Source: Hexactinellida sp. DTS-2022
Taxonomy: Eukaryota > Porifera > Hexactinellida
Length of the DNA stretch: 64,000 nucleotides
Direction of reading: 5' to 3'
Assembly (NCBI GenBank): GCA_028753945.1
Contig: JAPNXP010000011.1
Location: forward strand, 1,550,001-1,614,000
Part shown: positions 1-64,000 of the stretch, piece by piece
How positions within the stretch are numbered: position 1 is the stretch's first letter
Layout of the letters: each line of letters begins with the position of its first letter
The notes under the pieces: generated by a model
Database searches by the model: none
The model's input: the letters and a program-made list of their open reading frames with translations, nothing else
Told to the model about the DNA's origin: nothing
Made by a program: the position numbers and the translations under genes

Positions 1-945
1 TCATTGTTTTTTTTTAAATTTACCCTAACAATGTGATAGGTATTTGATGTCTTTATAATTAAAATTGCTTAATTAATAAGAGTAACTGTTATCTACTCAA
101 AATAGGAACAAGTCGTTACCTTTCAAATTATTGCCAACTGGATCACTCTTGTCCTCATTTTTAAACTACGACCAATCTAATCTTAGACTTCTGCACGAAA
201 GATTTTCCTATCTCCTAACGATTATATCCCTTAACCTACTATTAGTTCGATTTATTTTCAATTAAAATCAATTTGTAACGTAATGTAGATATATTCATTT
301 GATTTATTTTACAATTGCTGGGTAAATTGCATTGCAATTATCAATTCAGTACAGTACTACATACTCGAATCAGACGTACCAATTTCTATTTCTAGAAATA
401 TGTCAGCAGAACTCCGTTAGTGTTTTGATTTTCTGAGTACGTGACAAACAAAATACTTTATCTTATCATTAAGTATGTTTTAAAACTTGTATAATCATAC
501 ATCTTATTTACACAATTGAACAAGTCAATATTTCGACCTGTGGATTATGCATACAGATAAGACATTGCGTACTTTGTCTTGTTTCCCAAGGCTGGTACGC
601 CTTAATCGAGTTCTACTATATTTTTATTCATATTGATGTACATCCCAAAATAGCATTAGAATGCAGTGTTAGTGGAACATTTGAGTTGAATCATTCATTT
701 GCTGTAATCATAATTATTCAGTTCTAGATTGTCTAATTAGTTAAACATTTTATTTCGACGACTAATAGCACTAACATGATTTCGCAAGATCCCAAATTGT
801 TTTTATATTTATTTTTATAACAGTTAACTTCAATCAACCATTTACGAATTTTATATATTGGTGTAATTAGATATCGATGCTGTAACTAATACAAAATTAA
901 AAAAAAATGCCATATTATAGTGACTTTCTTGTCTACTAAAGGTAA
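1..945. other. AT-rich flank, no gene seen
   Basis: No reading frame of note, no recognisable repeat end and no RNA gene were seen here. It is AT-rich host or old repeat DNA that forms the left flank of the MULE insertion. Confidence 0.6.
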
Positions 946-954
946 AGATTTGCC

Positions 955-1464
955 ACGAGTGTGAAGTTAGCAGCGAAATCAGCAGCGAAATCCGAGCACA
1001 CTTCTGTAGCTAATAAAATGGAAACTAAGACAAATATCAATTAGTCCTTCAAGATTAATAGAGCCTACTTGTCGTACATTGGCCCAATAAATTTTCAAAA
1101 CATTTGGAGATTGGGTCACCCCATGATGAGTTTGCAAAAAAGGTAATTTTTTACGAATTTTGGCATTTAAGTTCTATACTGAGCACACTTGTCAACGTTA
1201 TACAATGCAAACCAAGTCACTTATATAGTTCTCCTTTGGCAGACTTTGAGACTAGTAGCGGTATATTTGCTCAGGAAATTTTCAAACTTATCCGAGATCT
1301 GCTTATGCCATGATGACTTTGCTGACACATGTCTGATTCCCTCTTCCAAACATACATTTTGTTTATTAATATTCTAATACTACAGAAATGTTAATTCTAA
1401 AAGTTTATAAATACTTCTTTCTAAAACTAAACTGTGTTCTATTCTATTCTACTGTTGCTCCATT
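955..1464 (+). repeat. Left long terminal inverted repeat of the MULE
   Basis: 510 bp that match the reverse complement of 5487-6180. The outermost ~25 bases contain a short direct repeat of GCAGCGAAATC. The arm holds one main copy (about 1120-1320) of the ~185-bp unit that is present twice in the right arm, plus a diverged unit nearer the tip (about 1060-1130). Confidence 0.85.
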
Positions 1465-1529
1465 TAAAAACGCGGTCATCATGTTTCATATTGACAACCT
1501 TAATTAGATATCCTTTCTTTATGTGATTT

Positions 1530-2050
1530 TTATTATTTTTTATTTTTATTTCTCCGTACAGGTGCCCTGGCCATACCTGTATACATTATGGGCTGAAACT
1601 TGGCATGTAGGTGCGGAGTGACCGTCTAATTTGCACCTAGGGTTACGATTTTTGATTAACACATTTTGGACACAGTTTTGACACCTTTCAAAATTTGTCT
1701 TCCCCATAACTCAAAAAATGTTTACTAAACCCCCAACTTTTATTGCACCATTGGATTCACCATAAAATTCTGCGTCTGATGGGAGAAGACAAATTTTCAC
1801 AATGGATTTAATTCATGCCACAAATGGAGGTTGAAATTTCTTTGTTTACTCACACTTCAGTTCAATTGAAAGTGTTAAATATAATTTTATTGTTTCAACT
1901 TGTAATAAGTATATTGATATAACTTGTTAAATCTTACTCTATTGATTCAACTTGCGATAATTATATTGATTCACTTGTGAATTCGAGCTGGCTTCTATTC
2001 AATCGCAGAAATACTATTCAATAGATTGAAACAAATTAATTATTCTGTCT
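1530..2050. repeat. Dispersed repeat inside the MULE left half
   Basis: Positions 1555-1700 (from GTGCCCTGGCC through ACACCTTTCAAA) recur at about 51408-51542 with scattered changes. Positions 1885-1985 contain alternating TTGTTTCAACTTGTAATAA-like units that recur, reverse-complemented, at about 46280-46380. The arrangement suggests an older repeat inserted between the left terminus and the coding region, because no equivalent sequence lies between the stop codon and the right terminus. Confidence 0.55.
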
Positions 2051-2396
2051 AGTCATATGTATATTGTGACACTAAGTTATTCGATTGTCCTAATTTAGAT
2101 TAGGCCCTTCATAATTTTTTCACAAATTTGCATCTTGAGTGTTGCATCTCGAATTATTTATAAGACCAGAATTATGTAATCAATAAAGTGCTTCTGTGAT
2201 ATTTGTTGTTTAATTTATAATTGCGTCCCTTTGCCCGAGATCATGGGCGGAGATTTTTCTGAGAAATTCGAGCAGGAAATCTCAAGATTGGATTTACCAT
2301 GGTCTGAAATCCGACCCAAACTCAGTTATTATAATTGACGCGATTCTTTCTCAATTTGGGGTATGTAAAATAATATTTAATAGGAATCGAACAACT

Positions 2397-3133
2397 ATGA
2401 GGAAAAAGCTAATGCATTTTTGGCATAACAACAATTGTAATATTCAGGACAAAGTAAATGCGAAGTACGATTCTATGGATTTAGATCAGGATAAAATTCA
2501 ATTAATTGTTAGTTTTGACCGATCAAACTTGGGTAGTATTTTTCTTTCGACAATCCAACAATCAAATGACTCAATTCTGATCTCTACAAGTCCACAAAAT
2601 AGTCCTCCATCACCGGTTATTAATGAAAAAGGATCTGGTATCATTGAAGCTGATGATAATTTATTTTCTTTCAATTCTGAAACTCAACAACCTAACCGAT
2701 TTATACTCACTCCTCAAGAATGGATATCTATTAAGCCAAAAATTGGATGCAACAAATTACTTTCAAATTGGACCTATATTTTCAACCAGAAGCTCAGCGT
2801 TTTTCCCCCTATTGTGTAATGAAATTTATATACCACAGAATTAATGTGAATTCGAGTTTTCGCGAATGTCGTTTTATTGTAGCTCAAGCAGTTTGCAAAT
2901 TTGCTGAATGTGTTAAATTTTCACTTTGGATTGATGATGCGCCTCAATTTGAATTGGATTATTTGACAGTTAATTTTTTTGCAGAAGGTGTTCTTTCAAA
3001 TGAACACTTTGATAATAGAACTGCATACAGTCGAAAAATATCAGGGCAACAGCGAGAATCAATAGCGAAAATATGTCAAGCATTTCAGCTATTAATTATC
3101 ATTATGACCTTTTCAAGAACTCAGATGCTTTAG
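2397..3133 (+). pseudogene. N-terminal part of the MULE transposase, in two shifted frames
   Basis: Two overlapping frames lead into the 801-aa frame: 2397-2819 (140 codons) and 2747-3133 (128 codons). The second overlaps the main frame by about 60 bases. Each step is a shift in the same direction, as if one base had been lost at each overlap. The second block has FIVAQAVCKFAE and a run of acidic/aromatic residues, compatible with the DNA-binding N-terminus of a NOF-like protein, but no zinc finger could be identified with certainty. Alternatives are programmed frameshifting or consensus sequencing errors. No slippery heptamer in the right phase was found. Confidence 0.6.
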
Positions 3134-5478
3134 AAACTGCCAAGCACGGAAATATGAACCAGTTGCATTCAACGCATGTGCTACGAAAAATTAAGTCTCA
3201 ACATTTTTCAAAACGTCGGTTCGATGATCATATGTGGGAGGGTATTATTATTACAAAGAAAACATATGAAAGTGCAATAAAAGGGAAAGTTATTGATGGG
3301 TACCTACAAAAGATATCAAGATATCCTATTGTCATACACATGTATAGTGAGGAACAATTACTTATCTTAAAGTCAATTGACAAGACTAAATTATCTCTAC
3401 ATTTGGATGCAACAGGTTCTGTAGTTAGAAAGATAGATAGAGACCAAAAAAATTTTCTATACTATGCTCTAACATTAAAGCACCCAATAATGAAAATAAG
3501 CCCTATACCCCTTGCTGAGATGCTGAGTAGCAGCCATACTAATGTAGAAATTACACACTTTTTACACAAATGGAGCTATGATGTGAAGTTGGTATTGAAC
3601 CATGAAATCTGCCCCGCTCACATCGAAGTGGATTTTAGTTGGGTAATGCTGCATAGTATCTGCAGGATTTTTAATAAAGAACAACTTGAAGATTATCTTG
3701 ATGCTTGTTGGGATTTTATTCACAATTCACCACAGAAATTTGAGAAAATTAGAAGTGTACTACATATATGCTCAGCTCATTTGATGCACCTCATCAGCTA
3801 TAAACTAGAACGTAATATGAGAACTAGTAAATTTGTCAAAAGATGCATTATGTTTGTAATGGCTAGGCTAGTATCGTCAACAAAATTTGAAAAATTTGAA
3901 CAACTTTTCATTGCTCTATGTATGCTGTGTTTGTCGAGAAGAAAATTTCCAGAAATCAACCTTCATGTGAATACAATTGAAAATGCACTGAGATTTCGAG
4001 AGGAAGAAGTTACTAATGAATTTGATTATTTAGATGAAATAGATGAAGAACTTCCCAATGACTTTGGAGATGGTAAAAGTTACAAAGATAGATCTCCATT
4101 TGGTAGATATTTTGATACTCTACTAAGAAAATGTCAAGAACGAATTAATGAATTAGAAATTAGATATAAGACCACATATTTTGAGGAAAACAAGAACTAT
4201 TATCTACCACCGTTACCTGAATTTTTAGTCATACATTATATGCCAATATGTCCTATTTGGATGTGTAGTCTGATTTTAGGTCCAGTTATGTCACCAGGTG
4301 AAATCAATGTAAGGCATAGTAATGCAATCGTAGAAAATTGGATGAGAATTCTTAAATCGAATATTCTTAACAACGAGAATAAACTTAGACCAGGTGATTT
4401 CTTAAGAAAATTGCGAGGAGGTCTAGAAGGGACAATAAATGCTTTCAAATTTGGATTTGAGCCTATAGGTGACAAAGTTTCTAAGAGAACAAAGGATTTT
4501 TCTACATTTCAAGATACGTACTACATTAGTAGAAAAGATCTGGCAAAAGCGAAGGAAAAAGAGAGTACATATTTTGATAAAAGTATCCCCAAAAACATTA
4601 GCTTGAATTTTCTACACAAATCCGAAGGTGTTAAAACTATCAGTGACAAGAGAAACTATAAACAGACTTCTGAATGTAAAAAAACTCATCCAAATTCTAA
4701 AATTAAGAACAAGCCTAATAGCAAAAAAATGTTTAAGGACAATGTAGCAACAAAAAATAGAATGAGCAAGTCCCTTATACCAGATTTTAGTGCAGAAATA
4801 TCAAGCGATGACAGTGTTGTGATAAATGATAATCCTCAAGGTGTTAGATTATATAATCATGGTCAATTTTGTCCAGTAGATCAAATTTGGCAAAGGGAGA
4901 AATGCAAGACTTTGAAACTATCTTATGTCAGTGGAATATTATATACTAATGAATCAAAAGACAGAAGTTTGGAAATCCGAGAGCTAAGGCCTTCTAAAGA
5001 AAAGAGAATTTCTCCTGATGGAAACTGTCTCTTTAGCTCACTCTCTTATATAATCACTGGTAGCGATCATTTTCACAAAGAAGTTAGGGAACTGTTAGTA
5101 GAGAATATGAAAGGTGCTTACCGAGAAATATGCAGTGGTTACTGTCACAGTAAAATAGATTTACTATTAGAAGTCCATTGCCATTCAATTGAACAATACA
5201 TAAATGCAAGTATGATTGATCGAATGGGATCGTGGGGTACAGATATGGAACTGTTTTTGGCCGCACAAATATTAAAAACAGACATATTTGTTTATCAAGA
5301 GGCTTATCACTGCTGGAATAAATTTTCTGGTTATGGATTCATAGATAAACGCGATTCACATAAATTGACGGGAAAAAGAATATATATTCGACTATTTATG
5401 AACCATTTCCAACCTATTATCAAAGTGAATTCAAAGGATGAAGTACAATGCGAATCCGAAACCATTCCGAGACTTTAG
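3073..5478 (+). CDS. MULE-type transposase fused to a C-terminal OTU cysteine protease domain
   Basis: 801 uninterrupted codons. The catalytic triad of a MULE transposase can be placed at D112 (HLDATGSVV), D187 (IEVDFSWVML) and E421 (NAIVENWMRILK), with the family's Cys/His stretch (ICSAHLMHLI) between the second D and the E. About residues 500-580 are Lys/Ser-rich linker. An OTU-type deubiquitinase-like domain follows: D649 and C652 in SPDGNCLFSSL, W721 in GSWGTDMELFLAAQIL, and H778 in MNHFQPI. This gives the full Cys/His pair at normal spacing. It would cut and reinsert the element through the ACGAGTGTG termini. The OTU domain could strip ubiquitin from the transposase or a host factor, but that is inference. 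The start at 3073 is the first Met in this frame; the natural N-terminus probably lies upstream in the shifted frames. The stop is only 9 bases from the right terminus. Confidence 0.85.
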   Translation: MSSISAINYHYDLFKNSDALETAKHGNMNQLHSTHVLRKIKSQHFSKRRFDDHMWEGIIITKKTYESAIKGKVIDGYLQKISRYPIVIHMYSEEQLLILKSIDKTKLSLHLDATGSVVRKIDRDQKNFLYYALTLKHPIMKISPIPLAEMLSSSHTNVEITHFLHKWSYDVKLVLNHEICPAHIEVDFSWVMLHSICRIFNKEQLEDYLDACWDFIHNSPQKFEKIRSVLHICSAHLMHLISYKLERNMRTSKFVKRCIMFVMARLVSSTKFEKFEQLFIALCMLCLSRRKFPEINLHVNTIENALRFREEEVTNEFDYLDEIDEELPNDFGDGKSYKDRSPFGRYFDTLLRKCQERINELEIRYKTTYFEENKNYYLPPLPEFLVIHYMPICPIWMCSLILGPVMSPGEINVRHSNAIVENWMRILKSNILNNENKLRPGDFLRKLRGGLEGTINAFKFGFEPIGDKVSKRTKDFSTFQDTYYISRKDLAKAKEKESTYFDKSIPKNISLNFLHKSEGVKTISDKRNYKQTSECKKTHPNSKIKNKPNSKKMFKDNVATKNRMSKSLIPDFSAEISSDDSVVINDNPQGVRLYNHGQFCPVDQIWQREKCKTLKLSYVSGILYTNESKDRSLEIRELRPSKEKRISPDGNCLFSSLSYIITGSDHFHKEVRELLVENMKGAYREICSGYCHSKIDLLLEVHCHSIEQYINASMIDRMGSWGTDMELFLAAQILKTDIFVYQEAYHCWNKFSGYGFIDKRDSHKLTGKRIYIRLFMNHFQPIIKVNSKDEVQCESETIPRL

Positions 5479-5486
5479 ATTAGAGA

Positions 5487-6180
5487 ATGGAGCAACAGTA
5501 GAATAGAATAGAACACAGTTTAGTTTTAGAAAGAAGTATATTAGAAACTTTTAGAATTAGCATTTCTGTAGTATTAGAATATTAATAAACAAAATGTATG
5601 TTTGGAAGAGGGAATCAGACATGTGTCAGCAAAGTCATCATGGCATCAGCAGATCTCGGATAAGATTGAAAATTTCCTGAGCAAATATACCGCTACTAGT
5701 CTCAAAGTCTGCCAAAGGAGAACTATATAAGTGACTTGGTTTGCATTGTATAACGTTGAAAAGTGTGCTCAGTATATAACTTAAATGCCAAAATTTATGA
5801 ATATATACATTTTATGCATAGTCATCATGGCATAAGCAGATCTCGGATAAGTTTGAAAATTTCCTGAGCTAATATACCGCTACTAGTCTCAAAGTCTGCC
5901 AAAGGAGAACTATATATTGACTTGGTTTGCATTGTATAACGTTAACAATTGTGCTCAGTATAGAACTTAAATGCCAAAATTCGTAAAAATTACCTTTTTG
6001 CAAACTCATCATGGGGTGACCCAATCTCCAAATGTTTTGAAAATTTATTGAGCCAATGTACCACAAGTAGGCTCTATTAATCTTGATGGACTAATTGATA
6101 TTTGTCTTAGTTTCCATTTTATTAACTACAGAAGTGTGCTCGGATTTCGCTGCTGATTTCGCTGCTAACTTCACACTCGT
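5487..6180 (+). repeat. Right long terminal inverted repeat of the MULE, with tandem units
   Basis: 694 bp, longer than the left arm because a ~185-bp unit is tandemly repeated. Unit 1 (about 5632-5818) and unit 2 (about 5819-5998) both begin near GTCATCATGGCAT. A diverged third unit (about 6004-6085) begins CTCATCATGGGGT. The outer tip ends GCTGCTAACTTCACACTCGT. Tandem units inside inverted termini are a foldback-element trait. Confidence 0.85.
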
Positions 6181-6975
6181 AGACTTGCCATACATGTAAG
6201 ATGACAGCGGCCTTGCCACCACAACCGCAAAATAAGCTCCAACCAATCCCACTCCCGTATAGAACGTGGAAACATATAGGGATGAACTTTATATGTGATT
6301 TCTCTGAGAGCAAAGATGGATAAAACACTTTTGTCAATGTTTGTTATCTGAGCAAATACGTTGCAGTGCGCGATCTCATGTCGAAGACATCAGAAGAAGT
6401 AATCAAGAATCTTAAAGATATCCGCCTCGATATGGGATCACCCGATATTGTTCAGCACGACCAAGGAACGGAGTTACAAGTATTGTGAGTTGCATTATCA
6501 TTTTTCTACATTCTGATCAAATATTTTCAGTGACATATTGCTAAATAGTTATTTTTAATAATATTAGTAAGTATTCGATATAATCTTGCTTATATTATTC
6601 ATAGATATTTGAGGAATTTCACCGGAAATTAGGAGTTGAAAATCGTAGCACTCGTGCATACTACCCGATGGCTAACGGTCTAGTCGAAGCACATAATAAT
6701 ATTCTCAAAAGGTATGGTTATTAGTTAACTAGTAAATGATAACAACATTTCGAATGCATGATTTAGGATAATATACCAACTATGAATGTTCTTTTTTAGT
6801 CAACTGAACAAAATGGAGATCCAGACTGGGAATCATTGGACAAATCTGCTAAAAGCTGCTGCAATAACAATGAACTCGACCTTTAAAAGGTCCCATGGAC
6901 AAACTCCATTCAAGGTTATGTGGGGAAGAGAGGCATCAAGATCTTCAGTCGACCATTATCAACCTGCAGTGCAAC

Positions 6976-7136
6976 CAGTGGCGGTCCCAGGGGGGGCATC
7001 CGGGGCAAATATCCCGTTAAATTTTTTTGCCCCGGATTCCAGCCCAATTGGTAGTATAATTACATGGAGCATGCCCCGGATATATACTAAAAGCTGCTCT
7101 TTTGCCCGGGCTGGCCAGATCCTGCGACCGCCCCTG
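6976..7136. mobile_element. Short hAT-type MITE inserted in the integrase remnant
   Basis: 161 bp with termini CAGTGGCGGTC and GACCGCCCCTG (inverted, 10 of 11). Flanking 8-bp duplications are AGTGCAAC (6968-6975) and AGTGCAAA (7137-7144). The interior is GC-rich (CCGGGGCAAAT, GCCCGGGC). It splits an exon of the integrase-like gene. Confidence 0.85.
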
Positions 7137-7489
7137 AGTGCAAAACTGAAGAAGATTTTGTAATAAACGATGCTATTATGAGGGAAGTCATTCCTCCACT
7201 CGATGATATTGAAGAAATATCAGACGTCTTTTCTCCACCACTTGACATTTCCCAAGAAGAAGTTACTAGTATTGATGAATCTCGTACTTCTACACAACAA
7301 TCAGCAATGGATAGTATAAACTTTGAGCAAATCAAACAGAAGATGCAGTATGATAAGAAGATCAACGAAGGACGGTTAGTTGAGCTTTATAGATTCAACA
7401 ATGTTTTCTTACTCACATTTTATTGACATTATGACATCTGTAGTGCCTCTCTGAAGATGGATGATAAGATCATATACACCAGTGTTTCT

Positions 7490-8076
7490 CAAAGTGGGCC
7501 GTTAGAGCCCCTAGGGGGGCGCTGAAAGGTTGTTGGGCGGCGGCCATGCTGCAAGGGGGCGCTACGGGGTTTTAGAACGCGAAACAGAAATATAACCTTA
7601 CGTCAAAACAGCGATAACATATTCCTAATATCAATTAACAATAGGTCCTAACAATAACTTCAGGATCAAAGCCATTAACAGTGTTAATTACCATTGTATT
7701 GGTGATTATATACAAAAGCCAGTCCTTTAAAAATGAATGACCAATACAATTTTTACACTGTCACTCGCTTTCCTAATCGAAATAAAGCACAATCTTCTTA
7801 TTTCAAGCAAGTGTTAACTTCACAATAGACAGTAATCTCTTTAATTTCAATATAAATACGTAAGTAGAAATCCAAACCAAATAGAATTGATAAATCGATC
7901 GAATAAATGAATATTAAAATAAATGTAGACTGTATAGTGCTGATTAATTAAATCAAATACATATTTGTTATACAAACACAAATGTATCCAAATATTGAGA
8001 CTTTGTGGAGGGGGGGCGGTATCGAGGGTAAATTGTTGCCAAGTGGCGCTGCTCCAAAAAGGTTTGAGAAACACTG
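7490..8076. mobile_element. Non-autonomous hAT element, 587 bp
   Basis: Ends CAGTGTTTCTCAAA and TTTGAGAAACACTG are exact inverted repeats. The 8-bp target duplication is ATATACAC (7482-7489) and AAATACAC (8077-8084), 7 of 8. G-rich strings lie just inside both ends, as in many hAT elements; the middle is AT-rich without a transposase. It is inserted within the integrase-like remnant, downstream of a splice donor. Confidence 0.88.
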
Positions 8077-8270
8077 AAATACACTAACATGCCAAAGCTA
8101 AAACACTTACCAAAAACGAAGGAGCAATCAAAATATTGGGGCTTTACACGGTGTCGAAAGTAACAGATAGTCATGTTACTATTTCTGACAGAATTAGGAG
8201 CCAAAAAAGACAAGAAAATTCCAATGCATAACACACGTCCTTATTATGTTAAGAAATACTAAGAAGAAAG

Positions 8271-8625
8271 TAAATCTCGATTCTAGCATAGGTGTCGACA
8301 CATCACAGGAACTATTGATCATGTATGTATATAATAAAAGTAATTTTTAATAAAAATACATTGCTTTTATTTAGAAATAAATTTCTCAAACAATAAAGAT
8401 AAAATCAGGCAGTAATAAGTTAGTTATTGTAGCCAAACAAAATGGTGACTGAGGAATAAGATAAGTTAGATATCGTGTTACTTAGGAAGTTTCATAAGCT
8501 TCCAGAACTTGTGCCTTGTATCAAAATATGTTTTGAAATTTCATGACTCAGTTTTGTGCTACAATGATTTAAAACTTACAACTATAAATACCATATGAAA
8601 GATTCAAAAGTAATTTAAAGCTATT
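8271..8625. other. No recognisable feature
   Basis: AT-rich sequence with no gene, repeat end or RNA structure seen. Confidence 0.5.
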
Positions 8626-8820
8626 ATGGATTCCGGTGCTAGATATTACGTAGAGTTTATTGAGGAAATGCAAAAAAAACATGAGGAGGAGATGTTGAGG
8701 TTAATGAAAGAAATATGTGTAATTATCGATGAGCACAAAGAATTTCTAGACAAAAAAAAGGCAGAATGGGAGATTGAAAGAAATGAACTGCGTAAAAGAA
8801 TAAGAGAATTAAAAAGATAA
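8626..8820 (+). CDS. Small predicted coiled-coil protein or exon
   Basis: 64 codons from ATG to TAA, almost entirely charged and helical: EEMQKKHEEEMLRLMKEI and ERNELRKRIRELKR show heptad spacing. No family was recognised. The frame is clean while the surroundings are full of stops, and the composition (Glu, Lys, Arg) is unlike chance translation of AT-rich DNA. It could be a tiny free protein, a terminal exon, or a fragment of a transposon accessory protein. Confidence 0.35.
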   Translation: MDSGARYYVEFIEEMQKKHEEEMLRLMKEICVIIDEHKEFLDKKKAEWEIERNELRKRIRELKR

Positions 8821-9350
8821 AAAATCAGGTTGGAGGATATTAGTTCAGATTAATTAAGAAGGTAGAGGATTATTAAATTAGAATATAAGTATATTTACAT
8901 TTTTTTTAGGCCGTTTGGTTTGCTTTGTTATTCATAAGATTGAAATAAAATTGTGCTTTACTAGTATTAATTAATGGTATTTTTTAATTTATTAATCTTT
9001 AAGGGAAAATGCGCATAGCTAGAAAAGATCCTGTCTTCTTCAAGGTAAGTGATTAGAGTTAAATCTTTTAATTATAAGAATTCTAAATATGATGTATTGT
9101 AGCCAACAAAATGCTTTAGATAGATATCGAATTTAGTAATCGTTTTTGGAACCAGATACCTCATTCTTGTAATCGGAAGTGATAAATAACAAACGCATTC
9201 CATTGAATTCCGGAATTTGATTCAAGAATATATGCTGTTAGTTCGGATTACATCAAATTTAATGATCAATGCAAATGATATTCGTGATTACTCGTTGAGT
9301 CTTTCTATGATCAAAGATAAACTGAAAAAACTATAAATTGAAGGTTCAGT
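8821..9350. other. AT-rich spacer up to a P-like element
   Basis: No gene seen. The last bases, GGTTCAGT (9343-9350), are the apparent target duplication of a P-like insertion; a reverse-complement copy is at 16203-16210. Confidence 0.5.
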
Positions 9351-9351
9351 A

Positions 9352-12300
9352 ATAGCAATCTATTTCCTAAGGCAATGGCACTCTAGTTAATTACTGGACC
9401 ATGGATGGCAAATACCATGGGATTATTCTATACAATAACTTTAAATTTAAAGATGATTTGAGTATTTATGGTGAATTCACCTACTTTATGCCCCTTAGAA
9501 CTTATTTTTGGAATAACTGCGAGAATATAAACTTGATTTTCAGGGATATTCACTATATTAATCTAGCGGTAACAATTGTTTGAATTCATCCCTACAGAAC
9601 GATTAAAATTCGTTTAGATCATATTCACGTTCAAGAAATACAAGTACTGAATGATTATAGAAGTTATACACTTGAGTAGCTGACTAATTTCTACATTCTA
9701 CCAAATAATCGTCAGAGTAGTGAGAGTACGAATTTCACTAACGAATTTTAATAATAACCACCCATAATTATTACACTCAAAATTTTTACGATATTCAATA
9801 ATGATTTTAATTGCATTGTTACTTGCTAAACTTCATAATTTTAACTTTGCGTATTCAAATTTCAACATGACTTGCCTCGTACCTGGTTGTAAGTCAAACT
9901 ATTCTGACAAAGATGAATATGTACCTGTTTTCTCTTTCCCCACTGATGTTGAAACTCGTGAGAAGTGGTTTCGAGCAATACCTAGGCAGAGAGAAGACTA
10001 CGAGGTGAATAAACGATTGAAGGTACGTACTTTGTTATAATATGTTTACTTTTATATTGTATTCTATTTCTTTTGTTTTGAAGGTCTGCGTACACCATTT
10101 CCATGAAATAGACATAGAGAGGACCATTAAATACTTCAATGGAATGGAGATGATTGAGACGATCAGGAATAAAGTGGCTCTGAAGAAGTGTGCAGTCCCT
10201 AGCATCTTTCCAAACTGTCCTAGCTATCTGACAGATGCTGCTGATAGATGTCAAAGACTATCTTTAGATGTTAAGGAGAAGAGGGTACATGAAGCCTACC
10301 AGAAGAGCCGCGCAGATTTCAAAGAAACTGAATCTAAGTTTATTCTTACTACTCTTAATTGTATTATTTCTAAGTTACATCTAATTGGACTACCTAACGG
10401 TTGGCTTCTTGATCGACCCAATTCTACAATCATTCTATTTCTTAAGATTCACTATCATAATGAAATTTCTACGGTCGAACGTTCAATAATTGTTGATGAA
10501 AAATTAGATTGTAAGGCTTTTTATAAAGAAAATAATAGAATCAAACTATCTTGTAATTCGTTCAACGATATCAGATTGTTAGAAAATATTATTCATGAAG
10601 TTGAAATGAGTCAAAAAGATTGCTCAATTTCCACAGCGAACCCCTTTGAAAAACATGTCGAGAATGCCATTCATAATCTTTCTAGTGCAATTGATACACT
10701 AGATCCTACCCATTTCACATTTGATTTCGAAACCGACCGAATGATTCTATGCAAATTCGTCTTAATCTTTTGCTCGATCAGCTGAAATACTTAATTGTTG
10801 ATAAAATGCTCGTCGTTATAATATTCTCACTCAGGTCTTTTGTCTAAAAGTTCACGGAATTTCACCAGCTTGTTATCGGCTTATCCAAAGCTCTAACTGT
10901 ATAATACTTCCACACGAACGTAATTTGTTGAAGATCAAAAATAGTATCGGCCTAGAGAGTGAGTATACTAATATTCATGAAGAAGTTGCTACCACGTTTA
11001 ATGATTTAGAGCGCCATGTGATTCTTCAAATGGATGAAGTTCACATTCGTAGTGATGCATCCTATAAGGGAGGAAGGGTAATTGGGTCGACTCATAATCC
11101 GGATGATCCACATACTACAGTTTTTTTCTATGATGGTTTCTAGTTTATCGGCCAAGTTTTCCACCATTGTGCGATTAATACCTTTGGGTTCTTCATCTGC
11201 AGAATCATTATATCCAATTGTTAAATCAACTATTTGTGACATCGAAGCTTGTGGTCTGTTTGTTGAAGCTGTGTGTACTGATAATTATCCACTCAATGTT
11301 CGTATATACAAATTCTTTTCAATTAATTCGAGACAGGAACCAAAGGTACAGCACCCATGCAATCCACAAAGAAGTTTAATTTTGTTTTTTGATTTTGTTC
11401 ATATCATTAAGTCCATTAGGAATAATTGGTTAAATCTAAAAAATTTAGACAATACATTTATTTTTCCGAAATTTGCGGAATGCAAATTTTGTGTACAACA
11501 AAATATCAGTAACTTAAACAAACTTTTTACGTCTCCATTTCTAGAACCAACATTTCGGCCACTCATTTTACCTCTAAATCTCTTTATTCTGAACTATGTT
11601 ATGCACCCTTTCAGGATATCCGTAATTTATTCAATTCTGATAAATGTAATGTCTTGAAGCGAGCACCAAGATTAACAGCGAAAGCGTGGCCCTCAAGGTT
11701 AGAACGACAAAATGTTAGTTTTGCTTTGAAAATTTTCCATGAGACAACATATGCCGGCTTATTATCGTGGAAAATGGAAAAAGACATCATACACACGAAT
11801 CAAAGAGTAGAATTCCTTGAATTAATCAATCAGGTGTGGAACCTATTCAATGTCAACTGGGTCGGAAAAGATATACGTTTTAAGGATGAATATTCAGCTC
11901 CAATTTACCCAAGAGATTTTCGTTTACAATTTTTAAACAACGTCGTCTCTTGGATGGATATTTGGAATACTCTGCCATCTTTATATGGAAAGTTAACACC
12001 ACAAACCTTTACCAGTTTCAGACACACATGCGAGGCGTTACCACTGCTGGTCAAACAACTTACCGAGAACTGCGGAAACCAGTACCTTCTAACTGCAAGA
12101 ATTCAAAATGATGCGCTGGAGCACCACTTTGGTTTATATAGACAGATGTCAGGGTCTCACTACCAGATTTCATTTAACCAAATTTTGGAAAGCGAACGCA
12201 GACTCCAACTTTCAAACATTCTAAAAGTGTTCGCTCTAAAATACGGTGCTATCTCTTGTGAAGACAATATTTCTCTTAAAGAATACCTTCATAAATTTGC

Positions 12301-12432
12301 TGACGATTTTGATAGTTGTAATGAGGAGCAACACGATATAGAACTTTATCTAACCACATTGAATGAAATTTCAGTCCCTGAAATAGAGGTTTCTCAATTG
12401 GAATGTCTCGTTTATATAGCAGGATACGCAGT
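9352..12432 (+). mobile_element. P-like (THAP) DNA transposon, copy A, 3' end missing
   Basis: Begins with the P-like terminus ATAGCAATCTATTTCCTAAG. It is colinear without a single indel with the reverse complement of 17174-20254 (3,081 bp; coordinate pairs sum to 29,606). One substitution is visible near 9413. Identity stops abruptly at 12432, inside the transposase, where unrelated sequence begins; the C-terminal ~120 codons and the 3' terminus are lost. No 3' terminus of this family was found between 12433 and 16200. Confidence 0.85.
9867..12432 (+). pseudogene. P-element-type (THAP9-like) transposase, copy A, frameshifted and truncated
   Basis: Start at the Met of MTCLVPGCKSNY, the first half of a THAP zinc finger. 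A short intron (about 10023-10084, GTACGT..TTGAAG) separates it from VCVHHF and the AVPSIFP box that close the finger. The RNase H-like region follows: first Asp in LQMDEVHIRSDAS, second in AVCTDNYPLNV, and Glu in DALEHHFGLYRQMSG. Frame breaks occur near 10750, near 10806, in a run of seven T at about 11119 and near 11580. The protein is therefore not made intact. Copy B carries the same breaks. THAP-P transposases cut and paste elements through short inverted ends; this copy also lacks its C-terminus. Confidence 0.85.
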
Positions 12433-13190
12433 TGTTTATCATCCCGACCATCCCAAATTTTACCCTCCGCCCGGATATATTTATTTTATCTTATGAACAT
12501 AATCGTACTAAATATTAGCTATAGACTTGTGTGCAAAGTATTCCTAATGTATCAATTTTAATAAGTATTATATTTTAGAGCATTACATAATTAATTTAGC
12601 ACTGTCATTTGATTTTCTATTTAAATTAATTTTAATAATTATTGTTTGGCATAGGATACTGTTATTTGCATATTAATGTACTAAAAAATAGAAATATAAT
12701 CCCTCCCGCCGTCCGTTTTAATAGAGTTGTTTACATTTGTTTGTAAACAATAAAAACAAGTGTTCTCATCAGAAATTAGTAGACTTTAAATTCTTAATCA
12801 GCATTCTTGTTTACTTTTAATAGCCGTTGAAAGCTAGCTTCTAGGTTCATTAATTTGTTTGCCTATTTTTGTAAGCAACAACAATAAATAATCAAATTAG
12901 GAATTCATGAATGCGAATTTCGAAATCAGCATACTGTTTACCTATTATAACATTTGGAAGTAAGTGTCTATCGCAAATGTAAATGCTGTTTCTTTCCCCA
13001 TCTCTTTAATACAATCCGGACAAACACACACCCTTGAGTTTTAATAATATAGACATATATTTTCTATATAAAATAAGTTTGTAGCCATGACTCCAAATAA
13101 TAATAATTTTAAATATTTGTATGCCAATTAAGTCGTATTATACTTAAATTTACATGAAGATTAATTGCCCCCTAAATTACAAAAATTACT
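12433..13190. repeat. Spacer with an interspersed repeat (12700-13060)
   Basis: No gene. From about 12730 to 13060, motifs such as AACAACAATAAATA, AATGCGAATTTCG, ATCAGCATACT and GACAAACACACAC occur in the same order as at 57410-57770 and its mirror copy, so it is a diverged dispersed repeat. The tail (CAAACACACAC..TTTTA..ATAG) also resembles 41358-41398. Type (LINE tail, SINE or MITE) is not resolved. Confidence 0.5.
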
Positions 13191-13224
13191 CAATTCTTTA
13201 CGAAATATGATTAATTTTCCGATA

Positions 13225-13261
13225 TACTTTTTGTACGCGCGCAAAAAACTTTTTGTACGCG
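13225..13261. repeat. Short direct repeat ACTTTTTGTACGCGC
   Basis: Two copies of CTTTTTGTACGCGC about 20 bases apart, separated by GCAAAAAA; likely a chance local duplication. Confidence 0.6.
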
Positions 13262-14280
13262 CTTATACGTACAAGCTTTTTGGTATATTTCATACATAAT
13301 CTCTTTGATAATACATACAGTCTCATTGTTGTTGATTTAGAGTATATATTGTACTGTCTATTGTCAAATACGGGGTTTTTTGCGTATCGAGGTTTTTTGC
13401 CTCTTTTTCCATGCAATTAGGGGATGAGTCCGGTAGCTAAGGATTGACTACTCCAGGAAATACGTTTAAACACCCAATTTCGTCGATTTCAATTCTATTT
13501 GATATATGCATCCCTTATATAATATACCTGATACTGATTTAAAGGTTATACTGACTCAATTTAATAAAAAAGTCCCCCCCCCCCCCCAAAAGAAATGACT
13601 TTTTCCCCAAAATTCTGAGGGACTTGGAAATATTTTTGACATCACACTGTCTCCAAACCTTAATTTATATTCATATGCAATGTATAATACTATATCTACT
13701 AATTAGAATACTTAGTTATATCTATATGTGCTACATTCGCATATCGAGTGACTTTTTGAGGGAAAGTCGCCGCTCGGGGTACCCCTTATTTCTTCCCAGA
13801 TCTCCCGACTAATGTTTTTCCGCTTGACGTCGACATAATTTGATCCACGAGCCCGATTCTCATAAACTCGGCAGTTTTCGGTAGATCTCAAACGGTACTC
13901 GCGAGTAAGCTTTGCATTTACACAAATAGATCAAATCTACTTACTTATGATCCATAAATCTACAATTTATTGTGTATAATTCTATCATAGGTTCAAGAAG
14001 CTGAATAAATTTTAATTTTACAGATAAAAATGGTTTGTCAAGGTTACTCGCTCAATTGACATTCAGATCATCCATTTAAACACTAAACACTATTAATTAA
14101 AGAAAAAAATTATTTTTCGTTACATTGTCATGGCATAATATACATACTTCACCCCCGGACTCACCCCTTAGGGGGGCAAAAAAACGCGATTTCGTCTGTA
14201 TAATGTCTTGTGCAGCTCAATTTTCTGATATTTTACTCAGTTTAGGTATACGTAGTTAACATTAAAATATATATTCTTTT
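13262..14280. other. Intergenic, with a poly-C run
   Basis: No gene. A homopolymer of 14 C lies at 13574-13587. At about 14150-14185 a GC-rich patch (CACCCCCGGACTCACCCCTTAGGGGGG) looks like a degraded hAT-type terminus without a partner. Confidence 0.5.
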
Positions 14281-14297
14281 CAAGCATCTGCACTAAG

Positions 14298-14722
14298 TTT
14301 GATTGAGATTGAAATTGAAATTGAATCAATACAAAGCAGCTTACGTAGACAGCGAGTTTTAGAGATCAACTTAACTCCCTCCCTGGATGTATATTCTGAC
14401 TTTGAGTTTATCACTAGGCAGGGCTGGGTCAAATACAAAATAATTTTGTATTTGAGTATTTTAAATACATTTTTGTTGTATTTGAGATGTATTTAAATAC
14501 TTTGTATTATAAGAAGGAAAGTATTTGTATTGTATTTAAATACTTTTGAATGTATTTACTCCAACCCTGTCACTAGGTACATAATTACTCAGTATATAAT
14601 CCTCGAACTCATGGAAAGGATTTCTACTAAACTTAATCGCACCCAGGCTTTCATCCAGGAATATTACCCCGCTCCTAGATTTTGTAAGAGCTCGTTCAGT
14701 TTTCATTTTGTACGCCTAGATT
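14298..14722 (+). pseudogene. PIF/Harbinger transposase-like (HARBI1-type) N-terminal fragment, split by a MITE
   Basis: Two frames on either side of the MITE at 14419-14569 join in phase when the insert and one target duplication are ignored: LTPSLDVYSDFEFITR before, YIITQYIILELMERISTKLN after. The pattern of a Pro/Leu-rich entry, a Tyr-Ser/Asp-x-x-Phe-x-x-Arg turn and a long helix matches the region ahead of the DDE domain in HARBI1-like nucleases. The remaining catalytic part is absent. About 85 codons survive. The family call is by eye on a short stretch. Confidence 0.5.
14419..14569. mobile_element. hAT-type MITE, 151 bp, exact 8-bp target duplication
   Basis: Termini CAGGGCTGGGTCAAATAC and GTATTTACTCCAACCCTG are imperfect inverted repeats. 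The target duplication TCACTAGG is exact (14411-14418 and 14570-14577). The interior is built of repeated GTATTTAAATAC-like units. Confidence 0.93.
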
Positions 14723-14780
14723 AGTAATCTTGTATTCAGTCTATGGAGGCATCTCTCGATATTGTAGGCATGTAATCGAT

Positions 14781-15077
14781 TTATGTACGTCTGATAAAAA
14801 ATCCTGCCAAATTAAGTTCTTTAGGCGCTCCCAACACGCCTGTATAACACGGCGATCGCTGATCGCCGTGACAACTATTCTTAACTTTGTCCTCCTGCTC
14901 CTGCCTCCTTTTGCTTCCTTTACTTTTCACTCGGTCTTCTTCTTTTGATGCTTCCTCTTCCAGACGCATTGCTTCCTTCGATGCTTTATTAGCTTGTTTC
15001 CTGGCCCGCGCAGCCTCTAGAGCATCTGACCCCACTCCACCGAAAGTACTCATTCGCTGTGGCTGCCTCCTAACCAC
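14781..15077 (-). CDS. Unrecognised ORF with charged coiled-coil segment
   Basis: 98 codons on the minus strand, much richer in GC than its surroundings. The N-terminal 65 residues are Ala/Lys/Glu-rich and helical (ALEAARARKQANKASKEAM, RLEEEASKEEDRVKSKGSK), like a basic coiled coil or nucleocapsid tail. The C-terminal part includes a perfect DNA palindrome (GGCGATC..GATCGCC, about 14852-14874). No family was recognised. The upstream sequence on this strand also reads as possible coding (15080-15175), so it may be an exon of a longer lost gene. Confidence 0.35.
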   Translation of the reverse strand: MVRRQPQRMSTFGGVGSDALEAARARKQANKASKEAMRLEEEASKEEDRVKSKGSKRRQEQEDKVKNSCHGDQRSPCYTGVLGAPKELNLAGFFIRRT

Positions 15078-15169
15078 TCCTCCATTATTTGGTCTAAATC
15101 GATGTCATCAAGAATGTGTTTGTGGACATGGAAAGCGCGATATTATGCAGTCTTTTTTGTGCCATAGTA

Positions 15170-15425
15170 CTGTTGTGTAGTATTTTGAGACGCTGTGGTA
15201 TTTTGAGACGCCTATGTGATACACTCTATACACCATGCATGTGCTATTACAAATTAGACTGTGGTGTTCTGAGACGCAACTATATAAGGCAAATTTTATC
15301 CACTCTACAATAAGTTTACTTTTTCATTTATACTTAATTAATTAAATTGTGAATTGAGACTTAGTATAACTAGTGAATTCTGGATTTGCTTTTCCATTCT
15401 ACTGTGGTCTTTTGAGGCGCTGGTA
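15170..15425 (+). repeat. Subterminal repeats TGTGGTATTTTGAGACGC of a hAT family
   Basis: Four imperfect copies: near 15175 (TGTAGTATTTTGAGACGC), 15194 (TGTGGTATTTTGAGACGC), 15260 (TGTGGTGTTCTGAGACGC) and 15404 (TGTGGTCTTTTGAGGCGC). The first ~80 bases, through GTGCTATTAC, also occur in reverse orientation at 33625-33705, directly downstream of a hAT transposase C-terminus. The repeats are therefore probably the 3' subterminal region of that hAT family. Confidence 0.6.
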
Positions 15426-15489
15426 GTGAAAAGAACTTTCCACTTTGCAGATTAATTTATTATAAAATAATTGCTTATCTAAATTTACT

Positions 15490-15705
15490 CTCTACTACAA
15501 TAAATTGGTAATACGGAAATGGTTCGATTTTTTCAAAATAGGAAATTGTTCGACTTTCATTTTTGTATTGTTGGACCATGGATTTAAGCCGGGATTTTCT
15601 CCTATCCATGGTGCAGCAACACTAAAAAATTCGAACTATTTCCTATTTTGGTTTTTCGAACAATTTCCGGTTTTGGTTTTTCGAAACATTTCCACATACG
15701 GTACC
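15490..15705. repeat. Imperfect palindromic repeat (MITE-like)
   Basis: GGAAATGGTTCGATTTTTTC and CAAAATAGGAAATTGTTCGA on the left are mirrored by TCGAACTATTTCCTATTTTG and TTCGAACAATTTCCGG on the right. A central ACCATGGAT..ATCCATGGT stem lies at about 15576-15612. Ends were not delimited. Confidence 0.5.
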
Positions 15706-15739
15706 AATAAATTATCCATTTTAATTATCATAATTTAAA

Positions 15740-16202
15740 GATTTAATTGTAATGCACTTGCTTTATTAAAAGAAGCCGTGTTTATTAATTAATGTATCTA
15801 TATTCTCCTTTGTTTATTAATTAATTGATTCAAATAATTAATACGTAGTAGCAACTCAATTTTATTTCATTAATTGACACAACAAACATCTAAATGATAA
15901 AGTATACAAATTATTTTAGTTTCCAATGATATCCCTCCACTTCTCGGAACCCTCCAGCTAAGTCTCCATGTTTTGTAGTTTTCTAATTTTCACCATAATT
16001 TTTTTTGAAAGCATTTTTCTCATCCTGCCATACTGTTCTCTCATTCTCCAGGGATCCTGCTCTTAATTAAAAGAATCTATTAGTTAAAATTGTTCGACTG
16101 CATCTTGGAAGCTCGATCTGCACTTCGGCTGATTCTGAAATTTCTTATGTCAACGTCTCGTACACATAAATCATTGTAACCATCCTAATTCAATAATTCC
16201 TA
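15740..16202. other. AT-rich spacer
   Basis: No gene or clear repeat seen before the 3' end of P-like copy B. Confidence 0.5.
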
Positions 16203-16540
16203 AACTGAACCATAGCAATCTATATACTAAGGCAATGGCACTCTAGTGAATTACTGGACCATGTATGGCAATTACCATGGGTTTTCCAAGTTTCTACTAA
16301 TTGTCATAAGCCTTTCAGTGGTATTTTAATGTGTAACAAATGTTATATTTTAAATTCTAAGACTACCCAGCCCCAATTCTCACAATATTTGGATATTAAT
16401 TTAGAAATAATACGTTATTTTTAATGAATTAAATGCAACACAAACAATACAGCATTATACTATATGAACAAATACATAGAATTAATAAATGATACATAAG
16501 CAGCATGTGAATCCTTTAACTGTTCGACTGACTGTAGACA

Positions 16541-16677
16541 CGCATCGCTATCTATAACGCTCGTAGACTCATCGCTCTCTCTAACGCTCGTAGACTCTTC
16601 GCTCTCTCTAACGCTCGTAGAAACATCGCTCTCTCTAAGGCTCGTAGACTCATCGCTCTCTCTAACGCTCGTAGACA
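16541..16677 (-). repeat. 27-bp tandem repeat in the 3' region of P-like copy B
   Basis: About five units of CGCTCGTAGACTCATCGCTC followed by TCTCTAA, period 27. On the minus strand it would encode repeated STSVRESDE. It lies between the transposase stop (16724) and the 3' terminus, where P elements can hold subterminal binding sites; no function can be assigned. Confidence 0.85.
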
Positions 16678-16723
16678 CACTCAATACGTAGTAGAATAAC
16701 CTATAACAAAACAAGCAAGAAAA

Positions 16724-19700
16724 TTACTTGTATTTTTTTAGTTTAGTGTTATCTTTATTTAAAACCATGGCATTATAATTGCGAACCCTCTTTGATAAGA
16801 TAATGTTTGACCAAGGTAAACACATTTTCTTTAATATATCCCAATTCCAAACACCACAGAAACACCAATCTTTCCAGACATCAATGTATCTCTCTTCAAT
16901 AAAGTTCATAGAGATACTGATCAACAGGCTACGGGATGGTCCAGAATAGAATTCCTTACTTAAGGATTCACAGTTATCAATTCTGAGGAAGATTTCATAT
17001 AATATGCAAACACATTTACCACATAACGAGAAGGATATTTAAGAGAGCCCCTATCCACTAAATCAATCAAAGTATATTGGGAACCAACGTCATTGTTAAC
17101 TTCCAGGAGTTTATCTGATGTTAAAAGATTATGGCAAGATAGACAGCCATTAGACTTCTTAAAGTAAGAGAAGACTGCGTATCCTGCTATATAAACGAGA
17201 CATTCCAATTGAGAAACCTCTATTTCAGGGACTGAAATTTCATTCAATGTGGTTAGATAAAGTTCTATATCGTGTTGCTCCTCATTACAACTATCAAAAT
17301 CGTCAGCAAATTTATGAAGGTATTCTTTAAGAGAAATATTGTCTTCACAAGAGATAGCACCGTATTTTAGAGCGAACACTTTTAGAATGTTTGAAAGTTG
17401 GAGTCTGCGTTCGCTTTCCAAAATTTGGTTAAATGAAATCTGGTAGTGAGACCCTGACATCTGTCTATATAAACCAAAGTGGTGCTCCAGCGCATCATTT
17501 TGAATTCTTGCAGTTAGAAGGTACTGGTTTCCGCAGTTCTCGGTAAGTTGTTTGACCAGCAGTGGTAACGCCTCGCATGTGTGTCTGAAACTGGTAAAGG
17601 TTTGTGGTGTTAACTTTCCATATAAAGATGGCAGAGTATTCCAAATATCCATCCAAGAGACGACGTTGTTTAAAAATTGTAAACGAAAATCTCTTGGGTA
17701 AATTGGAGCTGAATATTCATCCTTAAAACGTATATCTTTTCCGACCCAGTTGACATTGAATAGGTTCCACACCTGATTGATTAATTCAAGGAATTCTACT
17801 CTTTGATTCGTGTGTATGATGTCTTTTTCCATTTTCCACGATAATAAGCCGGCATATGTTGTCTCATGGAAAATTTTCAAAGCAAAACTAACATTTTGTC
17901 GTTCTAACCTTGAGGGCCACGCTTTCGCTGTTAATCTTGGTGCTCGCTTCAAGACATTACATTTATCAGAATTGAATAAATTACGGATATCCTGAAAGGG
18001 TGCATAACATAGTTCAGAATAAAGAGATTTAGAGGTAAAATGAGTGGCCGAAATGTTGGTTCTAGAAATGGAGACGTAAAAAGTTTGTTTAAGTTACTGA
18101 TATTTTGTTGTACACAAAATTTGCATTCCGCAAATTTCGGAAAAATAAATGTATTGTCTAAATTTTTTAGATTTAACCAATTATTCCTAATGGACTTAAT
18201 GATATGAACAAAATCAAAAAACAAAATTAAACTTCTTTGTGGATTGCATGGGTGCTGTACCTTTGGTTCCTGTCTCGAATTAATTGAAAAGAATTTGTAT
18301 ATACGAACATTGAGTGGATAATTATCAGTACACACAGCTTCAACAAACAGACCACAAGCTTCGATGTCACAAATAGTTGATTTAACAATTGGATATAATG
18401 ATTCTGCAGATGAAGAACCCAAAGGTATTAATCGCACAATGGTGGAAAACTTGGCCGATAAACTAGAAACCATCATAGAAAAAAACTGTAGTATGTGGAT
18501 CATCCGGATTATGAGTCGACCCAATTACCCTTCCTCCCTTATAGGATGCATCACTACGAATGTGAACTTCATCCATTTGAAGAATCACATGGCGCTCTAA
18601 ATCATTAAACGTGGTAGCAACTTCTTCATGAATATTAGTATACTCACTCTCTAGGCCGATACTATTTTTGATCTTCAACAAATTACGTTCGTGTGGAAGT
18701 ATTATACAGTTAGAGCTTTGGATAAGCCGATAACAAGCTGGTGAAATTCCGTGAACTTTTAGACAAAAGACCTGAGTGAGAATATTATAACGACGAGCAT
18801 TTTATCAACAATTAAGTATTTCAGCTGATCGAGCAAAAGATTAAGACGAATTTGCATAGAATCATTCGGTCGGTTTCGAAATCAAATGTGAAATGGGTAG
18901 GATCTAGTGTATCAATTGCACTAGAAAGATTATGAATGGCATTCTCGACATGTTTTTCAAAGGGGTTCGCTGTGGAAATTGAGCAATCTTTTTGACTCAT
19001 TTCAACTTCATGAATAATATTTTCTAACAATCTGATATCGTTGAACGAATTACAAGATAGTTTGATTCTATTATTTTCTTTATAAAAAGCCTTACAATCT
19101 AATTTTTCATCAACAATTATTGAACGTTCGACCGTAGAAATTTCATTATGATAGTGAATCTTAAGAAATAGAATGATTGTAGAATTGGGTCGATCAAGAA
19201 GCCAACCGTTAGGTAGTCCAATTAGATGTAACTTAGAAATAATACAATTAAGAGTAGTAAGAATAAACTTAGATTCAGTTTCTTTGAAATCTGCGCGGCT
19301 CTTCTGGTAGGCTTCATGTACCCTCTTCTCCTTAACATCTAAAGATAGTCTTTGACATCTATCAGCAGCATCTGTCAGATAGCTAGGACAGTTTGGAAAG
19401 ATGCTAGGGACTGCACACTTCTTCAGAGCCACTTTATTCCTGATCGTCTCAATCATCTCCATTCCATTGAAGTATTTAATGGTCCTCTCTATGTCTATTT
19501 CATGGAAATGGTGTACGCAGACCTTCAAAACAAAAGAAATAGAATACAATATAAAAGTAAACATATTATAACAAAGTACGTACCTTCAATCGTTTATTCA
19601 CCTCGTAGTCTTCTCTCTGCCTAGGTATTGCTCGAAACCACTTCTCACGAGTTTCAACATCAGTGGGGAAAGAGAAAACAGGTACATATTCATCTTTGTC

Positions 19701-19739
19701 AGAATAGTTTGACTTACAACCAGGTACGAGGCAAGTCAT
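16724..19739 (-). pseudogene. P-element-type (THAP9-like) transposase, copy B, frameshifted
   Basis: Same domain order as copy A: THAP finger (MTCLVPGCKSNY .. VCVHHF .. AVPSIFP) split by a short intron, RNase H-like D, D and E, and the E-containing DALEHHFGLYRQMSG block. It adds the C-terminus missing from A (FSYFKKSNGCLSCHNLLTSD, then NFIEERYIDVWKDWCFCGVW after one more shift near 16950). It shares the frame breaks of copy A at the mirrored positions (about 18856, 18800, 18487, 18026), so both copies are inactive in the same way. Confidence 0.85.
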
Positions 19740-20255
19740 GTTGAAATTTGAATACGCAAAGTTAAAATTATGAAGTTTAGCAAGTAACAATGCAATTAAA
19801 ATCATTATTGAATATCGTAAAAATTTTGAGTGTAATAATTATGGGTGGTTATTATTAAAATTCGTTAGTGAAATTCGTACTCTCACTACTCTGACGATTA
19901 TTTGGTAGAATGTAGAAATTAGTCAGCTACTCAAGTGTATAACTTCTATAATCATTCAGTACTTGTATTTCTTGAACGTGAATATGATCTAAACGAATTT
20001 TAATCGTTCTGTAGGGATGAATTCAAACAATTGTTACCGCTAGATTAATATAGTGAATATCCCTGAAAATCAAGTTTATATTCTCGCAGTTATTCCAAAA
20101 ATAAGTTCTAAGGGGCATAAAGTAGGTGAATTCACCATAAATACTCAAATCATCTTTAAATTTAAAGTTATTGTATAGAATAATCCCATGGTAATTGCCA
20201 TCCATGGTCCAGTAATTAACTAGAGTGCCATTGCCTTAGGAAATAGATTGCTATG

Positions 20256-20444
20256 GTTTGGCTTAGTTTTTGAGTTTTTAGTGAATAATGCCCCAGGTTA
20301 TTTTGACCCGATTAAGCGGAGATGTCATTTAATCAAAGTCAAACTGTAATACGGACCTATAAATTCTATAAAATTTTAATTTTGTTCCCATAGAGTATTT
20401 AAAGCTATTAACGGTGGCACTATTAAGCGGAATCGACTGTACAC
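20256..20444. repeat. Truncated pogo/Tigger-type repeat next to copy B
   Basis: Contains GACCCGATTAAGCGG (20309) and ends ACTATTAAGCGGAATCGACTGTA, the reverse of a pogo-like terminus TACAGTCGATTCCGCTTAAT. The opposite terminus is missing at the boundary with copy B. Confidence 0.5.
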
Positions 20445-20729
20445 CAGTGCACGACAAATGGTGGCTAATTAAGCTACATCCTCACTTTTTCTGGTGGCTA
20501 CAGAATAACAACAGCCGATTTAACTAACCACTGATGATTTAACAAACTTCTGATTCCGTAATACCACACTAATATTTATAACAAAAAATGCAACGAAAAG
20601 TATAATTTACACAAGTCAAATAATCCACAATTTATGGTGGATTTGTTAAGCCACCTAAGGCAAAATTTGGTGGCTTTAGAAATATTTTTGGTGGTTAAGG
20701 CACCAAATCACCAAATTCGTCGAGAACTG
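20445..20729. mobile_element. Non-autonomous hAT element, 285 bp
   Basis: Termini CAGTGCACGACAAATGGTGG and the complement of CAAATTCGTCGAGAACTG are imperfect inverted repeats. Target duplications are CTGTACAC (20437-20444) and CTGTATAC (20730-20737), 7 of 8. Repeated GGTGGCT/GGTGGTT motifs lie inside both ends. Confidence 0.8.
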
Positions 20730-20744
20730 CTGTATACTAGTATG

Positions 20745-21182
20745 ATAATAAACAGCATTAAACCCGATGGTTTTTTTTCTTCACTTCAGCATTGAGGAGC
20801 CTTGTTCAATATAGAGGGGGGGAGCGGCTTTAACGGACTTGTAACGGAAGTTAGACAAATTTAATGAGTTATCTTTAAAGTTAATTCGTTAATGAAAAAT
20901 TTAACTTAGTTAATTAACGATTAACGGTTTAGTTCCCAGCTTTGTCATTTACTTTAATCTCTAAAACTATAAGAAGTGATGTTCTATTGGTATCCAGTTT
21001 TTTATCTTTCATCTCATGAATAATCGCTTTAATGTTTTATAATTTCTATGCAGTAAAAACCTCTCTAAGACCAATGACACATAGCGCTGCATCTACTAAC
21101 AGATGGGCCGGAATAGCTTTGGCAGAGGCACTACCTGAAAGTCATGTCGCAACTGAGGCCCAGGTTGTCGAACCTAGTATGG
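20745..21182. other. No clear feature
   Basis: AT-rich; a 43-codon frame at 21074-21205 has no recognisable content. Confidence 0.4.
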
Positions 21183-21190
21183 GGTCCACC

Positions 21191-21353
21191 CAGTGTTTTT
21201 TTTAAGGCAAATTAGAGGCCCAAAATGGACCTCTAATTTTTCTCAATGGGCCTCTAATTTTTAACGTGCTAAGTACTCAATATCATGAAATGTAGAGTGA
21301 GGGCCTCTAATTGTTGGTAGGGCCCTCTAAGCAAATCCTTAAAAAAAACACTG
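21191..21353. mobile_element. hAT-type MITE, 163 bp, exact TSD
   Basis: Perfect 17-bp termini CAGTGTTTTTTTTAAGG and its complement. The 8-bp duplication GGTCCACC is exact (21183-21190 and 21354-21361). GGGCCTCTAATT-like units repeat inside. Confidence 0.93.
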
Positions 21354-21456
21354 GGTCCACCCCCTCAGTATTTCAATCTTGGGGCCCACTGAAATCCTGC
21401 AAGGCGGATCCATCCCAAGGATGAATTGTATTGTACAAACAAATATTTTTATACTA

Positions 21457-21630
21457 CAGTGGAAGCCGCTTAATCGGGACGCCTCGGGAGTAGGAATTTA
21501 GTCCCGTTTTTCCGGTTCTCCCGATTAACCGATATACTTTATACTATTTGATACGAATTGGTTTCCAAAGCCTCGTCCCGAATAACCGAATTTCCCGATT
21601 AACCGTCTCCCGATTAAGCGGCTTCCACTT
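21457..21630. mobile_element. pogo/Tigger-type MITE, 174 bp
   Basis: Termini CAGTGGAAGCCGCTTAATCG and CGATTAAGCGGCTTCCACTT (last base changed) flanked by TA on both sides (21455-21456 and 21631-21632). The interior repeats CCCGATTAACCG. TA duplication and CAGT ends are typical of Tc1/mariner-pogo. Confidence 0.88.
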
Positions 21631-21632
21631 TA

Positions 21633-22226
21633 CTATCAGCTCTATTCATGTGCGTAGCCATGGGGATGGCTTCGGGGGGCCTGCCCCCCAAGAAATTATA
21701 CCTGGCCCTCACAAATTTTCTACAATAAATTGAATAAGGATATATTCAGCTTTCGCTCACTTAATTGTAATGACCATAAAAATAATGGCCACCCAAAAAC
21801 TTTTTGGTTGTTCAAAACTTTTGGTTTTTGGTTCAACCATAACTTCTCAATATTCTCTATATTTTAATTTCTGCTAATTTTTAATTAATCATTGCAATCC
21901 TTGATTATACGGGATCGTTGGAACAAGTCCATAAGGTTCGGATCATCGAAATTCGCTATAAATTGCCACTATAAATCGCTATAAATTGTCAATGTGATAG
22001 GAACTGGGGCCATTGGGGTTTCCGATAATATAATTTCTAGAGGGATAGAAGGCCTAAGAATTTTCGCGTTCTCGCAACTCTCGCTCAGTGTTCAACTGTG
22101 GAACTTCCTTGATAAACGCTCTCTAAAACATCCTCCAGTCCAGATCCTAACATAATCGCACCAATTGACGGTATTGACCCAACATAACGAAAATTAAAGC
22201 CTCCTAACCGCACAACAACTGGTAAT
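21633..22226. other. Old repeat DNA
   Basis: 21650-21700 (GCGTAGCCATGGGGATGGCTTC..GGCCTGCCCCC) resembles one end of a hAT MITE without partner. The rest holds no gene that could be recognised; AATTGCCACTATAAATCGC-type units repeat near 21955. Confidence 0.4.
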
Positions 22227-23593
22227 TTATTTTCTATTACAATACGCATTGTTTGAACGAGAGTGAAGATCGAATGTAATGGTGATTGCTTTTCTTTTAG
22301 ACAAGCTCATACATCGCATGATAGTGGTATAAATTGTGTCTAAATTATCTGGATCAGCATCCACAATGGGGAGATATTCTATCGAAAACTTTTTACAGAC
22401 TCTCCCCTTTGGACTTCCTTCATGAACCCATTTCATTTCAGATGATCGAAGCTCTCGTCGATATTTTTGTTAAGCAACCCTCCGATCCATTCAACGTCAC
22501 TCAGTGACGTGCAGAGCTTTGTAAATGTGATTTAAATCTGATTATCTTAAGGCCATCTAATTTTTCTGGAATAAACCTTGATATTTCAACTATATACTAG
22601 CTTAAAAAATTTTCTTTACATTTTTATGAAATTTCACACATTTAATTGGATCTTTACTGTATGAGTTGCTGGGGTGGTTACATTAATACTGCCCATTGCA
22701 TGAAATGGGCTGTTGTCATATATGGATGTAAGGTTGAGGTCCATGTTATCACCAACAAATTGCATAAAGGAAGACTCTCTGGAATGTGTGGACAATTATG
22801 TCCCTCACAGAAACTTAAAATTTTGACAGGCAAGTCACCTCTCTTCCGAATTTCTCCTTCACAAACCTGTAGTTTGATCGATGGATCTTCGATTTTATAG
22901 TCTTGACTTTTCAATAAACCTTTCGAAATTCCAGTTTACATTTCAGATGATTGCTTCTCCTGCTAGTCATCCATATAATTAATTACCCCAGTCATCTTGT
23001 AGTTTATGGGCTATTTTATTAGAGTATCCTTAAATACCAAGTTGCAATGAGTCGATAGTTTTTTCGCATGCGGCCTGTTAAAAATTGTAAATTATTTCTA
23101 CAAATTTATTGCTGATTTTAAGTTTCAGTGGTACCTGGGTGTTTTTCGTAGTGTTAATTTCTTGTTAGATCGAATGCAGACATCTTTATAAAGTAGCTGG
23201 TGGAATGGACAAATAGATGTGTAGCTATTGCATGTATCCCAAAATATCCGTTTTATTTTACTGTCTCTATCTACCATTGCGCTTTCCCGTGAAGAGCATT
23301 GAATAGGATAATTATACGTTGTTTGATTAATAAAATTAAACCTGATAATTTATGTAAACTTACTCTATACTTGACGATCTCTTTCTTCAGTCAGAATCCT
23401 TATTCTGCACTTGTTGTGGATTCGTAGGTTGTTTCTCACCGCGCTTTTGGACCATTTCTAACAAGTCCGAGAGGCTCAATTTATAAAAACTGGATATGAG
23501 ACAAAAATAACCTTTTTAAAAACATTAGTTAAGGGAATCAACAGCTGCATCTTCACCACATTTAACACATACTTCCTTCGCATTGTTATCCGC
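22227..23593 (-). pseudogene. Unclassified multi-exon gene remnant
   Basis: Minus-strand coding islands separated by intron-like AT-rich stretches. A start-like segment at 23593 has a Cys pair (CVKCGEDAAVDSL); another at about 23485-23390 reads YKLSLSDLLEMVQKRG; a small block after an AACAG acceptor near 23072 reads AACEKTIDSLQLGI. The 3' block 22436-22227 includes KKFSIEYLPIVDADPDNLDT and IYTTIMRCM..ITFDL. That last pattern resembles a family of repetitive, transposon-associated invertebrate proteins of unknown function with a conserved LP-(I/F)-x-(D/N)-A-x-P block, but I cannot name it. 22914-22678 is a further open stretch on the same strand. Stops between islands make an intact gene unlikely. 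Confidence 0.35.
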
Positions 23594-23599
23594 CATGAA

Positions 23600-24218
23600 C
23601 AGTAGGTTTGTTACTGAATAATCTAGATTGTTTACTAATTGGATGAGATTGAAGTAAACACAAGTACAGTTTTAAAATTGCATTTACACTTGTAGTACTT
23701 TATTAGATTTCAGATTTTCGAATCTTGGAGTAAATGGATAAAGTTCCAGAGATTATATTAATTATAGCACAAATGAGTATTCTAAACAATTCCTAGTGCC
23801 GAAATCACCGATAAAATTTAATTTTTATGTAAAATCGGCGATTTTTGGTCCCTTAAACCCAGGTTTGAAGGGGTGTAAAGATTTCCTCACAGATTTGTGT
23901 TTGCAACTTTTTTCTGTGTTCATTCGTGCACAGAAGAAGACGCTAGCGTAGAATTTGTTTGATAACAATTCTTTTTCAAGGTTGGCCTAAAATACGGGGT
24001 AAAACTCCTGACTAGACCCCTCGTTCAACTCCACTAGAATGATTATACGCATACCTACCACTAAGATGTAATTTGACGAGATTTGTCAGAAAATCTTCAA
24101 TTTTGACGTATATATCGAATAATCTCGTCTACTCACGTTTTATACAGAGGCATAGCAATAGGCGGTTCAGGCAGTCATTGAACCAGGGCCCCCGATGTCT
24201 CGGGGGCCCCAAATAAAA
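23600..24218. other. Intergenic with a GC palindrome
   Basis: No gene. GGGCCCCCGA..TCGGGGGCCC (24187-24210) is a 10-bp stem, probably part of a degraded hAT MITE whose start may be CAGAGGCATAGCAATAGG near 24145. Confidence 0.45.
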
Positions 24219-24701
24219 CCAGCCAACCTATTTGAGTCATATCCCCGTACATTGGACAAAATCCCCGTACAAGGTCCCAAAGATTTTTCTCGCTCGCTCT
24301 ATATATATAAACCATGTTCCTTCTTTATGTGGTCAATGCAGAATGCATAGCAGAATATACTATCATCACTGTGGACATTTTTAGGCATTATTTGACTCAT
24401 AGTAGTAAGTTAAAAATTCCCTTAAAAGTAAATTATGTTAATTAAAATTCCTGTAAAGTTCCTGTTGACAACATAAAAGCACAACTGGTTTATATATTTA
24501 TTAAAGCGTACAGGGATTCCCTATACAGTATATAAGTCAATCTTTTTTTCCTTTCCAAAGTGCTAATTTTACTATGTAAGTGTATAGTAATTACCTGGAC
24601 GAGCGAGCGCAGCGAGCTAGACAAATTTGGGAGGTGTACAGGGATTTTGTCCAATGTACAGGAAAAAACTGGAGCCCTGTACAGGTAAATAGGTTGGCAG
24701 G
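24219..24701. mobile_element. Inverted-repeat MITE of unassigned superfamily
   Basis: Ends CCAGCCAACCTATTT (24219) and AAATAGGTTGGCAGG (24687-24701) face each other. Further in, GTACATTGGACAAAATCCCC on the left matches GGGATTTTGTCCAATGTACA on the right, and CTCGCTCGCTC pairs with GAGCGAGCGCAGCGAG. No clear target duplication was found. Confidence 0.65.
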
Positions 24702-24810
24702 TATGGATTATAAGTTGATTATAATTGATTTGAGAAAGTTAGTTTCGGAAATGTGGGCGATTTACGATGAAAAGCCCACACTGCCATCCACATAAAATGT
24801 TTCCCCGAAC

Positions 24811-25031
24811 CATAGACTACTTTAATAAAGGTCTGTAGGCTGCCAGCCCGGGTCCTGGAACTTGGGTTCATTGTGTCATATTGATATCTCGTAATCCGCT
24901 AATGCTAGACAAAGGAATTGTATTATTGTCATATAGGAAGTCATATTTTGGGAGTCCATTGGTCATATTGCCTAATCTCAAATATTTGTGGAATGTGAGT
25001 TTTTCGATTTTCACAGCTTTCTCTTATATAG
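24811..25031 (+). repeat. P-like non-autonomous repeat, 5' part, cut by the gypsy insertion
   Basis: Starts CATAGACTACTTTAATAAAGG and continues through GGTCCTGGAACTTGG, ATCTCGTAAT and AATATTTGTGGAATGTGAG, all also present in order at 44338-44560. It stops at ATAG|TGTTA, the gypsy 5' LTR edge, and seems to resume at 29699. The CATAG start resembles the P-like elements here. Confidence 0.6.
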
Positions 25032-25062
25032 TGTTATTGTTTAGTCAACTTATTTACCTTCT
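25032..25062 (+). repeat. Remnant of gypsy 5' LTR (about 30 of 200 bp)
   Basis: TGTTATTGTTTAGTCAACTT..TTTACC matches the first 30 bases of the 3' LTR (TGTTATAGTTTAGTACAACT..TTACC) with three or four changes, then jumps to leader sequence just before the gag start at 25081. Confidence 0.75.
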
Positions 25063-25080
25063 GCAATTTAAAAGCAAAAT

Positions 25081-25783
25081 AATGTCTGTTACTAATATGG
25101 ACATGAAACACGTTCCCTCTCTATTGACCGCTCAGCTGCCGAGAGAAGTACAAAATAAGATAAAAGAAAGACTAGTTTCCATTGATGACGACCTCCAGCA
25201 CGAAGATGCCCACCATCTCATTCAGCAAGTAAAATTGAACTTGTGAATGCTGGACATTACTTAACCAAAGGATATCTAAATTACGCTGCTGTATCGAAGG
25301 TCGCGGTGCTAGATTAGCCCTTATCAAACTGATAGTCCAAGAAATGAAAGTGAATCGGGATTCGAAGTTAATTATATGAGAGGACAATACGCACCACACA
25401 AAAGAAGGCAACATAAACCCAGTCAGAAATGGAAATATTCAAAGAAACGCGTTACATGCTATATATGTGGAAAATACCACTTCTGGCGTTATTGTCCTGA
25501 GAAAAGATGCGCAAAATGTGGGGGGAAAGGGCATCCAATGGGAGAGTGTAAGGAAAGCCTCACAGACTCGAAAGGACAAGTAATGGGTACCAAAATACCT
25601 TATAAGAGAGAAGAAATGTCTGTCATATTACCAATTAAACTCTCAGGAGAACCTATTTACGCCTTACTCGACAGCGGGGCAGGTCCCTTAGTTATTGACA
25701 AGAATACACTATGCCAGTTAGGCTTAGATCTATGGCTGGAACCAAAAGAAGGTAAATATTTAGTATATCGAGCGAACCAGTAA
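25081..25783 (+). pseudogene. gypsy gag nucleocapsid and start of protease
   Basis: A short gag start (25081-25245, with LPREVQNKIKERLVSIDDD) is broken and missing most of capsid. From 25376 the frame has two CCHC zinc knuckles (CYICGKYHFWRYC and CAKCGGKGHPMGEC), which package RNA, and then the protease active site ALLDSGAGPLVID. The frame stops at 25783 and protease continues in the next one. Confidence 0.8.
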
Positions 25784-25785
25784 AG

Positions 25786-27294
25786 GTGATAGGGAGTGTA
25801 AATATCATGGTAGACCTAGGATACGAACAAATATTAGAACATTCATTCAAAATTCTGACAGAGACGGAACCCACATGCATATTAGGACGTGATTTTTTAA
25901 AGAAGTTCGGAACCACCGAGTTCAATTGGACTGAGGGCCAAGTACGTTTCGGAAAAACTTGGAAAACTGCTCACATGAGAATTGAGGGAGGCGAACCTCT
26001 GTCACGTGCGAGTGTAGCAAGTCTAGACATTGTCGACCATGTCGCCTCGATAGAAGACCTACAATCCCATTATATTATAGAGAAGAGTTTATCTGATCGA
26101 ACAGTGATTGCTATTAACAGAACTTCTAAATAAATATTCTGAAGTATGTGCTACCAATCCCAAAAGACCTAACCCGGCGAATGGGACGAAACACAGAATA
26201 ATTACAGGAGACGCCCAACCCATAATGCGGCCGTATCCCATCAGTCCAGAAATAGAAAAAGAAGTCAACAGACAAATTGAAGAAATTCTCATAAATGGAA
26301 TATGCCGTCCATCAGATTCACCCTGGGCGAGTATGGGTACTGCTTATCACATACCGCGATGGATCGAAAAGATTTGTGGTAGATTATCGCTCCCTAAATA
26401 AAGTCACCCAAACAGACAGCTACCCTATGCCAAATCCCAGGAAACCATCGATCGTTTTAATGGAGACACTTATTTCAGCAAGTTAGACTGCGCCAGCGCC
26501 TACTGGGCGATTGAAATACCTTAAGAGGATCGCCATAAAACGGCTTTAGTATGTACAAGAGGTCTCTTTGAGATGAACAGGATGCCTTTCGGCCTCGTGA
26601 ACAGTCAATCCAGTTATCAAAGGCTAATGGATGCAACCCTGCGACACGTTGACCACGCAGAACCTTATATTGACGACATTTGTGTCCATTCGTCGACATT
26701 TGAGCAACACCTCGATGATTTAGAATCGACCTGCGAGCATTAGAAAAAGCGAATATTCAACTCAGAGTCGAGAAATGAAACTTTGCATTCCAAGATGCAG
26801 AGTTTATTGGGAATGTAATTTCAGAGTCTGGTCACAGTCCAACTCCGAACTTATTGGATAAAATTCGAAATGTCCAGACACCGAGAGGAAAGAAAGAGTT
26901 GCAAAGGTTCCTAGGCCTGGCTAACTTCTATTGGGACCACGTACCCGGCTACGCTCGAATCGCAGAGCCACTTTACAGACTAACTTGAAAATCACAGGTA
27001 TGGGATTGGAATGATGCAGCTGAAGACGCTTGTGGGAGGCTCAAGAGAAGTCTCATAGAAGCGCCAGTGATACTCGCGTTTCCCAACTGGCGGAATGAGT
27101 TTATCTTACAAACTGACGAGTCGTGTGTCGCAGTAGGAGCTGTGTTATCGCAATACGATAAAAACGGAGCACTTATGCCAATATATTACTTCTCCTCGGG
27201 ACTGACCCCCGCCCAGAAAAATTATTCTGCGGGAGAGCTGGAATGTTGGGAACTTGTGGCCTCAAGTAGGAATTTCAAAAGTACCTGCAAGTAG
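25786..27294 (+). pseudogene. gypsy protease C-terminus, reverse transcriptase and RNase H, broken
   Basis: Begins with the protease tail (CILGRDFLKKFG), then the RT fingers (RPYPISPEIEKEV, VVDYRSLNKVTQTDSYPMP) and palm with the YIDDICVHS polymerase motif near 26670. RT connection (LQRFLGLANFYWDHVPGYA) and the RNase H start (LQTDESCVAVGAVLSQYDK, about 27110) follow. In-frame stops near 26523, 26742, 26776 and 26986 and shifts near 26120, 26380 and 27290 disable it. RT copies the element RNA and RNase H removes the template. Confidence 0.85.
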
Positions 27295-27302
27295 CCCCGG
27301 GT

Positions 27303-29199
27303 GTGAGATTTATGTCCGATCATAATGCTCTGGTATGGCTAAAGAAGCAAAAGGATACACGTGGAAAGTTTACCCGATGGGTACAAGAACTGGAGACCCT
27401 GAACTATCAAATCGATTACATCAAAGGGGAGGATAACGTCATAGCTGACTGCCTATCGAGATTAGACTCTGAGATCGACTGGGAGATTAATGATGAAACC
27501 GAACACTTCGAGAGGCCATCTACTATTTCAATGGGGACAACTATAATGAGAGCCTTAAAAGGGTTCAGCAAGATTACCCTGCTACAAGAACATCTATGGA
27601 ACAAGCTCAGCGAAACAAGAAATATATCATGTGGTCCATTTAAGAAGTATTTCGGCATGTCCATCACAAACGGCCTACTCTGCATAGGGAGGAAGGTGGT
27701 TGTACCCCCACTCTTGAGGGAAGAAATTCTAGGTTTGGTGCACAACGAAGGACATTTTGGCATTGAGAAAACTACTCTCCTCCTCCGAGACAAATTCCAC
27801 TGGAGGGGAATGAATGATGACATCGAAATGTTCTGCAATTGTTGCCTAACTTGTCTCAAAAATAAAACTAGAACAGAGAGGTAAGAAAGGTTAGTTCCTA
27901 TCGAGTTCTATCGAGATATGTTGCGTTTTTCGACGTTGCATATCTTCCTTGGTCTTCTGACTACCACCGTTATTTTCTCATTTTAGTGGACAATTTCTCA
28001 AAATTCACGCAGTTGATCCCCATGCCAAACCAAGAAGCCGAGACAATAGCTAATTCAGTTGCAACTGGATGGATCTACAGCAGAGTGGACCATGGGTCAA
28101 CATTGGTGACCCATGACCCATCTGACCCATCGCATCTGTGACCCATGACCCATTGACCCATTGACCCATGACCCATCGAGTGACCCATTGACCCATCGAG
28201 TAACGCTTTGACCCATCGTGTTACCCATTGACCTATTTAAATATCTATTTTTAATATCTAAACATTATGTAACACAATGCAACTTACAATATATGTATTA
28301 ACCTATGTAAATCAATTACTTTTGGTAGACTTCTATGTTCCATTTCCAAAGAAATACCCTGTTTAGTTTCTGGGTTAATTTGATTCGTCTATAACTGGAC
28401 GAACATCGAAATTCCAAATGGGTCATGGGTCACAGAGCCGTGACCCATGACCCATCTGACCCATCAATTTAAGTGACCCATTTGACCCATGACCCATGAC
28501 CCATCGACCCATGGTCCACTCTGATCTACAGACACGGTCCCCCACGGATAATGATTAGCGACCAGGCACTTAATGTGGATGAGGACAAAATTAGGGACCT
28601 ACTAACAAATTGGGATAGAGAAAAGGCATCGTTCCCCCTACCATCCCCAAGGAGATGATCAAGTTGAGCGTGGAATATGAACCACAAAACAGGTCATGAG
28701 ATGCGTCCTTACTGAAAGAAACATTGAGAGGAACAGTTGGTCCACCCTCCTACCAGAAATTAACTACATTATCAATTCTGTTCGGAATTCTAGCACTAAA
28801 TACACTCCTTATAAAGTTTTCTATGGGACAGACCCCAAACTGCTGAGTACAGCGTCAGTGGACATGGAAATTCTTGTCCGTTTCAACTCGGTTCAAGAGT
28901 GGGTAGCAGATATCACGGAAACTGAAGAATTAATTAATCAAAGTGTCAATGATCATTTAGGGCACGCAAGAGAGGTAATGAAGAGAAACTATGATGTCGG
29001 GAAATCAACCAGTCAGATTGACGTCGGTGATTCTTTGCTTGTAAAGAACGAAACCAGGGACGACTGTCTGGATCCCCTGTACAAAGGTCCTTTCCCCGTC
29101 CTTAAGAAACCTGGATCCAATGTCAGAATACGGATCAGTGGAGAGAAAGAAAAGATTGTTCATCTCAACCGATGCAGATGGTATTTTAGTGGATTTTAG
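27303..29199 (+). pseudogene. gypsy RNase H tail and integrase, broken and split by a MITE
   Basis: FMSDHNALVWL and DNVIADCLSR are the RNase H end. An HHCC integrase finger follows (HNEGHFGIEK .. CNCCLTC, about 27740-27860). The core has the first Asp in VDNFSKFTQLIPMP (about 27990). After the MITE at 28081-28523 come ISDQALNVDEDKI (second Asp) and DDQVERG (Glu, about 28658), then the C-terminal fold (28696-29199, VGDSLLVKNETRDD..LYKGPFPVLKKP). Several stops and shifts are present around 27880 and 28640-28690. Confidence 0.85.
28081..28523. mobile_element. hAT-type MITE made of GACCCAT repeats, in gypsy integrase
   Basis: 443 bp. Perfect 18-bp termini CAGAGTGGACCATGGGTC and complement; exact 8-bp target duplication ATCTACAG (28073-28080 and 28524-28531). 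Both shoulders are arrays of GACCCAT units (roughly 28105-28235 and 28420-28510) around an AT-rich middle. Confidence 0.95.
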
Positions 29200-29262
29200 T
29201 CTACTGATAATGAGAATACTGAGGCGGTAAAATCAAAAGATACAGATACTATCAGAGGAGAG

Positions 29263-29445
29263 TTGCAGCAGCAAGATCAAAGCGATTTAGACAACATTGA
29301 GTCAATCTCTTCTGACGAAGCCCCTTTGGAAGAGGAAAGCATTTGTGATCATATTTCGGGGACTTCCCTTAGACCGTCAGATCGTATTAAGAGAAAACCA
29401 CAATGGTTACAGGGAGAGGAATGGCCAGACGACTCGTCGCCCTAG
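29263..29445 (+). CDS. Acidic tail frame between gypsy integrase and 3' LTR
   Basis: 60 codons, acidic (SDEAPLEEESICDH) ending in RPSDRIKRKPQWLQGEEW. The RPSDRxRKxPxW pattern is common in the C-terminal tail of Ty3/gypsy polyproteins. It is probably the last part of pol, separated by a stop at 29198. Confidence 0.5.
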   Translation: MQQQDQSDLDNIESISSDEAPLEEESICDHISGTSLRPSDRIKRKPQWLQGEEWPDDSSP

Positions 29446-29480
29446 TAAGCACCACTTCGCTTGTTCATCCTCGAATTATT

Positions 29481-29494
29481 AGGAGGGGGAGTGG
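29481..29494 (+). promoter_or_regulatory. gypsy polypurine tract
   Basis: AGGAGGGGGAGTGG directly abuts the TGTTA start of the 3' LTR; it is the expected primer site for plus-strand synthesis. Confidence 0.8.
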
Positions 29495-29694
29495 TGTTAT
29501 AGTTTAGTACAACTTAGTTACCTGGATCTATTTTAGTACCATAGACCACCCAAGCAGACGAAAGTCAAGTAGTCGCTTATGATAATTATATATTCATTGT
29601 TATTCTTATTTGTATATTATTTACTCAAATTCTATAATTAACTCTACTTCATTTGGTCAATTGTTTGTTCAGATTACCATAATTAGTCGTAACA
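29495..29694 (+). repeat. gypsy 3' LTR, 200 bp
   Basis: TGTTATAGTTTAG .. TTAGTCGTAACA with TGTTA/TAACA inverted ends, followed by ATAG, which also precedes the 5' LTR. The end was set here because sequence from 29699 on matches the older repeat at 44571. Confidence 0.75.
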
Positions 29695-29698
29695 ATAG

Positions 29699-30340
29699 TA
29701 ATAATCTCAAATTCTCGACTTCAGTTAGACTGTTAGAATATGAATTTTGTATGAATTTTTCTAGGTTCAACCTTCCAACAACCAGATGAATTTATTATAC
29801 AATAAATTCAGGTAATTAGAGTTAGGAAATTTAAGCATTGTGCCAGAACTAATTTTACCAGAATAGTTGATTAGAAATCCAACAAATTAAGGTATTACAT
29901 ACCACAGAATTGTGTCCTGTATGACTCGTCAATTGTGAATTTGGAGAGCATTTTTGAGTACCTCAAAAATTTGAGCTCTCTGAATGAGCCGAATAATGTT
30001 CCTCAATTCACTCTAAATTAACACTGTGAAAATGGGGCATAAAGGTGTTAACTTAATCAAAATCGAATACCGAGGTGCACATTAAACGGCAACTATCAAT
30101 ATACATGCAAAGTTTCAGAAGTCAAGGGTCAACGTCGTGGCCAAGACATAAGTTACGAATAAAAAATGAATTACGAAGGCAACCGATTTACACATGGGAC
30201 TAGTACAATTAGTCGTTATTGTCAAAAAAGGTTTTGGTAATGTATGTGCTCTCAACCTTTACAAAATGTACAAACATCATGATGTTTTCAAAACCGGTCC
30301 ATCCAAACTGCCCAAACCTGTGGCTAAAGCCCTGTGAAAC
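29699..30340. repeat. Continuation of the interrupted P-like repeat, then spacer
   Basis: TAATCTCAAATTCTCGACTTCAGTTAGA at 29700-29727 corresponds to 44574-44600 and TAGAATATGAATTTTGTA at 29736 to 44755. Beyond about 29780 no similarity or gene was seen. A partial pogo-like terminus (ACAGTTGAAACCTGTTTTTTC) lies at 30339-30359. Confidence 0.5.
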
Positions 30341-30402
30341 AGTTGAAACCTGTTTTTTCTAACAACGGATATTTCTAACTACCGTATACACCATTTTATT
30401 TC

Positions 30403-30720
30403 TTGTTCGCTAGATATTTCGATTCCTCTAAGCTACTCAATCTCATCACGTCTCCAAATAATCCCGGCTTCAAATCACAAACAATTATTGAAACAGAAAC
30501 AGAATGGATATTGATTAAATTCAGATCTTACGAACTCCCAAATAACGATAACGAATGGGTAGAAACAATAGCTGCAACTCGTAAGACGGACAAGAAAAAT
30601 GCCAGAAAAAACTTTAAAAAGAACATCAAAAGTCGAAAAGAAATCCTCGTCCGCAAAGTTAAACGCATTGATACGTCAATAACTATGATTCACTTTGCTA
30701 TTGTATTTTTTTTAAAGTAA
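30403..30720 (+). CDS. Unrecognised ORF, 105 codons
   Basis: Predicted protein with a Lys/Arg-rich segment (KTDKKNARKNFKKNIKSRKE) and a hydrophobic tail. No family recognised. It opens a stretch of coding-looking fragments that continues after the 31364-32187 insertion (32200-33110), so it may be the first exon of one lost gene. The start is the first Met of the frame. Confidence 0.3.
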   Translation: MFARYFDSSKLLNLITSPNNPGFKSQTIIETETEWILIKFRSYELPNNDNEWVETIAATRKTDKKNARKNFKKNIKSRKEILVRKVKRIDTSITMIHFAIVFFLK

Positions 30721-31363
30721 CAAAATTAACCCTCGAAATTATCACAAACGATAAACAACCGGTAAGTTAACTTTGGTTTTTTTGTTTACCCTCTTACTAA
30801 TGACTCATTCCTATTACATTTTGGTTACACCAATGAAAAATCAAACACCCGACATCAAGCCAACCGAATTTTCATTTTCGTATTTAATTGGTAATTATTT
30901 CCGATTGTTTACTGCTATATTTAAAAATTCGTAATTAACAATTGGAATTCACTTAGAACCATTTAGGAGATCCTGACTTTGGGTGCAACTGAAGAAATCT
31001 ATTAAATCCCTGAACAAATTGGAACAGAACAATGTATTGATGATACACTAAATACCATAAATCCTCAAGTGTTAGCAGCTCTGAACAACCATACCTATCC
31101 AAATCCTCTACCTAAAACGCTCGCCATCAAAGCTGAATCACTAACATAGCTAACTCACCATACGATTACCATCCATCGACTGAACTTGATTTTACGACCA
31201 AAGAAAAGAAGACGTCATTACCCCCGCTAAATGGTACACCAAATATCGCGATAGCCATCTCTGTAACGATCCAATACAAATCAGAAAATACTATTATTAT
31301 CCACAAGCAGTTCTCTTACTTGTTTTGATTCAGTTAATTTATCACTTAAGCATCAAGTAGAAC

Positions 31364-32187
31364 CATAGACTCCTTTAATTGAAGGACTAGTATCTGACAA
31401 TCTGGGATTGCGGAACTTTGGTCCCAAGTTCAATTTGGGTCCCATCATATCTTGGGTTGTACTTGTACACATGCTAGAAGCTTCATCTTGGTGTCTAACA
31501 TGGGATTTTGAGGGATGGGAAATTAATTAATTACACTTTTTGACCTTGTCACCTAAATGTCATTTTAACACAAATAGTCGTTATAAATATGTATATACAT
31601 TTTCCAATTTTTTTTTTTTGCATTATCATGATGACGTAATAATTAGAAAATACTTGTGATTGGAAAATGAGCAAGCATATTTGTGATTTTGGTGGGAGAT
31701 ATGTAGGTGCTATTAATATACATATTGTATTAAATTTTCACGTTTTTATCTCTCATGGAGCGTGAGTTATAAGCTAATAGGTGGATTTTCACATTTTGAA
31801 TAAGGTGACAATGACGTCATAATTCCATTGTAGGCGTGAATTTTGGTTCAAGACTCGAATTTGTCCGAGCCATACCCAAAATACCCCTGCATGCCAAAGA
31901 TCAGCCCCGTGGGTCTTGTAGTTTATTCAATCAACTCTGAACATAGAAATATATACATATTTATAACGACTATTTGTGTTAAAATGACCTTTAGGTGACG
32001 TGGTAAAAGGTAAAAAGTGTAATTAATTAATTAATTTCTCATCCCTCAAAATCCCATGTTAGACACCAAGATGAAGGTTCTAGCATGTGTACAACCAAGA
32101 TATGATGGGACCCAAAATTGAACTTGGGACCCAAGTTCCGCAATCCAAGATTGTCAGATACTAGTCCTTCTATTAAAGTAGTCTATG
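31364..32187. mobile_element. 824-bp element with ~225-bp inverted termini and CATAG ends (probable P-type)
   Basis: Left arm 31364-31590 (CATAGACTCCTTTAATTGAA..) and right arm 31960-32187 (..TATTAAAGTAGTCTATG) are inverted copies. The 8-bp target duplication AGTAGAAC is exact (31356-31363 and 32188-32195). P-superfamily elements make 8-bp duplications and the P-like elements here begin CATAGC, so a non-autonomous P relative is likely. The middle (31620-31940) shares GTGACAATGACGTCATAA and other words with 45850-46130. Confidence 0.8.
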
Positions 32188-32199
32188 AGTAGAACAGAT

Positions 32200-33110
32200 A
32201 ATTACCATCGAGACCAATCCAGCGCCATCTAACCATCTGAATACCACCACACAGATTGCATTATTACCAATAGCATGTCCTACGTGGGAGGGGGGAGAGC
32301 ACAGCGACATCATGCAATCCAATACTTGCTCACCAACTGACACCAAATTCTACCATCTCTTCAAACTTGATGCTAGTATTAAATTTGAAGAACTGCGAGA
32401 TTATAATGCCAAACAACTAGGGGCAGGAAATTCAATATGATTCAACTGGTTTGATGCAATCATGCATTTTTTTTGTATCAGAAGGCTGCATCATTCAATT
32501 TCTAAGAGAAGAAATCTATGCAAGTATAATGCAACGACAGATACATTACCGACTTCAAATGCCACACTGCACCAACATCTTTAACATCACGACTATGATA
32601 GGAAATATTGGCAGCGTATTCACTAATCTGGAGTATTCTATAAACCGAAAACTCATTCAAACTAAATGTAAGTCCTGTGGATGAAGTGATGCAATCTGTA
32701 AGAGGTTAACTGGGGATTTTCAAACCATTCATATACGGCTAACAATTAAATTGGACACATTCTACCACGAAGCAAACAAGTATATTAATATCTGACATCG
32801 ACCAACAATTTACCATCAGTCACCAACAACAGACATTACATTATACTCTAGCTGGCTTTTCCATCTTCATTAGCAACCTCTTTGTTCTATCCTATGTGAC
32901 AAAGGACAATTTTATAAATATGACGGCATGAGAAACCCTACTGTCGAACTATGGGACTGTAACCACTTCATCGGATCACTCAATACTGTATTCTACCTCT
33001 TTCACTCTTCTGACTAATTCTTCTTATTCAGTTCGAAAGCGCTCAAAGGCAAGGAACATCGAACATTGTGGGGGCTCTGCTAGAGGCTATTTGGGCAACT
33101 CAATTCCTAT
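32200..33110 (+). pseudogene. Unclassified degenerate coding region
   Basis: Islands with codon-like bias broken by stops: about 32280-32438 (SDIMQSNTCSPTDTKFYHLF), 32451-32684 (77 codons), and 32880-33020, where LCDKGQFYKYDGMRNPTVEL reads like the end of a cysteine-protease-like or similar fold (a G-x-(F/Y)-x-x-Y-D-G motif). No family could be named. A perfect hairpin (33132) lies just beyond. Confidence 0.3.
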
Positions 33111-33131
33111 CATGGTGAACCCAAATTATGG

Positions 33132-33175
33132 AAACACGACTTGCAACGAGGAACATGCCGTTGCAAGTCGTGTTT
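33132..33175. repeat. Perfect 17-bp hairpin with 10-nt loop
   Basis: AAACACGACTTGCAACG (33132-33148), loop AGGAACATGC, then the exact complement (33159-33175). Confidence 0.9.
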
Positions 33176-33347
33176 TCCGACTGACAGCGTAACACTTCTA
33201 ATTAGCACTCAACCATCTCAAGTGTAAATTACTGCGTAAATGGCAAAGCAACTGACGAGTCCTGACCGGGGACGAAACACAAGATTGGAACCAGATCTAA
33301 GAGGTTTATAGACTTATTTATTGACTATAACATTAATATATATTCTA

Positions 33348-33487
33348 GAACCTGTCTATAACGGCCACTTAGAAGTTAGAATATTCCCCACATGACTTCT
33401 CATATTTTAATAAACCTGTACATAGCTGTAATCTGTCATAATGGCCATTTTTGAACAGTCCTTTGGGTGGCCGTTATTAACAGGTTC
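33348..33487. mobile_element. Tc1/mariner-type MITE, 140 bp
   Basis: GAACCTGTCTATAACGGCCA and TGGCCGTTATTAACAGGTTC are inverted ends, each bordered by TA (33346-33347, 33488-33489). Confidence 0.85.
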
Positions 33488-33494
33488 TACTGAT

Positions 33495-33617
33495 TAGTAT
33501 AACAGTTCAGTCTGTTAATATACTAGTACGGTCTGTTAATATAGCAGTGCGGTCTGTTAATATAACAGTGCGGTATGTTAATATAACAGTTCGGTCTCTT
33601 AGTATAACAGTCTGGTC
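33495..33617. repeat. 21-bp tandem repeat, about six units
   Basis: Units of TGTTAATATAACAGTGCGGTC (21 bp) with substitutions, directly next to the end of a hAT remnant. Confidence 0.9.
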
Positions 33618-33624
33618 TGCTGTA

Positions 33625-34720
33625 ATAGCACATCCATGGTGTATAGAGTGTATCATATAGGCGTCTCAAAATACCACATCGTCTCAAAATATCACACAAC
33701 AGTACTCCTCAAGTAAGTCTTTAATCTCCTGAGGGTACTGAAGGAGCGATCTGCTTCGCAGCTGGTGGCGATGAAACTAATAGTAGGCGCATAGGCGTAG
33801 AAGTAGCCCGGCCCGCCCGGGGAGGTTCTGGAAGCACACGGGCGGCACGGGGGGATTTTGGATCGAATTATCATTGAAATATACTATAATCTTTCCCGAT
33901 ATGTCATCTACAAATACTTATATAGTGCACTTGATTGAATTATTCATTCAATTATATATTTGTTGGTATTGTTGCTTGCTATATACCTATACCTTGAGGC
34001 TTGACGCTTGTTAGTGTCCAAGCTATTCTCCGAGAATGTCTAAAAGGCATATTGACGATGGCTCAAAACAACCAAGTTTCGCTAACTCGCCCGGGCAGAT
34101 TATAATGATTTTTGGGAAACGTTTATGCCTATGAGTAGGCGTACCAGTGCAGTCATAACAGATACATATCCCGAAATACCGGCCATTGACGCATTACACT
34201 AAATATTCCATCGAACTTGGAAATATCGAACGGTTTTGCTTTTTGGAGAAGTTCCTTCTAATTTAGGATCGTAAAGTTTATCAGGATGGACGAGCAGGTA
34301 TTCATCAAAATTGATCACATTCTGTTTCAGAGTTTGTGTTGAGCCTCCAAGATCCTCTGAGCACCAGTGAAAAGGTTTTAAATTCCTCGGCCTTGGTCAA
34401 GAGTTGGCAGCCTTCGTACGAATCTTGGCATCGTTAGAATGTTCTTGGACCTCATCTAAAAAGGTTACGATCCTTTTGTAGTTGCAAAGAATCGAATCGA
34501 GGCTTGCCTGCCTCATAACCCATCGAGTGGGGTATAGTGGACGGATGTTTGCACCTCGTCGACTTGTTGTTTGCTTCTCATAATCTTCGGCAACCAACTC
34601 ATCAAATAGCTCAGCGTTAATCGGCGTGTTCTGGAACCTCAGCTTACGTTTGGCACTATCCTTGCAGAAATTTCCGACTGATGGGAAAATTCGATTGCTG
34701 TTGCGAATACGTCCACTATC
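33625..34720 (-). pseudogene. hAT transposase remnant (ZMYM1-like type)
   Basis: Minus-strand blocks: 34700-34400 with LYPTRWVMRQASLDSILCNY and a helical stretch, and 33874-33692 ending in the dimerisation motif TSCEADRSFSTLRRLKTYL. The E of that motif is the hAT catalytic Glu position. The DDE region between is degraded (stops at 34400-34200). The 3' flank 33625-33705 repeats the subterminal sequence at 15170. A short plus-strand frame at 34036 (MSKRHIDDGSKQPSFA) resembles a hAT N-terminus in the opposite sense, so the locus is rearranged. Confidence 0.7.
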
Positions 34721-35881
34721 TCATTGTTGATACTATACTTAGGCTGATGAGGATGATGATATAGTCAAAAAGTAAACAACATACGTACATACTACTTTAT
34801 CATTACGTAATTAGTTCTACCTCTTCCCCGTCAACAATTAATTCGCTCTTTTCCTAGTTAAATTAGTTTTCTCTAATTCGAGTTCTCTCTTCTAATTAAT
34901 AATAATACTGTCACTATTCTAATGAATTATTTTTTCTAAACACTGGGCAAACTTTAATCTAGTTTTCTATAAGTGGTGACTAATATGTATATTGCATGTT
35001 TGGAGAGATCAGTTGACAATTAATCGCAAACCATCGAAGTAGATCATTTTGAAATCTTTAATTCAATGAATTGCAAATAAAATTTGATATTAATGTCAAA
35101 CCAGTGATATATATCATATTTATCATAAAGTCGATGAATTATTACGCTCTCGTTGTAAGTTATATTCTTTATAAAAAAAAATCCGAAAAATAGGTAGGAG
35201 ATTTATCCGCTTGTTCTTTAACAGAGCAGATACGAATATTTGATGAGATATGAAAATCGGCTTAATTAAGAACGTACCAAAAGCAGTCGGAGTCGTTAGA
35301 AGTACTCAAATTATTATATGGAAATGAAATTTGGATAACCTAGTTGGAGTTGGTAAAAAGCAACTTCAATCGATAGTAACAAAATAGTTATTTGTGTATT
35401 GATGTATTATTTGGAAAGATTGTATTCTAATTATTTTAATTGTTTGTACAATTATGTGAAGTATCGAAACAATTTATTACGTATTGATGAATAAGTGTTT
35501 AGATAAACTCAATATAATGGGAATTAAAAGGAGAAGGATGAATCGTTGTACTTACCCAAAGTATAATTAATAATATTAGATGTCATTGATATGATTAAAT
35601 GTTGGTGTAGGCTTTAATTAAAATTGTGAAGAGATCCAAATTGCAAAGATAATAATTTTGAGGAGTTTACACACGATTAGTTTAGTAGTAGCATAACGAA
35701 TAATGACATCCTTATTACTAATCATTTAAATTTATACTTTTTTCGGTACAAAAATGAGAATAAAATTGAATACAATTTACTGAGTATAAATTGATAAGAA
35801 GTGCTTATGCGTACAATATGAAAAATGTGTTAATTAACTGACTTAATTAATTGTCAAGCACTAATACAGACAAGCGCTCGT
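34721..35881. other. AT-rich spacer, nothing recognised
   Basis: Over 1.1 kb without an ORF of interest, repeat end or RNA gene visible. Confidence 0.5.
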
Positions 35882-35889
35882 CCCCCTAT

Positions 35890-36561
35890 TAGAGCACTGC
35901 GCGGGGCGGGTTAATAAATTAGGGTTGCGGGACCCGCACCCCGCGGGTTCTTGCGGGTCAAAGAATCAGAATATTTGCGGGGCGGGTCGGGTGCGGGTCA
36001 CGGAATCGTAATGCGGGGCGGGTGTGGGTCAGAGATTCTTACTGCGGTTGGTGCGGGTTGATGCGGGTCAGCGCGGGTTTGCGCAAGAGTTCTCGCTAAG
36101 GATTATTTGGGGGTGCAGTGTCCACTAATTGTAACAATGTACCCCTCTATAGTTCCTAAACAAAATTAATGATCAATAGAATCTTAAGATGGCAGAAGTC
36201 TTGCGATGGAACGAATTGTACGGTGAATTATTTCGTATTCCCGAATAATAAACACGTAATTCTTTGTTCAAATTTCCGCCCAAAACATATTGCCGTCTTC
36301 TTTATTCCTTAATGATGTAATTATTTTTGTGCCCGCATTGTGCGCCGAGTGTTTACACCCTATTATATAATCCTAGCGATAATACTGGTCAACGAGTTTT
36401 GGTGCGGGTTGGTGCGGGTTGAGCGCGGGTTAATGTGTGTTAGTTGCGGGTTGGTGCGGGTTCATTTGTTTATATTGTGGGATTTTCGGGGCGGGTGCGG
36501 GTCAATTACTAATAGATGCGGGGTGGGTGCGGGTCCCGCATATGACCCGCGCAGAGCTCTA
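35890..36561. mobile_element. GC-rich hAT-type MITE, 672 bp, exact TSD
   Basis: Ends TAGAGCACTGCGCGGG and CCCGCGCAGAGCTCTA; exact 8-bp duplication CCCCCTAT (35882-35889, 36562-36569). Shoulders are dense in GCGGGT/GTGCGGGT units (35900-36090, 36400-36550), in strong contrast to the AT-rich surroundings. Confidence 0.93.
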
Positions 36562-36890
36562 CCCCCTATATAGCAAATATTAGACATACTGTCCCATTGA
36601 GCGTAAACAAATTTTGAGATCTTGTGGACCCCCTACTGCCGTCCGGGAACCCCGGGTGGACCACTGAGCTAAAAGATAAACACCCTTCGCAGACGAATGG
36701 GAGTGTGCTTCTTCTGTTTGCGCAGGTCTTACCCAATGTTTGATTTAAATATTATTTCAATATTTCAAATTACATTTCATCTTAATTTATTATAATTTAA
36801 TTAATGTTTGAATTGTAAAGACTTCAAATAAGAATCGTATTAAATTAATTAATTAAAGTAAGATTAATTATTACAAATAGAAATAGGAAT
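36562..36890. other. Flank with a partial hAT-like GC patch
   Basis: GTGGACCCCCTACTGCCGTCC..GGGTGGACCAC at 36623-36664 is a small inverted repeat like a MITE core. No gene. Confidence 0.4.
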
Positions 36891-36899
36891 CCGTGGAGT

Positions 36900-37343
36900 A
36901 TTTACGTTATTATTTTGAATATGTGCCCACTGCAGTAGGAAAAGATTTCCTTTGGTTGAATTCCTCTAACTCTTGTCTGTATCCCAGTGAGGTGTCCCTT
37001 CATGTTTTCTCCCCATCATAGCTTAGGGCCCGACAGTTGAGCGACCCTTTGCTGATGTCTTCCAACTTATTGACGAGTACACCCGTTAATGTATCAGCGG
37101 TAGTGTCCTTGGTGTTGTTTAACCCCACAAAATGTTCCGAAACTTAGATCCCAGGAGAATGTTATTAGGACGATAACCACCTGCTCAACTATCGCCAGTC
37201 AGTCGCCTCATCCATAATTACCCAGAAAAAAAACATTACAAACTACCTCATTCACCAATGACCTGAGAATCCCATTACCAAGAGACCCAAAGATAGTGTT
37301 CTGAGTGTCCCAGCTCAACCACTTGAATCCCTTTCTGTATAGG
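36900..37343 (-). pseudogene. Older hAT transposase, downstream half (split by a younger hAT)
   Basis: Minus-strand coding that continues the frame of 40498-40860 after the insertion: RKGFKWLSWDTQNTIFGSLG, the first catalytic Asp in FFWVIMDEATD (shifted frame, about 37215), VSEHFVGLNNTKDTTADTLT, then CRALSYDG with the second Asp (about 37020) and ENMKGHLTGIQ. The remaining C-terminus is not seen before 36890. The family is the TTF/ZMYM1-like hAT group. Confidence 0.75.
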
Positions 37344-40300
37344 CATTGGCGTAGCAACATGGTTTTGCGATGGAGGGGCGATAGCGAGCGAGGAAAAAAT
37401 TAGGGGGTCTACCGTCTACGGTCTACCCCCAGGAAAATTTAGGTAGTATTTGCATAGAATAAGTTAGTAAAAGTAACTTGGTTTTGTCCTATCAAAATTG
37501 ATTTGGACGGACATCAAAACTGATATTTAAACCGGGAAGAACTGGTCAACACTAACTGCGTGCATGCTTACATATTAAGTAAACGTATAAACTTGTTGAG
37601 ATAACAAATTTTGATTTTGTCATAAACTATTAACATTGTTACATTGAATCAGTGATGTGATAATGAATGTTTGGTTTCAACCAATTAACAACATACATGG
37701 ATTATGCGCATCTAAGAAGGTATCATGATTCATAAATAATACGGAGCTGAGTATTCCGAATCAGAATATTATAGAAATTGAATAATATCGTACATTTTGT
37801 ATTTATTGGTTACTATCACTATTACTGTATACTAAATTCATTAGCATGTCTGTAAGCGTTCGAATCCAGACATCAACAAGGACAATAAGAGAGCGAAGGT
37901 TCAACCCTCGATTCAGTCTTTCTTCATCTCCAAAGGAAACGTACCAAATCCAGTAATTATTCAATCCGATTGGAATGATGAGTCGTCGCATGATATCGCT
38001 GGTTCAACTGATGAGCTGACGCAACCGTTGCATCCGGCTCCAGTGACACCACCACAAATGCAAGATATCCAAACAGATAATGTTGGGATTCCTCTACCTT
38101 TGATAATCACATCCGAAGAGGCGAAGACTCACAAGGACCGCGTCTTTCGCACAAAGTGGCAGCAACAACATCCATGGCTTCAGCATTCCGTAGTCAAGAA
38201 CGTGGCGTGGTGCCAGTATTGTGTATGGGCAACCATTGAGAAGTTTCTCCATTATATCAGGGAGGTGGATGCTCAGAGGACGACCTTTGCCCGCGGAGAA
38301 TGGACTAAATGGAAACAGGGAACATCTCATTTAGCAGAGCATGCTTCCAGCGCAGTCCACAATGCGGCAGCATCGATTTCATAGCACATTCGGAGAAGGC
38401 ATAACATTGCTCAGAAGGTAGACATCAAAAAGCGCCCAAGGAACGTCAGGACAATCGACTGGGGCTCAACGCGGTTCTCGACACAGTAATGTTCCTCGCT
38501 CGCCAGGGACTTGCTCTGAAAAGGTCACACAGACAATGAGTCAAACTTTCAGCAGCTTTTACAGACTCTGGGGAGGCATAACGAAAATGTCAAAAGGTTT
38601 TCCAAAACTACACGTAATTGGACGTCGCCTGATATCCAAAATGAAATGTTGAAGATGGTCCATGTAGAGATGATGGAAACTTTGCTTTCAAGGATCCGGA
38701 AGAGCGGAATATTTGCCATTATCGCTGACGAGACTACGGATGCCTCAGTAAAAGAGCAAATGAGCATAATAATTAGATACTTTGATATTGACGAGCTCGA
38801 GGTTTTCGAGATCTTCCTTGGATTCTTGAACGTTCCCGACACCAAAGCTGATACATTGTTCAACGCTATCAAGGACGTTTTGCAGCAATGCAACCTTCCT
38901 CTCGCACAAGCCAGGGGACAGTGCTATGACGGAACAGCGAACATGAGGGGACATGTGAGTGGCGTCCAGGCGCGCTTGTTGAAGGAAAATCCTTACTGCT
39001 TGTATGTATATTGTATAGGGTACAACCTCAATTTGGTGGTACAGGAAGCCACCAAGGCTCTGGTTGAGGGCAGTAAAGCAATGACTTTTCTGCAGTCGTG
39101 CACCACCTACATTCGCGATTCGCCTAAGCGCCTCCAAGAGTTTACCAACATCCTATCAGAGGTGCTTCCATCCTCTGAGACCAACTTTCGCCCCCTCTGT
39201 CATACTCGCTGGGTTATGAGGTCCGATCCCTGGACAGTTTTTTAGAGAAATATCCTGTCCTGTTGCAGTGGTACGAAGAACGACAATACAACTCCTCTCT
39301 ATCGGCAGAGATCCGTGCGAAGTCGATGTCATTTCTGCAACAGCTGGAAAGGTTCGAAACTTTATTTATGATGCGTGATATGCGCCTGCTCTTCGGCATA
39401 GTTGACCCTGTTCACAAGGCAGTGCAGGGAGTGAACGAAAAAATTGGCGATGTTATGCGAAGGGTCAATATGCTGAAAGAACACTGCAGATTGTGCGAGA
39501 TGGGCACTGCCGGACAGGTGACGCTGCAAAGCTATTTTACCAGGTGACAAAACAAAAAGCGAATGAGCTCCAGATTGATATACCTGCACTACCACGAGGC
39601 AAAATCAATAGACATAGGGGCTCTACCACTTTACTAGAAATATCAGAAGACGACATTCTACATTACTACTCCGGTCTATACGGCTCCCTTTTCGATGCTG
39701 CGATCACTGGAATCGATTCACGCTACCATACACCCAGCATGGAACTCGCTTCTGTCATTGAAATCATTTTCACAAGACGGTATACTCTGGACGATGTGGA
39801 AAAAGTGAGTTAGCTAATAGTGTTATAGCCCGATTAGCGGTGTTTGACACAGTTATTCCTGATTTTGATATGTCATATTTGTCAATAATCACCCAATTCA
39901 CCTAGGTGTGCGAAGTGTACGGCCTGAAAGATACAGGAGATGTTAACGACTCAATGCTGAAGTTACAGGTCGATCAATGGATTCACATTTCTAATGAACT
40001 GGAAGCTGACTGCTCGGAAAGTGGATTCCTTGAAATGCTTAAGAAGGACATGACGCGTGTCCTATTCATGAAAGAGCTGTTCAAGGTGTTACTGCTATAT
40101 GCCACTCTTCCTAGCACCTCATGCTCCGCGGAGCGGTCATTCAGCTGCCTGCCTAGAATCAAAACGTATTTGAGAACCACAATGTCACAAGAGCGCCTAA
40201 ACCACGTCGCCGGAATCCACATACACAAACAGGAGATGGACAAAATCAATAGACAAGAGTTATTGGATGAGTTTGTGTCACGAAATCAGTTTAGAAAAAA

Positions 40301-40497
40301 TGTTTTCTCATTCAGCAAAGACATGAATTAGGCTGTATTATGTTTTTCGAATAAAATCAGCACGTAATATTGGGGGAAAAGGTGAGAGAACACACAATTT
40401 CATGGAGGGTCGGGATAGGACTTTTGTAATCGCCGCCCCCCCATGGCCAAATCATGGAGGGGCGCCGCCCCCCTGCCCCCCCTATTCTACGCATATG
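37344..40497 (+). mobile_element. hAT transposon, 3.15 kb, exact 8-bp TSD, nested in an older hAT
   Basis: Exact target duplication TGTATAGG (37336-37343 and 40498-40505). Ends CATTGGCGTAGCAA and the complement of TTCTACGCATATG are loose inverted repeats; G-rich/C-rich shoulders lie inside (GGAGGGGCG at 37370 and 40455). It carries a near-complete hAT transposase on the plus strand and interrupts a minus-strand hAT gene. Confidence 0.93.
37820..40331 (+). pseudogene. hAT transposase (TTF-type zinc finger, ZMYM1-like), lightly damaged
   Basis: 38028-38384 has the TTF-type finger (FRTKWQQQHPWLQHS, WCQYCVWATIEKF, HLAEHASSAVH). The catalytic core follows: Asp in IIADETTDASVKEQ (about 38725), Asp in CYDGTANMRGHVSG (about 38925), then HTRWVMR; the Glu lies in the dimerisation motif TSCSAERSFSCLPRIKTYL (about 40125). 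An intron (39805-39905, GTGAGT..CACCTAG) precedes the last exon. Breaks near 38384, 39225 and 39547 require shifts, so it is probably inactive. The element is otherwise well preserved, in keeping with its perfect target duplication. Confidence 0.85.
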
Positions 40498-40860
40498 TGT
40501 ATAGGTATTTCTCGAGAGAAGTAGAAGACTGGCCGAGTATTGTCACTAGTTGCCTGAAGTTACCCTCTTCATCAGAATGACCGAGCAATCCTAATTCCTG
40601 TCTGCAGATAAATTGTACTACTTGAATATTCGTACGAAGAGCCAATCGGTTTTCTCGTTGCTGTTCGCTTAACTGATCTGTCATCTGGTTCCCGATAGAA
40701 TCTTCTTGACAAATTCTACTTGCAAAACTCCCAGCCTGTCGATGACTGGAGCTATCCTGGTGTTTATACAATTCCAGTGCCTTTCTTACTCTCCATAACA
40801 TTGATATTAAGCTGTTTGACGTTAAAAGACGCGAATACAAAACATCACTGGATCTAGCTG
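40498..40860 (-). pseudogene. Older hAT transposase, upstream half (split by a younger hAT)
   Basis: Minus-strand frame with ENRLALRTNIQVVQFICRQE and LGLLGHSDEEGNFRQLVTIL, the hAT region ahead of the first catalytic Asp. It reads through the target site as EKYLY and resumes at 37343 in the same frame. The zinc finger part is missing; a LINE fragment abuts at 40822. Confidence 0.8.
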
Positions 40861-40992
40861 AACGTAAATTCTATCGTGACAAGTTCCAACAATGCGATAT
40901 AAGACAGCTTTTTCAGTTGGTTGACAACCTGGTGACACTCCGAAAAAAGCTTGTTCTACCAAATATGATAGACTTCTTCCCTTGTAGCTAAA
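40821..40992 (+). pseudogene. LINE fragment (linker ahead of reverse transcriptase)
   Basis: Plus-strand frame VKRREYKTSLDLAERKFYRD followed by QLFQLVDNLVTLRKKLVLPN. The pattern of basic helix, Lys-x-x-Tyr/Phe-Tyr, then Leu-Phe-x-Leu-x-x-x-Leu and Leu-Pro is typical between endonuclease and RT of CR1/L2/Jockey-like non-LTR elements. Only about 56 codons remain. Confidence 0.55.
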
Positions 40993-41400
40993 TTCTCTGA
41001 ATTCTTCGAATCAAAGATTATTTGTATCCGTGAAACTCTCCTGAAAGTTAGCCCGCAGAACTTAACTGTCTCTCTTTCTCAAACTTGTCACTCAACAATT
41101 AGTACATTCATATTGATTGATGACGACCATTTATTTAGGAAATAGAAGACTCGTCGACAAAGACTTGTGGCCTTGACCCCTTACCTACATCGCTCTAAAA
41201 ATCTCTCTCCTCCTCTCTTCTTACCTATATTTCTGGTATTGTTAACAAATTACTGTGTGAAGCCATATTTCCTAGCACACTTCAGAAATCTTAGCCCTGT
41301 ATACAATTTTTCTGCTTTCTGGGACTCGTAGTCTTTCCAATAAATTCTGGACAAACAAACACACACACAGACAACACTTGCGCTTTTACTATATAGATGA
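40993..41400 (+). repeat. Probable LINE-related tail sequence
   Basis: No gene. It ends in GGACAAACAAACACACACACAGA..TTTTACTATATAGAT, a tail type also seen near 13020, 46110 and 57740. Confidence 0.4.
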
Positions 41401-41641
41401 GCAATAGAAAGATAAATCATGGTTGTGTACAGTGGCGTACCGTGGGGGGCGGGATATTTAATTTAAAACTTTTAAATTCTACTAATAGAAATGCTTTATT
41501 GAATTAAATTGATCCAAGTATATTTCTGTGTTTCCAATTTGCACTATTACCATTTCACAAATTACAATTGATATATTGTACTGCTACAATTAAGCGTCCT
41601 ATTAAGTTAATGGTAAAGAATTCAATTTCTGAAATAATGTA

Positions 41642-41901
41642 TACCGTAATGTTTCGAATAAGCGCCCATGCGCCTATTGTTTTCGTAGGCCAATATTGTC
41701 CTGAATTCTTTTTGAAAAATCCAGAAAATAATATTTAGGTCGGTTCTAATGGTTCTCACCCATAGTAAACTTAAGTTGCCAAAATCAATCGAATTACACT
41801 CAATTTATCAACTAATGTGTTTTAATTCTATCATACCAATGTAATTTTTATTGACCCGGCGCTTATTCAGGCCACTGGCAAATACTTGGGAAAATACGGT
41901 A
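41642..41901. mobile_element. MITE nested in the hAT element
   Basis: TACCGTAATGTTTCGAATAAGCGCCCA faces GGCGCTTATTCAGG..GGGAAAATACGGTA; TACCGTA/TACGGTA ends. Superfamily not assigned. Confidence 0.6.
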
Positions 41902-42243
41902 CCTATAATAGTTATTAGTTAACAAACGCTTTTAACAGATGGACACATTTACTTTTATGTATAGATAGCATCTTGATTGATAAAGGAGTGCGTTAAGCCT
42001 TTTTCCTTCAACTACTTCAAAGTTCATTATGTAATCATGTAACAATTCTTTGACTTGTATTTTATTATAATATGAGTAAACAAACAATAGTGTTATTGTA
42101 AATAAGTGATGTTGAAAAAATAACAACCTAATTTATCGAATTAGATTAGAAATAACAAAATGTATTCACCCTTGTTGACTACATTTTGTATAGTTGCACT
42201 GTTTCCATACTAATCTACGTATTGTTTAACAATTGTTAGAATA

Positions 42244-42353
42244 CGTTGGTCTAATTCCTACACAGCGTTGGTATAATTCTTACCACTTCGTTGGTGTAAT
42301 TCCTACCTCAAACATTGATCAAATTTCTACCTCGATTGTTGGTCTAATCCCGG
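42244..42353. repeat. ~23-bp tandem repeat, about five diverged units
   Basis: Units like CGTTGGTCTAATTCCTACA with variable tails inside the hAT element. Confidence 0.75.
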
Positions 42354-42542
42354 CGTCTCAATGAAATCGATAACTATTTGTTAACAATTTTTGTTATGAT
42401 AATTATATTTAGCAAAATATAGTAAATGCACAATTTAATCATGAAAAATAAATTTAATATTTCACACCTAGGGGCGAACTTCTGTATTCCCGCCCCGGGC
42501 GGAATTTGGTCATGGTACGCCCTGGTTGTGTACAGGACGGGA

Positions 42543-43258
42543 AAATTCTGGAAGATATAAGATTATTACAATTATTCTTAACTGAGTGTACTATGTATAT
42601 TGAACATCAATAAATATTTTGAGCAGAATTAGATTCTTGATGCAATATTCTCTATTATCAAGAGGGTAATTATTTACTAAAACTTTCTATGCTTTTCACG
42701 TTAGTTGAATGGTTGTCCGTAATTACTCCTTCATAGTTTAATTTTCTTTCGTTTAGGGTGAAAATATAGTTCAAGATTATATTGTAAACATCAAGGAAAG
42801 TAAGGCTAACATTGGCTAACAATAGGTATTGCTTTATAATATATGGAATAGTTTTCTTAACGAAAGGAGTCAAAGGACCATGAAGCACAATATACGCTTG
42901 AACATGTTTAGATCACCCTCACAACCAATTACACAATTTCCTTCGAATTGTACTTGAGTTTGGAGGTACATCTCATCTAGTAGGATAACAACATCATTTA
43001 CTCACAGCATTAGTGAAAGTATTAGGTATGTCTCAATTTTTAATTGAATCTGAGTATTACTCATCGAATGCGCGTCAAACTTCTTTTCAAATTATTATTT
43101 TCAGTAGAACAGATTCCACAATGATGACAAAATTCCAGACATACAGGACAAAATCGACTCGGGTGAACAAACTAAGTGACGCAAATAAACTCGAACAGGT
43201 TCACTCCAAGTAACTATACGCATACTTACTATACAAAGTGATTAAATTCAATTCACAC
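42543..43258. other. AT-rich spacer
   Basis: Two short frames (42670-42888 minus, 43013-43213 plus) have no recognisable content and no supporting context; nothing else was seen. Confidence 0.45.
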
Positions 43259-43260
43259 TA

Positions 43261-43444
43261 CAGGTAAACTTCCGAAATGCGACACTTTGGGAGCAGCGCT
43301 TGTGCAGGATATTCGGAGGTTGTCACATTTCGGAAGTTGCCCCCATATGCATTATTTATATTGGAAAGTCAATCGGGAGAATGGTTTGTGCCGTATCTCG
43401 GAGGTTGTCGTATTTCAGAGGTGCCACTTTTAGAGGTTTACCTG
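43261..43444. mobile_element. pogo-type MITE, 184 bp
   Basis: CAGGTAAACTTCCGAAATGC and the end AGAGGTTTACCTG are inverted, with TA at 43259-43260 and 43445-43446. TCGGAGGTTGTC units repeat inside. Confidence 0.85.
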
Positions 43445-43446
43445 TA

Positions 43447-44337
43447 TTAGCTAGGGGAAATTAGTTTGGCTACTGTTTAAATCGCCGGCAGAAAATTCTG
43501 AAAATCTCAATTTAACTTTGCTGCCACACCAAAGATAGAAAACCGATTGACTTGAAAATTTCAGCAAATACGAATATACCATACTAGGATTAGAAACTTT
43601 AATTGAACTCAACATTTATAACCAGCAGCGGGATTGGAGCACCAGAGAGGAGTTTTAGCCTAATGACTTTATTTTGAAGCAATTTGTTGCATGAAAATCC
43701 AACAAAAGTTGTGCAAAATACAATATTATTATTGAAACTAATGGGCTGAACTCACATAATCAGCAATATTTGAATACATTCCTTGCTAGTAGCATCGCGG
43801 GGAAACTTCAGTAATAAACACCTAGATTTAGTAGAGCTAGGCTCCACTTTTCAATTGGGTAACAAATCTAGATGGTTTATTACATAATTTTAACTCAGAT
43901 GAGTTATGATTTTTGTTATTATAAGAATAAACATCATATAAAATGGCTTGAAATTCTAATACTACAAGGACGGGACGATATATAGTGTAATGTGGATGGC
44001 GTCGCTCCCAGTTAATTACAGGTTCATAGCCACTGGTCAGGTTTTAACCTGACCACTTTTTGGTTGATTAATTTTCTCGAAATGGCACCACTCAGATTAA
44101 CCTGACCACTTAGATTTTGGTGGTTACGGCCCTGTAATACTATTTATTGTCCATACAATAATATGTTTCACCGTTCCCCTTTCGTGTTAGTGTAGCTCAT
44201 CCAAATTATACCAGAGATTAGTATAAATTGAACCATAATTATTTTAGTGATAACATATTTTAGAATTATTTATTATGCTATTTAATGCGCTCCACAGCTA
44301 ATATCTTTCGTATAACTGTATAATTATTTGCAGGAGT
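43447..44337. other. Spacer with a hAT-like MITE (44019-44134)
   Basis: CAGGTTCATAGCCAC (44019) and (complement) CAGGGCCGTAACCAC (ending 44134) are inverted, with GGTCAGGTTAA-type motifs inside, but flanks do not give a convincing 8-bp duplication. No gene. Confidence 0.55.
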
Positions 44338-44803
44338 CATAGAATACTGTAATCAAGGACTGTAGGCTGCCATCTCGGGTCCTGGAACTTGGTACCATTG
44401 TGAGTTACTGATATCTCGTAATTCGATAATACTAGACAAAGGAAATGTATTATTATCATATAGGAAGTCCTTTTGGGAGTCCATTGGTTTGGGAGAGCAT
44501 TATCTCAAATATTTGTGGAATGTGAGTTTTGAGGTTTTCACACCTTACTCATATATGATATTAATCTCAAATTATCGTATTCAGTTAGAGTTAGACATAA
44601 TAAATGTCATATATAAGGGAGATATTGGCATATTGACTATCACAAATTAGTCAATAACTCATAATATCATAGTTTTAGCTACATATACTACAACTGCAGA
44701 TCAGGGTATTATACAGGAGTAGAATTGAACACTCCTAACTGTCCTAAGGTCACTAGAATATGAATTTTGTACGCCTAAAAGGTTAGTTTTGTATTACTCT
44801 ATG
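44338..44803 (+). repeat. Second copy of the CATAG-starting P-like repeat
   Basis: Starts CATAGAATACTGTAATCAAGG and follows 24811-25031 and then 29699-29760 in order, with about 150 bases extra around 44605-44750. A possible far end is GTATTACTCTATG (44791-44803). No target duplication seen. Confidence 0.6.
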
Positions 44804-45029
44804 GGGACTTTCCGCAGTTTTCGCGCTCCTAAACACAAATATATCCCAATTTATACGCCTCTAGGCGTATGGCGCGCTGCTGGATAAACCCCTGCTGCAG
44901 ATATGATCCAATTATTTTTTCCCAGTTTATCGATTTATTCTTACTTTTCATATACTTAGAATGCCCAGTTGTGATCATGATTCTGTTTGTTGTACTCATC
45001 ACATTATCTTCAGAAAAACGATCCTAGTA

Positions 45030-45198
45030 CAGTCGAAACCGGTTTATTCTAACTCGGGGTATTCTAACTTATCGGTTTATTCTAACTATTAGTAATGCAA
45101 TATTTTGTAAGAAATTCCAACTATACTGTATTTTTCATCGGTTTTTTCTTACTATTTTTATCTGAAAAGAAATGGTTTGAAAAAACCGGTTTAAACTG
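45030..45198. mobile_element. pogo/Tigger-type MITE, 169 bp
   Basis: CAGTCGAAACCGGTTTATTC and AAAAACCGGTTTAAACTG with TA on both sides (45028-45029, 45199-45200). GGTTTATTCTAACT repeats within. Confidence 0.9.
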
Positions 45199-45200
45199 TA

Positions 45201-45849
45201 TCTACAAGTTCTTGTGAGAAGACAGGCAGAGGAGCGTAGGGTGGGCGCTTGCCTACTTCTAGATCCGCTACTTAAGAGGATAAATCGAGGGTGTACAAAT
45301 GATAGTAATTTATTTGAGTAAATTTATTCATAGTATAGAATATGATATAAGTAGAGATTAAAAAAGTGCCAGAATGAATATTTCTCTTCGATGTGTAAAT
45401 TTAGGAAATTTGTTACTGGTTATGGATTTTTGACTAATACTCATCTATTGACATTTGTTTGACAACCTTTGATTATTAATAGTTCAGGTCTTTATAATAG
45501 TATTATGTTTGTATTCAACATGCATTCACGCAACTTGAAGTCTCTTAGAGACTGATATCAGGTAACGAAGTATGTCAAAACATGGTGAAGGGTATAATTG
45601 TAAAGGTGAGCAATAGTTTATACTCGGTATTCATACCTTAAAATGAAAGGAATAGGTGGATTGAGGCAAGGCCAAATAATCTAGGATGTCTCAAAGATCG
45701 AAGAGAAAGCTTCGTGTGTGAAACACTTTATGAATGTGTTTGGGCGACTCTGTACATGGTGGAAAGTGGCCAGTTGGATTTCCTACCGATTTAAACCTAA
45801 AATTGATTAGAAAGCGTAAAAAGGCCTAAATAATCAAATTTAACAATGT
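45201..45849. other. No clear feature
   Basis: AT-rich spacer; no gene or repeat end recognised. Confidence 0.45.
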
Positions 45850-46160
45850 GAAATTTGAGTGATTACGTCATCATGCGACAATGAGTAAGTATATTGGTTA
45901 TCTGGTGCGACCAACGTGTCCGCAACATTAATGTCCATGTTCTATTAAAATTTAAGATTTTTATCTCTTAGAGGGCGCGAATTATGTGTGATTAAGTGAA
46001 TTATTAGGGTTCTCGAAATGTGACAATGACGTCATAACTTGTTGGCGGGTGCCAAAAATTAGCAAAAATCACATTTGCAAACCGTCCAGTTCCTTCAATC
46101 AACTCGGAACATACAAACAAATATATACACACACCCAGCCTTGTTTTAGTATAGATTAAT
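45850..46160 (+). repeat. Interspersed repeat with TGACAATGACGTCATAA motif
   Basis: Shares GATTTTTATCTCTTAGAG..GCG, GTGACAATGACGTCATAA and TTCAATCAACTCGGAACATA in order with 31740-31950. The tail (ACAAACAAATATATACACACAC..TTTTAGTATAGAT) matches the family tail at 41360. It is likely SINE- or LINE-derived. Confidence 0.5.
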
Positions 46161-47050
46161 TATGTCAGTATATTAATGGTATATGAGTATTCTTGCAGAA
46201 GGAAATATATTCACATAATCTGTCGTTATTACGGTATGTAAATCTTTGTTTTCAATTTGAAAATAGAACACACAAGCAAAATTAATATAATTATCACAAG
46301 TTGAAACAATAGAGTAAGATTTAACAAGTCTAGTCACTATAATTATTACAAGTTGAAACAATGGAAATTGATTTAACAGTTTTACTTAATCTGAAGTGCG
46401 AAGAAATAGAGGAGATTGGCACCCTAATTATGGGACAAACATATGCCAAATTGAACATTTGTGATTTGCCAATAGGTGTAGAATTTAATTCTCTATCCAA
46501 ATATGTGAAGTTTATCAAGTTCACGATTAATTAATTCATGTTATGAGCCATAACCAGCATAAATGGGTGTTAAAATTATTTGATCAAAAATCGTAGCCCC
46601 AGATGCAAATTATACGGTCACTCCGAACATACAAGCCAATTTTTAGCTCTTTATTTATAAATTTGTGGGCAGGGCACAGTCTACGGAGGAAAGAAAATCC
46701 AAAATTGTACCTGTGCCGTAGCACTATATTTTGGTGGTGGTTTATTGATAGTGCCTCCAAAAGAACATGCTGTCGGTACAGCTGCAATTTTTGATTTTTT
46801 CGCCATGTCATGAACGCCTCATGGTGTTTAGACTCATTTAACTAGTTGTAACGGGACAAAGGAACGATTGTTGAATTTGTAGTTTATTTCTATCTTGAAC
46901 CATCTTGAGTATAATGCCATTCATTCATTATGTATTGATAATAAATTATATTATTAGTTATTTATTTTAGCAATTTTATCCACGGTGAGTGAGTTAAATC
47001 AACAAATTCCTTATATTATATTATTTTATTTAATCCATTGTATAGTAATA
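46161..47050. other. AT-rich spacer with a short repeat
   Basis: 46280-46380 holds two direct copies of ATTATTACAAGTTGAAACAATG-like sequence, related in reverse to 1885-1985. No gene with support. Confidence 0.4.
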
Positions 47051-47053
47051 CAG

Positions 47054-47159
47054 TCGGGATTATCTGAAGATAAGAAACATGGTAATTGGTACCTGACATC
47101 ATACGGTATAGTCCAAAATGGTGCTCTAAAGGATCTGTCTGCAAGAAAGACGTTAAAAG
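47054..47159 (+). CDS. Possible orphan exon
   Basis: About 35 codons bounded by an acceptor-like AATACAG and a donor-like AG|GTAAGA: LSEDKKHGNWYLTSYGIVQN then GALKDLSARKTLKG. No family recognised. Confidence 0.25.
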
Positions 47160-47548
47160 GTAAGAATAGCCACAGTTGCCTGTTAGATGATTAGTTATTT
47201 GGGTAGCCCAAGACAGGCATGTCTAAAGCTGGTGAAATTTTGTTTACTTAACTTCCCATCTTTCTCAGGTAGCGATTGCCAAGCTTCTAACCAAAAGATT
47301 ATCTTAGTCAATAACGAAAATCGCTCGTCATTGAAAGAAAATGGTCGAGATAGTGGGTCATTTAAACGAACATGTTTAAAAGGGACATTTATATTTAAAA
47401 AATTCCATAATGAGAGTAGAATTTCAACGAATTCTGAAGTGTTATTTCTATATGGCGCACAACGTTGCTCGTTTTGAATAGTTAACGCAGCAATGGTAGA
47501 TTCATGAATACCCTTTAAAACAACTTCACATTCTGACGTTCCAAACTA

Positions 47549-47723
47549 CAGTAGAAGCTCGCAAACCGGGTACCTTGGCGTTTCTGAGATATGCCCCACT
47601 TTGGGAGTGCCCGGTTTGCGAGCTTATCTACAAAGCTAAATATACAAATATGAAAACAAAGTAACAAATCAATGAAAAAGAGTGCCCCGGTTTGCGAGTG
47701 CCCCGATTTGCGAGCTTCTACTG
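47549..47723. mobile_element. pogo-type MITE inside the third P-like copy
   Basis: CAGTAGAAGCTCGCAAACCG and GATTTGCGAGCTTCTACTG are inverted ends with TA at 47547-47548 and 47724-47725. CCCGGTTTGCGAG units repeat inside. Confidence 0.92.
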
Positions 47724-49207
47724 TAGAAAGAAAACATGATTTCAATGTCAAGCGTGGAGTAGTTTGGCCAAGCTTTCCTTCTCAGAATTAAAGAGAGTAC
47801 GGATATCTTGAAAAGAAGCTGAACACAATCTTAGAGGGAAAGAACAAAAAAAAGAATCAGATCGAATATTTTCGAAATTAGGAAAGATGAAACTTTTAGC
47901 GACAGATTTTAGGTTCAACCAATTGTTATGAATAGATCTTAAAGCGAAATCAAATGTAAGAAAAAGGACTCTACTATTATCACAAGGATGGGGTACCTTA
48001 ATTTCCAGATTACCAACAGGAGAGAACAACTTAAAGAGTTACACGTTAAGTGGGTAGTTGTCACAAGCCTCAACAACTCGAATACAAGATTTGACAATGG
48101 TAAATATCTTCTCTGCAGATAAAGATGCACATGGCAATAGACGAACAATGCCTAGCCCATTTTCTCTGAAGACATGTGACAATGATAGCGAATACAGTTT
48201 TCGTAGGATCATCAGGACATATATTGGGACCAATAATTTTGCCTCCCTTGTATGATTTATCGGATTTACGTGAATTTCATCCATTTGGAGAATAACATGC
48301 TTTTGTTCAATAGAAAAAGAATGCGTTGCTTGCTTAAGGAATGGAAAGAATTCGTTTTCGAGCCAAAAGGAAGAATGCAGTTTTTCCAAAGTATTGAAGT
48401 AAGGAAGGGGATAGACAAGACATATGCTGGAGATACTTATAACAAGCAGGAGATATAAGATGAGTTTTGAGAGAGAGAGAATTTGAGTGAGTATGTTGTA
48501 TCTACGTAGATTTTTGGGAACAAGACTATTTTCTAGCTGGCATTGAATGAATTGAAGTCGATTAAGTTCTGGAGACTCGGATGTTTATAAATCCGAAGTG
48601 GTATGCATAATATCGATGGCTTGTTGGATGTGAGCTTTCGCTGAAGATACATGGGACGCAGTAGTTGAGTCAGATTTCTTAGATGATTGACAGTGATGAG
48701 GCGAAGACAGTTCATTCAGAACAAACTCAAGATGTCGAATATCACTGAGGCAACTTAACGAAAGTGGAAATGTCTCATTTTCACAAAATGCCTTTATGGA
48801 AAGATCGAATTTTACTAACAAATATACATCAACGAGGATACGAGAATTCTCCAAATTAGGACGCATTAAAATTAAGCTATGTTCATCTGAGTACCATAAT
48901 GACCAAGTTTAGGTATAGAAATAAATGATAACTTATCTTGGAGATCCTGAAAACTTGTAATCTTGAACTTCTCATTCTCTTCTGTATCAGTTTTCAAGCT
49001 AAGTGTCAAAGCTTAATTGAGTAATTCATCTTCTTTAGAGTCGAGAGACAGGCGACTCCGCTTTGTTGCAGATTGAGAATAGTAAGAGGGACATCCTGGT
49101 AGAAAACTGGTACAGCACCATCTTTCAGCTTTGGGTTAACTCTTGGAATTTCCTTAAAGGTACCGTCTCCATTGGGAACCCTGTGTGTGTACTCGATATC
49201 TTCATCC

Positions 49208-49791
49208 CAGGGAATGAAAGGTTCACGAACGAACTTATTGAACTTGAACTGAACGAACTGAACGCAGGGCTTTTAAGGAATTCATGGTGAACGAACTGAA
49301 CGAACGCCAACTGTTTCCGAACGGCAATTGAACGAACTGAACGAACTGAATTGAACGAATTGAACGGATTGAACGAACTGAACGAACCTAAACTGAATAA
49401 AGATAAATTATCAATATTGATCCATTAAATATAATAGGTGACTGCAAAAGTGGTAATCCCGGACATCCCTAGTGGATTCATGTCTCTTAGCTTAGATTCT
49501 AGCTTCTTAACCTGATCTTCAATAACAGTTTGGAGGATCGAACGGTCTATCATAAACGGAATAGTTCGACCCACTCACTATACACTGAACGAATTGAACC
49601 AAATGAACAACTGAACGAACTGAACGAACTTAATTGAAAGGAATGAACGGATTGAAAGAGCCCGTGAACGAACTGAACGAACGCTGGTGGTGCTGAAGTT
49701 AGGAGGTGAACTTGAACGAACTGAACGTGCGTCAATTTAAGATGAACTGAATTGCGTCAATTCTGTCCGTTCGTGAACATTTCATTCCCTG
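49208..49791. mobile_element. hAT-type MITE made of GAACGAACT repeats, in the third P-like copy
   Basis: 584 bp; ends CAGGGAATGAAAGGTTCACG and complement of CGTGAACATTTCATTCCCTG; exact target duplication CTTCATCC (49200-49207, 49792-49799). Shoulders (49215-49400, 49585-49740) are arrays of (G)AACGAACTG around a unique middle. Confidence 0.95.
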
Positions 49792-49973
49792 CTTCATCCC
49801 TAAATGCTTCACGCAAACGTATACAGGCTTTAGTAGATCTATAACATTTCTGCGGAGTGCCCGAGCCCAAGCGTGTCTGATTGGTCTGGTTTCTGGGGCA
49901 TCTTGAAAAGAGTAATCCTTTCTTCAGATTTATAGTTGCTTTTGCAAACAGGTGCCGAACAACTAGTTGTCAT

Positions 49974-50341
49974 CTGCTGGAGTTTAATAATCAAATAGTA
50001 TCTGGTATAAATCGGGAAAAATAACGACTGGGGCAAAAAAGATAGATATAATATATGAATATTAATTAAAAATAAAATTTGATTTTATTACAGGATATAA
50101 TGTTATATATTATAGGTGAATAAAAATATCAAAAATTAAAAATATTGTTCCGGTCATGAACTAGTTTGTAAAAAATATTACCAATTTGTAAAAAAAGCTT
50201 GTTGTTTTCAACTACCAGGTCAACAAATTTATTTCAAAATTTTGGTATTCCGGCTTCGACCGTATCCCTGGCCCAAAATCGCCATTCTATTGTGAGGCCT
50301 GATTTGAGTAGGCAATGATTGATCCCTATGTGTAATTGTTG
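49974..50341. other. AT-rich spacer
   Basis: No gene; flank upstream of the third P-like copy. Its 5' terminus was not found here. Confidence 0.4.
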
Positions 50342-50965
50342 CAGTTTATGGAAAGTCTTGGTGTGCACGCGTGCACACTTGTGTATCCGCGTGCACACCA
50401 GAAGAAAGTCATGGTGTGTACGGGGATACACCAGGCAAGTCGATAAACTGTAACATTATCTGTATACGTATGCATGGTAAACGAGTACAAATTAGTAAGG
50501 TACCACGTATATCAGTATATGCTACAGTTAACAAGCACATTTATGAATGGTACACCCTTGCTTGTTCAAAGATATTTACCCAGGGGGCCCACAGCTAATT
50601 GAAAAGGGACTGCAGATCGCTGCAAAGGTTGGTATAACTGGTTTTAAAGGAAGTAATGGTTGGTTAGAGAAATTGAAAAAATAAGTATAATGTCAAGCAA
50701 CTGAAGGTGATTGGAGAGTCTGGAGATGTGGTTGGCGAGACAATTGATTCTTGTAAAGAGAGGTTGCCAGAAATAGTTCATGCCTATAATAAAGAAAAAT
50801 GCATAAAAGTGATCTACCAGTTAAGTACTTCGATCTGAAAAACGCTTGGATGACTAGAGAGAGATACTATCAACTGTTCTCATGGAAATGAATCAACAGT
50901 TGTTTGCCTGTAATCGATCAGTCCTATTAATAATGGATAATGCTGGGTGTCATCAAAAAAATAGG
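50342..50965 (+). pseudogene. pogo/Tigger (CENP-B-like) transposase remnant
   Basis: Starts near an imperfect inverted repeat (CAGTTTATGGAAAGTC..TGGTGT and ACACCAGGCAAGTC..ATAAACTG, 50342-50449). The coding part 50520-50770 matches the Tc5/CENP-B type DNA-binding domain: YEWYTLACSKIF-like, GLQIAAKVGITGFKGSNGWL, VIGESGDVVGETIDS. At about 50905-50960 LFACNRSVLLIMDNAGCH holds the second catalytic Asp of a DDE pogo transposase. Stops and deletions remove the rest. Confidence 0.7.
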
Positions 50966-51239
50966 TGTTAGAAAAATCGTTTTCGTCAGTACATAGCTTA
51001 AATATCAATTGAAACTTTATTCAGAAGATTTTGTTCCAAAATTTACAACATTAATTTCTAGATATACGTATATCCATAGCATTCTATACTCTATGGCAAT
51101 GCCGCGGTTAAATGCACTTGGATCATGGATGAACTAGTATAGTTATCGATTTTATTTAAATAATTACACTACATGTAACTATGCTAGTAATTTAGGGTAA
51201 CTATGAGTTTTATCAATCCACCACCATTTATAAAACTAT

Positions 51240-51560
51240 AGAATCACTTAAGACGAATATATTTACTGTGCCGACTATACTATAGTATAGTGGCCCAGTT
51301 CTAATCTTACTGCCTTTATTTTTATTTTTATTTTTATTACTGTTCCGACTATACTTTAGTATAGTGGCCCTGTATTGAAATGACTTTTTTTATTTTTTTT
51401 ATCCGTATACGGTGCCCTGGCCAGAGCTCTATAGTTGATGGGCTGAAACTTAGAATGTAGGTGCGATGGGACCGTCTAATTTACACCTGGGGTTACGATT
51501 TTTGATTAAGAAATCTGTGACACGTCTTTAACACCTTTCAAATTGCAATTTGGGATTTCT
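51240..51560. repeat. Repeats in the 3' part of the fourth P-like copy
   Basis: CCGACTATACTATAGTATAGTGGCCC occurs twice (51272 and 51347), separated by TTTTTA runs. 51408-51542 is the repeat shared with 1555-1700. Confidence 0.6.
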
Positions 51561-51746
51561 TTATTCATATTCTCAAAACTAACATAGGTACGTTTCAGAA
51601 TATTAAATAGTATAGTAAAATAACAAGAACGGAGTATTTAAGAGTAGAGTAATTGCTGAGCTAAGTGTCATCATAACAAGTCCATCTCTATGTGTTGGTA
51701 GTTAAGTGAAAGAGTAGTGCATCAGGATGTTACTTGAACTGGATAC

Positions 51747-54647
51747 CTAAAAGTTAAAGATAAAGAGAAACTTAGAAACGAATTTCTTGAGCTTGGCATT
51801 ATTGCGGCCAACAACCATATCATTAAAATTTCTCACTTTCGTTGATAGAATACAATTCGCCACAGTTGTAAAGATCTTTTTTAGAATTTCCCATTTTGAA
51901 TTCATACAAACACACCACCCCCTCCAAATTTCACTCTGATTCATTTCGACATCGAGTATGGATAACTGAACTAAATTTCGGCGAAAGGAACCCACATAAA
52001 ATAATCTACTTAAACGTGAACTATTATCAATCTTAAGAAATATTTCATAAATAATTAAAACAGATTCAAAAACACTCTCTGATGGATATTTAAGGGAACT
52101 TCTGTCAAGCAAATCGATCAATGAAAATCTAGTGTCGTTGTCAACTTCAATATGTTTGGGTGAAGTAAAAAGTTATGACATTCTCTGCAATGTGCAGATA
52201 GTTTCAAATAAGAAAATAGTGCATATCCAGCAACATAATTTAAGCAGTCAATTTGTGAATTATCAAATATGGGGCTATCAATATTGGATAATTAATTAGT
52301 AAAATATTCAAAATTAATTTCTAAATGCATTATATCGACATTATCATCCTCTGTGAAAGTTTGTAAATATTCCTTAAGAGAAATGGTATCACTTTGTTGT
52401 TTAATATAAAAGAACTTAAGAATATTTGATAACTGAAGGCGACGTTCACTCTCTAAAATTTGAGAGTAAGATATATTATAGTTGGAGCCAGACATTTGAA
52501 GATATAGTCCAAAGTGGTGGCTAATGGATCTTTTTGTACCCGAGATGTCAACAAATATTCAAAACCACATTCTACGGTCAATCTACGAACTAAGAGTAGG
52601 AGAGCAATACAGGTGTGTCTAAAACTTGTAAATGTTTGCGGTGTAAGCTTCCCACTGGATGTAGGCATAGTCCTCCAAAAATCTCGCCACTGTACAACAT
52701 TATCCAAGAAAGACAATCTCTGGTCGTTAAAATGGAGCGGAGCTAGTAATGGGTTATTGAGACGAATATCTTTTCCGACCCAGTTGACATTGAAAATGTT
52801 CCAAATTCGATTTATCAGGTTTATGAATTCGACAGTGTGACAGTTTTCAACTGTTGTATCTCATGATTGAAACTTGAGAGCCCCGCAGCTGTAGATTCAT
52901 GAAAAACTGATTGCAAGGTAGATTGACTGGATGAGACTGTTTAAAAGTGTAGTCCTCAAATTTGGATACATAAAGGTTTTCTCAAAATCTTTCAAATTTA
53001 ACCAATTATCACGGATTGACTTAATGATAAGGACAATGTCAAAAAATAATATAAGATCTCGAGCTGGATTACATGGATGTACAACCTTAGGATCAGACAT
53101 GGGGTCAAGCCCTTTCAAAAGGGCTTAAATTAATGCTTAAGCCCTTAATAAAGGGCTTAAGTCCGGTATTAAGCCCTTTATTAAGAGCTTGAGCTTGGAC
53201 TTAAGCCCTTTTGAAAAGGCTTGACCCCATGTCTGCTTAGGATGCAATACTTTTCCATCATCTGACAATAATTTATACAAGCTAACGTTCAAAGGATAAT
53301 TATCGGTATATAGTGCTTCTACAAATAAACCACATCTCTCGATATCAAATATAGTTTGTCTAACTATTGGGTGTAGGTAAGCAGCAGAAGAAGACCCCAG
53401 TGGTATTAAAAGTACAATGGTGGAAAAATATTTTCATTAAACTCGAAACCATCATTGAAAATACAGTTGTAGGGTGGTCATTTGGATTGTCAATTGAGTC
53501 CAGAATCTTACCTCCCTTATAGGATGCATCACTGCGGATATGGACTTCGTCCATTTGAAGGATTACATGACGTTGTCGGGGATTGAACTTAGATGTTATT
53601 TCCTTAAGTATTTGGAAATACTCGCCACCTATACCCAACGTGTTCTTTATAGCAAGTAATTTTCGCTCGTTTGGTAAAATTAAGCAATTAGATGAATGAA
53701 TAAATCGGTAACAAGCCGGTGATACGTATCCCATAAATTTTAAGTGAGAAAACCAGCGTAAAAATGTTATAACGTCGATAATTTTTCGAATTTGTCAAAT
53801 TAGTAAGTTGTCCTTAAAAAATTAAAGTGATATTTTTAAAGATTCACTATTGGAATTTGAACTGTCATCATTGTCTAAATCTAACGAACACCTTCAATAA
53901 GTCCAATTGCGTTTTCTAGCTGACGGATGGCAATGTTGACAAAATTGTTAATTGAAAGTTCAAAAGAAGAGGAAACAGTTTCTAATATCGGCGAAAACAT
54001 GTCAACTTCATAGAGTAGACTCTCAATTTGGCGAGTATCATTAATTGATATTCTGTAAGTGAAATTTAAAGGTTTTTATTATCGAATGCTTAATAAATAA
54101 ATCATTGTCAACTGATACTGATCGTTCAATGATTGGCCCGGAATCCGAAATCACAATTTTCAGAAAAAAAGGGCTATTTTAAGAATTGTGTAATATCCAG
54201 CCGTTCGGAAGGTCAATTATATTTACTTTGAAATAATGTCAAAACAAGAAATAACTAGGAACTTATCAACACAATCTTCATTGTCAGTCAAACTCTGTGA
54301 GTAGGCAGCTTGAATCATCAATTTGTTCTTAGTCGTCTTTGGAGAGTCCCTTTGGTCTAGAGTTCCAATCAGACAGGTAGGAAGGACATTTGGGAAAATT
54401 GTTGGTACTGCATCTTTCTTCAGGGAAACTCTTTTTCAATATCCACATAATATTCCGGTACAATACTATATTTGCAACAAAATGAGTATTACCTTCATTT
54501 GTTTGTTGTTTTCATAATCTTTCCTTGGGCTTGGAATTGATTTGAACCATTGTTCACGTAAATTCAAATCCTTGGGGAAGTTGAAAGCGGTTTTGAATTC
54601 TCCCTGGAGTTTATAATTTGATTACAAGCTGCAACAAGACAACTCAT
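51747..54647 (-). pseudogene. P-element-type transposase, fourth copy, degenerate
   Basis: Minus strand; THAP start MSCLVAACNQ at 54647 with a frameshift, then an intron-like gap. 53734-53360 carries VILQMDEVHIRSDASYKGG (first Asp) and TTVFSMMVSS in one frame, unlike copies A/B, which have a shift there. 53118-52897 has VVHPCNPARDLILFFD; 52716-52453 GKLTPQTFTSFRHTC; 52495-52292 MSGSNYNISYSQILESERRL; 52121-51747 the C-terminus. The Glu block (DPLATTLDYIF) is mutated. It is broken by shifts, stops and the MITE at 53094-53235. Confidence 0.82.
53094..53235. mobile_element. hAT-type MITE of AAGCCCTT repeats in the fourth P-like copy
   Basis: 142 bp; perfect ends CAGACATGGGGTCAAGCC and complement; exact target duplication CTTAGGAT (53086-53093, 53236-53243). 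The interior consists almost wholly of inverted TTAAGCCCTTTA/TAAAGGGCTTAA units. Confidence 0.95.
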
Positions 54648-55038
54648 AGAGATATTATGATTTTCTATGCTTTAAAATATCTTCATTGTGGGTAATATAG
54701 AATGAAACAATGATTTAAAATATCTTCTATGTGAATTGGGTAGTAAGGAATGAAACAATGATCTCACTGTGTCAAAGACTATATAATCGATGTAAATAAT
54801 ATGTTTATTGGTGGTTTTAAAAATTGTATACTCACACAGCCCAAGTTCAGTACAAGAATTCCCTAAGACTACCTATTATAGACTTCAGTTTATAGTACTT
54901 AATTAATTCTGGCGACAAAATTCAAATTTGAAACAATGTTTGGCAAGAATGTATAACTATACTAGTTCGTCAATGGTTCAAGTCCATTCAACCGCGGCAT
55001 TGCCTTAGAGCAGTGGTACTCAAACTGTGGTCCGCGAT

Positions 55039-56351
55039 CAGGGGCGAGGCCAACCTCAACTGTTTTGTGGGGCTTAAGCCCCTGGACAATTACTCAAAAA
55101 AGAGAGGTCCAAAGAGAACCTCAAAGAATCTAATAATTTTTGATCCATCCCACAGCGGTATTATACTACATTTTAATTGCCAATCCAATCCAATCTAGAT
55201 TATTTTCGATACTCGATTGCTGATTTTTCGAATCGATTGGATTGCCCATAATTTAGATAGATTGGAACTCAATCTATGGACCTGGATCGATTTTATTTCT
55301 GTTTCTCGATTGGTGTAATATTTTACCCAAATTGATTGACAAAATAAGATCTAACATTACTCTCAAATCATTATTGCAACTTGGTTGTCAGTTTCAGACA
55401 ATGTGTATACCCTTTTTCATTATTTATTTAAATCAACATCAGAATTTTCGATATTTCGATTCTTTAATCCAAGGGTATGTTCAAATGCGAATAGTATCTA
55501 GTTACTACTGAAATGCATAAATAGTGGTGGCTCTGATGTAACTAATAAAGAATCGATTAGAATTTCAAATAAAATAATACATAACTAGGTAATAAGCTAA
55601 CAATATGTAAATATTATGATCAACCGACCTAAATAACTTAGAAAAAATCGAGAAAAACACAAGGACAATCGATAGAAAAACCTTATCAAATCGATTTCGA
55701 TTATCGATGGTCAATATCAATTTGATTTTTCAGGTGCAGCGTCTATTGTGCAACCCACGATATCGCTTGGATTGGATTGACAACCTGATTACAAAGGAAT
55801 ATTGACTAATTATATATGAATTATTTGGTCTAAAGCAGGGCTCTCCAACCGTTTTCATTAGTGTATTAAAACATGATTGAGGGCCGCAAGATCATAACAC
55901 GTAGAAAAATTCCCTCGACAGATATATTTCAATTTTTTGAGATCTGCTTCTATTTGTAAGTAACTAATTTGTCAATTTCTAATTGTAAATTTGAACACTC
56001 GAAACATTATCATTACCATTCAAATTTAGATTTATATAGAACAAAAATGCAATTGGACTAAATATTTCAATGGGCAATATTTTTTGACGGGCCTGCATAT
56101 TTTGCTCCTGCGGGCCGAAGTTTGGAAACCCCTGGTCTAGAGAATTAATTAAAGAAACAATACTAAAGTATATGAGAACATTGATATCTAAAATATTAAT
56201 TTCAGAAATTATCAAATCAAATTTAGCAATGTTGTACTATTTTATACGCAAACACCATCAGTAATTAGGGGCTAACTTTAAAAATTTGGGGGGGCTGAAT
56301 TTCGGATTTGGTGGTACTTAGCCCCCAAAACCCCCCCTGGCCTCGCCACTG
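55039..56351. mobile_element. Non-autonomous hAT element, 1.3 kb, nested
   Basis: Ends CAGGGGCGAGGCC and GGCCTCGCCACTG; duplications TCCGCGAT (55031-55038) and TCCGCGAC (56352-56359). CCAATCCAATCC (55180) and GGATTGGATTG (55771) form a further inner inverted repeat around an AT-rich core full of ATCGATT/AATCGAT words. Confidence 0.82.
55836..56134. mobile_element. hAT-type MITE, 299 bp, third nesting level
   Basis: CAGGGCTCTCCAACCG and GTTTGGAAACCCCTG ends with GGGCCGC/GCGGGCC shoulders; duplications GTCTAAAG (55828-55835) and GTCTAGAG (56135-56142), 7 of 8. Confidence 0.85.
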
Positions 56352-57291
56352 TCCGCGACCCACTAGTGGGCAGCGAGGAAATTGTTACTGGGCCGCGGAA
56401 AGATCATGAAAGTTGTTCAATATTTTATTTAATGGATTTCAATCTCCAATTATTTGTTGTCATTGTATAATTTGGGTATAATATCGAAATTTCCCTCACT
56501 CTCATTCAAAAATTATCAGATGCTGATCACATAATCTACTTCCTGGAATGCTGCTATAATTTCATCAATCCTGCAAACATAAAACAGTAACGTGAAATTC
56601 AAACATAATTTTATCTTCCACAATACACTCCCCTACCAAAAGTAAAAATTTCCATAGAAAATAGCAATATAGTGCGTCTAGAAAAATGAATATTGTATTC
56701 GTAATATATGGGACATTGAAAAATTATTTCAGATTCTTTTTCCACGCATTAGAAATATCCATTGCAGGCAGGGCCGTCGGAAGAGGGGCGGTTGGGGCGG
56801 CCTGGGACGCCCCACTTTTTCTGTGATTTTTTGGTACTCTGAAATTTACCATACGGCAGATGCGGCATATGCCGGGGGCCACGCGCTTTGCTGGCACCGC
56901 TCTTGGGATCCTCCGGTGGGTAGATTTCTTTTTTGACAAAAAATGTTCAAATTCGATCTACCTACTTTATGTGCCATAGTTTACTATTACTATATAGTCT
57001 CTTTATCCCGCGCAATGGAGCGATTACCATACCAAAGTGACCTAATTCTTTGAATTTTCGACTAAATGAACCAGGGTCTTATTTACTAATATGAATAATT
57101 AATCCAAATTCTACTAATTGTCCTGAGAATTTAACAAGTGAAAAGAAATTCGGGGGCAAGCCCCCAGATCCCAAAATTAATCACTCTCTACGATTGCACT
57201 GTATCTCCCTTACCAGACAGGTTCTAACCCCATGCCTCGGCTCTGCAAGCGTATTGAATTTCAGACTAAATTCAGATGTATATTTCGTTAT

Positions 57292-57376
57292 TCGTAAACT
57301 CGAACCCTTCGGTCTCGGTAGCTTTGCGACGGATCGGTGCTACACACATCAAGTTAACGGCCGCCACGCGCCCTTA
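57292..57376 (-). repeat. Possible tRNA-derived SINE head
   Basis: On the minus strand GCGTGGCGGCCGTTAACTTG resembles a pol III A box and GAAGGGTTCGAGTTT, about 55 bases on, a B box. The acceptor stem does not close, so it is not a functional tRNA. Mirror copy at 63256-63340. Confidence 0.35.
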
Positions 57377-57409
57377 CCCCTCCTTAAACCAATCATTATA
57401 AGACTCCAT

Positions 57410-57790
57410 AATTTTGAATTTCACAGATTTGTTTACATATTTTGTCAACAACAACAATAAACATTCATGTTGAATTTTTTTAATGCGAGAATTCGGAATC
57501 AGCATACTCACTCGTTCAACTATTTCACCAACTGGAATCCAGTCTCTGGGTATATTTTTAATTTTCAGCAATTTGTTTACTTTTTAAAAACAACAACAAT
57601 AAATATTGATATTAGAAATTTCTAAATGCGAAATTCGGAAGCAGCAACTTGTTTACATATATGACTATTTGGAAGCTAGCCTCTATCTCAATTATAAGTG
57701 CGGTGCTATTCTCCTATCACATTAATACAAGCCTGACAAACATACCCACATACAACAATCGAGTTTTAATTTAATCTTAATTATGTTATG
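57410..57790. repeat. Dispersed repeat shared with 12730-13060
   Basis: Contains two internal units, each TTTGTTTAC..CAACAACAATAAA..ATGCGA..TTCGGAATCAGCA. The tail is GACAAACATACCCACATACA..TTTTAATT. Confidence 0.5.
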
Positions 57791-57974
57791 AGTAGACAAT
57801 ATATGCCCTAGCACTCCATGATCGATCCAACCAAAAATCTTTTTTCCGTGGCCCAAAGGAAGCCAATTTTAATCATTTGCAATATGATCAAGGGGTCCCG
57901 TGCGGAAGAATATGCCGCGGGCACCGCTCAACCCAAATCCGGCCCTGGGTCGCCCCACCTCTCACGAGCTTCTG

Positions 57975-58160
57975 CCGTACCATACATACTATCTACAAAT
58001 TCTAGAAACCGAACGTCGTCTCAAGCTATCCACTTTGAAATATTTTTTCTCAGCAATCGGTATCTTCCTTATCCATTCAGACTTTCGTCAAGTCCTTATC
58101 TACCCAGATTATATTAATCCTGATAATGATGACTATATTATTTTAAATCCGTTCCTTTAA
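57975..58160 (+). pseudogene. P-like transposase fragment in palindrome arm
   Basis: YLQILETERRLKLSTLKYFF aligns with QILESERRLQLSNILKVF of the P-like transposases here, just after the catalytic Glu block. Only about 40 codons, followed by unrelated residues. Mirror at 62472-62657 minus. Confidence 0.6.
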
Positions 58161-58221
58161 GATATAGGGTATTTATCATCTATCGAATGTAGTTCACAAA
58201 TTCTTAAATCTTTAGCCTTTA

Positions 58222-58711
58222 CAGTTGAACCCCGCGTATCGGGGCACTCGCGTATCGGGGCAGTCGGTTGGGAATTTGTTTTTTTCCCATTAAAAATAAC
58301 CCCGCGTATCGGGGCGCCATTCACTTATCGGGGCACTCCACCGAAGATTATTTCTTTTGAGTAACATGCTTTTACTTTTGAGCAGCTTAGTATTCTTTGT
58401 AATGGCCGCTAAGCGTCACCCACTCACGCTAGAGACTCGTGCTGAGGTAATCGGGGGAGTTTTTCAAAAGAAAATTCCGTGAATATCATAGATTTGTGAC
58501 TCATAGTGTAGGTAAAGTATAATGTTAAATTGTAATGTGTAGTACTGCTTAAATATCAGCCTTAACTCTAGGTTTTGACTATATGTGTATGATTTGTTGT
58601 GTAGGTGCTAACTTAATTGTTTTAACCAAACATATTGGAGTTTTCTTGGAACCCCGCGTATCGGGCGCTGAGCGCTTGGACGGAGGTGCCCCGATACGCG
58701 GGGTTCCACTG
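58222..58711 (+). mobile_element. Internally deleted pogo/Tigger element, 490 bp
   Basis: CAGTTGAACCCCGCGTATCG and CGATACGCGGGGTTCCACTG ends with TA at 58220-58221 and 58712-58713. At 58402 a frame opens MAAKRHPLTLETRAEVIGGV, the N-terminal helix-turn-helix start of a CENP-B/pogo transposase, ended by TGA after 26 codons. CGCGTATCGGGGC repeats at both ends. Mirror at 61921-62410. Confidence 0.88.
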
Positions 58712-58713
58712 TA

Positions 58714-59640
58714 TCGTAGGTTTTGTAGTTCACAGATACTTGAAACGGCACCAACTTTGTCATGTCTGCTTGATTTTCTATTCGATCTTGACTCCATTTA
58801 ACAGATCGTGGTCTACTGAAGTATCCATCTGAATCGCTTCTTTCTGTTGTAATTATTTAATTGAAAATATTCGTTCTGATTGAAAGTGATGACAACCTCT
58901 TGAACAAACTTGTAGAATATTCATCTAGAGAGATTCTTGTACAGCTCACATTAATCTTCATAGGAGAAATTGGTGACGAAGATGTTTGAAGATGTAAATG
59001 TGTTAATTACGATACTTGTAGGTGGAAGATTGTGCACCAACTTATATTTACTGCAGCAAATTGTATTATCGCAAATAAAATTAAAAATTGCAACTCATCA
59101 TTATGTTCAAGAAAAACTTTTCATACATTTATTCAGACTTGTTTAGTGTTGTTTGTTTTATATATTGTCCGCTCAGAAGTGAAGCCAAATTGAAGTCAAG
59201 TCCAAATGTAATTGAAGCAAAATGTCAGAGAGAGATGGGAGGATGTTAGGATTTACATTGGGCAAATGTAGATGATCGTGTGTGTCGTTCTAATTTGTAA
59301 TTGTTGATTTTGTGTTTGTATTTATACTATAGTTAATATACGCGGATCTAGTTTCTCATAGTTTCTCAATAAGGGGTGAATATTATCAGTTATCAATATG
59401 TATAGGTAACATAACTTTAAATACGATATTGTTTTATTGTAATATAGAAAAGTCCACTTGCTACTTCATCCCTGGTACTTTACTATCCGGCCTTTTATAG
59501 AGTAGGCTATGAGTGAACTTATTTTATTTATTAAAATCTTACTTTAATTTAACTTAATTTCTGATATTTCGCATTGTTTTATTCTTTTTCCAGTTATTTT
59601 AACAATACTTATTAGTATGTGTTATGTTTTACAAATATAA
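58714..59640. other. AT-rich palindrome-arm DNA
   Basis: No gene or repeat end recognised; mirrored at 60992-61918. Confidence 0.45.
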
Positions 59641-59699
59641 GACCATTCCAAATCTACCCAGGAAAATTTCCATTTTATGTTTTGACAATATCCAACAAT

Positions 59700-59940
59700 T
59701 TATTTAGTTCAAATTCCAAAATTGGGGATTCCTTTAGGAAATATTTCAGTGAGTATCAATGATTTAAGAAAATTCAATTACTTAGAGAATAGGACAAATT
59801 CCAATACTTATATATTTAGGAAATTCGAGTACTTTAATGTTTAGGACAAATTCATCACTTAAATATTTAAGATAAATTGGGTATTTCCGAATGTAGAAAA
59901 TGGGACAAATTCCAGTAGTCTGTAGGGCATACTCCGTTTT
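59700..59940. repeat. Degenerate ~55-bp tandem repeat at the palindrome inner edge
   Basis: About three to four units with GGACAAATTCC-A-TACTTA..ATATTTAGGAAATT..GTACTT; mirrored at 60692-60932. Confidence 0.6.
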
Positions 59941-60691
59941 AGCAGTTGTTTAAGATTAATTGGTACCCAAACTTTAACTAATAGAATTTCAAGTTGCTAG
60001 TTGCATTTTCTTTTAAATGCCAACTTGGAGAAATTCTAACTGGCCACTAGTACTAGTATAAAATTAAGCCCAAATGTCCTCAACAATGAATCTAAAATTG
60101 ATCAAGTGAGTAAATCTAATAACAACACAATGTGTATATGTCTCTCTATTTCTGTGAGTAATGAATTTCCGGAATAAACGATTTAGATGCAGGAGACGCT
60201 GCTGAGAGAGACAGAGCAGAACAGGGACTGAGCCTAACCAGCACTCAGTTACTTAAGTTAAATTCCAACCACCTGCCATGTTCTAATTAAAATACAAGAC
60301 TTCGTTTAGTTCACTGGATTTTCAACCTTTGTATAACCATGGCCGCTTTCAAACATTTTCAAGCATCCGCATCCCACCCCATTAAAGTATTAGTTTAAAC
60401 TCAAAATGTAAAATATACTTATAAAATCCTTATATGCAGTATCATCGTTATCAGGGATACAGACTACAGTCATCCATTTTACTTTATAAGGATTTCGAAA
60501 GTATGTGTATTGAGATCCGGTCGTTCTGGAAAATATCTACAGAATTCATCTTTAAGTGATAGCAAACGAGATACAATGACATTTTGTAAAGCATCGCTGA
60601 TGCAATTTTTGCAATTTTCAATATAGCTGCTGGGGTGAGAAAACATTGCAATCCTACCTCCATATATCTTCATTCGCAAGAAATCATGGGA
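59941..60691. other. Palindrome spacer, 751 bp
   Basis: Unique sequence between the arms. Holds a hAT-like coding fragment (60479-60679) and otherwise nothing recognised. Confidence 0.8.
60479..60679 (-). pseudogene. hAT-derived (ZBED5/SCAND3-like) fragment
   Basis: Minus-strand 66 codons: IAMFSHPSSYIENCKNCISD, then VIVSRLLSLKDEFCRYFPER. The pattern Met-Phe-Pro/His.. HL-x-x-L-x-x-x-Phe-x-x-Tyr-Phe-Pro is found between the Asp residues and C-terminus of this hAT group. No catalytic residue present. Confidence 0.5.
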
Positions 60692-61920
60692 AAAACGGAG
60701 TATGCCCTACAGACTACTGGAATTTGTCCCATTTTCTACATTCGGAAATACCCAATTTATCTTAAATATTTAAGTGATGAATTTGTCCTAAACATTAAAG
60801 TACTCGAATTTCCTAAATATATAAGTATTGGAATTTGTCCTATTCTCTAAGTAATTGAATTTTCTTAAATCATTGATACTCACTGAAATATTTCCTAAAG
60901 GAATCCCCAATTTTGGAATTTGAACTAAATAAATTGTTGGATATTGTCAAAACATAAAATGGAAATTTTCCTGGGTAGATTTGGAATGGTCTTATATTTG
61001 TAAAACATAACACATACTAATAAGTATTGTTAAAATAACTGGAAAAAGAATAAAACAATGCGAAATATCAGAAATTAAGTTAAATTAAAGTAAGATTTTA
61101 ATAAATAAAATAAGTTCACTCATAGCCTACTCTATAAAAGGCCGGATAGTAAAGTACCAGGGATGAAGTAGCAAGTGGACTTTTCTATATTACAATAAAA
61201 CAATATCGTATTTAAAGTTATGTTACCTATACATATTGATAACTGATAATATTCACCCCTTATTGAGAAACTATGAGAAACTAGATCCGCGTATATTAAC
61301 TATAGTATAAATACAAACACAAAATCAACAATTACAAATTAGAACGACACACACGATCATCTACATTTGCCCAATGTAAATCCTAACATCCTCCCATCTC
61401 TCTCTGACATTTTGCTTCAATTACATTTGGACTTGACTTCAATTTGGCTTCACTTCTGAGCGGACAATATATAAAACAAACAACACTAAACAAGTCTGAA
61501 TAAATGTATGAAAAGTTTTTCTTGAACATAATGATGAGTTGCAATTTTTAATTTTATTTGCGATAATACAATTTGCTGCAGTAAATATAAGTTGGTGCAC
61601 AATCTTCCACCTACAAGTATCGTAATTAACACATTTACATCTTCAAACATCTTCGTCACCAATTTCTCCTATGAAGATTAATGTGAGCTGTACAAGAATC
61701 TCTCTAGATGAATATTCTACAAGTTTGTTCAAGAGGTTGTCATCACTTTCAATCAGAACGAATATTTTCAATTAAATAATTACAACAGAAAGAAGCGATT
61801 CAGATGGATACTTCAGTAGACCACGATCTGTTAAATGGAGTCAAGATCGAATAGAAAATCAAGCAGACATGACAAAGTTGGTGCCGTTTCAAGTATCTGT
61901 GAACTACAAAACCTACGATA

Positions 61921-62410
61921 CAGTGGAACCCCGCGTATCGGGGCACCTCCGTCCAAGCGCTCAGCGCCCGATACGCGGGGTTCCAAGAAAACTCCAATAT
62001 GTTTGGTTAAAACAATTAAGTTAGCACCTACACAACAAATCATACACATATAGTCAAAACCTAGAGTTAAGGCTGATATTTAAGCAGTACTACACATTAC
62101 AATTTAACATTATACTTTACCTACACTATGAGTCACAAATCTATGATATTCACGGAATTTTCTTTTGAAAAACTCCCCCGATTACCTCAGCACGAGTCTC
62201 TAGCGTGAGTGGGTGACGCTTAGCGGCCATTACAAAGAATACTAAGCTGCTCAAAAGTAAAAGCATGTTACTCAAAAGAAATAATCTTCGGTGGAGTGCC
62301 CCGATAAGTGAATGGCGCCCCGATACGCGGGGTTATTTTTAATGGGAAAAAAACAAATTCCCAACCGACTGCCCCGATACGCGAGTGCCCCGATACGCGG
62401 GGTTCAACTG
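61921..62410 (-). mobile_element. Mirror copy of the deleted pogo/Tigger element
   Basis: Reverse complement of 58222-58711 with the same TA flanks; part of the right palindrome arm, so not an independent insertion. Confidence 0.88.
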
Positions 62411-63255
62411 TAAAGGCTAAAGATTTAAGAATTTGTGAACTACATTCGATAGATGATAAATACCCTATATCTTAAAGGAACGGATTTAAAATAATATAGT
62501 CATCATTATCAGGATTAATATAATCTGGGTAGATAAGGACTTGACGAAAGTCTGAATGGATAAGGAAGATACCGATTGCTGAGAAAAAATATTTCAAAGT
62601 GGATAGCTTGAGACGACGTTCGGTTTCTAGAATTTGTAGATAGTATGTATGGTACGGCAGAAGCTCGTGAGAGGTGGGGCGACCCAGGGCCGGATTTGGG
62701 TTGAGCGGTGCCCGCGGCATATTCTTCCGCACGGGACCCCTTGATCATATTGCAAATGATTAAAATTGGCTTCCTTTGGGCCACGGAAAAAAGATTTTTG
62801 GTTGGATCGATCATGGAGTGCTAGGGCATATATTGTCTACTCATAACATAATTAAGATTAAATTAAAACTCGATTGTTGTATGTGGGTATGTTTGTCAGG
62901 CTTGTATTAATGTGATAGGAGAATAGCACCGCACTTATAATTGAGATAGAGGCTAGCTTCCAAATAGTCATATATGTAAACAAGTTGCTGCTTCCGAATT
63001 TCGCATTTAGAAATTTCTAATATCAATATTTATTGTTGTTGTTTTTAAAAAGTAAACAAATTGCTGAAAATTAAAAATATACCCAGAGACTGGATTCCAG
63101 TTGGTGAAATAGTTGAACGAGTGAGTATGCTGATTCCGAATTCTCGCATTAAAAAAATTCAACATGAATGTTTATTGTTGTTGTTGACAAAATATGTAAA
63201 CAAATCTGTGAAATTCAAAATTATGGAGTCTTATAATGATTGGTTTAAGGAGGGG

Positions 63256-63340
63256 TAAGGGCGCGTGGCGGCCGTTAACTTGATGTGTGTAGCACCGATC
63301 CGTCGCAAAGCTACCGAGACCGAAGGGTTCGAGTTTACGA
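63256..63340 (+). repeat. Mirror copy of the possible SINE head
   Basis: A-box-like TGGCGGCCGTTAACTTG and B-box-like GGGTTCGAGTT on the plus strand; same caveats as the left-arm copy. Confidence 0.35.
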
Positions 63341-64000
63341 ATAACGAAATATACATCTGAATTTAGTCTGAAATTCAATACGCTTGCAGAGCCGAGGCAT
63401 GGGGTTAGAACCTGTCTGGTAAGGGAGATACAGTGCAATCGTAGAGAGTGATTAATTTTGGGATCTGGGGGCTTGCCCCCGAATTTCTTTTCACTTGTTA
63501 AATTCTCAGGACAATTAGTAGAATTTGGATTAATTATTCATATTAGTAAATAAGACCCTGGTTCATTTAGTCGAAAATTCAAAGAATTAGGTCACTTTGG
63601 TATGGTAATCGCTCCATTGCGCGGGATAAAGAGACTATATAGTAATAGTAAACTATGGCACATAAAGTAGGTAGATCGAATTTGAACATTTTTTGTCAAA
63701 AAAGAAATCTACCCACCGGAGGATCCCAAGAGCGGTGCCAGCAAAGCGCGTGGCCCCCGGCATATGCCGCATCTGCCGTATGGTAAATTTCAGAGTACCA
63801 AAAAATCACAGAAAAAGTGGGGCGTCCCAGGCCGCCCCAACCGCCCCTCTTCCGACGGCCCTGCCTGCAATGGATATTTCTAATGCGTGGAAAAAGAATC
63901 TGAAATAATTTTTCAATGTCCCATATATTACGAATACAATATTCATTTTTCTAGACGCACTATATTGCTATTTTCTATGGAAATTTTTACTTTTGGTAGG

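Follow-up and report, generated by a model that had tools for sequence, protein, structure and literature searches.

Foldback elements of the MULE type go by several related labels, among them Phantom, FB-NOF and NOF/Rehavkus, and MULEs that carry a Ulp1 domain are named Kaonashi or CUMULE. In the available portions of the papers cited here, foldback elements of this type that make 9-bp duplications are already known (PMC3169594); these include Tm1, which encodes a Phantom-like MULE transposase, and Tetris, which has none (PMC3169594, PMC4079207). Some Helitrons bear an OTU domain (PMC6431247, PMC9741609, PMC2836005). VTD domains have been shown to be active, and the accessible text of the same study states that no activity tests have been made on transposon OTU domains (PMC9741609). 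A preliminary description of the locus studied here had noted that proteases are joined to transposons in some lineages, and the literature bears this out, with OTU on Ginger1 and Helentrons and Ulp1 on MULEs (PMC2836005, PMC9741609, as far as the available text of these papers goes).

We analysed an element in a 64-kb stretch of DNA from a hexactinellid sponge, referred to below as the window, together with its relatives in the same genome. In our preferred reading (probability about 0.6) it is a defective representative of a large group of MULE-like, foldback-type cut-and-paste elements, whose one-polypeptide transposase carries an OTU domain that would strip ubiquitin from the transposase and from its neighbours on DNA.

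The element and its termini

The element is delimited by the following features.

955..6180: the element, 5,226 bp, with foldback-type terminal inverted repeats
946..954: left target-site duplication, AGATTTGCC, 8/9 identical to the right flank
6181..6189: right target-site duplication, AGACTTGCC, 8/9 identical to the left flank
955..1464, plus strand: left terminal inverted repeat, starting ACGAGTGTGAAG, with subrepeats of about 186 bp inside
1535..1971: interspersed repeat nested between left repeat and gene; not transposon machinery
about 5486..6180, minus strand: right terminal inverted repeat, with subrepeats of about 186 bp, one unit more than on the left

The foldback termini of the preliminary description are present at both ends. 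Setting aside the extra subrepeat of the right arm and a few minor differences, the arms are near-identical, with a complementarity of 96% over the outer 196 nt and 100% over the inner 54 nt. Tandem repeats internal to long inverted repeats characterize foldback-type elements, and the left terminal repeat sequence recurs elsewhere in the genome. The flanks do match as a 9-bp duplication, as had been claimed, but only at eight of the nine positions in this copy. The interspersed repeat has related copies at 46280-46705 and 51386-51542 of the window, and a relative of it also lies inside a sibling copy of the element, L021.

An open frame without its N-terminal part

The coding region comprises the following parts.

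2224..3070, plus strand: N-terminal coding region, broken, recognised by homology to sibling L021, codon usage and ORFs; includes a Cys/His-rich segment, CRFIVAQAVCKFAEC
2224-2250, 2258-2365, 2361-2810 and 2741-3070, plus strand: blocks of tblastn homology to L021, successively in frames 1, 2, 3 and 2
3073..5478, plus strand: open frame of 801 aa, whose M1 is internal compared with the relatives
3325..4452, plus strand: putative DDE-type transposase core, aa 85-460, with D112, D187, C233-x2-H236 and E421
4960..5448, plus strand: OTU domain, aa 630-792, with D649/C652, W721 and H778

The 801-codon frame is present as first described, with D112, D187, E421, D649, C652, W721 and H778 at the positions given, and from base composition the chance of such an open frame is estimated at about 3e-30. 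It had also been called uninterrupted; the frame itself is open, but the gene is not whole. Homology to L021 passes through frames 1, 2, 3 and 2 before frame 1 is reached at about 3073 (the later portion of this homology was also detected by tblastn with L005 and L006), and a codon-usage scan shows frame shifts from 3 to 2 to 1 across about 2400-3075. Counted from their first Met, eight of nine relatives aligned in A1 extend some 250-520 residues beyond the position of the window M1 on the N-terminal side, and the ninth, L010, about 50. This extension, which in most rows includes a C-x8-C-x4-C...H segment, is in frame with the core in the relatives, whereas in the window copy the region lies in other frames. 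Since the N-terminal homology is spread over several frames, the 801-codon frame stands without its N-terminal part, and the window copy is a frame-broken relic rather than a complete gene or a complete element.

Short introns are not favoured as the cause of the frame changes, because the siblings L021, L019 and L014 keep a single frame across at least some of this sequence. An acceptor-like splice site was noticed in the region, and no donor fitted the one pattern applied. The coding part of L021 is itself interrupted by inserted sequence, and no uninterrupted copy of the window's own subfamily was found among the close copies compared, several of which were compared only in part. Within the 64-kb window there is no second copy of the coding region, which bears out, as far as its own family goes, the claim that this is the only element here with an uninterrupted catalytic frame.

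The OTU assignment is confirmed by a Pfam match in the 801-aa protein (3.5e-9), by profile matches to solved OTUs and by a predicted model which agrees with the OTU fold, at low confidence (mean pLDDT 46); the VIA-align rows listed for this model fall on the OTU end of the protein. Beside OTU, the only Pfam hit of the window protein is LMF1, below its cut-off. The domain is a probable ubiquitin-removing enzyme, a deubiquitinase role that we infer from these resemblances.

Relatives in the same genome

The genome of origin (112.4 Mb in 18 contigs) contains 64 matches to the 801-aa protein, 25 of them stop-free over at least 773 of the 801 residues. By identity they divide into a close set at 62-97%, most of it broken, a second set at about 49-62%, and several families at 34-36%. 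In the stop-free members of these last families the open frame is between 876 and 1,349 codons long. Some of their copies are near-identical, and such near-identical stop-free copies make some families look recently active. Of eight relatives in which the transposase was measured from the first Met, seven have 1,023-1,311 aa and one has 810 aa. No relatives were found in collections of viral and prokaryotic contigs, which says little because the collections comprise viruses and prokaryotes.

The outer 50 bp or so of the terminal repeat also occur in elements belonging to the 49-62% set, such as those near L006 and L007. Both ends were read in ten copies, and in eight of these (including C10, whose left end is shortened) the target duplication is a perfect 9 bp; of the other two, C13 shows a match of about 7/8 and C1:7431501 lies between inverted flanks without a duplication. 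Among 18 loci read by eye, ends were resolved in eight and not in the other ten: the duplication is a perfect 9 bp at L021, L025, L029, L030 and L036, 8 bp at L024 and L032, and 6 bp at L038. Inverted repeats of 0.6-1.1 kb are found at L021, L022, L029, L030, L032 and L036. Target duplications of MULE/Mutator elements are usually 8-11 bp, and the 9-bp duplications fit this length.

Catalytic residues were compared in 18 of the 25 stop-free copies, leaving aside copies with stops or of partial length. All 18 retain D112, D187, C233, H236, E421, D649, C652, W721, D724 and H778. At least seven diverged families share the fusion of DDE core and OTU in a single frame. The same three groups appear whether the tree is built from the core or from the OTU domain (12 rows each), with group B weak (62/56) when the OTU is used. 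In a comparison of 16 OTUs from the genome, those of the element family form one group (88/89, below the tool's own support mark), joined by L045, which by its position is part of a broken copy of the family.

In the pair L023/L026 the OTU has a dN/dS of 0.13 (0.06-0.23), against 0.21 in the core, 0.27 in the linker and 0.34 in the N-terminal part. L024/L027 gives the same picture but involves the same two families and is not independent; in L029/L030 the OTU stands at 0.02 and the core at 0.23. Two further pairs, L022/L028 (0.89, interval 0.14-4.68) and L023/L031 (0.26, 0-0.79), say little. Where the pairs are most informative, the OTU is thus at least as constrained as the DDE core. The OTU is under purifying selection, and core and OTU share descent. 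The fusion looks old and maintained by selection, since the two trees agree and the OTU dN/dS is below that of the core in the best pair. That many intact relatives keep both halves suggests that the transposon needs its OTU half.

A proposed role for the OTU domain

Across the group the transposase opens with a Cys/His-rich segment at the N terminus, continues with the DDE core and ends, after a variable linker, in an OTU-type cysteine protease at the C terminus. The N-terminal segment is probably DNA-binding and would bind the terminal repeats, while the DDE core would excise and integrate the element. The OTU would remove ubiquitin from the transposase and from its neighbours on DNA, and the deubiquitinated transposase-DNA complex could then outlast host clearance long enough for transposition. 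It is a bolder proposition, which we advance tentatively and at less than even odds, that this is an old, still-spreading branch of foldback MULE-like elements with an obligatory deubiquitinase, ubiquitin removal being a built-in step of transposition.

We favour a protective effect on the transposase complex, with action on repair factors as a close rival. The OTU might target host repair or chromatin factors at the DNA break and so aid repair or passage of the checkpoint after excision, as the authors of Ginger1 propose for its OTU/Ulp1 domains in the available part of their paper (PMC2836005). Selection on the OTU fits this equally well, and the fusion localises the OTU to the complex in both cases, so that the present data do not separate the two; we give action on repair factors the lower probability.

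Affiliation of the transposase core

We call the element MULE-like and of DDE type, on the basis of its 9-bp duplications, its foldback termini, a C-x2-H motif and a weak profile match. MULEs have a C/D-x2-H motif that follows the second D and precedes the E, and C233-x2-H236 occupies this place in all 18 aligned copies. When the core was aligned by hhalign with four MULE controls the match was weak (E 0.0027, probability 11%) and left E421 outside the aligned stretch, but it placed D112 and D187 on the two MULE Asp residues. Only one of 644 column shuffles scored as high as the real alignment, and the reversed core scored 13.8 against 31.5; as a negative control, the OTU profile gave E 0.36 against the same MULE controls.

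The Pfam search proposed for the 801-aa protein found OTU and left MULE unmatched. The MULE model (PF10551) has no match in the window protein or in eight relatives, and none in the core alone at E up to 10, while it matches at least 150 places in the same genome and all four control MULE frames. Only two PDB relatives of the core were retrieved, with E near 1, and are not credible. In the structure prediction (mean pLDDT 46), the order of strands and helices near D112, D187 and E421 bears only a loose resemblance to an RNase-H-like layout. No integrase Pfam match was found in the window protein or in eight relatives. The MULE label of the preliminary description draws on motif layout, duplication length and a weak profile match, and Pfam does not confirm it. 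The missing Pfam match and the low hhalign probability would be expected if the core, although DDE-type, came from a different superfamily that makes 8-9-bp duplications and were not a MULE in the strict sense. Against this speak the duplication length, the foldback termini, the placing of C-x2-H, the alignment of both Asp residues and the rarity of equal scores among the shuffles, and we judge such an origin unlikely.

State of the OTU active site

A catalytically weak or dead OTU, retained as a ubiquitin-binding or dimerising module, is a rather improbable alternative to an active deubiquitinase. At the second position past the OTU His, Asp or Asn is usual. Neither occurs there in the aligned copies of the element family, with Q in four and E in 14 of the 18 rows, whereas L046 and L043, which are OTUs of transposon type from elsewhere in the same genome, have N. 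Against inactivity, the catalytic D, C and H are kept in all 18 rows (the DGNC motif reads DRNC in one), and Cys, His, the DGNC Asp, W721 and D724 are invariant across 32-51% identity, as is typical of an active site that has been kept.

The linker between core and OTU (window aa ~475-630) is poorly conserved, as might be expected if the OTU were a self-processing protease cutting the transposase there; OTUs seldom cleave non-ubiquitin bonds, and we consider this very unlikely. An origin of the OTU part as an independent host gene or inserted sequence, in frame by chance in the window copy, can be rejected because intact families repeat the same single-frame fusion with agreeing trees, and nothing was found in its favour. 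The observations that the preliminary description had named as refuting it were looked for and did not turn up: OTU is hit, and none of the 18 aligned copies has lost C652 or H778.

Comparison with known systems

Like the window element, Tm1 of Meloidogyne and other foldback MULE-type elements have long composite inverted repeats, internal tandem repeats and 8-10-bp duplications (PMC3169594, PMC4079207, in the portions available). The Tm1 transposase is 496 aa long, with FLYWCH and MULE domains, whereas the protein of the window family is far longer, bears an OTU domain and lacks a Pfam MULE match; the words 'OTU' and 'protease' do not occur in the available text of the Tm1 paper (PMC3169594).

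Ginger1 shares with the window family a transposase with a C-terminal protease, OTU or Ulp1, but has a Gypsy-integrase-like core, a GPY/F domain and CCGG/CCGT duplications (available text of PMC2836005). In contrast, the window family has 9-bp duplications without CCGG/CCGT and no integrase Pfam match. A separate frame of the same genome, L046, resembles GPY/F (read by eye) plus OTU.

Mutator-type elements with Ulp1 likewise join a protease for ubiquitin-like proteins to a transposon, but that protease is of the Ulp1/SUMO family and no foldback termini are described in the accessible part of the source (PMC2836005). Helitrons and Helentrons also encode an OTU or VTD deubiquitinase domain, on a rolling-circle RepHel protein rather than a DDE transposase (PMC9741609, in part).

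On several occasions unrelated transposon proteins have been fused to proteases of the ubiquitin/SUMO system, whose role in transposition is still open. The near-identical stop-free copies of the single-protein system found here allow a change in the OTU active site to be tested in an excision assay. The preliminary description could not name the combination of OTU with FB-like termini, and the literature searched yielded no foldback MULE-like transposase with an OTU, although older work may bear on it. Within that literature, proteases on transposon proteins are known, and what appears to be new is an OTU domain on a foldback MULE-like transposase.

The terminal inverted repeats and a sibling copy

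All that families with about 50% protein identity have in common in their inverted repeats is the outer ~50 bp (loci L057–L062 compared with window 955–1004), a stretch which may represent the end recognized by the transposase. A sibling copy of the element in the same genome (L063 and L064, G000:C1:7431451–7436484), in which no target duplication was found on examination of both ends, is flanked by inverted sequence and therefore seems to lie within a larger palindrome.

An interspersed repeat family occurs inside two transposon copies, the window element and its sibling L021, and elsewhere in the window:
1535–1971, inside the main element (955–6180)
46280–46705, outside the main element
51386–51542, outside the main element
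L021 5310–5822, inside the sibling copy

Other OTU domains of the genome

OTU domains are abundant, being listed at 150 places at least in this genome. These loci include:
L046, OTU frame with a GPY/F-like part, which we take by its look to be GPY/F
L071, 227-aa OTU frame, a length recurring many times among the OTU matches listed
L042, PHD-like OTU frame
L039, OTU gene, probably the host's and presumably OTUD5
L041, L043 and L044, grouped with the four preceding loci

Other elements in the window

Pfam matches at 25313–27881 and 38520–39242 correspond to retrotransposon pieces, with an H2C2 integrase scoring over the cut-off and an aspartyl protease and RNase H under it, together with a DUF4371 fragment of hAT type. 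Segments 9352–12432 and 17174–20254 form an inverted pair with arms of 3,081 nt each (100% identity) and a spacer of 4,741 nt. The long frames are identical in both arms; the two examined gave no Pfam match, and we consider these frames reminiscent of P-element/THAP9-type transposases.
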